43,287 nucleotides of DNA, from IMG/VR virus record IMGVR_UViG_3300036979_000130, positions 1-43,287 of that record; one strand, written 5' to 3'. Below the pieces are notes generated by a model. It did not search any database. It was not told where the DNA came from and was given only the letters and a program-made list of their open reading frames with translations. Positions 1 to 43,287 of the stretch are shown piece by piece (the stretch's first letter is position 1; each line of letters opens with the position of its first letter). The stretch is from a virus. Both the position numbers and the translations under genes were made by a program.

Positions 1-127
1 TGAGCCAGCATACGCAACTCAAGACCCGCAGCGTCTGCGCCTACCTGAACCCAGTCGTATCGGGTCGGGCGGAACAGGGATCGAAACTCAGAGCCATATG
101 GCGATCCACATCGTGGTACCTGTGCCA
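1..127. repeat. Left copy of exact 127-bp end repeat (assembly overlap)
   Basis: Bases 1-127 are identical to 43161-43287. The repeat lies inside the DNA polymerase gene and the reading frame continues perfectly across the join. This is what a de Bruijn assembler with k = 127 leaves when it closes a circle. The unique genome is therefore 43,160 bp, and this repeat is not the packaging terminal repeat. Confidence 0.95.
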
Positions 128-1058
128 TGTTGGGGTTGTTGTGGGTCATACGACCAGACAACGCTCCGTTCGTGTTCAACTCTCCGTGCATCTTCCAATC
201 AGAACAGCACTCGAGGTATTGATTCAGCATACCAATACGCTTGTCAAGGAGGAGGTACAGGCTTAGATCAGCAGCTTCTGGGTAACTCATCTCTGACAGG
301 ATTGTTTCATCAATCTGGGGCTTACCCGTCTCTGTAAACTGCTTAGGTTTCCAACCATACTTACGCATGAGACACACAGCAATCATGTCTCGGCTTCCAG
401 GATTGAACGGGATATACTTGGTCTTGGTCTTCATGACAACTTCTTTGCAGGGGAATGCAACACGAAGTCGCTCAGTGATGGCTGATTGGTTACTAACCAT
501 ATCAGCGAGAAGACACTCAGCCGCCTGTTGGTTGAACCCAAAGCCATTAGCAACCTGTCCCGCGATAATAGACGCGACACTATGCTCGAGCATAACAGCA
601 TTGGGGATCTTGGTGGCAGCGTTAATCAAGTACATCAACAACCAATGTGTGATCTCGACATCCTGCCGACAGTAGGTATCCATCTCTTCAGACCACTGAG
701 AGAAGTCGGAGAACTCGCCCTTGGGCATCTTAAAGTACAGACCCCACTTAGCAAGTGAAGAACCACCAGCAGGGTGAGTCGTGCGGTCAGGGAACAACAG
801 GCGACTAATCAGCAGGGTATCGACAGGCGCAGCCTTGGGTGTCCACCCTGTGATCTTCTTCAACGCAGGGAGATCAAACCCGATACAGTTATGACCGACA
901 ATACGATCAAAGGTGTCAAGGTATTGTGTCGCTGCCACAGGGTCGCGGAAGCTACGGAACTCACCAGACGAGACGGACTTGACAACCACAAGATGGATGG
1001 CTGTCAACTTAGGCAGAAGATTATCTGCTTCAACATCAAAGATAGCGTAGTTAGGCAT
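1..1058 (-). CDS. DNA polymerase, family A (T7 gp5-like), N-terminal part; continues at 43160
   Basis: Replicative DNA polymerase, broken only by the contig ends. The full protein is 551 aa: 1058 down to 1, then 43160 down to 42563, in one frame. The 3'-5' exonuclease domain has D8 and E10 (FDVEAD), D62 (GHNCIGFD) and D133 (YCRQD). Polymerase motif A is GADAAGLELR with D342. T7 gp5 is 704 aa. Here only about a dozen residues (PCKEVVMKTKTK) separate the post-exonuclease helix from the YIPFNPGSRD block, so the thioredoxin-binding insertion of the thumb is absent. The start is the ATG at 1058, preceded by GAAGGAG at a long spacing of about 12 nt; an in-frame GTG nine bases upstream is less likely. 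The neighbours are primase-helicase upstream and ThyX downstream. Confidence 0.95.
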   Translation of the reverse strand, partial: MPNYAIFDVEADNLLPKLTAIHLVVVKSVSSGEFRSFRDPVAATQYLDTFDRIVGHNCIGFDLPALKKITGWTPKAAPVDTLLISRLLFPDRTTHPAGGSSLAKWGLYFKMPKGEFSDFSQWSEEMDTYCRQDVEITHWLLMYLINAATKIPNAVMLEHSVASIIAGQVANGFGFNQQAAECLLADMVSNQSAITERLRVAFPCKEVVMKTKTKYIPFNPGSRDMIAVCLMRKYGWKPKQFTETGKPQIDETILSEMSYPEAADLSLYLLLDKRIGMLNQYLECCSDWKMHGELNTNGALSGRMTHNNPNMAQVPRCGSPYGSEFRSLFRPTRYDWVQVGADAAGLELRMLA

Positions 1059-1090
1059 GGGTAGCACATACTCCTTCGGTTAGGGGTTAC

Positions 1091-1303
1091 TTAGCTCTTG
1101 GCGGCGGTCTTCTTAACCTTCTCAACTTCTGGCTGAGCGGTCTTCTTAACCTTCTCAACTTCTGGCTGAGCGGTCTTGAGCGCGTGGATCTCGATCTGGA
1201 GTTCCTTGATACAAGCCTTAAGGATATCAACATCCTTCAAAAGGTTCTTGGCATTGTATGACGTGTAGGACGGGAAGTTGTCGGGAACGATAATCATATT
1301 CAT
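1091..1303 (-). CDS. Small Lys-rich protein with duplicated 11-residue repeat
   Basis: Protein of 70 aa that I do not recognise. The ATG overlaps the helicase stop (ATGA). The N-terminal half is mixed and partly helical (NLLKDVDILKACIKELQIEI looks coiled-coil-like). The C-terminal half holds two exact copies of TAQPEVEKVKK followed by TAAKS, encoded by a 33-bp tandem repeat. The basic Ala/Pro/Lys tail resembles nucleic-acid-binding tails. Its place between primase-helicase and DNA polymerase suggests a replication accessory role, which is inference from position only. Confidence 0.7.
   Translation of the reverse strand: MNMIIVPDNFPSYTSYNAKNLLKDVDILKACIKELQIEIHALKTAQPEVEKVKKTAQPEVEKVKKTAAKS
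1105..1177. repeat. 33-bp tandem repeat, two units plus 7 bp
   Basis: The units at 1105-1137 and 1138-1170 are identical and are followed by a 7-bp partial third copy. The repeat is in frame within the small Lys-rich gene and encodes TAQPEVEKVKK twice. Identity at every base points to a recent duplication or active slippage. Confidence 0.9.
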
Positions 1304-3057
1304 AGAAGGGTCTCATTATGTAGGGCAGCAAGCGGGTCAAATGCCTGAGCTGTGTTGTCGGACTGGTTGAAGATAGGTTCACCCTCGTCGTTGATAGCGA
1401 CACCAACCTCATGCAGACGGCCACTGGTGTAGTCGTAGTGCAGGGCTGACGCGATACCTGATTGGCCTGTGAATCGATTCTTCAAGACGCGCACCACGGT
1501 GGTGTTCGCTGTGAATGGGTCTGTGCTTTGGCGATCACGCTCGAGCGCAATCACGGTGTTAGGTACAGAAGACAGAGAGCCAGATCCTCGCAGATCTTGC
1601 AGGGTGATCCGCGCACCCTCCTCGTATCCCTTTCCTGAAGACGGCTTACGCAACTGAGAGATGATGTCGATATGCACACCAGTTCGCTCCGCGACTGACC
1701 GCAACTTCTTCATCATCTCGTCAATCATAAGACGCTCAGAGCCACCGTCATCACTGTTTGCCAACAGCCCAGAGACTGCTGCTGTAATGTGGTCAAGGAT
1801 CACTGTCTTACATCCCAATGCAACTGCAAGGTACTCGATGCGACTGATCAGGTTCTCGTATGATGATGAACCCATGTGGTCATAGATATACAGTGGTAAT
1901 GCATCGACACCAACACGGGCTTGTGTATACTCCTCATCTGTCATGGAAGAGTCAAAGTCAGACTGTAGCTCGGGCTTACCAGTAGACTGACGGAGTCGAT
2001 TCAGGGATCGCAGCGCATGTGTTCGCCGTACAGGCTTATTCAACAACAGCGAGACGATGTCATCGACAGTCTCAGACGGTGACTCTTCCAACATGATCAT
2101 ACCGACAGCACGGTTCTGTGATAGATGGCTAAGTGCCAACTCGCGGATGATCGTAGACTTACCACTTCCTGTGCCGCTCGTCCACAGGGTGATCTCTCCT
2201 GCTCGCTGCCCAATAAGGTAATCTGTCAGCACAGGCCAAGGGAACTCCCACACTTCACAGTTGCTTGCTCCTGTGTGGGCTACATCCTTGACGTGGAGGA
2301 TACCATCTGGACGATGCACCTGCGCTTCCCAGAGGGCTGTGATCAACGCACGACCCTCTGATTCCATCCACATCTCGTTTGCATCCTTACGAGGCAGACA
2401 CGCAATCTTCACCTTGCCAGGTGGCAGGATGTCAGACACGGCCTTTGCGGCCTTGCGTCCTGCATCGTCGTTGTCGAAGCATACAACAATCTCTTCATAG
2501 GATGCAACAAACTCATAATTGTTCTTGATGGCTGCTACAGCACCAGCCGCGCCTGTCGGGATAGAGACCACAGGCCACTTGCATTCCTGTGCCTGTGCAA
2601 TAGTAAGACAGTCGATCTCACCTTCGGTGATGACCAAGCGCTTACCACCAACACGCCACAGATGCTGACCGAACAGTGGTGGACTTGTCATTTCTCCGAC
2701 ACAAGCAAACCGCTTGTCTTTAGCCCGAAGCTTCTGTCCAACCAGAACGCCGTCTTTGACGTAGTTGGCAACCTCAGTACCGTTGTCGGATGTAAGGTAG
2801 CCATAGAATCTACACGTCTCTGCTGAGAGACGGCGGTGGGGAAGGTCTTGAGGTGTGCCAGTACGAAACTGGACACCAACAGTAGGGCTGTTACTTGTGG
2901 TATTCATTTCACCTTTGGTTGGGTGGACATAGTGTCCACAGGAATGACAGAACTTGTGACCATCGTCGTAGGTTGAGAGGTTATCTCCCTTGTTGTCCCG
3001 CCCGTTAATGGCGCACTTGGGACACCTACTTTTTAGCAGCTCCTTGGAACTTGACAG
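1300..3057 (-). CDS. Primase-helicase (T7 gp4-like), probable CTG start; short form from ATG 2907
   Basis: Replicative DNA primase fused to a hexameric DnaB-family helicase. Read from a CTG at 3057 the protein is 585 aa, close to the 566 aa of T7 gp4A. A Cys4 zinc ribbon comes first (C12, C15, C37, C40: CPKC...CHSC), then TOPRIM primase motifs (TEGEID; CFDNDDAG near 193-200), then the helicase Walker A GTGSGKS (295-301) and Walker B-like TVILDH. The first ATG in frame (2907, behind AAAGGTGA) would lose the whole zinc ribbon. Between the upstream stop (TAA 3063-3061) and that ATG there is no ATG, GTG or TTG. GGAGG (3068-3064) lies 6 nt ahead of the CTG. Two products, like T7 gp4A and gp4B, are likely. 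The first 11 codons overlap the end of the RusA gene. Confidence 0.85.
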   Translation of the reverse strand: MSSSKELLKSRCPKCAINGRDNKGDNLSTYDDGHKFCHSCGHYVHPTKGEMNTTSNSPTVGVQFRTGTPQDLPHRRLSAETCRFYGYLTSDNGTEVANYVKDGVLVGQKLRAKDKRFACVGEMTSPPLFGQHLWRVGGKRLVITEGEIDCLTIAQAQECKWPVVSIPTGAAGAVAAIKNNYEFVASYEEIVVCFDNDDAGRKAAKAVSDILPPGKVKIACLPRKDANEMWMESEGRALITALWEAQVHRPDGILHVKDVAHTGASNCEVWEFPWPVLTDYLIGQRAGEITLWTSGTGSGKSTIIRELALSHLSQNRAVGMIMLEESPSETVDDIVSLLLNKPVRRTHALRSLNRLRQSTGKPELQSDFDSSMTDEEYTQARVGVDALPLYIYDHMGSSSYENLISRIEYLAVALGCKTVILDHITAAVSGLLANSDDGGSERLMIDEMMKKLRSVAERTGVHIDIISQLRKPSSGKGYEEGARITLQDLRGSGSLSSVPNTVIALERDRQSTDPFTANTTVVRVLKNRFTGQSGIASALHYDYTSGRLHEVGVAINDEGEPIFNQSDNTAQAFDPLAALHNETLL

Positions 3058-3436
3058 GGGTTACCTCCACGGTAATAGAACCGACATCAGCGAACTCTTT
3101 AGAAGCAAAGAGTTCTAGGATTTGATCGTCGTCTTCCCATAGGACTCCGTTACAGGAGTCGAGGACGGCTTTGGCGTAGTTGTCCACATCACCATTCGGA
3201 GAACTTCGAACGGTAGTACGAGGGCGCGCCACACGGCAGATAACACGGACGTTGAGCGGACCATTAAGGCGTTTGTAACCATGAGGATTTCCTGCAATAC
3301 ATTCTGTCATTGCATCTTTGAACGCACGGTATGTTGGCAAGTAGTAAGTACCATACTTGGACACCCGTGGTCGTGATGCAGGGACGGGATTAACTTTGAA
3401 GACGTATACGGTGCTTTGGATGATTTTGACTCCCAT
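3026..3436 (-). CDS. RusA-like Holliday junction resolvase
   Basis: Protein of 136 aa, the usual size for the RusA family, which are dimeric magnesium-dependent nucleases that cut Holliday junctions. Family marks are NPVPASRPR near the N-terminus (18-24 region), GDVDNYAKAVLD (82-93) with its conserved Asp residues, and the EDDDQI block (101-106). T7 itself uses gp3 (endonuclease I) for branch resolution. No gp3-like gene is seen here, so RusA probably replaces it before packaging. The ATG overlaps the single-strand binding protein stop (TGATG). The 3' end overlaps the primase zinc-ribbon coding region in another frame. Confidence 0.9.
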   Translation of the reverse strand: MGVKIIQSTVYVFKVNPVPASRPRVSKYGTYYLPTYRAFKDAMTECIAGNPHGYKRLNGPLNVRVICRVARPRTTVRSSPNGDVDNYAKAVLDSCNGVLWEDDDQILELFASKEFADVGSITVEVTPVKFQGAAKK

Positions 3437-4023
3437 CAGAATGGCAACTCATCTTCCGTCAGGGGGGCGACGGTGGAGGCAGAGTCGAAGACATTCACAG
3501 CAGCAAAGCCGCTGCCTGAAGAACGTACAGCCCGTGAGACCACTTGCACGGCACTCAGGTAGGGCTTGATGCCGACACCAAGCGCAGATTCCCAACCGCC
3601 GAACTTAAACGCCACACGGCACTCGTCGCCATTCCAAGGCTCGCGAGTGACCGCAGCCTTGTTAGCGTCCACCATAGCAATCGGAATGTACTTGCCAGCA
3701 TCATCGAGTCGTGCCTTCGACTTGAATGTCATAGTCGGCATCCCCGTATCGCGATCCGAACCGAACGACTTCGCGGGATCAACTGGCTTGCCACACTGCT
3801 TCGAGAAGGTCTTTGCAAACTTCTCGACAACATCCTTGAAAGCAAGGAACTCAGGATCGGTGTCGGAGAACACCAAGGTGATCTTCCATGTGGGGTCACC
3901 GCCCTTGAAGATATCAGGCTCGATGAGCTTGGCGAACAAAGCGCTTCCCTTGGGGGAACGCATGGTCTGGGAGAAGAAGAGTTCTGGTTTGCCGTTAGAA
4001 GACTTAGTGGTGGTCTTAGCCAT
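3436..4023 (-). CDS. Single-stranded DNA-binding protein (gp2.5/DUF2815 type)
   Basis: Protein of 195 aa. Its length, the FSQTMRSPKGSALFAKL opening, the central KPYLSAVQVV segment and the acidic C-terminus ending LTEDELPF match phage single-strand binding proteins of the DUF2815/gp2.5 kind. In T7 gp2.5 the acidic tail with a terminal Phe contacts polymerase and helicase, and the same tail is visible here. AAGGAAA precedes the ATG. The gene sits between SprT-like and RusA genes in the replication block. Sequence resemblance to T7 gp2.5 itself is weak, so the family assignment rests on the tail, size and context. Confidence 0.85.
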   Translation of the reverse strand: MAKTTTKSSNGKPELFFSQTMRSPKGSALFAKLIEPDIFKGGDPTWKITLVFSDTDPEFLAFKDVVEKFAKTFSKQCGKPVDPAKSFGSDRDTGMPTMTFKSKARLDDAGKYIPIAMVDANKAAVTREPWNGDECRVAFKFGGWESALGVGIKPYLSAVQVVSRAVRSSGSGFAAVNVFDSASTVAPLTEDELPF

Positions 4024-4357
4024 GTGTGTGATTTCCTTTGAGGAAGGCTTGGGTGAGTTGGTTTGTCACTCGCTCAAGTACCAATTCCTTCTGTGCTAGT
4101 TTAGCGTTCTCCACGATTTCCAATTCAACAAGAATCAGGTGGATAAGCTCATGTACGATGACATACTCTGCTGTGATAGGTTTAGGTAGTTTAGGTGGTC
4201 GGTTGCAGGAGATCACCGCTGTGCGGTGCAAGATATCGAACTCAATGGTTCCGTGTTCGCTTTCGTGGCTTCCCCATTTGAACTGGATAGTCCACGCGCC
4301 AAGACCAAAGCGTTCTTTCCACAACTTAACACACACCCGTGCTTCGGCTATGTTCAC
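4016..4357 (-). CDS. SprT-like zinc metalloprotease-type protein
   Basis: Protein of 113 aa with VHELIHLIL, an HExxH zinc motif near residue 69, preceded by ITAEYV. This is the arrangement of short phage SprT-like or DUF-type metallopeptidases. The N-terminal half (WTIQFKWGS, TAVISCNRPP) gives the beta strands expected ahead of the active helix. SprT/SPRTN relatives cut DNA-protein crosslinks, which would fit the replication context, but the substrate here is unknown. The start is GTG, overlapping the previous stop (GTGA). Confidence 0.75.
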   Translation of the reverse strand: MNIAEARVCVKLWKERFGLGAWTIQFKWGSHESEHGTIEFDILHRTAVISCNRPPKLPKPITAEYVIVHELIHLILVELEIVENAKLAQKELVLERVTNQLTQAFLKGNHTHG

Positions 4358-4578
4358 TCAAGGCCACCCACGTCCACATCATCTTCGAGATCCACACCGT
4401 CCCCGCGAGCGGCAATCGCTCCAAGGACTGACTCGAGTGTATCACGGATGTTAGATAGACGCAGACTGATGTCGTTGTGGGTCAGAGCCTCAATGTTGTC
4501 TTCGATGATCAGGATACCTTCAAGCACCCCCTCGAGACGGTTGTAGTCCAACTCTGTCATAATCGGATCGTCATTCAT
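4354..4578 (-). CDS. Small acidic protein, unknown
   Basis: Protein of 74 aa. It starts at an ATG that overlaps the stop of the 58-aa gene and ends in the GTGA of the SprT-like gene. It is strongly acidic, mostly helical in character (YNRLEGVLEGILIIEDNIEAL, LSNIRDTLESVLGAI) and closes with an Asp/Glu-rich tail (DLEDDVDVGGLE). I recognise no family. An acidic, helical small protein in a phage replication operon could bind a partner protein or mimic DNA, which is speculation. Confidence 0.7.
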   Translation of the reverse strand: MNDDPIMTELDYNRLEGVLEGILIIEDNIEALTHNDISLRLSNIRDTLESVLGAIAARGDGVDLEDDVDVGGLE

Positions 4579-4751
4579 GAGATGGTATCCTTTGGGGTTT
4601 TATTAGCCAATACATGCAACACAAGGTGAAGTCGCAGCGCTGTGCGAGCAAGGTGTTCCCACTCATTCGACGGCGCACCTGATTCGATGATCGACTTCAG
4701 ATACGCACAGATTGTGATGTCCCAGTCTTTCGGTGTTCGATTCATACTCAT
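4575..4751 (-). CDS. 58-aa protein, unknown
   Basis: Short open frame (MSMNRTPKDWDI... to KTPKDTIS) that fills the gap between the metallophosphoesterase and the 74-aa gene. Both ends make ATGA overlaps with its neighbours, the junction type used throughout this operon, and that is the main reason to accept it. It is mostly helical (SNEWEHLARTALRLHLVLHVL). A second ATG lies two codons in. No family is recognised. Confidence 0.65.
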   Translation of the reverse strand: MSMNRTPKDWDITICAYLKSIIESGAPSNEWEHLARTALRLHLVLHVLANKTPKDTIS

Positions 4752-5407
4752 AGTTCCATAACCTCCAAGTAAGGGGATCCGTCAATAACAACGCCACACG
4801 ACAGGATGGGCTTCTTCAGGAAGGCACCACCATAAGCCATAGCCCAGTGTGATCGATCTACACCACACCCGACATTCATCCCAAAGACCTTAGTCGTTGG
4901 TCCTGCTTGCCACCAGATGCCAGCAGACGAGTGATAGTGTCCGCAGACCACACTCTCCATCCGCATCTTAGCAGCACTAAACGAGGGATGGCGACCACCC
5001 GCCCCCTCACCGTGGTAGTAATACACACCATCGATGGTTGTTGAGTTAACCCAATCCCATCCGTGAGTTTCGTACAGCCCGTTGAACTCCTTCAGGTACA
5101 GACTTGGGATACCAACACTTGCATTCAAACGGTGAATACGAGCGTCATGGTTACCGATGCAGACTGTTGCCTTTGGGAACTCAGAGTAGAGCTTATCAAT
5201 CTGCTTCCGTGCAAGCTTGCTCTCCATGCTTGCGCCAGGATTCTCTGGGTGTTTATCGTGGAACGAGCAGCAGTGGTGATCGAGAACATCACCGATGTGT
5301 ACCACCTGAGTGGTCTTCCACTTCTTACGAACCTTGTTAAGGAATTTGATGTAGTCACGATGCATGGCGGGTGCGTGGGTATCGCCAATAACAAGTACTT
5401 TAGCCAA
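4748..5407 (-). CDS. Calcineurin-like metallophosphoesterase
   Basis: Protein of 219 aa with the ordered metallophosphoesterase motifs: GDTHAP (8-13), GDVLDHH, GNHDARIHRL and VCGHYH. These carry the Asp, His and Asn ligands for a two-metal centre. Relatives hydrolyse phosphodiesters or phosphomonoesters on nucleotides, nucleic acids or proteins. The substrate cannot be read from sequence. Phages sometimes keep such enzymes to trim DNA or RNA ends or to destroy signalling nucleotides. It overlaps both neighbours by a few bases and is transcribed with the nucleotide and DNA metabolism genes. Confidence 0.88.
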   Translation of the reverse strand: MAKVLVIGDTHAPAMHRDYIKFLNKVRKKWKTTQVVHIGDVLDHHCCSFHDKHPENPGASMESKLARKQIDKLYSEFPKATVCIGNHDARIHRLNASVGIPSLYLKEFNGLYETHGWDWVNSTTIDGVYYYHGEGAGGRHPSFSAAKMRMESVVCGHYHSSAGIWWQAGPTTKVFGMNVGCGVDRSHWAMAYGGAFLKKPILSCGVVIDGSPYLEVMEL

Positions 5408-5750
5408 GTTTCACTCCTATGAGTGCGTGGTTGGGGATATCAACGATGGTCTTACCCATTGCAAGAGCCACCTGATACAGCGCTACAGCCTCTTGATACT
5501 GATTCCAACCAGGAACCACAAGAACAACAGAGGCCGAAGACATCGAAGCAACATCACCAACAAGGGCGTTGTTGCGGTACGCTGATCGTGGGGATGTGTA
5601 GTCTGAGTCATCCCACATCCTTTCGTAATCTTGAAGGTTGGGATCTACGGGCTTGAATCCGTTCTCTACAGCCCATGCCAAAGCATGATTGATTGCAGGA
5701 GTCCTTGAAGGGTGCCACCCTCTTTCGAATCCGATAATAACGGCTTGCAT
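5400..5750 (-). CDS. Nucleoside deoxyribosyltransferase-like (DUF4406-type) protein
   Basis: Protein of 116 aa with a Rossmann-like layout: MQAVIIGFERGWHPSR, then ALAWAVENGFKPVDPN, a polar acidic segment, SASVVLVVPGWNQYQEAVALYQVALAMGKTIVDIP. The pattern of a hydrophobic strand followed by PGW, a helix with Glu and a second strand matches the DUF4406 and nucleoside 2-deoxyribosyltransferase-like superfamily, common in phages and linked to nucleotide salvage. The first 85 bases overlap the end of the exonuclease gene, which is long for this genome. An AAGGA lies about 10 nt upstream of the ATG. Enzyme activity is not established. Confidence 0.65.
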   Translation of the reverse strand: MQAVIIGFERGWHPSRTPAINHALAWAVENGFKPVDPNLQDYERMWDDSDYTSPRSAYRNNALVGDVASMSSASVVLVVPGWNQYQEAVALYQVALAMGKTIVDIPNHALIGVKLG

Positions 5751-6418
5751 GTTGGGATGTCCTTCCCGTAGGTTAGGATGGTCGCACAGATGACCATCTG
5801 GTTGAAATACTCTTCTGTCAGCTCTTTACTCTTATATGCAGCCAGTGCAATCTCTCCACGCTGACCAAGAGGAACGTCCTCAAGGATGCGCGAAGCTTTG
5901 GCTTGACCAACTCCAGGAATTCCTGGGTAGAAGTCTGTTGAGTCACCGCTGAGGACTTGCATCCATCTATAGAGATCAGCATCATCCTCAGATACCTCAT
6001 AAGCACACTCCTTGTCGGGATTGAAGTGCGCCCCCGCAATCTGGTCAAGGTCTTTGTCAATGGTGACAACCACCCAACCGTCTCGCTTGGGGTGGGTGCC
6101 TAAGATACCTATCACATCATCAGCCTCAAGTCCATCGTGATAACAAGCGTTTGAATCACGCATACGGGCGTACAGGGCAGACAGGTGCTTAGGGCGCACT
6201 TTGTCCTTGCGGTTGCCTTTGTACAACCCCCAAGACTCACGCCTAAAGGATGTGCCTTGGGTGATACACTCGACATACCCATCACAGTCGGCTTTGTTGA
6301 CCCATGTGTCAGTAATCCGCTGTGCAAGCTCTATAGCGTCGCGCTCAGACGCATTTTCTGTAAGGATCGCAGCGCGGTAAGCAATAACATCACTATCTAG
6401 CAATGCCATTCTAGTCAT
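5666..6418 (-). CDS. 5'-3' exonuclease (T7 gp6-like, FEN superfamily)
   Basis: Protein of 250 aa. It has the FEN-type acidic metal residues in order: DSDVIAYRA near the start, GLEADDVIG (about 95-103), TIDKDLDQI and SGDSTDFYPGIPGVGQAKA, the helix-hairpin-helix. T7 gp6 removes RNA primers and degrades host DNA to feed nucleotide pools. The gene follows the RNA polymerase directly and has its own phage promoter variant, whose AGGAG also serves as its ribosome binding site. The start at 6418 (MTRMALLDSD) fits the AGGAG; an ATG three codons later is the alternative. Confidence 0.9.
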   Translation of the reverse strand: MTRMALLDSDVIAYRAAILTENASERDAIELAQRITDTWVNKADCDGYVECITQGTSFRRESWGLYKGNRKDKVRPKHLSALYARMRDSNACYHDGLEADDVIGILGTHPKRDGWVVVTIDKDLDQIAGAHFNPDKECAYEVSEDDADLYRWMQVLSGDSTDFYPGIPGVGQAKASRILEDVPLGQRGEIALAAYKSKELTEEYFNQMVICATILTYGKDIPTCKPLLSDSKEGGTLQGLLQSIMLWHGL

Positions 6419-6427
6419 AGTGTTCTC

Positions 6428-6445
6428 CTAAGAGGTGGACATAAT
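6428..6445 (-). promoter_or_regulatory. Candidate phage RNA polymerase promoter, variant copy
   Basis: On the minus strand the sequence reads ATTATGTCCACCTCTTA then GGAG, with +1 predicted at 6428. It shares the TGTCCACCTC core with three other intergenic copies and differs at positions -16 to -14 and at -3. It sits exactly between the RNA polymerase stop and the exonuclease ATG. The AGGAG doubles as the exonuclease ribosome binding site. Confidence 0.7.
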
Positions 6446-6447
6446 AC

Positions 6448-8868
6448 TCAGGCAAAGAAGTACTTCGATAACAGAACCTCATCAAGGTTCAACTTACCCT
6501 GTGGTGGTGGCGGTGTGACCTCAAAGCCTAACCCCTCAACGAACTTCTCGAGGGGGTTGGCGTTGTGCATAAGAACAAACTCACGCCGCAACAGGTAGCC
6601 AACACGGTCGATGTCACAGGCGTGAGTACCGTAACTGTCGTGGATGAAGTGCAGGTCTGTGATGCCGTCGTCAACAGAAGCGAGACACGACATGATGAGG
6701 TGACTCGCATCGAGTGAGTGGATGAAGTTGGCCACAATACCGCGAACCATCATATCCAGATCTACATCCGTCATGTTCACGGGCTGCTTGATCGTCAGCT
6801 TGCCAAGACAAGTCCTGATGATCTTACCCTCAACCACAAGGTAGTGCATGTTGACAGGGAACCCAGATGGGGCAACCCAGTTCACAGCGCTGCCATTTGT
6901 CGCCACCAAGCGAGCGACACCACGAAACCAATCCATCAGATGACCAGCAGACACAACAACATCTCTCACAGCAAGGTCAATCTGCGTAGCAAGGTACCAC
7001 GCATTCTTGTGGCGACTGCCTAGGATATCATTCGTGATGCCGTCTGCTTGGAGACCCTCACACATTCCAGCCTTCGTTACCCCATACGGGTAAGCAAGGA
7101 CGGATCGCTTTACAGCTGACCGTCTCTTCTTCTTGTGGTTAAACGTATCGAACCAAGCAAGTGGTGGCAACGGCTGACCAACATCGTCGGTAGTCACGCC
7201 ACTAAGAATCAACGCACCACGGTCTCCCTCGATAGCCGAAGCAACTAGTGCAGCGACATCTGAATAAAGATCAGCAGGTACAGGCTGATCTACGAGGTTT
7301 ACTGAAGCACCACCAATGTGGTCTCTACCGATTGCACTCAAGTGCTGTAAGCCATTCTGCGACCCGTCTACACACACAGATACATTCGACATGAATGACT
7401 CTGGGTGTCCACTGCGGACAGCATTCCTGATCTCAACCGCCGCCTGAACGAACAGAAACGGACTGTCGTAATCAACCCATCGGGTGTCGTTATCGTAGTC
7501 GAAGTCTTTGATGTGAGGATAGTGTTCCTCAAACCACTTCAAGCGATCTGATAGCGATACCTTATCAATTCCCGCACAGCCAGCAGCCCATAGTTTCAGG
7601 GTCTTAAGACCACTCACACCAAGTGGTTTCTTCCGTGCGAAGCGCAGCAGTGCTTTCTGAAGATCTGATCCCTGCGGCGACAACCGTGTCGAGATGGGAT
7701 ACACACGACCGCGCCAGTCCAAACTATGCGGGAAGAACAGCGGTGCATCCTTACACTTATCTGCAACGGTAACCGCTACAAGCTGACTCAGTCTCTTAGA
7801 CACACTAGAGTCCCATGTAGCCCTAGCGACATCGCGGTTGTGAAACCACACCTTGCGATCTGCCTTTGTCATGTCTTCACTATACGGTGTGTAGAGCGGA
7901 CGCGCCGTAACTGACGAGATGGCTTTGTCGTACTCTGGTCGATTGAGTCCCATGATGTGCTTGGCAAGGCTAAGCGTCTCCTTGTCAACCTCCCACTCGA
8001 CAGACTGGATAGCATTCAATGCTCGCAAAACATTGCTACAGGTGTCGAGATCATTATCAACACTCAGACGCTTGAATGTGGTGCGAATCATAGGCTTCTG
8101 AATGAATCTGTATCCTCCAACTAACACACCATCACGACGATGCCAATCAAGAGGTGGGCAACACATAGGAACTAACGATGGTGACAGCAATTCTAGATTG
8201 CTATGACTGTGAGCAATGTGGTCACTCAGTTCCTCAATCTGATCAATCGAGTAGGTAGACTTCTTACCAACCCACAGCAAGCGTTGCTCCCACATACCAG
8301 TAGATTCGATACACGCCTTGATGAGCCGTGTACCCAGACCGACACACTCCGTGTGAGACCACTTTAATGGCTGATCAACAAGTGTCTTGTACAACTTCTT
8401 GATCTTCGCGCTGTCCGTCAACCTCTCGTTAAGGTTACGGGTGAACCCCTTCACTTCCTTCGACTTGGTGTTGTTGATGCGCTTGATCTCTTCGAACTTA
8501 TGCTCGAGCTGAATATCCTTACTGATACTGTGGGCTAGGAACGTAAGACGATGAGATGAATGCTGCAACAACGACCGCAGCGCAATGAATGCAAGCTTAT
8601 CCGCACTGAGCGACACATAGGCTAAAGCCCACGATTGTGGGCGACCCCGTGATGCCCTTCCCTTAAGGATGTTGCTCTGGTCGGTCGCGATATGTCGTGA
8701 GACTGTATCGAGACAGCGCGCCAGAATATCTGTATCGACACCGTTGTTGACAACACGGTCAACATTCAAACGGTATTTGATGATGCCCTCTTCAACAGAG
8801 TCGGTCTCACGGGCATCACTCATAACAGTGAATGCTGTTTTCTGAACCTCTGTGAGATCTTGCCACAT
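6448..8868 (-). CDS. Single-subunit DNA-directed RNA polymerase (T7 gp1-like)
   Basis: Protein of 806 aa (T7 is 883) that transcribes the middle and late genes from phage-specific promoters. The catalytic motifs are intact: D501 in VDGSQNGLQHLSA (T7 D537), K587 and Y595 in KRSVLAYPYG (T7 K631, Y639), D744 in HDSYGTH (T7 D812), and a C-terminus ending YFFA like the FAFA foot of T7. The promoter-specificity loop lies around residues 685-712. AAGGGGG precedes the ATG. The likely targets are the four GTCCACCTC elements in this window. The gene follows a run of small middle genes and precedes the exonuclease. Confidence 0.97.
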   Translation of the reverse strand: MWQDLTEVQKTAFTVMSDARETDSVEEGIIKYRLNVDRVVNNGVDTDILARCLDTVSRHIATDQSNILKGRASRGRPQSWALAYVSLSADKLAFIALRSLLQHSSHRLTFLAHSISKDIQLEHKFEEIKRINNTKSKEVKGFTRNLNERLTDSAKIKKLYKTLVDQPLKWSHTECVGLGTRLIKACIESTGMWEQRLLWVGKKSTYSIDQIEELSDHIAHSHSNLELLSPSLVPMCCPPLDWHRRDGVLVGGYRFIQKPMIRTTFKRLSVDNDLDTCSNVLRALNAIQSVEWEVDKETLSLAKHIMGLNRPEYDKAISSVTARPLYTPYSEDMTKADRKVWFHNRDVARATWDSSVSKRLSQLVAVTVADKCKDAPLFFPHSLDWRGRVYPISTRLSPQGSDLQKALLRFARKKPLGVSGLKTLKLWAAGCAGIDKVSLSDRLKWFEEHYPHIKDFDYDNDTRWVDYDSPFLFVQAAVEIRNAVRSGHPESFMSNVSVCVDGSQNGLQHLSAIGRDHIGGASVNLVDQPVPADLYSDVAALVASAIEGDRGALILSGVTTDDVGQPLPPLAWFDTFNHKKKRRSAVKRSVLAYPYGVTKAGMCEGLQADGITNDILGSRHKNAWYLATQIDLAVRDVVVSAGHLMDWFRGVARLVATNGSAVNWVAPSGFPVNMHYLVVEGKIIRTCLGKLTIKQPVNMTDVDLDMMVRGIVANFIHSLDASHLIMSCLASVDDGITDLHFIHDSYGTHACDIDRVGYLLRREFVLMHNANPLEKFVEGLGFEVTPPPPQGKLNLDEVLLSKYFFA

Positions 8869-8880
8869 AGATGAACCCCC

Positions 8881-9144
8881 TTATCGTTGTTCGAACAGTC
8901 TTGAGTCTTCAAGGGTAATAACTGGATCACCGAAGCCCTCGTACTCGATATCAAGACCACCGCCCTCTACCTCGACGTAATCACAGCATAACGAGATGAC
9001 ATCAAGCGTGATGGGTCTGCCAGAGTCGATCTCAATCTGCTCGAGATAGTCGAACAGTGCCTCGCGCATTTCGTAGGAGAAGTTGTCACGCTTAGAGTGG
9101 ATGAACTGATCGTGAAAGTCCTGACGTGTGACGTATGTGATCAC
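8881..9144 (-). CDS. Small acidic phage protein
   Basis: Protein of 87 aa that starts at a GTG overlapping the upstream stop (GTGA), with AAGGAA five bases ahead. The stretch NFSYEMREALFDYLEQIE followed by DVISLCCDYVE resembles a widespread family of small acidic phage and plasmid proteins in which a Phe-Ser-Tyr helix is followed by a Cys-Cys-Asp motif. I know no function for them. It is strongly acidic overall. It lies directly ahead of the RNA polymerase and is presumably co-transcribed with it. Confidence 0.75.
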   Translation of the reverse strand: MITYVTRQDFHDQFIHSKRDNFSYEMREALFDYLEQIEIDSGRPITLDVISLCCDYVEVEGGGLDIEYEGFGDPVITLEDSRLFEQR

Positions 9145-9368
9145 TTGGATTCCTTCAATCTGCTCAATAGAGCGGTGTTTGTGTGCTTCAACGTGGCCAA
9201 CTGGGCAAGCGCCTTGTCGATCATGTTGTTATAACATGCCCGACAGACAACGGCTGATTCACCCTCATGCGCCTGAGGGAGATCAAACGGACTAGAGTCA
9301 AAGGAGAATCGGTTGGTTGGGTCTACCAACTCATCACAACAGTCGCAGTACTCATGTTCTCTAATCAT
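9141..9368 (-). CDS. Small protein with two CxxC pairs
   Basis: Protein of 75 aa with CDCCDEL near the N-terminus and VCRACYN near residue 43, a spacing consistent with a single zinc-binding site, followed by a helical C-terminal tail (IDKALAQLATLKH). No family is recognised. A zinc ribbon plus helix would suit binding to nucleic acid or to a polymerase. The ATG overlaps the previous stop (ATGA) and the 3' end overlaps the GTG of the next gene. Confidence 0.75.
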   Translation of the reverse strand: MIREHEYCDCCDELVDPTNRFSFDSSPFDLPQAHEGESAVVCRACYNNMIDKALAQLATLKHTNTALLSRLKESK

Positions 9369-9643
9369 TGGAGTGTACCCTCTCTAAAGGCTTTGTTGTT
9401 TGCGTCTGCTTCATCATTGTAGCAATCCCATTCCCTTGCATTGGCATAACCATTCCGTAAGTCAGGATGCATTCCTTCCAACACTTCCCGCCGCGCCTCG
9501 TCGCGTTCCTTGCGGAGTTCAAATAGCATCGACTCCATCGCACGCACTTTTCCAACAATTTGACCCACGGTGCTGTGAGACAATGCTGCGCTGTAGCCCA
9601 TTTGTTCGATCTGACGCACCAAATCATCTACGGATTCGCTCAT
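9365..9643 (-). CDS. Small helical protein, unknown
   Basis: Protein of 92 aa, almost entirely helical: VDDLVRQIEQMGYSAAL, then a long charged helix GKVRAMESMLFELRKERDEA with coiled-coil character, then an Asn/Asp-rich tail. AAGGAA precedes the ATG and the start overlaps the endonuclease stop. No family is recognised. The competing frame at 9361-9627 lacks a ribosome binding site and has unlikely composition, so I take this frame. Confidence 0.72.
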   Translation of the reverse strand: MSESVDDLVRQIEQMGYSAALSHSTVGQIVGKVRAMESMLFELRKERDEARREVLEGMHPDLRNGYANAREWDCYNDEADANNKAFREGTLQ

Positions 9644-9954
9644 GGTGTTTCCTTATGCTTAAGTAGGTAGTCCCCGTGAGGGGTGTTTAGAAACTTAGAT
9701 ACATCAGCGCCAACCTTCAACGCTGCGTTTTTATTGCAGCCCTGACACAACAACGCTCTTGGCTTGTGGGTGTCGTGGTCGTGGTCGAGTGTATATCCAG
9801 ATCGACCAGATGAACCAGTGTATAACTCCTCACCGCATATGGCGCACAGACCGCCCTGATCTTCCCACATGCGGAAGAATAGACCGCGCGTCATACCGCG
9901 AATGCCCTGAGACCGCCATACCGCAAGCCGTCTCTCATCCCAAGGTGGCTTCAT
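9640..9954 (-). CDS. HNH endonuclease, endonuclease VII-like
   Basis: Protein of 104 aa. GGLCAICGEEL and LLCQGCNKNAAL give the two CxxC zinc pairs, with YTLDHDHDTHKPRALLC between them carrying the catalytic His and Asp. This is the recombination endonuclease VII-type HNH fold, used for cutting branched DNA or as a free-standing homing nuclease. I start at ATG 9954 (MKPPWDERR), which overlaps the stop of the small membrane protein. The longer reading to 10032 would run through that protein's gene. With RusA also present, either enzyme could resolve branches, so a nicking or homing role is equally open. Confidence 0.85.
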   Translation of the reverse strand: MKPPWDERRLAVWRSQGIRGMTRGLFFRMWEDQGGLCAICGEELYTGSSGRSGYTLDHDHDTHKPRALLCQGCNKNAALKVGADVSKFLNTPHGDYLLKHKETP

Positions 9955-10058
9955 GTAGCCACAGCCTGAGCAACACCCAACAAGACCAACACGACACAAA
10001 CCCAGGCTAAGACACCGATACCAAAGACACACGCTTTGTCGATTGAGTCCCGTTTCAT
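9951..10058 (-). CDS. 35-aa single-span membrane protein
   Basis: Short gene behind a very strong ribosome binding site (AAGGAGGAT, 6 nt before ATG). The protein begins MKRDSIDK and then runs through a hydrophobic helix (ACVFGIGVLAWVCVVLVLLG, then VAQAVAT), a typical single transmembrane segment with a basic N-terminus. Its stop makes ATGA with the endonuclease start. Possible roles include membrane targeting, exclusion of other phages or a small lysis regulator; none is shown. Confidence 0.7.
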   Translation of the reverse strand: MKRDSIDKACVFGIGVLAWVCVVLVLLGVAQAVAT

Positions 10059-10258
10059 TTCTGATCCTCCTTCATGGTGAGGAAGATATTGTAGAACGGC
10101 GCACCGCCAACGATCTTCAAACACTGGGCAGTAAGTCGGACACACGCATCTTCAGCCAACTTATGTGTCTTGTAAGACTTAGTGCGACCGTATGACCCAA
10201 GACCCTTGAGATCACCGCCGTGATAGACGATGCCGTAGTATTTAGATGGTGTTGTCAT
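10055..10258 (-). CDS. Small basic protein, unknown
   Basis: Protein of 67 aa (MTTPSKYYGIVYHGGDL...) with a Tyr/Gly/Lys-rich first half and a helix around HKLAEDACVRLTAQC. It overlaps the 35-aa membrane protein by ATGA and is itself preceded by the 19-codon leader frame, also by ATGA. It is basic apart from its last residues. No family is recognised. It is the first substantial gene after the phage promoter at 10.43 kb. Confidence 0.7.
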   Translation of the reverse strand: MTTPSKYYGIVYHGGDLKGLGSYGRTKSYKTHKLAEDACVRLTAQCLKIVGGAPFYNIFLTMKEDQK

Positions 10259-10314
10259 GTGTGTTTCTCCTCACAATGGAACTGTCTGAGAATTTCTTCG
10301 TGTTCGTCTGCCAT
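10255..10314 (-). CDS. 19-aa leader peptide candidate
   Basis: Tiny open frame, MADEHEEILRQFHCEEKHT, with AAGGAAG four bases before its ATG and an ATGA overlap with the next gene. It is the first frame downstream of the phage promoter and two hairpins. The strong ribosome binding site and coupling suggest it is translated, perhaps only to load ribosomes onto the following gene. It could also be chance. Confidence 0.45.
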   Translation of the reverse strand: MADEHEEILRQFHCEEKHT

Positions 10315-10343
10315 TGGACTTCCTTGGTGGTTGGTAGGCGGGG

Positions 10344-10379
10344 TACATGATCTTATTACTTAGAAGTAATAGACATGTA
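10344..10379 (-). promoter_or_regulatory. Nested inverted repeat in middle-operon leader
   Basis: TATTACTT (10354-10361) and AAGTAATA (10364-10371) pair across a 2-nt centre. Outside them TACATG (10344-10349) pairs with CATGTA (10374-10379). The result is a long AT-rich dyad between the promoter and the first frame. It has no T-tract, so it looks more like an operator or RNA-processing site than a terminator. Confidence 0.6.
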
Positions 10380-10401
10380 TCTACCTATAGAGACTTAGAG
10401 A

Positions 10402-10428
10402 GAGACCTATAGGCTACCTATAGGTCTC
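10402..10428 (-). promoter_or_regulatory. 12-bp perfect hairpin at the 5' end of the middle transcript
   Basis: GAGACCTATAGG (10402-10413) and CCTATAGGTCTC (10417-10428) are perfect inverted repeats with a 3-nt centre. The hairpin starts 4 nt after the predicted phage promoter start at 10432, so every transcript from that promoter would begin with it. This fits a 5' stabilising structure or a processing site. Confidence 0.7.
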
Positions 10429-10431
10429 CTC

Positions 10432-10449
10432 CTATGAGGTGGACATTAA
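10432..10449 (-). promoter_or_regulatory. Candidate phage RNA polymerase promoter (middle genes)
   Basis: The minus strand reads TTAATGTCCACCTCATA followed by GG, with +1 at 10432. The 17-nt length before the GG start matches T7, T3 and SP6 promoters, as does the TTAA at the distal end and ATA before +1. The element is identical to the copy at 40.26 kb over all 17 positions. It would drive the small genes and RNA polymerase region. Confidence 0.8.
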
Positions 10450-10526
10450 TAGGGAGGGGTCTAAACCCCATGAGGTTGGAGGTCTTAGAGAAACCCCCTA
10501 GGATGCCCCATGTGGGGTCAAGGGTC

Positions 10527-11084
10527 TTACTCCCCCATTACCCACACCCGACCGTCGTAATCCCATGTAGGGGCATCCGCAGCCTTCCCTGACCCTGCTG
10601 GGGTCAGACCGTAACTGTCCTGTAGCATCTTCACTGCTCGACAGCGGTCTTTGGCAACCGTCGTGTTCGCAACACCCCGCCACTCAGCGATCTGGGTGGT
10701 CGAGAAGCCTTGCCGATGCATGGTGATCGTCTCGCACAACGAGGGCGGTAAAGCCGCGATGTGTAGATCAAGCAGTGCAATTTCCTCTGAGAGGATTGCA
10801 CCATCAACAGGTGACTTCTCCTTAGAGAGGAGAGTCTGAGCGTCACACAGACCTACGGGGTGCTTGACTTTGGTCTTGTACTTCCGTGCGCGCTGTTGCA
10901 CAAAGCGCAAGATGTGGATGACGATCCACGACCGACCCTGTTCAGACATCGGGTCGATGCCTTGCTCTATCAGTGATGTCAATGCACCCTGAAGGATGTC
11001 ACCACGCTCATCTTCGTTGACGGAACGGGTCTTGGTCATTGCAATAACGAATCCCTGAAGAGATTTGTAGTCTTCCGCTGTCAT
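10527..11084 (-). CDS. ECF-like sigma factor
   Basis: Protein of 185 aa. Residues about 10-70 resemble sigma region 2 (EDERGDILQGALTSLIEQ... RSWIVIHILRFVQQRARKYK). Residues about 115-155 resemble region 4 (LPPSLCETITMHRQGFSTTQIAEWRGVANTTVAKDR), a helix-turn-helix that in sigma factors reads the -35 element. There is no region 1 or 3, as in ECF sigmas. The C-terminal 30 residues are an unmatched Gly/Ala/Trp tail. I start at ATG 11084 behind AAGGAAA; the longer frame would run into the previous gene. It is probably an early regulator that redirects or competes for host RNA polymerase before the phage enzyme takes over. Confidence 0.75.
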   Translation of the reverse strand: MTAEDYKSLQGFVIAMTKTRSVNEDERGDILQGALTSLIEQGIDPMSEQGRSWIVIHILRFVQQRARKYKTKVKHPVGLCDAQTLLSKEKSPVDGAILSEEIALLDLHIAALPPSLCETITMHRQGFSTTQIAEWRGVANTTVAKDRCRAVKMLQDSYGLTPAGSGKAADAPTWDYDGRVWVMGE

Positions 11085-11094
11085 GATGGTTTCC

Positions 11095-11340
11095 TTAGTT
11101 TGAGAGGTAACGCGCTGCTTCGGAAGCGCTGGATGTGAAGTAACCGTAATACATTCCTTCTGGCAAATCGTTGTGAGCGTCAGGCTGGCTGCATTTGACA
11201 CTCACAGCCATTCCATCTTCATCTGTCCATGTAACTGTGCGGCGTGATGTACCGCTCAGAGCCGTCCATTGGCGACCCTCCACGATGAGGGATGCTCCGA
11301 TAACCTTCTGCAACCTGTTGACGAGGTAGCCGTGTTTCAT
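11095..11340 (-). CDS. Small early protein, unknown
   Basis: Protein of 81 aa from an ATG (MKHGYLVNRLQKVIGA...) that overlaps the preceding stop (ATGA). It has beta-rich alternation (SLIVEGRQWTALSG, RRTVTWTDEDGMAVSVKC) and a C-terminal YGYFTSSASEAARYL. No family is recognised. It lies ahead of the sigma-like gene and is presumably co-transcribed with it. Confidence 0.65.
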   Translation of the reverse strand: MKHGYLVNRLQKVIGASLIVEGRQWTALSGTSRRTVTWTDEDGMAVSVKCSQPDAHNDLPEGMYYGYFTSSASEAARYLSN

Positions 11341-11612
11341 TGTTCTGACTCCGTTAGTGGTGTCTGCTTCTGACTGACTTCCCATTGAAGGGTGTCGAAC
11401 GTGATGCCCATACAGGCATCGTGATTTTCTTCGACTGAGCTGAGGATATCATCCCGCTCGTCGTCTGTCAAGGGCTTCATACCCTCGTTCTGCGACTCAC
11501 AATACTCGATGTCCGCACGGAGCCACAGTACTTGGCACACTACTGTGTCAAGTTCGTCATACGACTCGTTTGCGAGTTGATGTAAAACTAGGATTGCTTC
11601 TCGGATGGTCAT
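11337..11612 (-). CDS. Small acidic early protein, unknown
   Basis: Protein of 91 aa, acidic and mostly helical (MTIREAILVLHQLANESYDELD, then PLTDDERDDILSSVEENHDAC). Its ATG follows GAAAGGT and a 10-bp palindrome, the same leader style as two other early genes. No family is recognised. Its stop makes ATGA with the following gene. Confidence 0.7.
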   Translation of the reverse strand: MTIREAILVLHQLANESYDELDTVVCQVLWLRADIEYCESQNEGMKPLTDDERDDILSSVEENHDACMGITFDTLQWEVSQKQTPLTESEQ

Positions 11613-11626
11613 GGTTAGACCTTTCT

Positions 11627-11636
11627 GCCCTAGGGC
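11627..11636 (-). promoter_or_regulatory. 10-bp palindrome in leader of an early gene
   Basis: GCCCTAGGGC sits between a TAAATCG element and the GAAAGG ribosome binding site of the gene at 11612. The same order (AATCG, small hairpin, GAAAGG-type site) recurs ahead of the genes at 14045 and 14469. Confidence 0.5.
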
Positions 11637-11643
11637 GATTTAG

Positions 11644-11940
11644 TTAACGCTCAAGAAACGCTTCGATGATGGAGTCGGCGTAAGCCTTTCGGATTGCTTT
11701 ACGAACCGCCGCGACATCGATGATCGGGGTGATTTCACCCTCGCTGTTATATTGTTCGAGATTCTCGAACACGACCGACTCGATCACCACCTCCTTCGAT
11801 CCCCATGTAGAGCGGTCATCGCTGACCCAGTTGCATACTGAGTACCCTGTCAAGTGCAGGGTGCAGTTATAGCAGTATTCTCCAAAGTCAAACGCTTCGA
11901 CGACGATCTCACGCTCCCACGATCCCTTGAAGTGCTTCAT
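11644..11940 (-). CDS. Early protein, unknown
   Basis: Protein of 98 aa starting MKHFKGSWEREIVVEAF at an ATG that overlaps the upstream stop. The first 60 residues look beta-rich with aromatic residues and a YCYNC motif. The last 35 form a basic helix (AAVRKAIRKAYADSIIEAFLER). No family is recognised. A longer in-frame start exists but would run into the Api92-like gene. Confidence 0.68.
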   Translation of the reverse strand: MKHFKGSWEREIVVEAFDFGEYCYNCTLHLTGYSVCNWVSDDRSTWGSKEVVIESVVFENLEQYNSEGEITPIIDVAAVRKAIRKAYADSIIEAFLER

Positions 11941-12434
11941 TGTGGTTCTCCCAACCAACCCGCAAAGCGGGAGATTGGTTCCTTGTAGAACCAATCAATG
12001 TTAAGCGAGGGGTATTTGAACAGAAGAAACTCGTACAACATATCTGGTGGCCCCCACGCTGTGTCAAAGTGGACTGTAATAGACCGATGGTCGTCCCACC
12101 CCTCGTCTGTCATGTAGTCCACCGACGTGGCTTCATAGCACACACCCCAATTACGAGACATCCACGCCCGTGGGTTGTTACACCCATAGGCAAGCTTCAA
12201 CTCCTGCAATTCCGCAGTAGTCACTTCTACGCAATTAGCGTAGTCGTATTTCTGTCCTGTGGTTCGGAACCACAGTTCATGATCTTTGCTGAACATCCCC
12301 TCAAGGGCTTCAGGCATTGGCCGAAGCCCCTGGAACGAAAACTCCCGCTTGGCGTACCCAGCAGCCTCCAAGAAGGTTGCCATCACGTCTTTCGGGCCGC
12401 AGATTGTCACCTCATTTTCGCACCAATTAGGCAT
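11937..12434 (-). CDS. Api92-like (DUF1281-type) ferredoxin-fold protein
   Basis: Protein of 165 aa. It opens MPNWCENEVTICGP and continues with FSFQGLRPMPEAL, NWGVCYEAT, ITVHFDTAWGPPDML and WFYKEPISRFAGWL. This matches the recognisable pattern of the Api92/YubB family, found on plasmids, phages and mobile elements, which has a ferredoxin-like domain and no agreed function. The ATG shares bases with the previous stop (TAATG). It lies in the early region among other accessory genes, consistent with host-interaction cargo. Confidence 0.75.
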   Translation of the reverse strand: MPNWCENEVTICGPKDVMATFLEAAGYAKREFSFQGLRPMPEALEGMFSKDHELWFRTTGQKYDYANCVEVTTAELQELKLAYGCNNPRAWMSRNWGVCYEATSVDYMTDEGWDDHRSITVHFDTAWGPPDMLYEFLLFKYPSLNIDWFYKEPISRFAGWLGEPQ

Positions 12435-12868
12435 TACGCCCTCATTTCTGCAAGCAGTGCTTGCGCCAGTTTCTTGTAGTCGATGCGACACACAATCGCA
12501 TCCATGTCCAAACATTCACTCACATCGCCCACGGACATCTCGTCCGCGACATCCTTCACGCTGATCTCGCTTGCGAGATCACTCAGGCTGATCTCACTTG
12601 CGAGATCACTCAGGCTGACCTCGCTTGCCAGATCGGACATTGAGAGGTGTCTGGCCACGTCCCGCGAGTTGACCTGAGCCGCTAGATCTGACAGGTCGAT
12701 CTCATCGCACAGCTCCTCGTAGTCGATGCTTGGGTGATTCTTCAACGTTGCACCGATGACCGTCTCGAGACGGCCATCGATTTCTTCCGCAACGATGTCG
12801 CGGATGGCGTGGGTGACTACGGTTGCGGGAATTGAAACGAGGATAACCTCAGTCGTAGTATCAGACAT
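12434..12868 (-). CDS. Nonapeptide-repeat protein
   Basis: Protein of 144 aa, start ATG 12868 behind AAGGA. From residue 48 to 137 it is ten tandem nine-residue repeats: IDYEELCDE, IDLSDLAAQ, VNSRDVARH, LSMSDLASE, VSLSDLASE, ISLSDLASE, ISVKDVADE, MSVGDVSEC, LDMDAIVCR, IDYKKLAQA. The consensus is aliphatic at 1, aliphatic or aromatic at 3, often Asp at 5, Leu/Val at 6 and Ala at 7. The central units are near identical in DNA. It is strongly acidic, so a repetitive solenoid or filament with an acidic face is likely and DNA mimicry is possible. I know no family with this repeat. Confidence 0.75.
   Translation of the reverse strand: MSDTTTEVILVSIPATVVTHAIRDIVAEEIDGRLETVIGATLKNHPSIDYEELCDEIDLSDLAAQVNSRDVARHLSMSDLASEVSLSDLASEISLSDLASEISVKDVADEMSVGDVSECLDMDAIVCRIDYKKLAQALLAEMRA
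12561..12641. repeat. 27-bp tandem repeats encoding the nonapeptides
   Basis: Three consecutive 27-bp units at 12561-12587, 12588-12614 and 12615-12641. The first two differ at one base and the third is diverged. More diverged units continue on both sides at the protein level. The gene evidently grew by unit duplication. Confidence 0.85.
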
Positions 12869-12900
12869 TGTTTTCCTTTTGCTCGATTGAGTCGGACGTG

Positions 12901-12923
12901 AGTGACGCAACGGTTGCGTCACT
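12901..12923 (-). terminator. Hairpin after the Gp88-like gene
   Basis: AGTGACGCAAC (12901-12911) and GTTGCGTCACT (12913-12923) form a near-perfect dyad overlapping the stop of the Gp88-like gene. No T-tract follows on the minus strand, so it may slow or protect RNA rather than terminate transcription. Confidence 0.5.
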
Positions 12924-13755
12924 GGTTGGGGTTGATGATGAACGAGGAATCGAAATCCCCCGCGAGAAGCCGTTTGCCGTTACGGACTACAATCTTGTAT
13001 CGCAGCCCAACGATGACCCCCTTGGGGTCAAGGAATCGGAGATCATCCAGATCTCCATCAATTACAGGGAAGCCCCTGTATGATTCTGGTAGCGGCTGTC
13101 CGCGAGGGACATTGAATACCGCTGCCACTCGCGCGACACCATCGCGCAGGACAGACTCACAGTCCGCCCAGTTCTCCCCTGAATAACTCAGGGTGTTATC
13201 CCAGTTGGAGAACTGGGTCAACCGCACACGGTTCTCCGACTTGGTGTAGTCGTAGAATTTCCACGTCTGAAATACTTCCCACAGTTGTGGGAAGATGAAA
13301 CTCCACGGCAGGTCACTAGTGCCGTTCAGCCTGATGACGGGCTGAAGCCCCAGCCTCCCGCATCGGGCTGTCGCTGCGACCATTTCGTGCAGCAGATTGC
13401 TCATGAAGTTCTCGCTGTCCTCCATGAGACGGTGAGTCTTAATGATTCTCGCCGTCTGTACTCCTTTCATCGCACCCCTGCCTGAGCAATTCAGGCAGAG
13501 ATTGGTGCAGTCCTCTGTCCTCCACGGACAGACCTCATAACCTGAACTCGCCGCAGGGGCGAGAAACAGGCTGTAGATCTCATGTGGGACATATCGCCCC
13601 ACATCCTTACTCAACTTGGTGTTCGTCTGCGGCGCAGACAACACCTTGTACTTGGCTTTCGGGCGATCACGCCCGTATTTTCGGAACGCAGCATCGGCTG
13701 CGTCGCAAAGCTTGCGAAAAGACGTGGCCTTTGTGCTACATTGTGTGAGTCTCAT
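12919..13755 (-). CDS. Gp88-like protein (mycobacteriophage gene 88 family)
   Basis: Protein of 278 aa. A Cys cluster, VCPWRTEDCTNLCLNCSGRG (near 80-100), is followed by ARIIKTHRLMEDSENFMSNL, RLNGTSDLPW and FYDYTKSENR. This is the layout of the 'gene product 88' family of phage proteins of unknown function. Four cysteines could hold zinc or an iron-sulfur cluster. ATG 13755 overlaps the previous stop (TGATG); a GTG one codon upstream is an alternative. Its early position suggests action soon after entry, but no activity is known. Confidence 0.75.
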   Translation of the reverse strand: MRLTQCSTKATSFRKLCDAADAAFRKYGRDRPKAKYKVLSAPQTNTKLSKDVGRYVPHEIYSLFLAPAASSGYEVCPWRTEDCTNLCLNCSGRGAMKGVQTARIIKTHRLMEDSENFMSNLLHEMVAATARCGRLGLQPVIRLNGTSDLPWSFIFPQLWEVFQTWKFYDYTKSENRVRLTQFSNWDNTLSYSGENWADCESVLRDGVARVAAVFNVPRGQPLPESYRGFPVIDGDLDDLRFLDPKGVIVGLRYKIVVRNGKRLLAGDFDSSFIINPNQ

Positions 13756-14045
13756 CACGCATTCTCCATTCTTTCAAGAAATCCGTTCAATTCATCCTGC
13801 GCGACTCTCATCGCGTTGCGCGCGGTTTCAAGCGCAGTGCGCGCTGCGCACCAGGCTGTAAATCCTGGGTAACCAACCGCTTGGCTAGTTGCATCGATGT
13901 GCGATGCATAAGCCATTTCTTCCGCCTCAAAGGCAGAGAGAGCGTCTGCGTAGGCCGCGAGCGCTACTGACATTCTGATCTTGCGATCAGAAAATCCATC
14001 GATCCAAGAGGCGCGCATCGCATCCTTTGTTTCAATATCGGTCAT
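13755..14045 (-). CDS. Small Ala-rich helical early protein
   Basis: Protein of 96 aa, ATG 14045 behind AAAGG and a 6-bp hairpin. It is very Ala-rich and helical (VALAAYADALSAFEAEEMAYA, AARTALETARNAMRVAQDELN), suggesting a helical bundle. No family is recognised. It belongs to one of the two early genes carrying the repeated leader cassette. The longer frame to 14108 would read through that leader and is unlikely. Confidence 0.65.
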   Translation of the reverse strand: MTDIETKDAMRASWIDGFSDRKIRMSVALAAYADALSAFEAEEMAYASHIDATSQAVGYPGFTAWCAARTALETARNAMRVAQDELNGFLERMENA

Positions 14046-14071
14046 TGTTGACCTTTCTGCCCCACATGGGG

Positions 14072-14122
14072 CGATTGAGTCCGCTGCGCGCGCGACATTG
14101 CGCGGCATGTTTGAATGCGAAA
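14072..14122 (-). repeat. Repeated leader cassette, copy 1
   Basis: This 51-bp block matches 14499-14550 at roughly four positions in five, including GTCCGCTGCGC, GCGACATTGC and TTGAATGC in the same order. Upstream of it in the direction of transcription is a terminator-like hairpin (14123-14152). Downstream is a small hairpin (14059-14072) and the ribosome binding site of the gene at 14045. Confidence 0.75.
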
Positions 14123-14152
14123 GCGCGCTGCATCAATTAAGACACAGCGCGC
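14123..14152 (-). terminator. GC-rich hairpin between early genes
   Basis: GCGCGCTG (14123-14130) pairs with CAGCGCGC (14145-14152) across a 14-nt loop. On the minus strand it is followed by TTTCGC, a weak T-run. It separates the genes at 14170 and 14045. Confidence 0.5.
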
Positions 14153-14169
14153 AGGGCGCGGGAAGTGAT

Positions 14170-14469
14170 TCATTTAGGCTGACAGACAGCCAATTTCTCA
14201 GCGTATGAGTGGGCTTCCTCCCACTCATACTCTGCTTGCAACTTTAATGCAAGAGCCTCCACTACCTTCTCCGCATGTTTCTTGGCGAAAAGGCGCACGC
14301 ACACCTTATCCATCGCCTCGCCATCATTCAACGATAACGGTGTTGAAAGCCCGTTGACATCCCGAATTTCGCGCCGCAGTTCGCGCACATCATAACTAGC
14401 AGCCTTCACCGCCATGTCATACCGCTTTGATGCTACCGCCCACTTCGCCGCTGCTGTTGCTTGGCTCAT
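14170..14469 (-). CDS. Small Ala-rich helical early protein
   Basis: Protein of 99 aa, ATG 14469 (MSQATAAAKWAVASKRYD...). It is helical and charged (SYDVRELRREIRDV, HAEKVVEALALKLQAEYEWEEAHSYAEKL), with coiled-coil character towards the C-terminus. No family is recognised, but its composition and length resemble the 96-aa neighbour and both carry the same leader cassette, so the two may be old paralogues. A TTG four codons upstream could also start the frame. Confidence 0.65.
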   Translation of the reverse strand: MSQATAAAKWAVASKRYDMAVKAASYDVRELRREIRDVNGLSTPLSLNDGEAMDKVCVRLFAKKHAEKVVEALALKLQAEYEWEEAHSYAEKLAVCQPK

Positions 14470-14498
14470 CTGTAAATCCAATTCTGGCGCGGTTGCGC

Positions 14499-14550
14499 CG
14501 ATTTAGTCCGCTGCGCCGTGCGACATTGCATAGCGCATATTGAATGCAAA
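14499..14550 (-). repeat. Repeated leader cassette, copy 2
   Basis: Second copy of the block at 14072-14122. It is bounded by the perfect 11-bp hairpin at 14553-14580 on the upstream side and by the hairpin GGCGC-GGTT-GCGCC (14486-14499) next to the ribosome binding region of the gene at 14469. Confidence 0.75.
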
Positions 14551-14552
14551 GT

Positions 14553-14580
14553 GGGCAGCCGTAAGTTAATACGGCTGCCC
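14553..14580 (-). terminator. Perfect 11-bp hairpin
   Basis: GGGCAGCCGTA (14553-14563) and TACGGCTGCCC (14570-14580) pair across a 6-nt loop. There is no T-tract on either side (ACTTTGC follows on the minus strand). A second dyad, GCGTGTC/GACACGC (14586-14607), is next to it. Confidence 0.55.
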
Positions 14581-14812
14581 TAGATGCGTGTCTATATCTG
14601 GACACGCTCAGTATGAGTATGAGTTCATTCCGCACTACAGCGTCAACCATATAGCCGTTTCGTGCGTTTACCCCAAAGTCAGTATCCGCGCCATGACATC
14701 ACACAATATAGGCGTTACCAGTCAGACGCAAGTAACGGCGAACATGCTAAGTTCCACCCCTGCATCGAATGAGTCGATGACGAATCACAATGGGTTTATA
14801 GTGGCTTTCCTG

Positions 14813-14953
14813 CTAGACTAGCAGCCCACTTTGTCCATCACTTCCGAATATCCCCTGTGCCGAATCCGCTGCGTTCGTAATACTTGGCCTTTGAGTCATA
14901 CCATCAATGGTTCCGTAGGTTACGCGAACTGCGTGTCTGAGTGCTACGGACAT
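14813..14953 (-). CDS. 46-aa frame, possible small gene
   Basis: MSVALRHAVRVTYGTIDGMT... to GQSGLLV. AGGGAAG lies seven bases before the ATG. The stop falls inside the palindrome at 14810-14824. No family is recognised. Composition is reasonable for a protein, but the region has no other support for coding. Confidence 0.35.
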   Translation of the reverse strand: MSVALRHAVRVTYGTIDGMTQRPSITNAADSAQGIFGSDGQSGLLV

Positions 14954-15081
14954 TGTGCTTCCCTAGTGGGGCAACTATGTATAGGTGAGAAGTGATAGGC
15001 GTTTTTTCTCCGCGCGAGACTTGTAAGACACTTCGAAGGCGACCGATGGTAGATGCCATCGGGCGACATGACCAAGGCCAT
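14944..15081 (-). CDS. 45-aa frame, possible small gene
   Basis: MALVMSPDGIYHRSPSKC... to TREAQCP. It is basic, with a weak AGGTG ahead of the ATG. Its stop overlaps the start of the 46-aa frame, the kind of coupling common in this genome. No family is recognised. Confidence 0.3.
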   Translation of the reverse strand: MALVMSPDGIYHRSPSKCLTSLARRKNAYHFSPIHSCPTREAQCP

Positions 15082-15225
15082 GGCACACCTAACCCGCATT
15101 TATGCGGGTGATCCTACGCTGATTCCCTTCGGCCTGATCCACTTGCGTCAATTGTGCGCCCGCCCCTCGCGAATGCGAGGGGATGAACGGACTGACGGCA
15201 GGCGGGGGCGGTGTGGGTGTTAAAG

Positions 15226-15255
15226 CGGACGCGAACCCGTCAGGGTTCGCGTCCG
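15226..15255 (-). terminator. 13-bp hairpin after the first early gene
   Basis: The arms CGGACGCGAACCC (15226-15238) and GGGTTCGCGTCCG (15243-15255) pair perfectly across a 4-nt loop, 8 bases past the stop of the first early gene. On the minus strand GCTTTAAC follows, a short T-run, so it is a plausible intrinsic terminator of moderate strength. Confidence 0.7.
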
Positions 15256-15263
15256 TAGGTTAT

Positions 15264-15590
15264 TCACTTGCAAGAGACAGCGTGAGCCTTTCCTGAGGTA
15301 TCAACCGCGAGAATGCGAGCGCACCAGACTTTGAAAGGAAGGGCAGAGTGATCGGACATGGTAACGGTCATGCTTGCCATCGGGCAGGGTTCGCCTTGTG
15401 CGATCGAGGCGTATGCAATGATCAACAACACGCGAGCGTTTTTGCGTTCAATCGGGGTTGACTCTCCGCCTTGCTTGGTGGGGATGAGTGTTTCAATGAT
15501 TGACGACAGGACGCGGGATGCTTCGGCGGCGGCCGCCTTACGATTGTCTGTGGCGGTGGCGGTGGCGGTGGCGGTGGTTGCGAGTGACAT
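15264..15590 (-). CDS. First early gene, unknown
   Basis: Protein of 108 aa, ATG 15590 behind GAAAGG. The N-terminus is a Thr-Ala run (ATTATATATATD) encoded by a hexanucleotide repeat. Then come a helix (RKAAAAEASRVLSSIIETLI) and a beta-rich C-terminal half (PCPMASMTVTMSDHSALPFKVWCARILAVDTSG). No family is recognised. As the first gene behind the presumed host promoter it would be expressed earliest, when T7 makes its host-takeover proteins. Confidence 0.7.
   Translation of the reverse strand: MSLATTATATATATDNRKAAAAEASRVLSSIIETLIPTKQGGESTPIERKNARVLLIIAYASIAQGEPCPMASMTVTMSDHSALPFKVWCARILAVDTSGKAHAVSCK
15551..15577. repeat. Hexanucleotide repeat (TGGCGG)4
   Basis: Four copies of TGGCGG plus TGG, in frame, encoding alternating Thr and Ala at the start of the first early protein. 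Slippage here would change length by whole Thr-Ala pairs without shifting frame. Confidence 0.9.
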
Positions 15591-15668
15591 GGGGAGCCTT
15601 TCGGGCTTGGATTCTGACTGCGCGTAGTGCGCTTGCAACTGCCCGTAGAATTACGGCGTTGCCCCCTT

Positions 15669-15696
15669 ATTGTCGTCGCAATAGGGGGCGAGTCAA
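15669..15696 (-). promoter_or_regulatory. Possible host sigma-70 promoter for early genes
   Basis: On the minus strand TTGACT (15696-15691) lies 16 nt from GACAAT (15674-15669), about 80 bases ahead of the first early ATG. The -35 is close to consensus and the -10 is weak (4 of 6). T7-like phages need at least one host promoter here and I see no better candidate. Confidence 0.4.
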
Positions 15697-15780
15697 TAGT
15701 ATTAGGTCACGAATTCGCGAAAAATACCGATAATGCCGTTTCTGGTGTTCAAACGAGGATATTATCGGATCGCCTGATAT

Positions 15781-15800
15781 TTATCCACAAGTTATCCACA
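15781..15800 (+). promoter_or_regulatory. Two perfect tandem DnaA boxes
   Basis: TTATCCACA occurs at 15781-15789 and again at 15792-15800, same strand, 11 bp apart. Both match the high-affinity DnaA box exactly. AT-rich sequence with CCGATAAT motifs flanks them on the left. A host DnaA contact in an origin or in early transcription control is the simplest reading. Confidence 0.75.
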
Positions 15801-16223
15801 ATGAGAGGAAAAACAATTGTAAACGGCGAGGGTCAATCTACCCGTTGATCGGGCAAGGGTCGAGGGACGGCCGAAGGGCGGACGCGCCTACGGGCATCGT
15901 GGGCAAGTGTTAAGGGTAGGGCGAAGGGTTGACGAATGGGCGCAGTCGTCCGATAACACAATCGGGCGCGCGGACGGGCTAGCGTCCGATAACCAGTCGC
16001 CGCATGGGTGGCCATTGTGCAAGCGCGGTAGCCTACCAGTTGGCGAATTATCCCCGCTTCGAGCCGACTCGCCTACGGCTCGCTGTGGGGGTGGCATGGG
16101 GGGGATCGCGCGGTGGCCCTGTCCCTCCGATGCCCCACTTTAATACGCGACCCCCTGTCGATTTCCCAAGGTGGGTTGGTGGAAGGTCTGGCTGTGTGGT
16201 TCTCCCGTGCAGGACACGGTGAC

Positions 16224-16308
16224 CCCCCTGTGCGAGCTATCGGTACCTTGTCACCAGGTCTACCGATAATCCGCACAGGGGGAACACACCGATATTCCGC
16301 ACAGTGGG
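16224..16308. repeat. Three 21-bp iterons, one inverted
   Basis: The copies at 16224-16244 (minus), 16262-16282 (plus) and 16288-16308 (plus) share ACCGATA, two or three variable bases, CGCACAG and a G-run. The first two face each other and make an 11-bp plus 7-bp nested dyad (CCCCCTGTGCG/CGCACAGGGGG outside, ATCGGTA/TACCGAT inside). This is a strong candidate protein-binding array. Confidence 0.85.
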
Positions 16309-16310
16309 AT

Positions 16311-16380
16311 CTATAGTCTAACTATAGTATGTATAGCCCCTATAGGCTATACTATAGTATACCTATAGAGAGACCTATAG
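16311..16380. repeat. CTATAG cluster
   Basis: Six CTATAG palindromes occur in 70 bases (16311, 16322, 16340, 16352, 16363, 16375). GTATAGCC/GGCTATAC (16331-16352) also forms an 8-bp hairpin. The cluster lies downstream of the phage promoter at 16458. Three more CTATAG copies lie just downstream of the 10432 promoter. Confidence 0.7.
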
Positions 16381-16457
16381 TATACCTTAGGGCGTTCTTA
16401 ACCCCCCTACCCCCCGACCCTATAACCTGACGGCGGGAGAGCAAGCCACTGCTTCTC

Positions 16458-16475
16458 CTATGAGGTGGACTTTAA
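16458..16475 (-). promoter_or_regulatory. Candidate phage RNA polymerase promoter (genome end)
   Basis: The minus strand reads TTAAAGTCCACCTCATA then GG, +1 at 16458, differing from the 10.43 and 40.26 kb copies at one of 17 positions. It shares about 30 further upstream bases with the 40.26 kb copy (AAACGCTTTGTTTT on the plus strand). It points from the terminase end into the early region, like the left-end replication promoters of T7. Confidence 0.8.
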
Positions 16476-16498
16476 TCAAAACGCTTTGTTTTACTAGG

Positions 16499-18241
16499 TT
16501 AACGCTTACGACCTCTGCGACCGCCATTCAACCGACTCTTACTCCACCCACCACACTGGGGATTCTTCCCCATAGAGGACCACTCTCTCTTGGCTTTATC
16601 GCTAAACAGTTCACCAGTAAGTGGAAGGACATACCGACTGCCCTTAGGGTTCTCCCAGTCTTTCAGGAACTCCTTGGCCACCTGTGCGGACTTTAGGGCT
16701 TCGAGATCTTCCACCCTCTTGCCTGAGTCGAACATCATCTGGTCTTTGAACCATCCGATCACACCAGATAGGGCTTCGACCTGATCGTCGTGTCTGAGGG
16801 AATGTCGGTCACGGGTGAGACGGGAGATCTGCATACCCAGCACTTGGTTGGCTGCGACCTGTGAGGAGATGGTGATACGGTGCTGTGCCATGACAGGCTC
16901 AATCGTATCAAGCATTCGCACTTCCTTCTGCCCTGTGTTCCTCTTCTCTTGGATGGCGACCTGTCCTGCGATGCGAGCCATGTGTGGTTGCAACAGCTTG
17001 CCATACATACCGTCACCCCAGTTTGACTCGACCACCACAACCTTGACACCATACTTGGCAGCGATCTCCGAAAGCTTTGTGAGGGCTGAGTCATCGTGTC
17101 CACCATTGAGGCCGTCACACTCTACGATGTGGATCAACCCGTTCAGGGTTCTGCCCACACAGTAGCCAGTCTGATCCTCACCTCGTCCTGCTGGGTCAAT
17201 ATACATCACGGTAGTCTCATACTCTGCCCACCGTGGGTCACAGTGGACTGGGCCGTAATACTTATCTCCATGCAATCCTGGACATTCAATATCCACAGGG
17301 GATGTCGTACCCCAGATCATGTTCATGGGAGCCATGTTCCCTGCCATGTCCCACACGATGAAGTTACCCAACCGTAGGGGATATCGATCCTTGTCGGACA
17401 ATGTCGTGTCCAGCAGCATCTGGAGTGCAAACATGGAAGGCCCCATAATCGCTTCGCGCTCAATCAGGAGGGTCTCGGGATAGTAGGTTGGGTAGGTAGG
17501 ATCTCCAGCGTTGTGGTCTCCACTTTCCAAATCCGCTTGTAGCATTGGGGCAAGCCGAACCATCTGTCGTTCATCGGATGGGTTTGGGTATCTGGCTGGC
17601 CACCGCTGACAGTCATAGTGTGCGGCGAGTTTGTTGTAGACAGAGTCTTCTGTCTGTGGCGTACCTAGATAGATGATGTCCCCGCCAGGATTCAACACGT
17701 TCTCCAGTTCCCGCAGTCGGTGCATCAGAGTCTCTCGCGCCTCTACGGTGCGGGAGTTATCCACAATCTCAACGTCATCGCAGATGATGACATCAACGTG
17801 GGTACCCGTGATCATGCTCCGAATAGAGTAGGCTGCGACGGAGGGGTTCTTAGACGGTGTCGTCCGACAGCCTACGTCAAACCTGTCTGCCCCATCCCGA
17901 TCCCAGTCTCCAGGACGCAGGTGGTGGAGTTCCTCCATACTGTCGATCAGTCGGCGTACCAGAAGGATGAACTCTCGAGCGCGGGTCTGTACAGCGGAGA
18001 TGGTCAGGATGGTGGTGTCGGGGTCGCGGTACAGTCGCCATGCCGCATACGCAGCAGTGAGGTACGACTTACCTGCCCCACGCATAGCTTGAAGCATACG
18101 GCGGTCTGGCCCACGCTGTAGGAAACCACCCATGTCGTACTGGACACGGGACGGCTCTGGAAGACCCAGTACCTGCCATGCCCTAAATGCAAAGTTACGG
18201 AAGTCTGTCTTAAGTTCTGTGGTGTATTCGTTCTCTGTCAT
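16499..18241 (-). CDS. Terminase large subunit (T7 gp19-like)
   Basis: Protein of 580 aa, the packaging motor and nuclease. The ATPase has Walker A RGAGKS (54-59) and Walker B VIICDDVEI with D155/D156, followed by a TPQTEDS coupling segment. The RNase H-like nuclease has YIDPAGRGEDQTG and VVVESNWGDG carrying acidic metal ligands. Length is close to T7 gp19 (586 aa). AAAGGGAG precedes ATG 18241; the 15-codon longer frame has no ribosome binding site. It is the last late gene, adjoining the presumed genome end, as in T7. Confidence 0.95.
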   Translation of the reverse strand: MTENEYTTELKTDFRNFAFRAWQVLGLPEPSRVQYDMGGFLQRGPDRRMLQAMRGAGKSYLTAAYAAWRLYRDPDTTILTISAVQTRAREFILLVRRLIDSMEELHHLRPGDWDRDGADRFDVGCRTTPSKNPSVAAYSIRSMITGTHVDVIICDDVEIVDNSRTVEARETLMHRLRELENVLNPGGDIIYLGTPQTEDSVYNKLAAHYDCQRWPARYPNPSDERQMVRLAPMLQADLESGDHNAGDPTYPTYYPETLLIEREAIMGPSMFALQMLLDTTLSDKDRYPLRLGNFIVWDMAGNMAPMNMIWGTTSPVDIECPGLHGDKYYGPVHCDPRWAEYETTVMYIDPAGRGEDQTGYCVGRTLNGLIHIVECDGLNGGHDDSALTKLSEIAAKYGVKVVVVESNWGDGMYGKLLQPHMARIAGQVAIQEKRNTGQKEVRMLDTIEPVMAQHRITISSQVAANQVLGMQISRLTRDRHSLRHDDQVEALSGVIGWFKDQMMFDSGKRVEDLEALKSAQVAKEFLKDWENPKGSRYVLPLTGELFSDKAKREWSSMGKNPQCGGWSKSRLNGGRRGRKR

Positions 18242-18345
18242 ATTCGCTCCCTTTGGATTCTCGCCGTGGATGCCCCTACAGGGCATTCTAGGGTCTCCCC
18301 CCTACGATGGCCCTCCCCAAACCACAGGATCGATCCTAGGGCCAT
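18238..18345 (-). CDS. 35-aa frame ahead of terminase, doubtful
   Basis: MALGSILWFGEGHRRGET... ending ATGA with the terminase start. AAGG lies 8 bases before its ATG. T7 has its Rz spanin genes at this position, but this frame has no membrane segment or lipobox. The DNA is also full of dyads (AGGATCGATCCT, GGCCA/TGGCC, and AACCACAGG/CCTGTGGTT around it), so it may be untranslated structured leader. Confidence 0.25.
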   Translation of the reverse strand: MALGSILWFGEGHRRGETLECPVGASTARIQRERI

Positions 18346-18392
18346 TCTAGTGGCCTTAGAATCAATCCCTGTGGTTGGGTCAGGTTATGATG

Positions 18393-18599
18393 TCAGATTA
18401 CCTTCTTGAAGGGAAGGATGTTCCGCATCTGTTCGATCTTACCGTTGGGGATGTCCATAGCCTGTACTCCGTTATCCTTGAGGAAGCGGAGGGCGGCTTG
18501 CGCCCATCCTGGAGATACACGGTCTGGATCCTTCAGGGCATCGATGATGGAGTCTGCGGTCAGATTCCAAATGTCATCACTCTTGTCGTCTTTGTTCAT
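18393..18599 (-). CDS. Terminase small subunit (T7 gp18 position)
   Basis: Protein of 68 aa starting MNKDDKSDDIWNLTADSIIDAL. The segment LKDPDRVSPGWAQAALRFLKDNGV is typical of short small-terminase proteins in podoviruses. It would bind the DNA ends and regulate the large subunit. GGAGGTGACC precedes ATG 18599. The start lies inside the end of the holin candidate. It is shorter than T7 gp18 (89 aa). Assignment rests on that motif and its place before the large subunit. Confidence 0.8.
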   Translation of the reverse strand: MNKDDKSDDIWNLTADSIIDALKDPDRVSPGWAQAALRFLKDNGVQAMDIPNGKIEQMRNILPFKKVI

Positions 18600-18813
18600 G
18601 GTCACCTCCACGTCGAGCCAAGTCAATGCTCAGCGCTTGTAGGGAGTTACGGATGGAATGGATGTTCTGCTCTAGAAGAACCATACGGGCTTCTAGTTGG
18701 GCGAGGATTGTCTGTGATCGCACAAGGGATGTCACAAGCCATGTGACCCCGATGATACAGGGGATACCTACCAGTGAACCCAAACGAACGAGGTCTTCAA
18801 TAGATACGGTCAC
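18577..18813 (-). CDS. Single-span membrane protein with coiled coil, holin candidate
   Basis: Protein of 78 aa. One hydrophobic helix (LGSLVGIPCIIGVTWLVTSLV, residues about 11-31) is followed by a charged coiled-coil-like tail (ILAQLEARMVLLEQNIHSIRNSLQ) and a basic end. In T7 the holin gp17.5 occupies exactly this place between tail fibre and small terminase. Holins assemble in the inner membrane and open it at lysis time. The topology fits, but sequence alone does not prove it; a spanin-like or signal-anchor role is the alternative. Confidence 0.65.
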   Translation of the reverse strand: MTVSIEDLVRLGSLVGIPCIIGVTWLVTSLVRSQTILAQLEARMVLLEQNIHSIRNSLQALSIDLARRGGDHEQRRQE

Positions 18814-19340
18814 GACTGGGTGTCCTCAATGGCAGTGATGCGAAGTCTACCCGCAGCGGGCCAGTTATAGGTTACAAATGATGCAATTCCACCGCCTGTG
18901 ATATCGACATCGCTGCCACCATTCACCTGTGACACATTAAGAACCGTTCCACTTGTAGTACGATCAACCGTCACATAGCTCTGCGACAAAGAACCACCAA
19001 CACCACGGATAATGCGATTGGTAACGTCGGCGGTCTTTGTTCCATTAAACGAACGCATTGTACCACACATCACTGTGTGTGCGCTGCCGTTATCGGCTGC
19101 GGTGATAATGACCTCGATTATTACCTGACCGACAACAAAGCCAAAGTCGGCTGTTGTCTTGTCTGCTGCGCCACCAGCGAGGTTGACAATAAGCGTCTTC
19201 TGTTGAGCCGCACCGCTTGCAGGAATAGCCTGAAAGGTCGGGGTGAGTCCCACCCCTGTGGATGTAAGGACAAACCCAGACGTTGCCCCAGTAGGTGCTG
19301 TGATCTGAGCAGATGAGATTTTTTGAAGTGTTGGTGGCAT
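18810..19340 (-). CDS. Fibre-associated virion protein, unknown
   Basis: Protein of 176 aa. The N-terminus (SSAQITAPTGATSGFVLTSTGVGLTPTFQAI) resembles the attachment or linker segments of tail-fibre proteins. The rest is a beta-rich domain of about 130 residues with Gly/Ser/Thr-rich strands, ending AAGRLRITAIEDTQS. It directly follows the tail fibre gene, with coupled start. It is likely a second fibre or receptor-binding piece or a fibre chaperone. Confidence 0.6.
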   Translation of the reverse strand: MPPTLQKISSAQITAPTGATSGFVLTSTGVGLTPTFQAIPASGAAQQKTLIVNLAGGAADKTTADFGFVVGQVIIEVIITAADNGSAHTVMCGTMRSFNGTKTADVTNRIIRGVGGSLSQSYVTVDRTTSGTVLNVSQVNGGSDVDITGGGIASFVTYNWPAAGRLRITAIEDTQS

Positions 19341-20737
19341 TAAGAAACTCCTCGTGCAAAGTGAGCAAACATAGTACCGCCGTTAATAAGGGTGATAGCG
19401 TTACCAACCGCGTTACTGTCTACCAGTGTAACCACAAACGTCATACCATCAAGAGAGCCACCAGTTCGTGTAAACACAACAGAGAAATACGACCCGCCAC
19501 CAGCGTCGGTATCGGGTACGAACACACGAATAGTGCCAGTTTGAAATGTGGAAACAACCGCACTTGAAACTGAGAAGTAGTGGGTGGTTGCGTTCTGATT
19601 AAACGGAACTGTAAGACTGAAGTATCCAATCAGGAAGCCCACAGCCGTAGTAGAACCCGTTACCGTTGATGTACTACCAGTAGCAGTAAAGCCCCATGAT
19701 GCAACAGTCTTGGCAATGTTACCGTCAGCATAGGACTTATTAACAGCGTCGTTATTGGCTGTCGGTGTAGCTAGTGAAGAGATCTTCTGACTACCCATAC
19801 TGACAGACGCTGTCGGTGCTGCCATTTGATCCAGACGGCTTGTACGGACAGCCGTGTTGAAATTAGTAACATGTGCAGCCGTGAGGTTACTCCAAGTAGC
19901 GGCAGCACCAACGGTTGTAAGAACCTGATTGTTTGTACCACCATCAATCTTTGCAACAGTGACACACTCGCTCTGGAGCGCGGCTGTGCTTACAGAGTTC
20001 GCGGTCACAAGACCTGAGATCACCCCCTCAGGCCAAGTCATTAAGATAGCATCCGCATTTGCGGGAGTAGCCTCGAAATGGACATTAGGAGTAACGATGC
20101 TATAGTGTGACCCTGGTAGCTGACGAATTCCGTTGACATACACAGCCACATCACTTGGATCAGTAATGTCCGCAATACTTGCTGGGATAGCGAAGTCAAC
20201 AAGGACTCCGTCGCCAGTATACGCTTGCGCCCCCATCCCGCTAAGTACAGCGGGTAGGGAGCCAGAAGTGGCAGCATTCATTTGATTCACTGTAACGGCA
20301 TCGGTGCCGTTAACACCAGCAGCGATGTTCTGGATAGTTAGTCCACGACCCTCCCACTGACCGCCGTCGTTACGAACCATAGAGTCTGTTTGAAGGTCAA
20401 CAGCCTCCTGAACCAAGAAGAAGTTCTGGTTTGAATCCAAGTTGAGAAGCTCAGAAGTCACGTTTGTGCTATCTTCATAGTCTACATAACGTGCGTTCTT
20501 CTTTGTATCACGAACAATACGCAAGGTGTCAGTGATAATCAACCCAACGTTTATCGTTACCGTGGATGCAACCGTGTCAATCGTGTATTGGGTTGTGAAC
20601 GATTGCAGTAGGCCGTTCCTATACACCTTCAACTGCGTTGAGATAGCCTCAGTGTCTTGAGGAAGAAGGGCAACACTCGCGTAGGAGAACGGCCCCGTTC
20701 CTGTTGTGTTGGTAAACTCTACATATGAGTATGCCAT
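19340..20737 (-). CDS. Tail fibre protein (T7 gp17-type N-terminus)
   Basis: Protein of 465 aa. Residues 1-140 follow the T7 gp17 N-terminal domain: FTNTTGTGPFSYASVALLPQD, a predicted beta repeat with YRNG, TDTLRIVRDT and an LNLDSNQNFFLVQEAVDLQTDSM helix, which attaches the fibre to the tail. The middle has VNQMNAATSGSLPA and VNKSYADGNIAKT segments typical of fibre shafts. The C-terminal 100 residues are beta-rich and should form the receptor-binding tip. AGGAA precedes the ATG. Confidence 0.9.
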   Translation of the reverse strand: MAYSYVEFTNTTGTGPFSYASVALLPQDTEAISTQLKVYRNGLLQSFTTQYTIDTVASTVTINVGLIITDTLRIVRDTKKNARYVDYEDSTNVTSELLNLDSNQNFFLVQEAVDLQTDSMVRNDGGQWEGRGLTIQNIAAGVNGTDAVTVNQMNAATSGSLPAVLSGMGAQAYTGDGVLVDFAIPASIADITDPSDVAVYVNGIRQLPGSHYSIVTPNVHFEATPANADAILMTWPEGVISGLVTANSVSTAALQSECVTVAKIDGGTNNQVLTTVGAAATWSNLTAAHVTNFNTAVRTSRLDQMAAPTASVSMGSQKISSLATPTANNDAVNKSYADGNIAKTVASWGFTATGSTSTVTGSTTAVGFLIGYFSLTVPFNQNATTHYFSVSSAVVSTFQTGTIRVFVPDTDAGGGSYFSVVFTRTGGSLDGMTFVVTLVDSNAVGNAITLINGGTMFAHFARGVS

Positions 20738-20766
20738 AAATTATTCCTGTTAGTGTGAAAGAACTG

Positions 20767-23700
20767 TTAACGCAAGCCATATGCTTTAAGGATAGACTTC
20801 GTATGCCATGCATTGAATACTGGCAAATACTCCAGCAGTGCTTCCGCATCCTTGTCTACCTTACCGCTGATGATGGACTTGCCAGCGTCTCGAGCCTTAA
20901 CGATGAGATCAAAGGCGGGCTTCGCACCGCCGAAAGATTTGGATTGGTTATCCTCTACCGTAAGGTTGAGGCCGATAGATGTGTACATCCCAGCAAACGG
21001 GATTCGTGATGCAGCCTTGTACATCTGCTTATCAGGGTTTGTCTGCCACTCATGCACAATGTTCTCAACAGTGTCACGACCGTTGTAGATCTCACGCATA
21101 TGCTGATAAAGTACCTCTCCTGCATAGATAGTGCCAAAGGCTCCAAGAGCTTGGATCTTACCCGTCTGTGCGCCAAGTCGAATCATATTCTGAGTACCGA
21201 ACGCACGGGTATAAGATGTCAACATGAAGAAGATTCGAGATGCCCAGTTGTTGTTACGACCTGTCATTGCCGAAGATGTTCGGCTGGTAGGAACGGCAAC
21301 ATGTGCTGCCTCATCCATGTAATCAACAACAGCGTTCGTTGCCCCCTCTCCAAGGGCGTTTCGCACACGGTAGATGTCAAACAACTCATCGTCATCAACA
21401 ACACCGTGTAACACACGCCTGAGACTATCAGCGTTTTCTTTTGTCAGAAGACCGCTGTGATTCATGCGAGCAAGGTCGTGTACATCAATACCCCACTTGT
21501 CTGCAATTACCTTTAGGGCAGCTTTAGACTGTGAGTTCAGACGACCGCGAGCGGATGTTAGTGCAGCAACTTCGGCAGCAATCTCTGGGAGATTACTAGC
21601 CAAGCGGAAGATCTGCCTGTTTGCCCCGCGCACAGCAACCTCACGCGCAATACGACTTGCAAAGTGGAGACCACCTGCACGAACGGTATTGTCAGCCAAA
21701 GCCTCAAGCGCTGCAACACCAGTGTCAACGAGCCTGTTACTTGTTCCACCTATATCTCCAATTTGTCCTGTTGCAATACCCCAAGTTCGTTTCCAAGGTG
21801 CGGCAAACCTGCCACCAACCGTTGAGCTAATTGATCCCGTCAAGTCATCCATTCCTGGCATGGTAGATCGGTGCTGTTGTCCAGCGCCTTCAAGTGCCAC
21901 ACCAAAGTCGTTGATGATCTGGCGGTCATGCATGATCGCTGCACCAAGGTCCTTCAAGGTAACGATAAGACCGTTCTTACCAGCAGCCATCCAGATAGAC
22001 TTAGGGATCTCAACCACTGTGGTTTGAAGACCCCATGAACCACCAACACCCGCACGGGCAGCAGCTGTAATACCACGGGCGGCTACGTCACCACGCGAAG
22101 TGTTCCTTGCTCGAAGAACACCACTCATGTTATATGCATGCATAATCTTCTCTTCAAGATTAAGGACTGTCCTCTTGAACTCTTCCTCCAAAGCCTCATC
22201 ACCCAACTCTCGCATCTGTGTACGGATACGGTTTGCTGCGTGGTGTAGAACCTCTGACATGGTAGTACGGATACCAAATGCCCTAAACAACTGGAGATTG
22301 ATTGCTTGACGCAACCCAGCCCCTTCTGCATAGTGGACAGCCATATTCTCTAGTCCATGTTCCCAGAGATTATGAAGTGTTGGGTCTGTAAGAGTCTCGT
22401 CCAGAAACTTACGGTGGAGACCGCTTTCAACATGCATGTCGTTAAAGCGAATACGACGAAGTCCGTTATCTCCTTCTTCTATAACTTCTTCAACACCGCC
22501 AAGCATCCTACTGATGGTACGTCGTGCTTCGTCAAGCGTAACACCGTCCACCCCAGTACGATACAGGGCGGCATCTGCTGCGTTTAGATCCGAAACACGA
22601 CTAGCCTTTGCGTATCGATCAAGTGGGATACCAGCTCGAGTAAGGATGTCTTGGTCTAAAGTCTCGGTGGGTTTTAGACATCCACGTCGAAAAGCATCTT
22701 GCAACAGGCTGGTAGCTTCAGCGCGATTTCCTGAAATCCACGCAGTATTGTGAAGCGATGGGACATACCCTGTCGGTACTTTCATTCCCATCTCTCGCAT
22801 TCCCGCAGAGTGTCTCTCATAGAAGTCAACGTGAAGCTGAGCAATGGCTCGCTCTTGTGTTGACAAGGTAGAGATATCCTTGCGAATCAAAGCAGCGCGG
22901 ATTCGCACCTGCCACCCGCCTTCCAAACCACGACTCATGGTTCTTGTCTGCTCAATAAGACGAGACGCTTCACCCACCACACGGGCGCGAATTGTATGTA
23001 GGCTTGATAAATGAAGGCCAAGTTTACCACCCCAGTCCCTAACTTGCAGGACGGGTGAATCAATAAGGTTTGAAATTCCAAGGATTGACCCATATGCACG
23101 TCGAAGACCGCCCATATGCGAGAAGATACCAAGACTTGCACCAGTACCAGCAGTAAGCATTCGTCGGAACCCATCTTTGAGTCCGCTAAGTACTGGTACG
23201 TCATGCATGGCGTTAAGTACGCCGTTGCCATTTGCAACCCGTAGGCCATCATCGTCACCTACCAGTAGACCAAGAGCATCGTCAAGTTTAGCTGACAACG
23301 CAGCGTCGTCTGCATCTGTAGGAAGATCCAAGACAGAAACTGGTTTAGGTGCTATAGGCGCAGGACGGCCTCCAGTAGGACTGTGGATAACACCATCTGC
23401 TGTCGTAATCGTACCGTCTGCATTGCGTGTAGCGGCTCCCATCTCACGGGCAACCGCATCAAGGTCATCAACGACACCGTCACCAGCTTCGTTAAGGAAG
23501 CGACTCACCAGTGTGGGGTAATGAGCAATCTGTCGCTCATCACCCATCAGTGGAAGAAGAACGTGTCGAGTGATTCGATCTGCTTCTACCATGTCTCCTG
23601 CGGCCTCAGCGGCAATGCGGCGAGCTTGCCACTTTGCTGCTTGGGCATTAAGAGACATAGATGTTTTTGCTGTACCAAACACGGGGATTGTATCATCAGG

Positions 23701-26700
23701 GGTAGCGCGAGTCGCGTTGTCTACAGCCCCTTGAAGCCGTTTCTGCTGTCCAACCAACTCATCCAATTCCTCATTAAAGCGAAGCAGGGCGCGAGGTGTA
23801 CCACGGACATCGGCACCAAGACCGCTGGTAATTGCAGCAGCGCTACGACGTAGCTGTGCGATCCGCTCGGTAACCATTGTCAATCGAATACGAGCGCGTC
23901 CAGATGATGTAACAGCCATTGACCGTGCCACCTGAGCGCGGTGGGCATTAGACAACGCAGAGATATCTGCGACAGCCCCCTTACCACTTGCTTCCAGTGC
24001 ATCTCGCTTTGCAGCAATTTCTGCTGCTTTGTTGTGAGCTGTTTCCACTTCAAGCTGACGAGCCGCTTTTGGTGAGAGCGGCATTTCTGGGCTTGCTGGA
24101 GGAGCGGGTACAGCAACAGACTTATCAACCTGCCTCATCTGCTTTTCGAGGCGGTTCTTAGCGGTGACTGCTTTCTTAAGGCGGTCTGCTGTTGATGTCT
24201 TAAGAGCTGCTCGTTTGGCGAGTGCATCTTTATCAGATGTTGGGGCCAGATCCGAAAGACGCTGTTGCTGTCGAGTGAGCTTAGCAATGTCTTCGTTGAT
24301 TGGGGCTAATGCTTCGTCAAACGTAACTCCAGATAGACTTGGGGGGCGACCCTGAGCAGCAGCAAGCTCTTCAACATAGATACGATCCTCTTCAGCGATC
24401 AGGTCTGCACCAGACATGAGTCGCTCACCAGGTTTCAGCTTTGGCATACCTGGAATATTTGTCCTAGTACCAGGAACTTTCATCTGAGGTCGGAGAGGCA
24501 TGGTACCCTCCATCAGGTGTTGGTTGAATGTGCGAACACCTAAAGCACCGCGACCAGACATAACCGCTGTAGTATCACTTTGTACAGCAACCTTTGCAAA
24601 GCGCTTCCATAGCCCAAGTACTGCTTCGTCCATCACACTATAGTGTGATAATGGAAGGGTATCCAGGATGTATATTACTTCTCGAAGTACTTCCCGTCCG
24701 TTAGCGTTCGCTGAGGCAAGCGCTCTGTTAACGGCTTTCGTATTTGAGCGCTCCATTACTGGAACACTAAGGCGATCATATTCATTGAGATGTCGTTGAG
24801 CTGCCTCAAACCTCTCAATTAACCGCTGAGGGATTTTAATGTCCTCAGCTTCAAGAGACTTAAGGTCGGCACTCAACATGCTTCCCATTGTGGAATCAGG
24901 GTTGTTAATAGAGTTCTTCAACGCAGCAAGGCGCGCTCGCTGTCGAGCAACGAACTCATTAATCTCCTTAACAACCATTTGGGCTTCAATAACAACTTGG
25001 AGAACTGGTTCTGTGTAGCGGGTCAATCTACCTGATACAGCGTCTTCAGTCCGTTCAGCACCGCGCATTAGCTCAACATTAAGCCTAGTAACAAGTGAGT
25101 CCAGCTTAGCTGCACCCTCCTGAGCGTCCTTCCAAACCTGTTCCTGAGCGTCTTCAAGTGTTTGAACCGCATGAGACCACTTGCCTTCTTTTAGAGCGAG
25201 ATCGGCCTCAGCAAACGCACTCTTAACCTGCGCGCTCTCTTTGGCGCGAGACAGGGCGGCTTCGGTGGCTTCGCTAAGATCTGCCTGTCGAGCCTGTAGG
25301 GCTGTAATCCGTGCCGCTGCATTTGTGAGGGCTTCACCCTCTTTAACCAACTCTTCCATCTCCCAGTTACGGAACTCCATGACTCGCACAATCTCGTCAC
25401 GGTTAGCAACCTCAGACACCCATCGGGCGAATTTAGTGCGACCGTCAACTCCAACAGCCCACTCGCGGTTGTCAACCCAACTCAACAGCGCTCGCGCAAA
25501 CGACTTTGGATCTTCAACACCCTTGTGACCAGCCAGACGGGCTTCAATCACTCGAGTGATGGTATAACCATCAACATCTTTAGCACTTGCACCTGGGTTC
25601 TCAAGTTTCCACTTTGCCATAGCGGCATCGTGTTTATCCGCTGCTGCAATGTTTGCTTGTTGGTGAGCAAAGCGTTCGTTTAGTTTCTCAACCAACTCTT
25701 TGTTGTTTGGTTGGTGTGAAACAAACTCAGCCAACTCATCCAAATCTTCGGATGTCTCCCAACCAAGGTCGCGAAGGGCTTTAGCACTTCCGACAATGTC
25801 TTGTGCCTCTTGTGAGAGGCCAGGAATTTTCCGTACACCGTCAATAAAGGCATCGTGTCGCTTAGCTGATGCGAGTCGGCTATTGACCGACATAGCAGTT
25901 GGAACAGGCGTACCCGTTCCAGCAGCGGCTTCCATGATGGGGTCACCGTCAAACGGGTTGACCCTTGCGCCTCGCTTAAACTGCTTGGCGTGAAGATAAG
26001 CACCAAGCATACCACCACCAGTTCCCAACACCGCACCAAACGTCATCTCACCATACGGGTTGTCATCAAGTTGAGCATTCTCGCCATAGATCAGTTCCTG
26101 ATCCTTTTGAGCGCCAGCCCACATACCATACCCGCTTGCCGTACCGTCGATAGCACCCCATCCTACGGATCCCCATCGAATGGCGTTTCCGTGTGTCTGG
26201 TTCATGGTATTAAGGTACGACCCAAGCAGCACAGCCCGTGTTGGTGCTGCTACAACAGTGGCAGCAGTGGTAGCAACACCAGCAGCAGCAGCACCAGTGA
26301 CAGCACCAGAAGCAACAGCAGCCGCTTCGGCGGTAGCAGCAGCCGCTTCGGCGGTAGCAGCAACAGCAGCCGCTCGCGCTGAAGCGGCGATAAATGCAGA
26401 GGTACCAAGAGATGCAATGATGCTACCAGTTGTGAGGGGGTCAACAGCAACATAGTTTCCAAGCGCGCTGAGTGTCTTTGCAAACACATAAGACGCAGCG
26501 TTGTCTGTCCTGTCGTAGTAGTCAAGAGCGGCAACCGCACTATCCACGTCACGCTTGTATGTGACACGATACATGAGGTTGGCTTCAGAGGTTGAGGTGG
26601 TCTCCAGATCCGTTAAGAATTCTTTCCCCCACCGCTCCTTCTCTGCGGGTGTGAGGTTGGTAACAAGTGCGGCTCGACGTTCAGGAGAGAAGTTCGGGTC

Positions 26701-26955
26701 CAACTCATCGTCAGCTCCGCCAACCATCTTGTCATATGCATAACGAGCAGGTGTTCGACCTAAAGCCCAGTATCCAGCGCCACCCTCGAGAGCGGCGTAA
26801 CGGCGTTGAGCCATGAACCGACTCTCTGTTGGGATAAGCGATTGCCCGTCGTCAAATGTCTCTTGTTGAGGAAGCGCCCGTGGGCCAAAGGTCACATCGG
26901 GATTGTGTGGGGTCTTCCCACCGAAATAGGGTACGAAGTTATCTTCTTCTGTCAT
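20767..26955 (-). CDS. Large internal virion protein (T7 gp16-like position)
   Basis: Protein of 2062 aa, much longer than T7 gp16 (1318 aa). Its place, size and long helical segments match the inner-core ejection protein that leaves the capsid first and helps build the DNA channel. An Ala-rich stretch at about 182-239 could insert in a membrane. Residues about 450-1150 are predicted coiled coil. No lytic transglycosylase motif is evident at the N-terminus, where T7 gp16 carries one. A ribosome binding site AAAGGC precedes the ATG. Confidence 0.85.
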   Translation of the reverse strand: MTEEDNFVPYFGGKTPHNPDVTFGPRALPQQETFDDGQSLIPTESRFMAQRRYAALEGGAGYWALGRTPARYAYDKMVGGADDELDPNFSPERRAALVTNLTPAEKERWGKEFLTDLETTSTSEANLMYRVTYKRDVDSAVAALDYYDRTDNAASYVFAKTLSALGNYVAVDPLTTGSIIASLGTSAFIAASARAAAVAATAEAAAATAEAAAVASGAVTGAAAAGVATTAATVVAAPTRAVLLGSYLNTMNQTHGNAIRWGSVGWGAIDGTASGYGMWAGAQKDQELIYGENAQLDDNPYGEMTFGAVLGTGGGMLGAYLHAKQFKRGARVNPFDGDPIMEAAAGTGTPVPTAMSVNSRLASAKRHDAFIDGVRKIPGLSQEAQDIVGSAKALRDLGWETSEDLDELAEFVSHQPNNKELVEKLNERFAHQQANIAAADKHDAAMAKWKLENPGASAKDVDGYTITRVIEARLAGHKGVEDPKSFARALLSWVDNREWAVGVDGRTKFARWVSEVANRDEIVRVMEFRNWEMEELVKEGEALTNAAARITALQARQADLSEATEAALSRAKESAQVKSAFAEADLALKEGKWSHAVQTLEDAQEQVWKDAQEGAAKLDSLVTRLNVELMRGAERTEDAVSGRLTRYTEPVLQVVIEAQMVVKEINEFVARQRARLAALKNSINNPDSTMGSMLSADLKSLEAEDIKIPQRLIERFEAAQRHLNEYDRLSVPVMERSNTKAVNRALASANANGREVLREVIYILDTLPLSHYSVMDEAVLGLWKRFAKVAVQSDTTAVMSGRGALGVRTFNQHLMEGTMPLRPQMKVPGTRTNIPGMPKLKPGERLMSGADLIAEEDRIYVEELAAAQGRPPSLSGVTFDEALAPINEDIAKLTRQQQRLSDLAPTSDKDALAKRAALKTSTADRLKKAVTAKNRLEKQMRQVDKSVAVPAPPASPEMPLSPKAARQLEVETAHNKAAEIAAKRDALEASGKGAVADISALSNAHRAQVARSMAVTSSGRARIRLTMVTERIAQLRRSAAAITSGLGADVRGTPRALLRFNEELDELVGQQKRLQGAVDNATRATPDDTIPVFGTAKTSMSLNAQAAKWQARRIAAEAAGDMVEADRITRHVLLPLMGDERQIAHYPTLVSRFLNEAGDGVVDDLDAVAREMGAATRNADGTITTADGVIHSPTGGRPAPIAPKPVSVLDLPTDADDAALSAKLDDALGLLVGDDDGLRVANGNGVLNAMHDVPVLSGLKDGFRRMLTAGTGASLGIFSHMGGLRRAYGSILGISNLIDSPVLQVRDWGGKLGLHLSSLHTIRARVVGEASRLIEQTRTMSRGLEGGWQVRIRAALIRKDISTLSTQERAIAQLHVDFYERHSAGMREMGMKVPTGYVPSLHNTAWISGNRAEATSLLQDAFRRGCLKPTETLDQDILTRAGIPLDRYAKASRVSDLNAADAALYRTGVDGVTLDEARRTISRMLGGVEEVIEEGDNGLRRIRFNDMHVESGLHRKFLDETLTDPTLHNLWEHGLENMAVHYAEGAGLRQAINLQLFRAFGIRTTMSEVLHHAANRIRTQMRELGDEALEEEFKRTVLNLEEKIMHAYNMSGVLRARNTSRGDVAARGITAAARAGVGGSWGLQTTVVEIPKSIWMAAGKNGLIVTLKDLGAAIMHDRQIINDFGVALEGAGQQHRSTMPGMDDLTGSISSTVGGRFAAPWKRTWGIATGQIGDIGGTSNRLVDTGVAALEALADNTVRAGGLHFASRIAREVAVRGANRQIFRLASNLPEIAAEVAALTSARGRLNSQSKAALKVIADKWGIDVHDLARMNHSGLLTKENADSLRRVLHGVVDDDELFDIYRVRNALGEGATNAVVDYMDEAAHVAVPTSRTSSAMTGRNNNWASRIFFMLTSYTRAFGTQNMIRLGAQTGKIQALGAFGTIYAGEVLYQHMREIYNGRDTVENIVHEWQTNPDKQMYKAASRIPFAGMYTSIGLNLTVEDNQSKSFGGAKPAFDLIVKARDAGKSIISGKVDKDAEALLEYLPVFNAWHTKSILKAYGLR
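26321..26362. repeat. 21-bp tandem repeat in the Ala-rich segment
   Basis: Two exact 21-bp units (26321-26341, 26342-26362) within the internal virion gene encode the repeated Ala-Thr-Ala-Glu-Ala pattern. Surrounding GCA-rich sequence is a looser version of the same. Confidence 0.85.
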
Positions 26956-26976
26956 GTGTTTGTTTGCCTTTTAAGT

Positions 26977-29649
26977 TTAAGGGGCGATAGAAGGACTAAT
27001 CCCCTTGTATTTACGCGGCGTGTAGTTCTCAACATCCTGCCTACGGATAAGGGGAACCTTACCAGCAGGATATTGGGTGTATAGAATAACCCTACCAGTG
27101 GGAAGCGTAATGTTGAATGGGACACCGCCCTCTGGGCTGCCCATGTAATTACTGTCCATAACCAAATCAACAACCACTCCGTCCGCAGAATCCAAGCTAC
27201 CAAAGTCCTCTTGAGAGAATGACTTCAAAGCGGCAAGAGCTGTCTTCTTCACCACTATATTGAAATTTTCTTTGTCCTGTCCCTCACCAAAGAGGAAGCT
27301 ACTATTATCTTTGGTAGAGACAATAACAGGAACAACCTGATAAGGATCATACACAAAGTCAACCTTACCTCCGTTGTATCGAGGGCTATAGCCAACAATC
27401 TGCATAGCGTTAACGGCATACACAATAGCCGCTGCTGGGTTGCCAACCCCGTCAGCACCTAGGTTTGAGTGGAGACCTTCTGTGAAGAAGGTATTGAACA
27501 CCTGCTGATCATCAGCGTTAAATGTAAAGCCGTTCATGTCGAGACCAGAGATCCCGTACACACCTTCCATTGCTGCTTGAAGCTCGGCCTGAAATTTAAG
27601 CGGTGCTACCGCCGTGTCAGAGGCTCCTTCTCCTTTTCCAGTTGTAACGAACGCTGAGGAGGAGCGCTTTGCAGTATCGCGCTCCATTATCGTCTTAAGA
27701 TTAGCTTGCAGGGTCTCTTCGCCCAGAACCTTACCCGCGACTTTCTCTTGCGCTTGGGTAAGAAGAACGGCCCTTGTCAGGTTCGGTGCTTGATCAAAGA
27801 ACATATCAGCAGTGGCTGGTTCGCCTCTAAGAGCGCCAGACTTAAGAATAAAGTCTCTAGCCACAGTCAGATTATTACCACCCTCTGTTGCCCTATTCTC
27901 TAGATGCTTCACTGCCGCAGGGTAAAATGTTCCCATGCGAATCATGCTATCTAAGCCCGTTGCCATTACTGCGTTGTATTCAGGAGATCCAGGTGGAAAG
28001 TCCTTTGCTCGGCGGGTAGTCGCTTGCCACAAGTCTTGTGCGTCGGTCAAGCCAAACCCCTTCCTGGAGCTAACGCCTGAAGTAAGTGAAACCAAGGCTG
28101 AGGCATATTCCTTTCGAACCCTTGGACTCAAAGTCTCGTCGTCCATGCCTTTCTTTAGGTATGCCTTTTCTGCCTCATATCCTTCTGTGCCAGGAATGTT
28201 GTTAATAAAGTTAAACATGGAGCGGATCTGCAAACCCATGATAGTCTCAACATCGTCAGCCCTGCTCTGTTGAACCTCAATCTGTTTGACGGCGGCAATG
28301 TCTCTAGCTTGATCCTCATCAATCTTACCCAACGCTTTCATAACGTCTGGAAACTGCATTGCACTCTCCTCCGCGATGCCCATTTCTTTCAGGGTAGCAG
28401 TACTTGCCAGTTCGGGAATGCTGGCGAGGGTGTGCTGGTCATTCTCGGGAGTTACCGCCCGACCACGACTCTCGATAACACCAACCGCACGTTCCGCTTC
28501 TTTCTTTGCGCGTTTATCGATGATCAACAGCCCACTATTTAGCTCATTACCAGATATCTCACCCGTTGCTTGCCTACGTTTCAGTTCCTCCGCAGCAGCC
28601 ATAGTACCAGCAAAACCACCGTTTAAGCTGTGGGATCTAGCTAAAGCATTAATAAAACCACTGCGGAACTTGTTAGCAGTAGCGTCTGAGATTTCTTTAT
28701 TATCGTGAGCGATGTTTACTGATGACCATACCTCATCTAGGTATTGCACATTTCCGTCAACCACGGTCTGGGATACGGCATTAACAGTAGCGGTCAGCTC
28801 TTTTGTCGCCAATCGCTGTCGAACCTCAGCGCGCTGACGTGTTACACGACCTAACGAACCGCTAATCTGTTGAACAACATGTGCTTCAATCGCCTGTTTT
28901 GATCCATCGCTCATTACATCCCAGTCTTTAAGACCAACTCGACGTTCGCCAGTCATAGGATCTACCGTGATCTTCATCATGTAATCCCTAAGGCTTGCTT
29001 TCAAGATTTCAGCACTCACATCGTCGTAGAAAGTAGATTTGTTATTGTTTATGGCATCGTCAGATAGGATGTCAAGCTCTAACGCAGCGCTGTTAATTTG
29101 AAATAGAGCTGGTGCCAGCAAGGCTCGTTCGGCGTTAGAGCGTCCAGAAGCGTCAGCTTCGAGCCGTGCCTCCCATGCTCTCTGGTGTGCATCCATCTGA
29201 ATCCGCTCTTTAGCAGCCCAAGCCTTCTTGCGGTCTGATGTTGCACCCTCCTCAAACACTGTAAGTTGAACACCAGCAAGGTCAAATAGACCTACAGAAT
29301 ACAACTTGTCCAAAGCTGTCTGATCTCGCACAATCTCGTTTGAGATTACTTCGTTGGCATCCCCCTTGATGCGCGCTTGTTCACTATAGGCACGTTGTTG
29401 GGAGATATACTGAGCCTGTGCCAGCGCCAGCTTACCTTGGATTGCTGCTTCTTTGTTCTTATTGCTTTGGTTAACCACTCCAACAGCGGATTGCAAGACC
29501 CCCTGCAACATGTCAAACGGATTCTGTTGCTGTTCAACAGCGGTCTGAGCTGTGAACTGAGGGGTGTCCAACCTAATCTCGGACGAGCCGAATTGGCTTG
29601 GGTTAGGGGAAGACGCGCTGCTGTCTGACTGTGAGTATTCTTTTGGCAT
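26977..29649 (-). CDS. Internal virion protein (T7 gp15-like position)
   Basis: Protein of 890 aa (T7 gp15 is 747). It is soluble and largely helical. The N-terminus has a Ser/Gln-rich lead (SQSDSSASSPNPSQF) and then LAQAQYISQQRAYSEQARIKGDA, as in podovirus core proteins. The C-terminal 120 residues are more beta-like (VDFVYDPYQVVPVIVSTKDN). It lies between the gp14-like and gp16-like genes, the T7 order, and probably forms the periplasmic part of the ejection channel. AAGGGG precedes the ATG. Confidence 0.85.
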   Translation of the reverse strand: MPKEYSQSDSSASSPNPSQFGSSEIRLDTPQFTAQTAVEQQQNPFDMLQGVLQSAVGVVNQSNKNKEAAIQGKLALAQAQYISQQRAYSEQARIKGDANEVISNEIVRDQTALDKLYSVGLFDLAGVQLTVFEEGATSDRKKAWAAKERIQMDAHQRAWEARLEADASGRSNAERALLAPALFQINSAALELDILSDDAINNNKSTFYDDVSAEILKASLRDYMMKITVDPMTGERRVGLKDWDVMSDGSKQAIEAHVVQQISGSLGRVTRQRAEVRQRLATKELTATVNAVSQTVVDGNVQYLDEVWSSVNIAHDNKEISDATANKFRSGFINALARSHSLNGGFAGTMAAAEELKRRQATGEISGNELNSGLLIIDKRAKKEAERAVGVIESRGRAVTPENDQHTLASIPELASTATLKEMGIAEESAMQFPDVMKALGKIDEDQARDIAAVKQIEVQQSRADDVETIMGLQIRSMFNFINNIPGTEGYEAEKAYLKKGMDDETLSPRVRKEYASALVSLTSGVSSRKGFGLTDAQDLWQATTRRAKDFPPGSPEYNAVMATGLDSMIRMGTFYPAAVKHLENRATEGGNNLTVARDFILKSGALRGEPATADMFFDQAPNLTRAVLLTQAQEKVAGKVLGEETLQANLKTIMERDTAKRSSSAFVTTGKGEGASDTAVAPLKFQAELQAAMEGVYGISGLDMNGFTFNADDQQVFNTFFTEGLHSNLGADGVGNPAAAIVYAVNAMQIVGYSPRYNGGKVDFVYDPYQVVPVIVSTKDNSSFLFGEGQDKENFNIVVKKTALAALKSFSQEDFGSLDSADGVVVDLVMDSNYMGSPEGGVPFNITLPTGRVILYTQYPAGKVPLIRRQDVENYTPRKYKGISPSIAP

Positions 29650-29663
29650 TGATGCCCCTTGTT

Positions 29664-30224
29664 TTAGGTTCCAGTGCCGTATTGGGCATAGGTTGGTACT
29701 GAGGAGGTGTCACCACTCAGCGATGTTGTGTTTGCTAAACTGTCACTACTCCCCTGCATTTGCAGTCCCATTTGAAGCCCCTGTAAGCCACCTTGGAAAC
29801 CACCAAGGATAGCGGACTGGCTTTGACCCAGCATCCACTGAGGCATGTTGGAGATGCCATATGACTGGACACCCAGACGGCTTTCCATCGATGCCTTCGC
29901 GCTCTCTCGAGCAGCTTGGATACCAAGGCTGTTATTCAGAGCAAAGGCGGTGCGTCCACCAAGGACGTTTCGCTCAGCGCCAGACACTTGCATGGCTCCT
30001 TGAATCTGCTCGTATCGATCTTGGAGCATTCGTTGTTTCTCAAGGTTTGAGATCTGGGCATTGGCTCGGTTAACAGCCATACCCTTCTCATAAGCGGCCT
30101 TCTTCTGTGCATTGGCATATTTAGCCGCAGCTTTTGATTGGTTGGTCGAATAGATTGCTGATCCTGCCGAAGCGGCGGCGGACATAGCAGCAATAAGAAG
30201 TACACCAGCTGAAATTTCACCCAT
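29664..30224 (-). CDS. Internal virion protein (T7 gp14-like position)
   Basis: Protein of 186 aa starting MGEISAGVLLIAAMSAAASAGSAIYST. This hydrophobic N-terminal segment is followed by a long helix (AKYANAQKKAAYEKGMAVNRANAQISNLEKQRML) and a Gly/Gln/Ser-rich tail. The pattern is that of T7 gp14, which inserts in the outer membrane during ejection. ATG 30224 lies one base past the stop of the tail-tube B gene. A longer frame overlapping that gene is unlikely. Confidence 0.85.
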   Translation of the reverse strand: MGEISAGVLLIAAMSAAASAGSAIYSTNQSKAAAKYANAQKKAAYEKGMAVNRANAQISNLEKQRMLQDRYEQIQGAMQVSGAERNVLGGRTAFALNNSLGIQAARESAKASMESRLGVQSYGISNMPQWMLGQSQSAILGGFQGGLQGLQMGLQMQGSSDSLANTTSLSGDTSSVPTYAQYGTGT

Positions 30225-30225
30225 G

Positions 30226-32361
30226 TTAGATACTCGTTGGGCTGCGCTTGGAGACGACGAAATCAGCAGCAAACTCTAGACCCGTAATGTTACAAGGGGC
30301 AGGAGAGTCAGACCTCAGATAGAGATCAACTCCGCTGCTCGATGCCATGATCTTAAAGTTCTGGCTGTCTCGGTCAGACAAGACATTTGTATTTGTGATG
30401 AATCCGATGGACCCAAGTTGTTTCCCCGTATATTTGTATTGTCGATCACTTGCAGGGGAAGTGCGAGGATCAACCACAAGTTCAAAGTAGCCTGTGTTAC
30501 GGTGATGAACCGTGAGTTGCTTTAACTGAAGAGAACCGTAGGCAGGAGTACCCTGCTGATCGCGGATATACTGACGCGATAGTCGGATATCCATATCATA
30601 CAAGACACCAAAGTCAACAGCTTGAGCGGAGTAGTTACCGTTCAGTGTAATAACGGTTGAATTCAGCACGGCAGATACCACCGTAGGAACGACTCGAGAA
30701 CCCTCTTGATTTCCCCATGCTGGGCCAAGATAGGCTGAGTTGATGTTTGGCAGAAACTTTGTTATTGTGAAAGTAGTAAGACGTGTAGTAGCGTCCCACA
30801 CACCACCAGAAGCAGAGATGGAACTATCAAACCGTGGTACATAGGATGGGTACGCATCAGAGTTACGCAAGGAGATGCGGTGCAACTGCCACGCATACGG
30901 GCTACCGTCCTCTGTGACATACGACACGACATAGAGGTAATCGTCGTAGACATCCATGCTGATGATGGCGTGGGTGACAGGGAGTGTCCATGTACACCAC
31001 GCAGATTGGATCTTCTTCTGACCTTGCCAGAACATGAAGTTCACGAAGATCTTGTTTGTCCCACTGTGGGCAAACAACATATCGTTAGATGGTGCCGCCT
31101 TTAGCTCTACAAGCGTCGAGGGCAGGTACCCATCAACATGGGCGGCAGCATCCGTAGCAATGCTTTGGGCTGTAGCCTCGTCTGTAAGGTACTCAAGCAG
31201 CTGAGACCAGGGTCCCTTAGGGGCAGACCAGTAGAGTTGAGATCCAATAATGACGGGACGAATCAAGGGCGATGTATAAGCCGTGGACGGTGTAATCTGA
31301 ACCGTGGTAGGAGTCATAGCCTCCTTGGCACGGATTTCATACTGCTGCCCAGATGCTGTGAACACAACCAATGATCGCTGGAAGCTAGCCATCCACAGGA
31401 TCTTTGTCACCTGTGCGGAGGATAGCTTTACATCAATAGGGTCTGAGTCAACAACCTGATCATAGCTGTCGTTGAAGAACGAATAGTACTCACCAGATGC
31501 AGATCCGCTAACGGTTTCCCCTGCTGAGAACCAGAGACGGTTACGGTGAATAGCAAGATCGGTGATCTTCTTACCAACAAACGAAGGACCCTTATTGGTG
31601 AGACTATCACCGCTGAGTCGTTCACCCCAAGGTATGAGAGAACCTTCAAACGTAGTAGCGCCAGTTTGGGTGATGCGAATCGGCATCGTATTTACTGTGA
31701 CCGTTCCCGTTCCGTCTTCAAACCGTGAGCCAGCCTGTCGCGTTCGAACACGCTGATACCAAGGCTGTGTTGTGGTTGATATCGCCTGATAAGCACCAGC
31801 ACTATGCCCCAAAGCATCGCTGTTGGCATACCAGTACTCAGAGTTAACGGTTGGAGGAAGGTCAAACTCTTCCCACGACTCTTTGTTATGAGCGTTAGGT
31901 CCCAACTCTACTTCTGTCCCACCAAACAGGTAGCTATTTACGTCGGGATCTAAAGCGACAGCGATAGACGTGTTCACCACAATCGTGGTGTCGTCTACAG
32001 TAATCATGCGAAGGTTGGCTGGAGCCGTGGTCACATATGTTTTAGGTTTAACCCCGTTCAACCAAGTCAGGGTACACAAAGTACCGTCAAGCGTTCGGAT
32101 CACCATTGGTGTCGTAGCGTCATTACGGTACTGAATGAAATACTTCTCTGTCGATGAGCGGTTAATCCAATGCACACCATATGTGGCAGCGTTGTTTGTG
32201 TCCCACTCCGCGACTACCGAAGATCCAGCCCTTTTCTCAACACCGCGAGACAAGTGAAGATTTACGTTGCCAGCGTCTTCAACCTGATTGGGGAACCGCT
32301 GCCCATCGGGCTGGCGACTCACACCACCAACCAGTTCAGGTATGACGATTCGTTGTTGCAT
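30226..32361 (-). CDS. Tail tubular protein B (T7 gp12-like)
   Basis: Protein of 711 aa forming the tail nozzle. The opening, IPELVGGVSRQPDGQRFPNQVEDAGNV... RGVEKRAG, is the hallmark of the family (T7: GGISQQPDILRYPDQ... GLQKRPP). The body is beta-rich with repeats such as VVFTASGQQYEIRAKEAMTPTTV and SAPKGPWSQLLEYL. AAAGGAAA precedes the ATG. It is smaller than T7 gp12 (794 aa). Confidence 0.93.
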   Translation of the reverse strand: MQQRIVIPELVGGVSRQPDGQRFPNQVEDAGNVNLHLSRGVEKRAGSSVVAEWDTNNAATYGVHWINRSSTEKYFIQYRNDATTPMVIRTLDGTLCTLTWLNGVKPKTYVTTAPANLRMITVDDTTIVVNTSIAVALDPDVNSYLFGGTEVELGPNAHNKESWEEFDLPPTVNSEYWYANSDALGHSAGAYQAISTTTQPWYQRVRTRQAGSRFEDGTGTVTVNTMPIRITQTGATTFEGSLIPWGERLSGDSLTNKGPSFVGKKITDLAIHRNRLWFSAGETVSGSASGEYYSFFNDSYDQVVDSDPIDVKLSSAQVTKILWMASFQRSLVVFTASGQQYEIRAKEAMTPTTVQITPSTAYTSPLIRPVIIGSQLYWSAPKGPWSQLLEYLTDEATAQSIATDAAAHVDGYLPSTLVELKAAPSNDMLFAHSGTNKIFVNFMFWQGQKKIQSAWCTWTLPVTHAIISMDVYDDYLYVVSYVTEDGSPYAWQLHRISLRNSDAYPSYVPRFDSSISASGGVWDATTRLTTFTITKFLPNINSAYLGPAWGNQEGSRVVPTVVSAVLNSTVITLNGNYSAQAVDFGVLYDMDIRLSRQYIRDQQGTPAYGSLQLKQLTVHHRNTGYFELVVDPRTSPASDRQYKYTGKQLGSIGFITNTNVLSDRDSQNFKIMASSSGVDLYLRSDSPAPCNITGLEFAADFVVSKRSPTSI

Positions 32362-32372
32362 GTTTGTTTCCT

Positions 32373-32978
32373 TTAGATGTTGCCATTAGCCCGCCGCGCT
32401 CCGAAGTAAGGCCAGTGGCTCTTAGTGTTCTTCATAAACGAGCCGTCAATAGACCGCATGTTTGCTGCTCGACCTTTAACACGACTCATAAACGCAACCT
32501 CAGACAACAGTTTATCCTGAGCGATCTCGCCCACGGTAGCCATCTGATACATACGAGCAGCCTGATCAGTGATCTCGAACTGACCGCCAGTAGGAAGTTC
32601 TTCGAAAGAAAGAGCAGAGACGATCTTGATGTTTAGAGGTGCGCCGATGGTGAACAGATTTGTGTTGTTGTCAACATCGAACAGGTAGGTTGGTGTGCGG
32701 CCTCGTTGAACAACGTTACGGTTGTAGTCCACACCCGTAGTGTCAACCAACAACGTGCTGTCGGGGATGTAGATAACACCCTCCGAATCGGGATACAGAA
32801 CTGACACAGTGGTGTTGCAGTTCAAACCCTCCATCTGTGTGTAGAGGGTCAGTTCATCCAAGGTTTGGATTGCAATTGTGACATCGTTTGAACCAGTGAC
32901 AGCAAGGGTGCTGACTGGGTACTCTCCGCTTGCTCGCAGGATGCGATTCACAGCGTCTAGCTTGCTAAGTGCGCCCAT
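32373..32978 (-). CDS. Tail tubular protein A (T7 gp11-like)
   Basis: Protein of 201 aa, adaptor between portal and nozzle. ALSKLDAVNRILRASGEYPVSTL is the conserved N-terminus of the family, and AARMYQMATVGEIAQDKLLSEV gives the second conserved helix. ATG 32978 has AAAGGA just upstream; a longer frame would run into the terminator. Only 11 bases separate it from tail tube B. Confidence 0.92.
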   Translation of the reverse strand: MGALSKLDAVNRILRASGEYPVSTLAVTGSNDVTIAIQTLDELTLYTQMEGLNCNTTVSVLYPDSEGVIYIPDSTLLVDTTGVDYNRNVVQRGRTPTYLFDVDNNTNLFTIGAPLNIKIVSALSFEELPTGGQFEITDQAARMYQMATVGEIAQDKLLSEVAFMSRVKGRAANMRSIDGSFMKNTKSHWPYFGARRANGNI

Positions 32979-32997
32979 GTGTTCCTTTCGAAATAAA

Positions 32998-33027
32998 ACC
33001 CCCAACTCCGATTAGGGAGTTGGGGGT
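32998..33027 (-). terminator. Strong intrinsic terminator after the SGNH-like gene
   Basis: ACCCCCAACTCC (32998-33009) and GGAGTTGGGGGT (33016-33027) form a perfect 12-bp stem with a 6-nt loop. On the minus strand TTTTATTT follows at once. This is the clearest rho-independent terminator in the window. It separates the capsid and SGNH-like genes from the tail genes. Confidence 0.9.
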
Positions 33028-33057
33028 CGGGAGCGAATTCCCTGTAAAGGGTAGAGA

Positions 33058-34818
33058 TTAACCGAGGCGGACAACCGTGATTGGGTTTAGAGAAGAAACA
33101 GTCGTGGAGCTATATACAGTGAAGGTAATCACACCAGCAGCAATAGTAACCCCAATGTCGTCAATGTCAGCAGGTGCGCCAGCAACCATGTTGAGACCGT
33201 TGTGAACAGTAACAATACCAGCCGCCTGAGCAGTCACAATACCGTGGCGGCAGCTAGCCGCAGCGGCACCAGGACAGGCCACAGCAAAGATAGCTGGGAA
33301 TGTCTCAACTTTTGGGAGAGCAATTACAGCACTATTAGCAATTGTTGGAGTGACATATTGCTGCGATTCTCCACGGAATCCAGGAGCAAAGGCGGGGACA
33401 GTGGTGGTCGGGTTTGTAGTAACGTTCGTTGCCATAGTGTTTGATCCTATAAGGGATTTGAGGACTGAGGAAGAGAGGTGTGTATAGCCAGCTTCGGAAA
33501 GATGGGCGTTGAAGACATCGGTACCAACGTTAGCAAGACTAGGATGATCAAAGAATAAACCACTTACCATAGTGGCTTGAGAGACCATCTCAGGAAGATT
33601 GGCAGCAGTAACGTTCACGCCAACCCATGTTTTGGCAGCAAGGATTGCTCGCTGACGTGTTACAAGGCGATCAGTATCGTTAACAACAAATTGGTGTGAT
33701 GTAAGAAACAAGAACGCGATGTTCTCAGGTAAACCACCAGCATCTGCCCAACCAGCTTGAAGCTTGGCGCATATGGGGCCGCCAGAAACAAGCCAGTTGT
33801 TATCATCGTTCACGGGGGTACCGTCACCGCCGTTTTGACCATTGTTGATTACAACAATGGTGCGGGCGTGTCTAGCTGGGAAAGACCCAGCTTGAGATTG
33901 GCGTTCAATAATTTCACGGAAGTAGGTTTCATAAAACCCACTGTTTGTGCCTGTAACATTTGCTGCAATAGTGATTAAGTTACCGCCACCGTGGTGGCTC
34001 AGAACATTCGATGCCCAACCTTTGCGGTTACAGTGTACGCTATTCCAACACAAAGCAAACGGATAATTCATACCGTTGGAAATACCAACACCACCACCAG
34101 CTGTGAAGATGCTGGTGGCTTGGTTTGCACGACCAGGAACCGCAGGAAAGGTGTAACTGGAATGTCCCACCTCACCGTTTGGACCAGCAAACGATATACT
34201 ACCATTCGCTGTCCCAACAGCTGCTGATAAGTGGACAGTCATCCCGCTGACGGGATCAGCCAAGGGGTTGGTTACCTTTGCGTGGACAATACGATACGTC
34301 AAGGCGCGAGCTGTTTCTAGTTTACTGGATGCATCAATATAGATACCAAGAGAAAAGTTGGCCCACTTTTGGCCCGCATACTCCTCAGACATCGGCTCTG
34401 AGATCCACGATGCACTCATACCCGCCACTTGGCCATTAACCCATAGTGGAGACTGCATTCTACCAACCACCACAGAAACGTTTGGTCCAGAACCATTTGT
34501 GGCAAAAGAAGCAGCGCGTGAAGAAGCGTTGTTACCAACACCAGAAACAGCACCTGGCCAGTGGTTCAGGGTGTAACCATAGTTTGGACCCTCTTGTGCG
34601 CCTAAAGAATACAACGGGGACGCAAACATCTTTCCAGGACTTAACGCTTCCATACCGACAGAAAAGCCGTCAACATAACCAGCAAATGTTTCACCAGTGG
34701 AGGAGAACCCAGTGTTAGAGTCCCCAATATGCACAAAGTCAACAGACGCTTTGCCGCTGATAACATCCTGAACAAACTGAGCCGCTTTATTAGAGCCGTA
34801 AATACCAAAACTTGACAT
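33058..34818 (-). CDS. SGNH/GDSL hydrolase-like virion protein
   Basis: Protein of 586 aa between capsid and tail-tube A, where T7 has nothing. Residues 25-50 (VDFVHIGDSNTGFSSTGE) contain a clear block I GDS (32-34, Ser nucleophile). IVVINNGQNGGDG (321-333) resembles block III with N329. AHLSEAGYTHLS has the block V His (H439), but the Asp three residues before it is Phe. SGNH enzymes deacylate sugars or cut esters. The C-terminal 120 residues are beta-rich and repetitive. The protein could be a head or tail decoration that modifies host surface glycans. Loss of the block V Asp may mean altered chemistry or loss of activity. Confidence 0.7.
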   Translation of the reverse strand: MSSFGIYGSNKAAQFVQDVISGKASVDFVHIGDSNTGFSSTGETFAGYVDGFSVGMEALSPGKMFASPLYSLGAQEGPNYGYTLNHWPGAVSGVGNNASSRAASFATNGSGPNVSVVVGRMQSPLWVNGQVAGMSASWISEPMSEEYAGQKWANFSLGIYIDASSKLETARALTYRIVHAKVTNPLADPVSGMTVHLSAAVGTANGSISFAGPNGEVGHSSYTFPAVPGRANQATSIFTAGGGVGISNGMNYPFALCWNSVHCNRKGWASNVLSHHGGGNLITIAANVTGTNSGFYETYFREIIERQSQAGSFPARHARTIVVINNGQNGGDGTPVNDDNNWLVSGGPICAKLQAGWADAGGLPENIAFLFLTSHQFVVNDTDRLVTRQRAILAAKTWVGVNVTAANLPEMVSQATMVSGLFFDHPSLANVGTDVFNAHLSEAGYTHLSSSVLKSLIGSNTMATNVTTNPTTTVPAFAPGFRGESQQYVTPTIANSAVIALPKVETFPAIFAVACPGAAAASCRHGIVTAQAAGIVTVHNGLNMVAGAPADIDDIGVTIAAGVITFTVYSSTTVSSLNPITVVRLG

Positions 34819-34840
34819 TGATGTGGCTCCTTAAGGAGGA

Positions 34841-34866
34841 GGGGGAGGATCAAAAGACCCTCCCCC
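34841..34866 (-). terminator. Hairpin after the capsid gene (T-phi position)
   Basis: GGGGGAGGATC (34841-34851) pairs with GACCCTCCCCC (34856-34866), with one G-T wobble, over an AAAA loop (TTTT on the transcribed strand). It stands where T7 has its main terminator, right after gene 10. No T-tract follows. A 12-bp palindrome, CTCCTTAAGGAG (34827-34838), which holds the next ribosome binding site, adjoins it. Confidence 0.65.
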
Positions 34867-34885
34867 CCACAACCAAGTTGTTTGT

Positions 34886-35923
34886 TTAGGTACCAGCGAT
34901 TTCAAAGGCGCAGTATGGACGCAGCGAACCGCCACCCATCAGCATCTTCGAGACCATGAAGTCCGACTGACGGCGAACGTCGCGGAACTTTTCGGTCTGG
35001 ATACCCATGAGGGAGAGCGCTGCAATTGCTTGCTTCTGGAAGATGACTCCACCAGTTTTGGCAAAGTTGCCCTGATATTTAGCGGGGCCAGTCGTGATGT
35101 TGCTGTTAGGGATGTGGTTCGACATGTAAACTGGAACGCCCAGAACATCGATAGCCATACCGTAACCTTGACCGTCTTGAATCTTTGGACCAGCAGCGCC
35201 AGTGTCGTTACGACCCCAGAGTGCTTGTTTATCAAGATTCACCACGCTACCGCTGTAATACGGAAGACCCAACTTACGAAGGGCATAGTACAACGGGACA
35301 TTCACAACACAAACACGGTCGTTCGTTGGGACATCTTTCTCGTCCATTGCCTGACACACAGCGCCGATTGCTTCGACAAGCTGAGCGCCGTTCTGTTCAA
35401 TACCCCAAGCGGTTTCGTCAAAGTCAACGTTAACGTTAACAGAACTATATGTATTACCACCGACAGGGAACGAGTTCGTACCCGTGTCAGTGCTAGTGCG
35501 CGCGGCAAGGATGAGAAGGGCCGCAAGTTTGCGATCCATCTGACGTGCCAATTCGCGACCGCACTCAGATGCGAGTTCGTTACGGGTATCGAAGTGGCTC
35601 ATAGCCACATCAATGTCATCCACTTCAAAGTGGGAGACCAGAGGACGATCATCAAGAGAGATCGAGTATTCCTTCGTTTCAACATCGAGACCAAGGAGTT
35701 CGGTACCAGCTTCGTGGTATTCCGAACCGATCTTCCATGTCGCTGGGAACTTCATCGTGTTACCAGAGGTCAGGGTCTTGTGATTAACGAGGCTGGTGAA
35801 TTGGTTGTACTCCTGAAAGGCGGTGAGGACTTCACCACCATAGACTGGCAACCAAAGGTCGGACGGGGTTGGGGTTCCGTTTGCGGCGTTAGAGCCAAAG
35901 CGGATAAGATTCGTAGTAGCCAT
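34886..35923 (-). CDS. Major capsid protein (T7 gp10-like)
   Basis: Protein of 345 aa, the length of T7 gp10A. It has the expected HK97-like layout: an N-terminal arm, the LVNHKTLTSGNTMKFPATWKIG segment, SISLDDRPLVSHFEVDDID, the long spine helix RNELASECGRELARQMDRKLAALL, and the C-terminal VVFQ-like strands. It begins after a 180-base leader with several RNA hairpins. The ribosome binding site is weak (GAGAAA), odd for the most abundant protein and a hint that the leader structure matters. No frameshift extension is evident. Confidence 0.95.
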   Translation of the reverse strand: MATTNLIRFGSNAANGTPTPSDLWLPVYGGEVLTAFQEYNQFTSLVNHKTLTSGNTMKFPATWKIGSEYHEAGTELLGLDVETKEYSISLDDRPLVSHFEVDDIDVAMSHFDTRNELASECGRELARQMDRKLAALLILAARTSTDTGTNSFPVGGNTYSSVNVNVDFDETAWGIEQNGAQLVEAIGAVCQAMDEKDVPTNDRVCVVNVPLYYALRKLGLPYYSGSVVNLDKQALWGRNDTGAAGPKIQDGQGYGMAIDVLGVPVYMSNHIPNSNITTGPAKYQGNFAKTGGVIFQKQAIAALSLMGIQTEKFRDVRRQSDFMVSKMLMGGGSLRPYCAFEIAGT

Positions 35924-36019
35924 TGCTTGTGTTTCTCAAATACATTGTTGCGTGATCCCTCATTGGATTGTCGTCTATCAGTTGGCCTCCAACATGGAGG
36001 GTTGAGACGGTCACAAGTG

Positions 36020-36104
36020 TGGAAAGCCCTAGCAGGAATCGATACCTGCGTTCCGCCAGAGGCGGGTAATAGACCTATACGATAGGGCAGGAGACCGAAG
36101 TCTC
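36020..36104 (-). ncRNA. UUCG hairpin plus degenerate tRNA-like fold ahead of the capsid gene
   Basis: Two adjoining RNA elements on the minus strand. First, GAGAC-TTCG-GTCTC (36104-36091), a UUCG-capped hairpin touching the previous stop codon. Second, 36089-36020, about 70 nt in tRNA order: acceptor TGCCCTA/TAGGGCT with one mismatched end pair; D arm GTA-TAGGTCTAT-TAC; anticodon stem CCGCC/GGCGG closed by only TCT; AAC; T arm GCAGG-TATCGATT-CCTGC with an 8-nt loop; then TTCCA. It resembles tRNA-Glu outside the anticodon loop. With a 3-nt anticodon loop it cannot decode. It could be a processing signal for RNase P or Z, a stabiliser, or a decayed tRNA. Confidence 0.65.
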
Positions 36105-36626
36105 TTAGGTGGCTGGAGGTTGTGGCGGCGTAGTTGGCGAGGCCAGCTTAGCCGCTAATGCAATACCAGCATTATAGGATGATTGTTTCTCTTTCGAGAC
36201 ACGGTTGTCTTCACCAGGTCGCTTCAGGAACAAACCTGTAACGAGGGAAAGACCACTGAGCAGGATGGCACCACCAGGAAGGCCGCCAAGGCCAGTCTGC
36301 GCGGCACCAAGACCAAGATCAGTCAGTTGCTGAAGAACGATGTAGCGGTCTTCAGACTCCTTGATGGCTGCGGTAAAGCGAGCCGTGTTGCTTTGGACAT
36401 AAAGGTTCCAGTCTTCCCAGATCTGGTCAACCTCTGCAAGCGAGATAGGCTTGTTGAGATCATCCACATCGAGGGACGCACGGATATCGCGCGGAACGTC
36501 AACCTTCACAAGAGAGCGCAGCTCACACCCCTGCAAGCCAATCAAGGCTGCAAAGGCAATAAGCAGGACGCAGAACCAAGTAACAGCCGCTGGATTATCG
36601 TTAAACCAATCGCGAAGTTTAGACAT
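36105..36626 (-). CDS. Two-span membrane protein with lipobox, between scaffold and capsid genes
   Basis: Protein of 173 aa, ATG 36626 overlapping the scaffold stop by 8 bases. The N-terminus (MSKLRDWFNDNPAAVTWF) leads into a hydrophobic helix ending GLQGC, a lipobox-like site, so it may be a lipoprotein. A central charged helical region (DQIWEDWNLYVQSNTARF) follows, then a second hydrophobic stretch (LPGGAILLSGLSLVTGLFL) and a Pro/Thr tail. I recognise no family. T7 has no gene here. Candidate roles are a lysis component, an exclusion lipoprotein or a minor virion membrane protein. Confidence 0.65.
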   Translation of the reverse strand: MSKLRDWFNDNPAAVTWFCVLLIAFAALIGLQGCELRSLVKVDVPRDIRASLDVDDLNKPISLAEVDQIWEDWNLYVQSNTARFTAAIKESEDRYIVLQQLTDLGLGAAQTGLGGLPGGAILLSGLSLVTGLFLKRPGEDNRVSKEKQSSYNAGIALAAKLASPTTPPQPPAT

Positions 36627-37389
36627 CTCGTACGTTTCCTGAAAGGCGAACCCGTTGCTGAACGAGGTTCTGGTAATCCGAATCAAACTTATAGCGGGGA
36701 TCTCGCATGGCCATCGTCATCTCGGATGATGTAGCAAACGGCTTCAACGTCGGCGGGATACCCTGCACGGTGTTCACTTTACTCTTAGGCTCGTTACCCA
36801 TTACTGAGGCTCGAGCTTTCAAACCAAGCAAGACATTCTGCCAACCAGGAGAACGAAGACCGTCATTGACAGCCTCGCGTTCAACGTCGGGAAGGTTCTC
36901 CTGCGCCCACTTGATGATACCCGTCAACTGCTCAGTACCGCCAACCACCTGAGCGGCAGCGGCTGCATGTTGCTGTTGCTGAGCCTTGACACCACTGATG
37001 TAACCATTGATCATGGAGTCAGGGACGTTCATCGTCTTTTGGATGTTCGCCCGTGTTTCCACGCTGAGGTCGCCCGTGGAGACCAGTTCGTGTCCCACCT
37101 TGTCCCAATCGAATTGAGGCGAGGTAGGTGGAACTGGCTTGTCTGGTACAGTGAGACTGGGAGGGAGTTGCGCCTTCTCTGGGACTGGCTCTTCAGCCGA
37201 AGGAGGCGACTTGAGTGTCGCGTTCTCCTGCTGAGTTCGAGTGAGAGTCGCCCGCATCTCTTTGTAAGACGCGATGAACTTCTCTGGGTCTCCACCGAAC
37301 TGTGGCGGTAGATTAGCGGCGTTCGACTTAGCCCACTTCTCTGCCGACACCAACTCAGGATCGTTTGGTTCTTGTTCTGATTCGCTCAT
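36619..37389 (-). CDS. Scaffolding protein (T7 gp9-like)
   Basis: Protein of 256 aa, acidic N-terminus (MSESEQEPNDPEL), Pro/Glu-rich centre and helical second half. The C-terminal ATSSEMTMAMRDPRYKFDSDYQNLVQQRVRL is the capsid-binding end conserved in T7-type scaffolds. It lies directly after the portal (TAA then ATG) and before the capsid, as in T7. Confidence 0.9.
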   Translation of the reverse strand: MSESEQEPNDPELVSAEKWAKSNAANLPPQFGGDPEKFIASYKEMRATLTRTQQENATLKSPPSAEEPVPEKAQLPPSLTVPDKPVPPTSPQFDWDKVGHELVSTGDLSVETRANIQKTMNVPDSMINGYISGVKAQQQQHAAAAAQVVGGTEQLTGIIKWAQENLPDVEREAVNDGLRSPGWQNVLLGLKARASVMGNEPKSKVNTVQGIPPTLKPFATSSEMTMAMRDPRYKFDSDYQNLVQQRVRLSGNVRDV

Positions 37390-39012
37390 TTATTGTGGTT
37401 GTCCTTGTTGCTGCGCGTTTGCAGCGCCAGACTCGGCCATCGCGCCCATAGAGGAGATAGCTTGCTGTGCGCCCATCTGTTGCAGCGACTGTTGTGCTTG
37501 TTGTTGTTGTTCTTCTTGGAGCTGCTGTGGAGTCTTGACGAGACCAACTGGCTCCAATCCGAATGACGATGTCCATTTGATTGCCCAGCCATACCAATCG
37601 ATATAAGGCTGAACAGCTTGCATTTGACCCACGACTTGCGCCCATTGCGCCAACTGAGAGTTTGTTACCTCTCGGTTCAGCGCCTCAAGTCCTGTTCGAA
37701 CCTTGAGACTTAATGGACCACCTCCTTGGATAAGCTTCATCAACTCTTTGGGTACGAGTTGATCTCGGGCCATCAAGACCATTGCGCGTTTCACAATAGG
37801 AATCTGGATGTCACGGGCAAGACCTGAGAAGATCCCGCCCAATGCCTGATCCAGTTCCTGTGCAACTTCACGGATCTCCGTTGCTGTCACGCGATCACCC
37901 GTGCGCTGCACAGATGACTGCAAGAGGAAGGTACGACCAATCTGTTGTGTAAGATCCTGACGAACCTCAGCCATAGGGCCAATGTCAATCTGCTTCAAGA
38001 GTTGAATAGGGAAGACATCGACCGCGCGAGCGGGAACAAAGTCTCCGTTACTTGTCTCTTGAAGATCAGAGACTTCCGTAAAGCCAGAGGGATCTACACC
38101 GATGCGAAACTCTGAGTTGGCTACTGCCGCCTCGACGAGTGCTTTGGTGATGGTCTCTAGGGTACGGATGTCCCCGATGTGTTCTTCAACAAGGGAGCGA
38201 CCGTAGTCTTCTCCCGCAACCCGTGACCACGACTGTGGAATGTAGGGGTTGATGTCATAGGTGCCTTCGTCTACGACGACACCACAATACTCTTTCGTGA
38301 CATACCACTTCTTTTCGTCCGAATCCCACAGAATGTCTGTGTAGAATGGAAGATGGTCAGAAGTGGGACCGTTGCTGTATGCCTCATCATGGCGGTTGTC
38401 GGTATCGACCTCAGGCCAGTCTTCAGGGACTGCCTCAGGATCGACCCACTCTCGAAGAATGATGCGCTTTACACGGCCATCTGGATAGCGGCATACAACA
38501 TACTGGTCCAAGCGATGAATGCGAAAGTTGTAATCGTCCAGACATTCAAACAAAGCATCGCCAACGACGATGAGATGTTGGAAGAGGACGAACAACTCTT
38601 GTCGAAGGTTCGTTGATGACAGCTTGTCCATGATCTTACGATCAAGACGGCTCAAGCTAGACATGGTTTCTGTAGGGTCTGCACCCTGTGGTACAAACGC
38701 CTGATCAAGTTCGAAGTTGAAGAATGGTGCCTGATTCAATGGGTAGATGGCACTCACCATACGAGATGAGAGTGACATGACACCACGCGCAGGAAGACTG
38801 CTGAAGACATCAGGCAGTTCCATAGTCTCTGAGAAGCCCTCTTCAGGGAACAGACCAGGAACCGTCAGTCGGCTACAGTCTTGTGCGCGTTGAATCTTAC
38901 CCGTTCGACGTGTGTCGAGACGGTTGAACTCTGTGGCAATTACGCCTTCAGTGTTATTAGCCAAGTGGGCCTCGATTTGGGGAGTGTGGTAAACGCGCTG
39001 TGTCCCGCGCAT
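37390..39012 (-). CDS. Portal (head-tail connector) protein (T7 gp8-like)
   Basis: Protein of 540 aa (T7 gp8 is 536). Family segments include RTGKIQRAQDCSRLTVPGLFP, SSRMVSAIYPLNQAPFFNFEL, VVDEGTYDINPYIPQSWSRVAGEDYGRS and QSSVQRTGDRVTATEIREVAQELDQALGGIF. Its dodecamer is the DNA gate at the unique vertex. The last 60 residues are Gln/Ala-rich. It opens the classical portal-scaffold-capsid order. Confidence 0.95.
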   Translation of the reverse strand: MRGTQRVYHTPQIEAHLANNTEGVIATEFNRLDTRRTGKIQRAQDCSRLTVPGLFPEEGFSETMELPDVFSSLPARGVMSLSSRMVSAIYPLNQAPFFNFELDQAFVPQGADPTETMSSLSRLDRKIMDKLSSTNLRQELFVLFQHLIVVGDALFECLDDYNFRIHRLDQYVVCRYPDGRVKRIILREWVDPEAVPEDWPEVDTDNRHDEAYSNGPTSDHLPFYTDILWDSDEKKWYVTKEYCGVVVDEGTYDINPYIPQSWSRVAGEDYGRSLVEEHIGDIRTLETITKALVEAAVANSEFRIGVDPSGFTEVSDLQETSNGDFVPARAVDVFPIQLLKQIDIGPMAEVRQDLTQQIGRTFLLQSSVQRTGDRVTATEIREVAQELDQALGGIFSGLARDIQIPIVKRAMVLMARDQLVPKELMKLIQGGGPLSLKVRTGLEALNREVTNSQLAQWAQVVGQMQAVQPYIDWYGWAIKWTSSFGLEPVGLVKTPQQLQEEQQQQAQQSLQQMGAQQAISSMGAMAESGAANAQQQGQPQ

Positions 39013-39048
39013 GTTCCCAAGGGTTTGCTGTGCGTGGAATTAGCGTGT

Positions 39049-39453
39049 TCATCCGAAGATATTACCAAAGAAGCCCTTGTCATTCCGTGCGCGCTGTTGC
39101 TTATTGTATTGATGCCAATCAATAGCCCAATCAGGAGTAAACCCAAGACTGGGTGTTTGCGCCCAACTAAGATCTGGCCCACGTCTGGTATCAAACTTTG
39201 AGAAGTCCAAAGATGGGTCGAATTTGCCAGGAATGGAAAGGCCAGCAATACCAAAGTCGTTAGGGTCTTTGAAAGACGGGTCGATGTACTCGAGAGAGCC
39301 GCCGTCCATCCGTCGCTGACCTTCTGACGCAATGTCATATGATGCCACGCGCTCAAGGAAATTGCGGCGGTCAGCCTCAAACCGAACACGGGCTTCTTCA
39401 ACCATCGCATCTGATTTGATTTGAGAGTTACTGGGGCCTTTAGGAACTCCCAT
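39049..39453 (-). CDS. Small virion or assembly protein upstream of portal, unknown
   Basis: Protein of 134 aa. The N-terminal half is helical and charged (SDAMVEEARVRFEADRRNFLERVASYDIA). The second half is rich in Asp, Phe, Pro and Gly (FDPSLDFSKFDTRRGPDL, PSLGFTPDWAIDWHQY) and ends KGFFGNIFG. In T7 small tail-assembly proteins (gp6.7, gp7.3) lie before the portal; position supports that role but sequence does not show it. AGGT lies upstream of ATG 39453. Confidence 0.65.
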   Translation of the reverse strand: MGVPKGPSNSQIKSDAMVEEARVRFEADRRNFLERVASYDIASEGQRRMDGGSLEYIDPSFKDPNDFGIAGLSIPGKFDPSLDFSKFDTRRGPDLSWAQTPSLGFTPDWAIDWHQYNKQQRARNDKGFFGNIFG

Positions 39454-39646
39454 GAGAGACCTGCCTTTCTGATACCTTTCGCAGGTACTCTACGACTGAG
39501 AATTGACCAGAACGGAAATCGATCTGACGGATGTCAGTATCGGGTGTGTGTGTCACAGGTGTAAAGAACTTCGACAACCACTGGACAAGCTCAGGGCTAA
39601 TCGGCGGTTGGGTTAGGTTCGGATTCGTAGGCGGCGGTGTAATCAT
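39440..39646 (-). CDS. Small Pro-rich protein, unknown
   Basis: Protein of 68 aa (MITPPPTNPNLTQPPISPELVQWLSKFFTP...). A Pro-rich N-terminus is followed by an amphipathic helix and a FRSGQFSVVEYLRKVSE end. It overlaps the papain-like gene by 50 bases and the next gene by 14. GAGGAT lies nine bases before the ATG. No family is recognised. Confidence 0.6.
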   Translation of the reverse strand: MITPPPTNPNLTQPPISPELVQWLSKFFTPVTHTPDTDIRQIDFRSGQFSVVEYLRKVSERQVSHGSS

Positions 39647-40136
39647 CAGGATAATCCTCAGGTAGATAAATACCCGATGAAGGGTCTCGACTCATAGACA
39701 ACAGTTCGTGGTAGAAGAACCTCGAAGTGGAACTGCGAGTAGCGATACCAAGGGTTGATAGGACAGTCCGCACTGTGTTGACACAGGTGAACCGCTTTGG
39801 ACGGGGAATACGATACCCCGCATCTGCTAAGTAGTGTGGTAACTCTGTCAGCAGGGTGTACAGGTGGTGAGACACAATCTGTCCCTCCCCCGCCTTCCAA
39901 GTCAAGAAGGGGTCATAGTACAGAGGACAGATATCAAAGGAGTGTTTCACCCTATCGCCCAAGTACCTCTCTACGACATCCCTGCGAGACCATCTTGCTG
40001 GCCCCTGAAGGGTTTGGAGAAGGTAGGAAGTACCAACCCCAATACCAACATGGACAGGACGGAAGTCAGATGTAGTGTCAGCCACCCAACAACCCAAATC
40101 AGTACCGTCAATGAAGTCTATCTGGAAGTCAGACAT
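39597..40136 (-). CDS. Permuted NlpC/P60-like (papain-fold) candidate
   Basis: Protein of 179 aa, first gene of the late operon. VHVGIGVGTSYLLQTL (about residues 28-43) fits the catalytic-His strand of circularly permuted papain-fold enzymes (YiiX/DUF830 and LRAT-like). FTCVNTVRTVLSTLGI (about 117-132) fits the Cys-bearing helix that comes late in this permuted order. Such enzymes cleave peptides in peptidoglycan or act as acyl transferases. No other lysozyme or amidase is apparent in the genome, so this is a candidate for the lytic or entry enzyme. The ATG follows AAGGTATT and the 40.26 kb promoter leader. Confidence 0.5.
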   Translation of the reverse strand: MSDFQIDFIDGTDLGCWVADTTSDFRPVHVGIGVGTSYLLQTLQGPARWSRRDVVERYLGDRVKHSFDICPLYYDPFLTWKAGEGQIVSHHLYTLLTELPHYLADAGYRIPRPKRFTCVNTVRTVLSTLGIATRSSTSRFFYHELLSMSRDPSSGIYLPEDYPDDYTAAYESEPNPTAD

Positions 40137-40320
40137 ACTGTGAATACCTTGTAGTTGTCTAGCGGTAGGTGTACACCCTATATAGATAGTCCGATCATAC
40201 GGTCGTATGATACTGTCCCTATACTATATACTGAACGGGGGGGGGGGGCTTCCCCTTCTCCTATGAGGTGGACATTAATCTAAACGCTTTGTTTTGCTGG
40301 GTTTACGCATGGGGTGTTTA
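40137..40320. other. Late promoter leader region
   Basis: In transcription order: a shared AAACGCTTTGTTTT-type upstream block, the phage promoter, a run of twelve G (40237-40248 on the plus strand), an AT-rich CTATA stretch, the hairpin ATCATAC-GGTC-GTATGAT (40194-40211) and another CTATATAG. No gene is seen. The G run is a likely site of assembly length error. Confidence 0.75.
40261..40278 (-). promoter_or_regulatory. Candidate phage RNA polymerase promoter (late genes)
   Basis: The minus strand reads TTAATGTCCACCTCATA then GGAG, +1 at 40261. It is identical over 17 bases to the 10.43 kb copy. It lies 125 bases ahead of the first late gene and should drive the whole structural operon. Confidence 0.82.
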
Positions 40321-41244
40321 TCACGCCCGACGCAGGTAAACCAGGGGGAAGTTGCCGTTTGCAAAGTTACTAACCACAGCTGGCACGGAGGTGAAGTTAA
40401 TCCAAGTACCAAAGGTAATGGTCTTATTGAAGATTGATGCTTGGTTTGCTACCGTTGGGTCTGAGACAATAGCAACCAACGACCCAAGTGTGACTGAGCG
40501 ATTAGAACAAGCAGCCGATGATTGAATTGCTAACCAGTACTGTGTCCCAGCCACCACGGCTGTGGTATAAGCCGTCTCGCGATTACCAGTAGTGTTTGTT
40601 GAAAGGTTAGAAGGTGTGTTGAGCGGTGTTCCCACAGGAAGCCCAGTAGCGGGGTCAGAGGCATAAATTGCTAACTGGAGATTACCAGCAACGATGCTAG
40701 TTATGTTTGTTCCAATTACTGATGGCGTAAAGGAGAACGCTGGTACATAAGGCACCATCTTCTGTGTGTTAGCTACCAAAGCAACGGTTGAAAACGCATC
40801 TCCCCAAAGACCAGGAGCATCAATACTACCGCTGAAAGGAATTACTTTAGGCGGGGCATAGGGGATTTTCCAAGCACTGGTGCCATCAAGGAAGTTTCCT
40901 GCTGCGGCTGTTCCACTACCAAGTCGGGCTGTAGAAAAGACACCCGTAGTTGTCTTTGAGGCATTGAGAGACGGGATACGAGCATCCATAAAGACACCCG
41001 CATAAACCTGACCAGCATCAATGTTTATATCATCACCGCCCCCTTCCTCATGCGTTCCAGCGTGGTTGGGAATGCGAGCAGCGTTCAAAAGCCCAGTTGT
41101 CACCTGAGAAGCGTCAATAGAGATCTCGTCAGCACCTCCGTTACCGTGCGTGGCAGCGTGTAGCCCACCAACACCTGCAGCGGGAGCAACAGACTTAGCA
41201 ATCTTTCTAATCTCACCTTGTTCAATACGGTCGAATCGACTCAT
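40321..41244 (-). CDS. Fibre-like structural protein outside the tail module
   Basis: Protein of 307 aa. The first 110 residues hold fibre-type repeats: HAATHGNGGADEISIDASQVTTGLLNAARIP, then HAGTHEEGGGDDINIDAGQVYAGVFMDARIP and a looser third copy. A short linker (FLDGTSAWKIPYAPP) leads to a beta-rich C-terminal domain of about 175 residues (NLQLAIYASDPATGLPVGTPL, TQYWLAIQSSAACS), probably a binding or carbohydrate-recognition tip. It lies after the dNMP kinase and before the late promoter, far from the tail fibre, and may be a second adsorption fibre. AAGGA precedes the ATG. Confidence 0.7.
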   Translation of the reverse strand: MSRFDRIEQGEIRKIAKSVAPAAGVGGLHAATHGNGGADEISIDASQVTTGLLNAARIPNHAGTHEEGGGDDINIDAGQVYAGVFMDARIPSLNASKTTTGVFSTARLGSGTAAAGNFLDGTSAWKIPYAPPKVIPFSGSIDAPGLWGDAFSTVALVANTQKMVPYVPAFSFTPSVIGTNITSIVAGNLQLAIYASDPATGLPVGTPLNTPSNLSTNTTGNRETAYTTAVVAGTQYWLAIQSSAACSNRSVTLGSLVAIVSDPTVANQASIFNKTITFGTWINFTSVPAVVSNFANGNFPLVYLRRA

Positions 41245-41277
41245 GTTGAGTTCCTTTATTTAGAAGTTTAAGTTCTA

Positions 41278-41928
41278 CTATGACATGACCGACATGTCAA
41301 GCCACACAGGGGCGAGCCTATTCACTAGGTTCTTCAGCACAGTAACACTTCCGTCGTTTGTGATCAGGAAGTCAATAGCATTATCAGGCATCAAACCATC
41401 TGTGTAGTATGTGGCTAAAGCCTCAGATTCATGCTGACGAAAGGCAGCGTCAATGTCTTTGATCCGACTACGCCCGTCAACAAACACGGTTGTCCCACCA
41501 ATGCAGCGGATAAACTCCAACTCATTCAGGTAACGGAGATCGTCAAAGATCAATACTTTCTCACAGAATTCTTTCTCTTTGTCGATAAGTGCTAGTGCGG
41601 CGTACTTGTCTCGCTCAGCGAGCTGCTTCTGGAGAATAAGAATAGCCACACGTCGCAGCCAGTAATCCTCTCCAGACCTGCGGCCTGGATGACCAGACGG
41701 CCTGAAGTTAGGATCGCGTCGTGTTTCCCCCCACCGCTGTAGTGTGGCTCGATACAGAGAGGGGTTTGTCTCTTTGTCTAAACCCAATCGCTTTGCAGCC
41801 ACCTTCATAGGCTCAGCAAACGACATGATGGTAGGCGATAAGCCGTGTTCCATACACCAGTTAGCGAGTAGAGTGGCAGTGGTGGTCTTCCCACCTCGAG
41901 CGAGACCTGCGAGGGCTACAACTATCAT
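41278..41928 (-). CDS. Deoxynucleoside monophosphate kinase
   Basis: Protein of 216 aa with a P-loop at the N-terminus (ALAGLARGGKTTTA), then FAEPMKVAAKRLGL, LQRWGETRRDPN, YWLRR and VLIFDDLRYLNELEFI. This is the pattern of the T4 gp1-type dNMP kinase that phosphorylates dTMP, dGMP and modified dNMPs. It follows ThyX directly (ATGA overlap), so dUMP to dTMP to dTDP is encoded in series. I use ATG 41928 behind GGAGGT; the longer frame is unlikely. Confidence 0.85.
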   Translation of the reverse strand: MIVVALAGLARGGKTTTATLLANWCMEHGLSPTIMSFAEPMKVAAKRLGLDKETNPSLYRATLQRWGETRRDPNFRPSGHPGRRSGEDYWLRRVAILILQKQLAERDKYAALALIDKEKEFCEKVLIFDDLRYLNELEFIRCIGGTTVFVDGRSRIKDIDAAFRQHESEALATYYTDGLMPDNAIDFLITNDGSVTVLKNLVNRLAPVWLDMSVMS

Positions 41929-42566
41929 TGATTTACCTCCACGGTAAGGGCGGACCAAGACAACGGAAACAACGTCCTACAGATGTCTGATACCTGTGCT
42001 GCGTACGTTTGCACCTCTCGCTGAGCGTGGGGATCTAACCGAAGGTTACACATTCGTGACCACGCATAGAGACTTCCTGTCCAGATCCACTCAGTCATCA
42101 TAGCTTGAGGAAGAACAGCCCGTGCTTGCTCAGGGCAAACACCACGGGAGATCATATCCTCGTAGATGGCGAGCGCGGTCTCGTTACTGGCTTTGAATAG
42201 AGCAACGAGCGTGTCACTCATGTGGTGTTTCTGGTCTGTTGATCCCTGCTTTACGCTAGCAGAGGCTGTTCGAAAGTGATCTGGATACCACAGCACGGGT
42301 GTGTTGCTTACATACCGACGCGACACCTCGTTCCATGCAAACCCAACCTGATGCTTCTGAAGCTGACGAGCAATGAAGATTGGGGCGGTGAAACGGAATT
42401 GAACCGTAGTGTGGGCAAAGGGACTCCAGTGGTTGTTCTTGGCAAGGTATGAGATCAGTTTCTTATTCTGATCTGGGGTGAACCCATCGGAAGACTTACC
42501 CATACTTACACGGGCAGCATCGCATATGGAGTTGTCTGTACCCATATGATTGAGAAGTGTAATCAA
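41925..42566 (-). CDS. thyX: Flavin-dependent thymidylate synthase
   Basis: Protein of 213 aa that makes dTMP from dUMP with methylene-tetrahydrofolate, FAD and NADPH. HMGTDNSICDAARVSMGK is the family N-terminus, HWSPFAHTTVQFR contains the conserved His segment, and ARQLQKHQVGFAWNEVSRRYV is the ThyX motif in its phage form (KHQ in place of RHR, S and RRY kept). The C-terminal NLRLDPHAQREVQTYA is also conserved. The start is probably TTG at 42566, overlapping the polymerase stop (TTGA) with GGAG upstream; the first ATG, 7 codons on, would remove conserved residues. Confidence 0.93.
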   Translation of the reverse strand: MITLLNHMGTDNSICDAARVSMGKSSDGFTPDQNKKLISYLAKNNHWSPFAHTTVQFRFTAPIFIARQLQKHQVGFAWNEVSRRYVSNTPVLWYPDHFRTASASVKQGSTDQKHHMSDTLVALFKASNETALAIYEDMISRGVCPEQARAVLPQAMMTEWIWTGSLYAWSRMCNLRLDPHAQREVQTYAAQVSDICRTLFPLSWSALTVEVNQ

Positions 42567-43287
42567 TGTGTTTCGCTCCAGTTCTTACCAACCTTGAACG
42601 CACCGTCAAGGGGACACTTTAACCCAAGCATCACACCAGCATCAACAATAGACCTGACCATTATCGCGCCAACATCTTCCGCGATCATCGGGCTACACTC
42701 AATCTGAACCTCGTCGTGGATGTTAGCCATGAAGGCATACCCATTCGGATACTTAGCAGTCAGTCGAGCATCCATGATGACCAACGCCTTCTTCATCACC
42801 ACCGCTCCAGCAGACTGAAGCAGGAGGTTGAGTGCGGCATATGCCGACCGAACAGGAAGAGGCCGTCCATCTAGCCCATTCAGAGACTTAGTCTTTGCAG
42901 ACTCGAACTCCAACTTCTGAAGTAGGCGAGCATAGCCAGGAACCTGCCGCTTGAACTCGTTCTTAAGCTTAGCACCGTCCGCAGGAGTGCCGTCAACAAT
43001 AGAGCCAACCTTGGCATCACCAGCACCGTACAGGAGTCCGTAGATGAATGTCTTGGCTTGGTCGCGCGTCTTCAAACCAGCCATAGCCTGATTATGAGAA
43101 TGGATGTCTCCCTTACAGATCACCCCTGCATAGACACCTCCATCAAACTCAGCAAGGTAATGAGCCAGCATACGCAACTCAAGACCCGCAGCGTCTGCGC
43201 CTACCTGAACCCAGTCGTATCGGGTCGGGCGGAACAGGGATCGAAACTCAGAGCCATATGGCGATCCACATCGTGGTACCTGTGCCA
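42563..43287 (-). CDS. DNA polymerase, family A (T7 gp5-like), C-terminal part; continuation of 1-1058
   Basis: This is the C-terminal palm and fingers of the polymerase that begins at 1058. Motif B is RDQAKTFIYGLLYGAGDAK and motif C is HDEVQIE with its catalytic Asp. The protein ends NWSETH, comparable to NWAICH in T7 gp5. Bases 43161-43287 repeat 1-127. The TGA stop overlaps the TTG start of ThyX. Both exonuclease and polymerase catalytic residues are present, so the enzyme should be active and proofreading. Confidence 0.95.
   Translation of the reverse strand, partial: AQVPRCGSPYGSEFRSLFRPTRYDWVQVGADAAGLELRMLAHYLAEFDGGVYAGVICKGDIHSHNQAMAGLKTRDQAKTFIYGLLYGAGDAKVGSIVDGTPADGAKLKNEFKRQVPGYARLLQKLEFESAKTKSLNGLDGRPLPVRSAYAALNLLLQSAGAVVMKKALVIMDARLTAKYPNGYAFMANIHDEVQIECSPMIAEDVGAIMVRSIVDAGVMLGLKCPLDGAFKVGKNWSETH
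43161..43287. repeat. Right copy of exact 127-bp end repeat (assembly overlap)
   Basis: This copy is identical to 1-127. It repeats the part of the DNA polymerase gene that encodes motif A. Trimming one copy gives a circular map with an intact polymerase gene. Confidence 0.95.

Follow-up and report, generated by a model that had tools for sequence, protein, structure and literature searches.

The window, the whole stretch of 43,287 nucleotides that was analysed (IMG/VR record IMGVR_UViG_3300036979_000130), is a T7-like phage genome with direct terminal repeats of 127 bp. Its T7-type RNA polymerase, portal, scaffold (PF05396) and gp10A-like capsid were identified by profile search. Read towards the capsid gene, the scaffold gene is followed by an ORF with a lipobox, whose stop codon adjoins a UUCG hairpin, and then by a tRNA-shaped structure (here called the element) and a second structure in the capsid leader (Table 1). 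PHROG and Pfam searches of the lipobox ORF gave no matches. BLASTN of the head region against cultured phages also gave none, and bacterial genome contigs searched with the capsid returned no relatives.

Table 1. Features around the capsid leader, in positions of the window.
Feature	Position	Strand	Detail or basis
Candidate promoter-like repeat AATGTCCACCTCATAGGAG	40258..40276; other copies 6425-6443, 10429-10447, 16455-16473	-	4 copies
Capsid assembly (scaffold) protein gene	36619..37389	-	PF05396, PHROG 1052
ORF with lipobox, upstream of the element	36105..36686 (ATG probably 36626)	-	ORF list
UUCG hairpin GAGAC-UUCG-GUCUC	36091..36104	-	between stop codon and element; covariation in relatives
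Predicted RNase P cleavage point	between 36089 and 36088	-	predicted from tRNA geometry only
tRNA-like structure	36020..36088	-	direct reading, fold, covariation (13 sequences), match to model built without the window
Acceptor stem, 6 bp	36083-36088 with 36026-36031	-	direct reading and fold
U8 analogue	36082	-	direct reading and fold
D stem, 3 bp	36078-36080 with 36066-36068	-	loop UAGGUCUAU, contains GG
Anticodon stem, 5 bp	36061-36065 with 36053-36057	-	closed by 3-nt loop UCU
T stem, 5 bp	36045-36049 with 36032-36036	-	8-nt loop UAUCGAUU
Tail UUUCCA	36020-36025	-	direct reading
Predicted 3' processing zone (RNase Z or RNase E type), capsid mRNA 5' end	36020..36025	-	predicted from tRNA geometry only
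Second conserved leader structure	35957..36015	-	single copy in each genome examined, immediately 5' of the capsid gene
Major capsid protein gene, T7 gp10A-like	34886..35923	-	PHROG 267, Pfam PF21703

An earlier note on this sequence had described a cloverleaf at this place, with acceptor, D, anticodon and T arms, flanked by a UUCG hairpin touching the preceding stop codon and by a CCTCC..GGAGG hairpin downstream. All of its stems are perfect and stand in tRNA order, and both flanking hairpins are present. The terminal CCA that the note reported is a feature of the window and is not shared by its relatives, which end in UUUCCRA, UUUCACCA or UGUUCCGA, with the CC off the tRNA spacing. The stability of the fold is by itself moderately unusual (z = -2.5, with 3 of 200 shuffles equally stable). 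A cloverleaf of this shape appeared in 1 of 1500 dinucleotide shuffles of the leader, and the same loose cloverleaf rules picked out five sites genome-wide when both strands were searched.

Standard tools do not call a tRNA here. ARAGORN found no tRNAs in the window or in 33 relatives, Rfam gave no tRNA matches in the window at the gathering threshold or at E<=10, and a genome search with the tRNA model (RF00005) left the element below threshold and reported no tRNAs in the window. The element of one relative, L001, scored 39.8 bits against the Rfam tRNA model (threshold 29) in a narrow search, with the anticodon loop deleted in the alignment. Rfam at the gathering threshold on whole loci had missed this same element, so search filters matter. 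The identification of the element as a tRNA was rejected on the basis of its anticodon loop of 3-5 nt and the window's score below the tRNA model threshold. An intrinsic terminator was rejected as well, since no GC hairpin followed by a U run was called at the element. A plant-virus 3' tRNA-like structure was rejected because the element is internal, between genes of a DNA phage with terminal repeats.

An IMG/VR search with the capsid gave 34 loci, and the 270 nt before each capsid gene were read. Most relatives at 63-84% capsid identity share a common layout: stop codon, short hairpin, cloverleaf, second structure, short upstream ORF and capsid ATG. Thirteen distinct elements were aligned (alignment A1) and tested against the cloverleaf. 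Standard pairs account for 98.0% of the pairs, 13 of the 19 pairs have changes on both sides, and the covariation score is 0.587 compared with 0.179 in shuffles, a value which none of 500 shuffles reached. As a control the pairing partner was slid by one to three columns, and pairing fell to 34-50%. RNAalifold predicted the same four helices from the alignment and omitted only the innermost anticodon pair. All four helices are thus supported by covariation in these 13 sequences. The compensatory variants among relatives are GUA/UAC, AUC/GAU and AAC/GUU in the D stem, CCGCC/GGCGG, CUCGC/GCGAG and GCCGU/ACGGC in the anticodon stem, and GCAGG/CCUGC and GUGGG/CCCAC in the T stem. The suggestion of the earlier note that folding is kept holds within the clade, where structure and compensatory changes are found in all four arms, and the tRNA-like structure is conserved beyond reasonable doubt.

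What the note had named as the dull alternative, a decaying tRNA gene, would account for the absence of a working anticodon and for the L001 element still scoring as a tRNA. Decay would break pairs, however, and the 13 distinct sequences have compensatory changes in all arms, and no member has an anticodon loop of 7 nt. A tRNA pseudogene whose pairing is lost by drift is refuted for the clade by the share of pairs kept with covariation, and we regard decay as very improbable.

Both tRNA and custom covariance models were run. The custom model (R1) found the element in 19 of 29 capsid-relative viral records, once per genome and always before the capsid gene, and its sole match elsewhere in these records is a genuine tRNA-Arg. 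A leave-out model, from which the window, L020 and the L024/L025/L028 group were withheld, scored the element in the window at 50.3 bits (E 4e-10), and the second-best place in the window at 13.5 bits. Deeper capsid searches added no carriers, and T-arm patterns returned known carriers only. Relatives at 61-65% capsid identity mostly lack the element and have another structured leader instead, so the element is not essential to this type of phage. The element-less loci L021-L023, L026, L027, L029-L033 and L092 share a different conserved pattern before the capsid gene, approximately YCGCUAC, a hairpin, UUUCUUUCUCUUC and another hairpin.

Twelve distinct elements were laid out arm by arm. Analogues of U8 and A14 and four perfect stems are found in all twelve, and so is an anticodon loop of 3, 4 or 5 nt. 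The earlier note had called decoding impossible for the window; the same applies to every relative examined, and given the known decoding geometry no member could act as a tRNA on the ribosome. The T arm is the part of a tRNA read by RNase P and RNase Z, and its letters GG-U-(R)-UCGA..CC are near-invariant among the aligned elements. The acceptor has 6 pairs, and its seventh position is U-U or C-U in most elements and A-U in three. Stacked on the T stem it gives 11 pairs in all 12 elements, and 12 in the three with the terminal A-U, in agreement with the RNase P requirement of about 12. The RCCA directly 3' of the acceptor, which is a feature for RNase P, is absent: the window has UUUCCA, relatives have UUUCCRA and other endings, and the distance of the CC from the acceptor is too great for an ordinary RCCA. 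Most D loops lack G18G19, and 11 of the 12 elements have a T loop of 8-9 nt rather than 7 nt, which means that the tertiary fold must differ from that of a tRNA.

Seven tRNAs were compared with the elements. E. coli tRNA-Gly(UCC), whose annotation was confirmed, aligns best to the L001 and window elements, mainly through the D arm AUCGUAUAAYGG..AUUACC. BLASTN of the L001 element against phages gave partial matches only, of at most about 55 nt and several of them in tRNA genes, and gave none against E. coli. The D arm and the core letters point to descent of the element from a tRNA. The ancestor was possibly a tRNA-Gly, for which the sequence likeness is a hint and not a proof.

A tRNA proof against nucleases would need its anticodon loop removed, and this is so in every member. 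The released RNA might then act in trans as a tRNA mimic, such as a decoy for tRNA enzymes or for those host nucleases which attack anticodon loops. We consider this improbable, because the element is always linked to the capsid leader, has no tRNA 3' end, and is replaced by a plain hairpin in one relative, L009.

The 5' hairpin is also conserved. All five of its pairs have changes on both sides among relatives, its loop there is usually UUCG, and the upstream stop codon lies inside the loop in L003 and L004. After cleavage this hairpin would presumably cap the upstream mRNA at its 3' end. The second structure, in relatives, consists of a stem with two asymmetric internal loops and has the form GA-C-[helix]-AYAA-UC; in the window it has an apical hairpin CCUCC..GGAGG. 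It has no matches in Rfam. A DNA pattern for it returned true members together with chance hits in unrelated DNA, and the matches of its covariance model rest mostly on sequence because the model kept only 4 pairs. A related hairpin and GGACAAYC can be read before the capsid gene of distant Autographiviridae (HTVC019P, BB8 and RHEph21).

A two-codon upstream ORF, ATG NNN TAG and most commonly ATG AAC TAG, stands before the capsid ATG in L001, L004, L006, L009, L010 and L013-L019. It reads ATG TTC TAA in L011 and ATG TAG in L003. The conserved two-codon ORF ends about 20 nt before the capsid start. Its counterpart in the window is longer and seems to extend over the capsid start.

The place before the capsid gene is filled by true tRNA genes in other phages. 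The cultured Rhizobium phages RHEph01 and RHEph21 and several IMG/VR relatives have tRNA-Asn or tRNA-Cys there, L155 and L157 have tRNA-Phe, and Pseudomonas phage LUZ100 has tRNA-Asn. In the Rhizobium phages and LUZ100 a hairpin stands directly 5' of this tRNA too. L009, which is nested among carriers and is the sister of one (support 100/97), has a plain GAAA-capped hairpin in place of the element. Relatives at a greater distance carry either some other structured leader or a simple hairpin. On the capsid tree the distribution of the element needs two changes. The slot is thus stable and its occupant varies: a tRNA, a trimmed tRNA mimic, a hairpin or none. What the tRNA and the mimic have in common is a substrate shape for RNase P and 3' tRNA nucleases. 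RHEph21 also has an unannotated tRNA shape directly 3' of its tRNA-Asn (L055:2245-2314; 39.1 bits with the tRNA model; 5-nt anticodon loop), a single case that may be decaying.

Transcript ends have been mapped in LUZ100 by long-read RNA sequencing. The available text of that paper (PMC10134795) discusses a tRNA-Leu at the integrase and not the pre-capsid tRNA-Asn. Placed with the paper's -60/+40 convention, which was verified on the five intrinsic terminators reported there, the RNA 3' end T14 maps 2 nt before the 5' end of the tRNA-Asn. T14 was not taken to prove cleavage by RNase P, since a GC hairpin ends immediately before it and the end could come from termination at this hairpin.

The LUZ100 ends mapped around the pre-capsid tRNA would also suit a site at which the phage RNA polymerase is attenuated or partly terminated and the scaffold/capsid ratio thereby set, and so would the strong stems of the element, which are followed by UUU. 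No terminator-like site was called at the element, however, and a terminator would have no need of four arms folded as a cloverleaf in which U8, A14 and the T-loop letters are conserved. We find an attenuator improbable.

The promoter-like repeat AATGTCCACCTCATAGGAG has four copies in the window compared with 0.01 expected by chance. The copies are likely to be phage RNA polymerase promoters or start-region signals. A similar repeat is found in the related genome G001. In both the window and G001 about 4.1-4.3 kb separate the element from the last such repeat on the upstream side of the capsid gene, and in the window there is none between this copy and the capsid gene. The scaffold and capsid would thus share one transcript.

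Within such a transcript the element probably has a processing role. We put the probability at roughly 60% that it is a tRNA-like processing element, or "t-element", of a late polycistronic mRNA, and we infer the cleavages, the enzymes and the effect on expression as follows. A tRNA ancestor would have had its anticodon arm trimmed, and with it the ability to decode, while the acceptor/T-arm stack and the U8-A14 core would have been retained for tRNA-maturation enzymes. Host RNase P would cut on the 5' side of the element, and the portal-scaffold-lipobox mRNA would then end in the UUCG hairpin, which would resist exonucleases. A 3' tRNA nuclease of the RNase Z or RNase E type would cut past the element and place the 5' end of the capsid mRNA beside the second leader structure. 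The abundant capsid message would thereby become independent of the scaffold message, with no promoter-like repeat between them. Two observations support the RNase P and RNase Z mechanism: real tRNA genes fill the slot in distant relatives, and no promoter-like repeat separates scaffold and capsid. In the Rhizobium phages and LUZ100 the maturation of the slot tRNAs would have to cut the capsid leader.

The element could instead be left uncut, and an intact folded leader could shield the capsid mRNA or recruit a tRNA-binding factor (the ribosome, EF-Tu or a modifying enzyme) and so raise capsid translation. The imperfect RNase P determinants would be explained in this way, as would its position in the capsid leader, where its neighbours are a second conserved structure and a short upstream ORF that is likewise conserved. 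We hold this to be possible but doubtful: about 97 nt separate the 3' end of the element from the capsid start, the genuine tRNAs that relatives have in the slot would be excised and not retained, and the 5' hairpin is best understood as a 3' end cap.

Returning to the t-element reading, a broader form of it is that T7-like phages build late mRNAs by tRNA punctuation, in which a pre-capsid non-decoding mimic, or a real tRNA in other genera, would be excised by host tRNA-maturation enzymes. We see the chances of this broader claim as evenly balanced. In mitochondria, tRNAs between the genes of a polycistronic transcript set the mRNA ends. Those tRNAs are functional, whereas the element cannot decode; the real slot tRNAs of the Rhizobium phages and LUZ100 are closer to that system. 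The late polycistronic mRNA of T7 is cut between genes by host RNase III at long hairpins, whereas the element is a cloverleaf and tRNA enzymes are proposed for it. It also differs from the tRNA-like structure of MALAT1/mascRNA, which belongs to a eukaryotic long noncoding RNA, in being part of a viral mRNA.

Plant mitochondrial t-elements are tRNA-like and uncharged, and their cleavage by RNase P and RNase Z sets the 5' and 3' ends of mRNAs (PMC11658184; PMC8003010). The element resembles them in being tRNA-shaped and non-decoding. Its conserved cloverleaf lies between two genes, and it would share with them the cleavage and the place beside an mRNA end. It differs from them in belonging to a DNA phage of bacteria, in its conserved anticodon loop of 3-5 nt, and in its fixed place before one gene. 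RNase P also acts on phage RNAs, namely T4 gene 32 mRNA, M3 RNA and C4 RNA (PMC11143913), but a conserved full intergenic cloverleaf is not described among these substrates. The open-access papers searched contained none that deals with phage tRNA punctuation or with the processing of pre-capsid tRNAs, and nothing that resembles the element in a phage mRNA; such an absence is weak evidence.

If the t-element reading is true, the trimmed anticodon loop would make the element a pure cleavage signal, hidden from the ribosome and from host anticodon nucleases, and there would be a t-element system in the bacterial world. A conserved anticodon-less element in the mRNA of a bacterial virus would extend tRNA punctuation from mitochondria to phages. 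This suggests one reason why phages have tRNAs, namely as cutting signals rather than decoders. The covariance model is available for cases that tRNA finders overlook.

The pre-capsid slot has further occupants. TRX32-1 and Lo5R7ANS have inverted ORFs in it, and accessory genes may use it as an insertion site. Just upstream of the tRNA-Phe of L155 and L157, the Rfam abiF RNA matches exactly at its gathering score (L155:132-191 and L157:2035-2094). The IMG/VR contig of L001 has a genuine tRNA-Arg(TCT) near its end (L062:127-201, minus strand), and the same phage carries the element.
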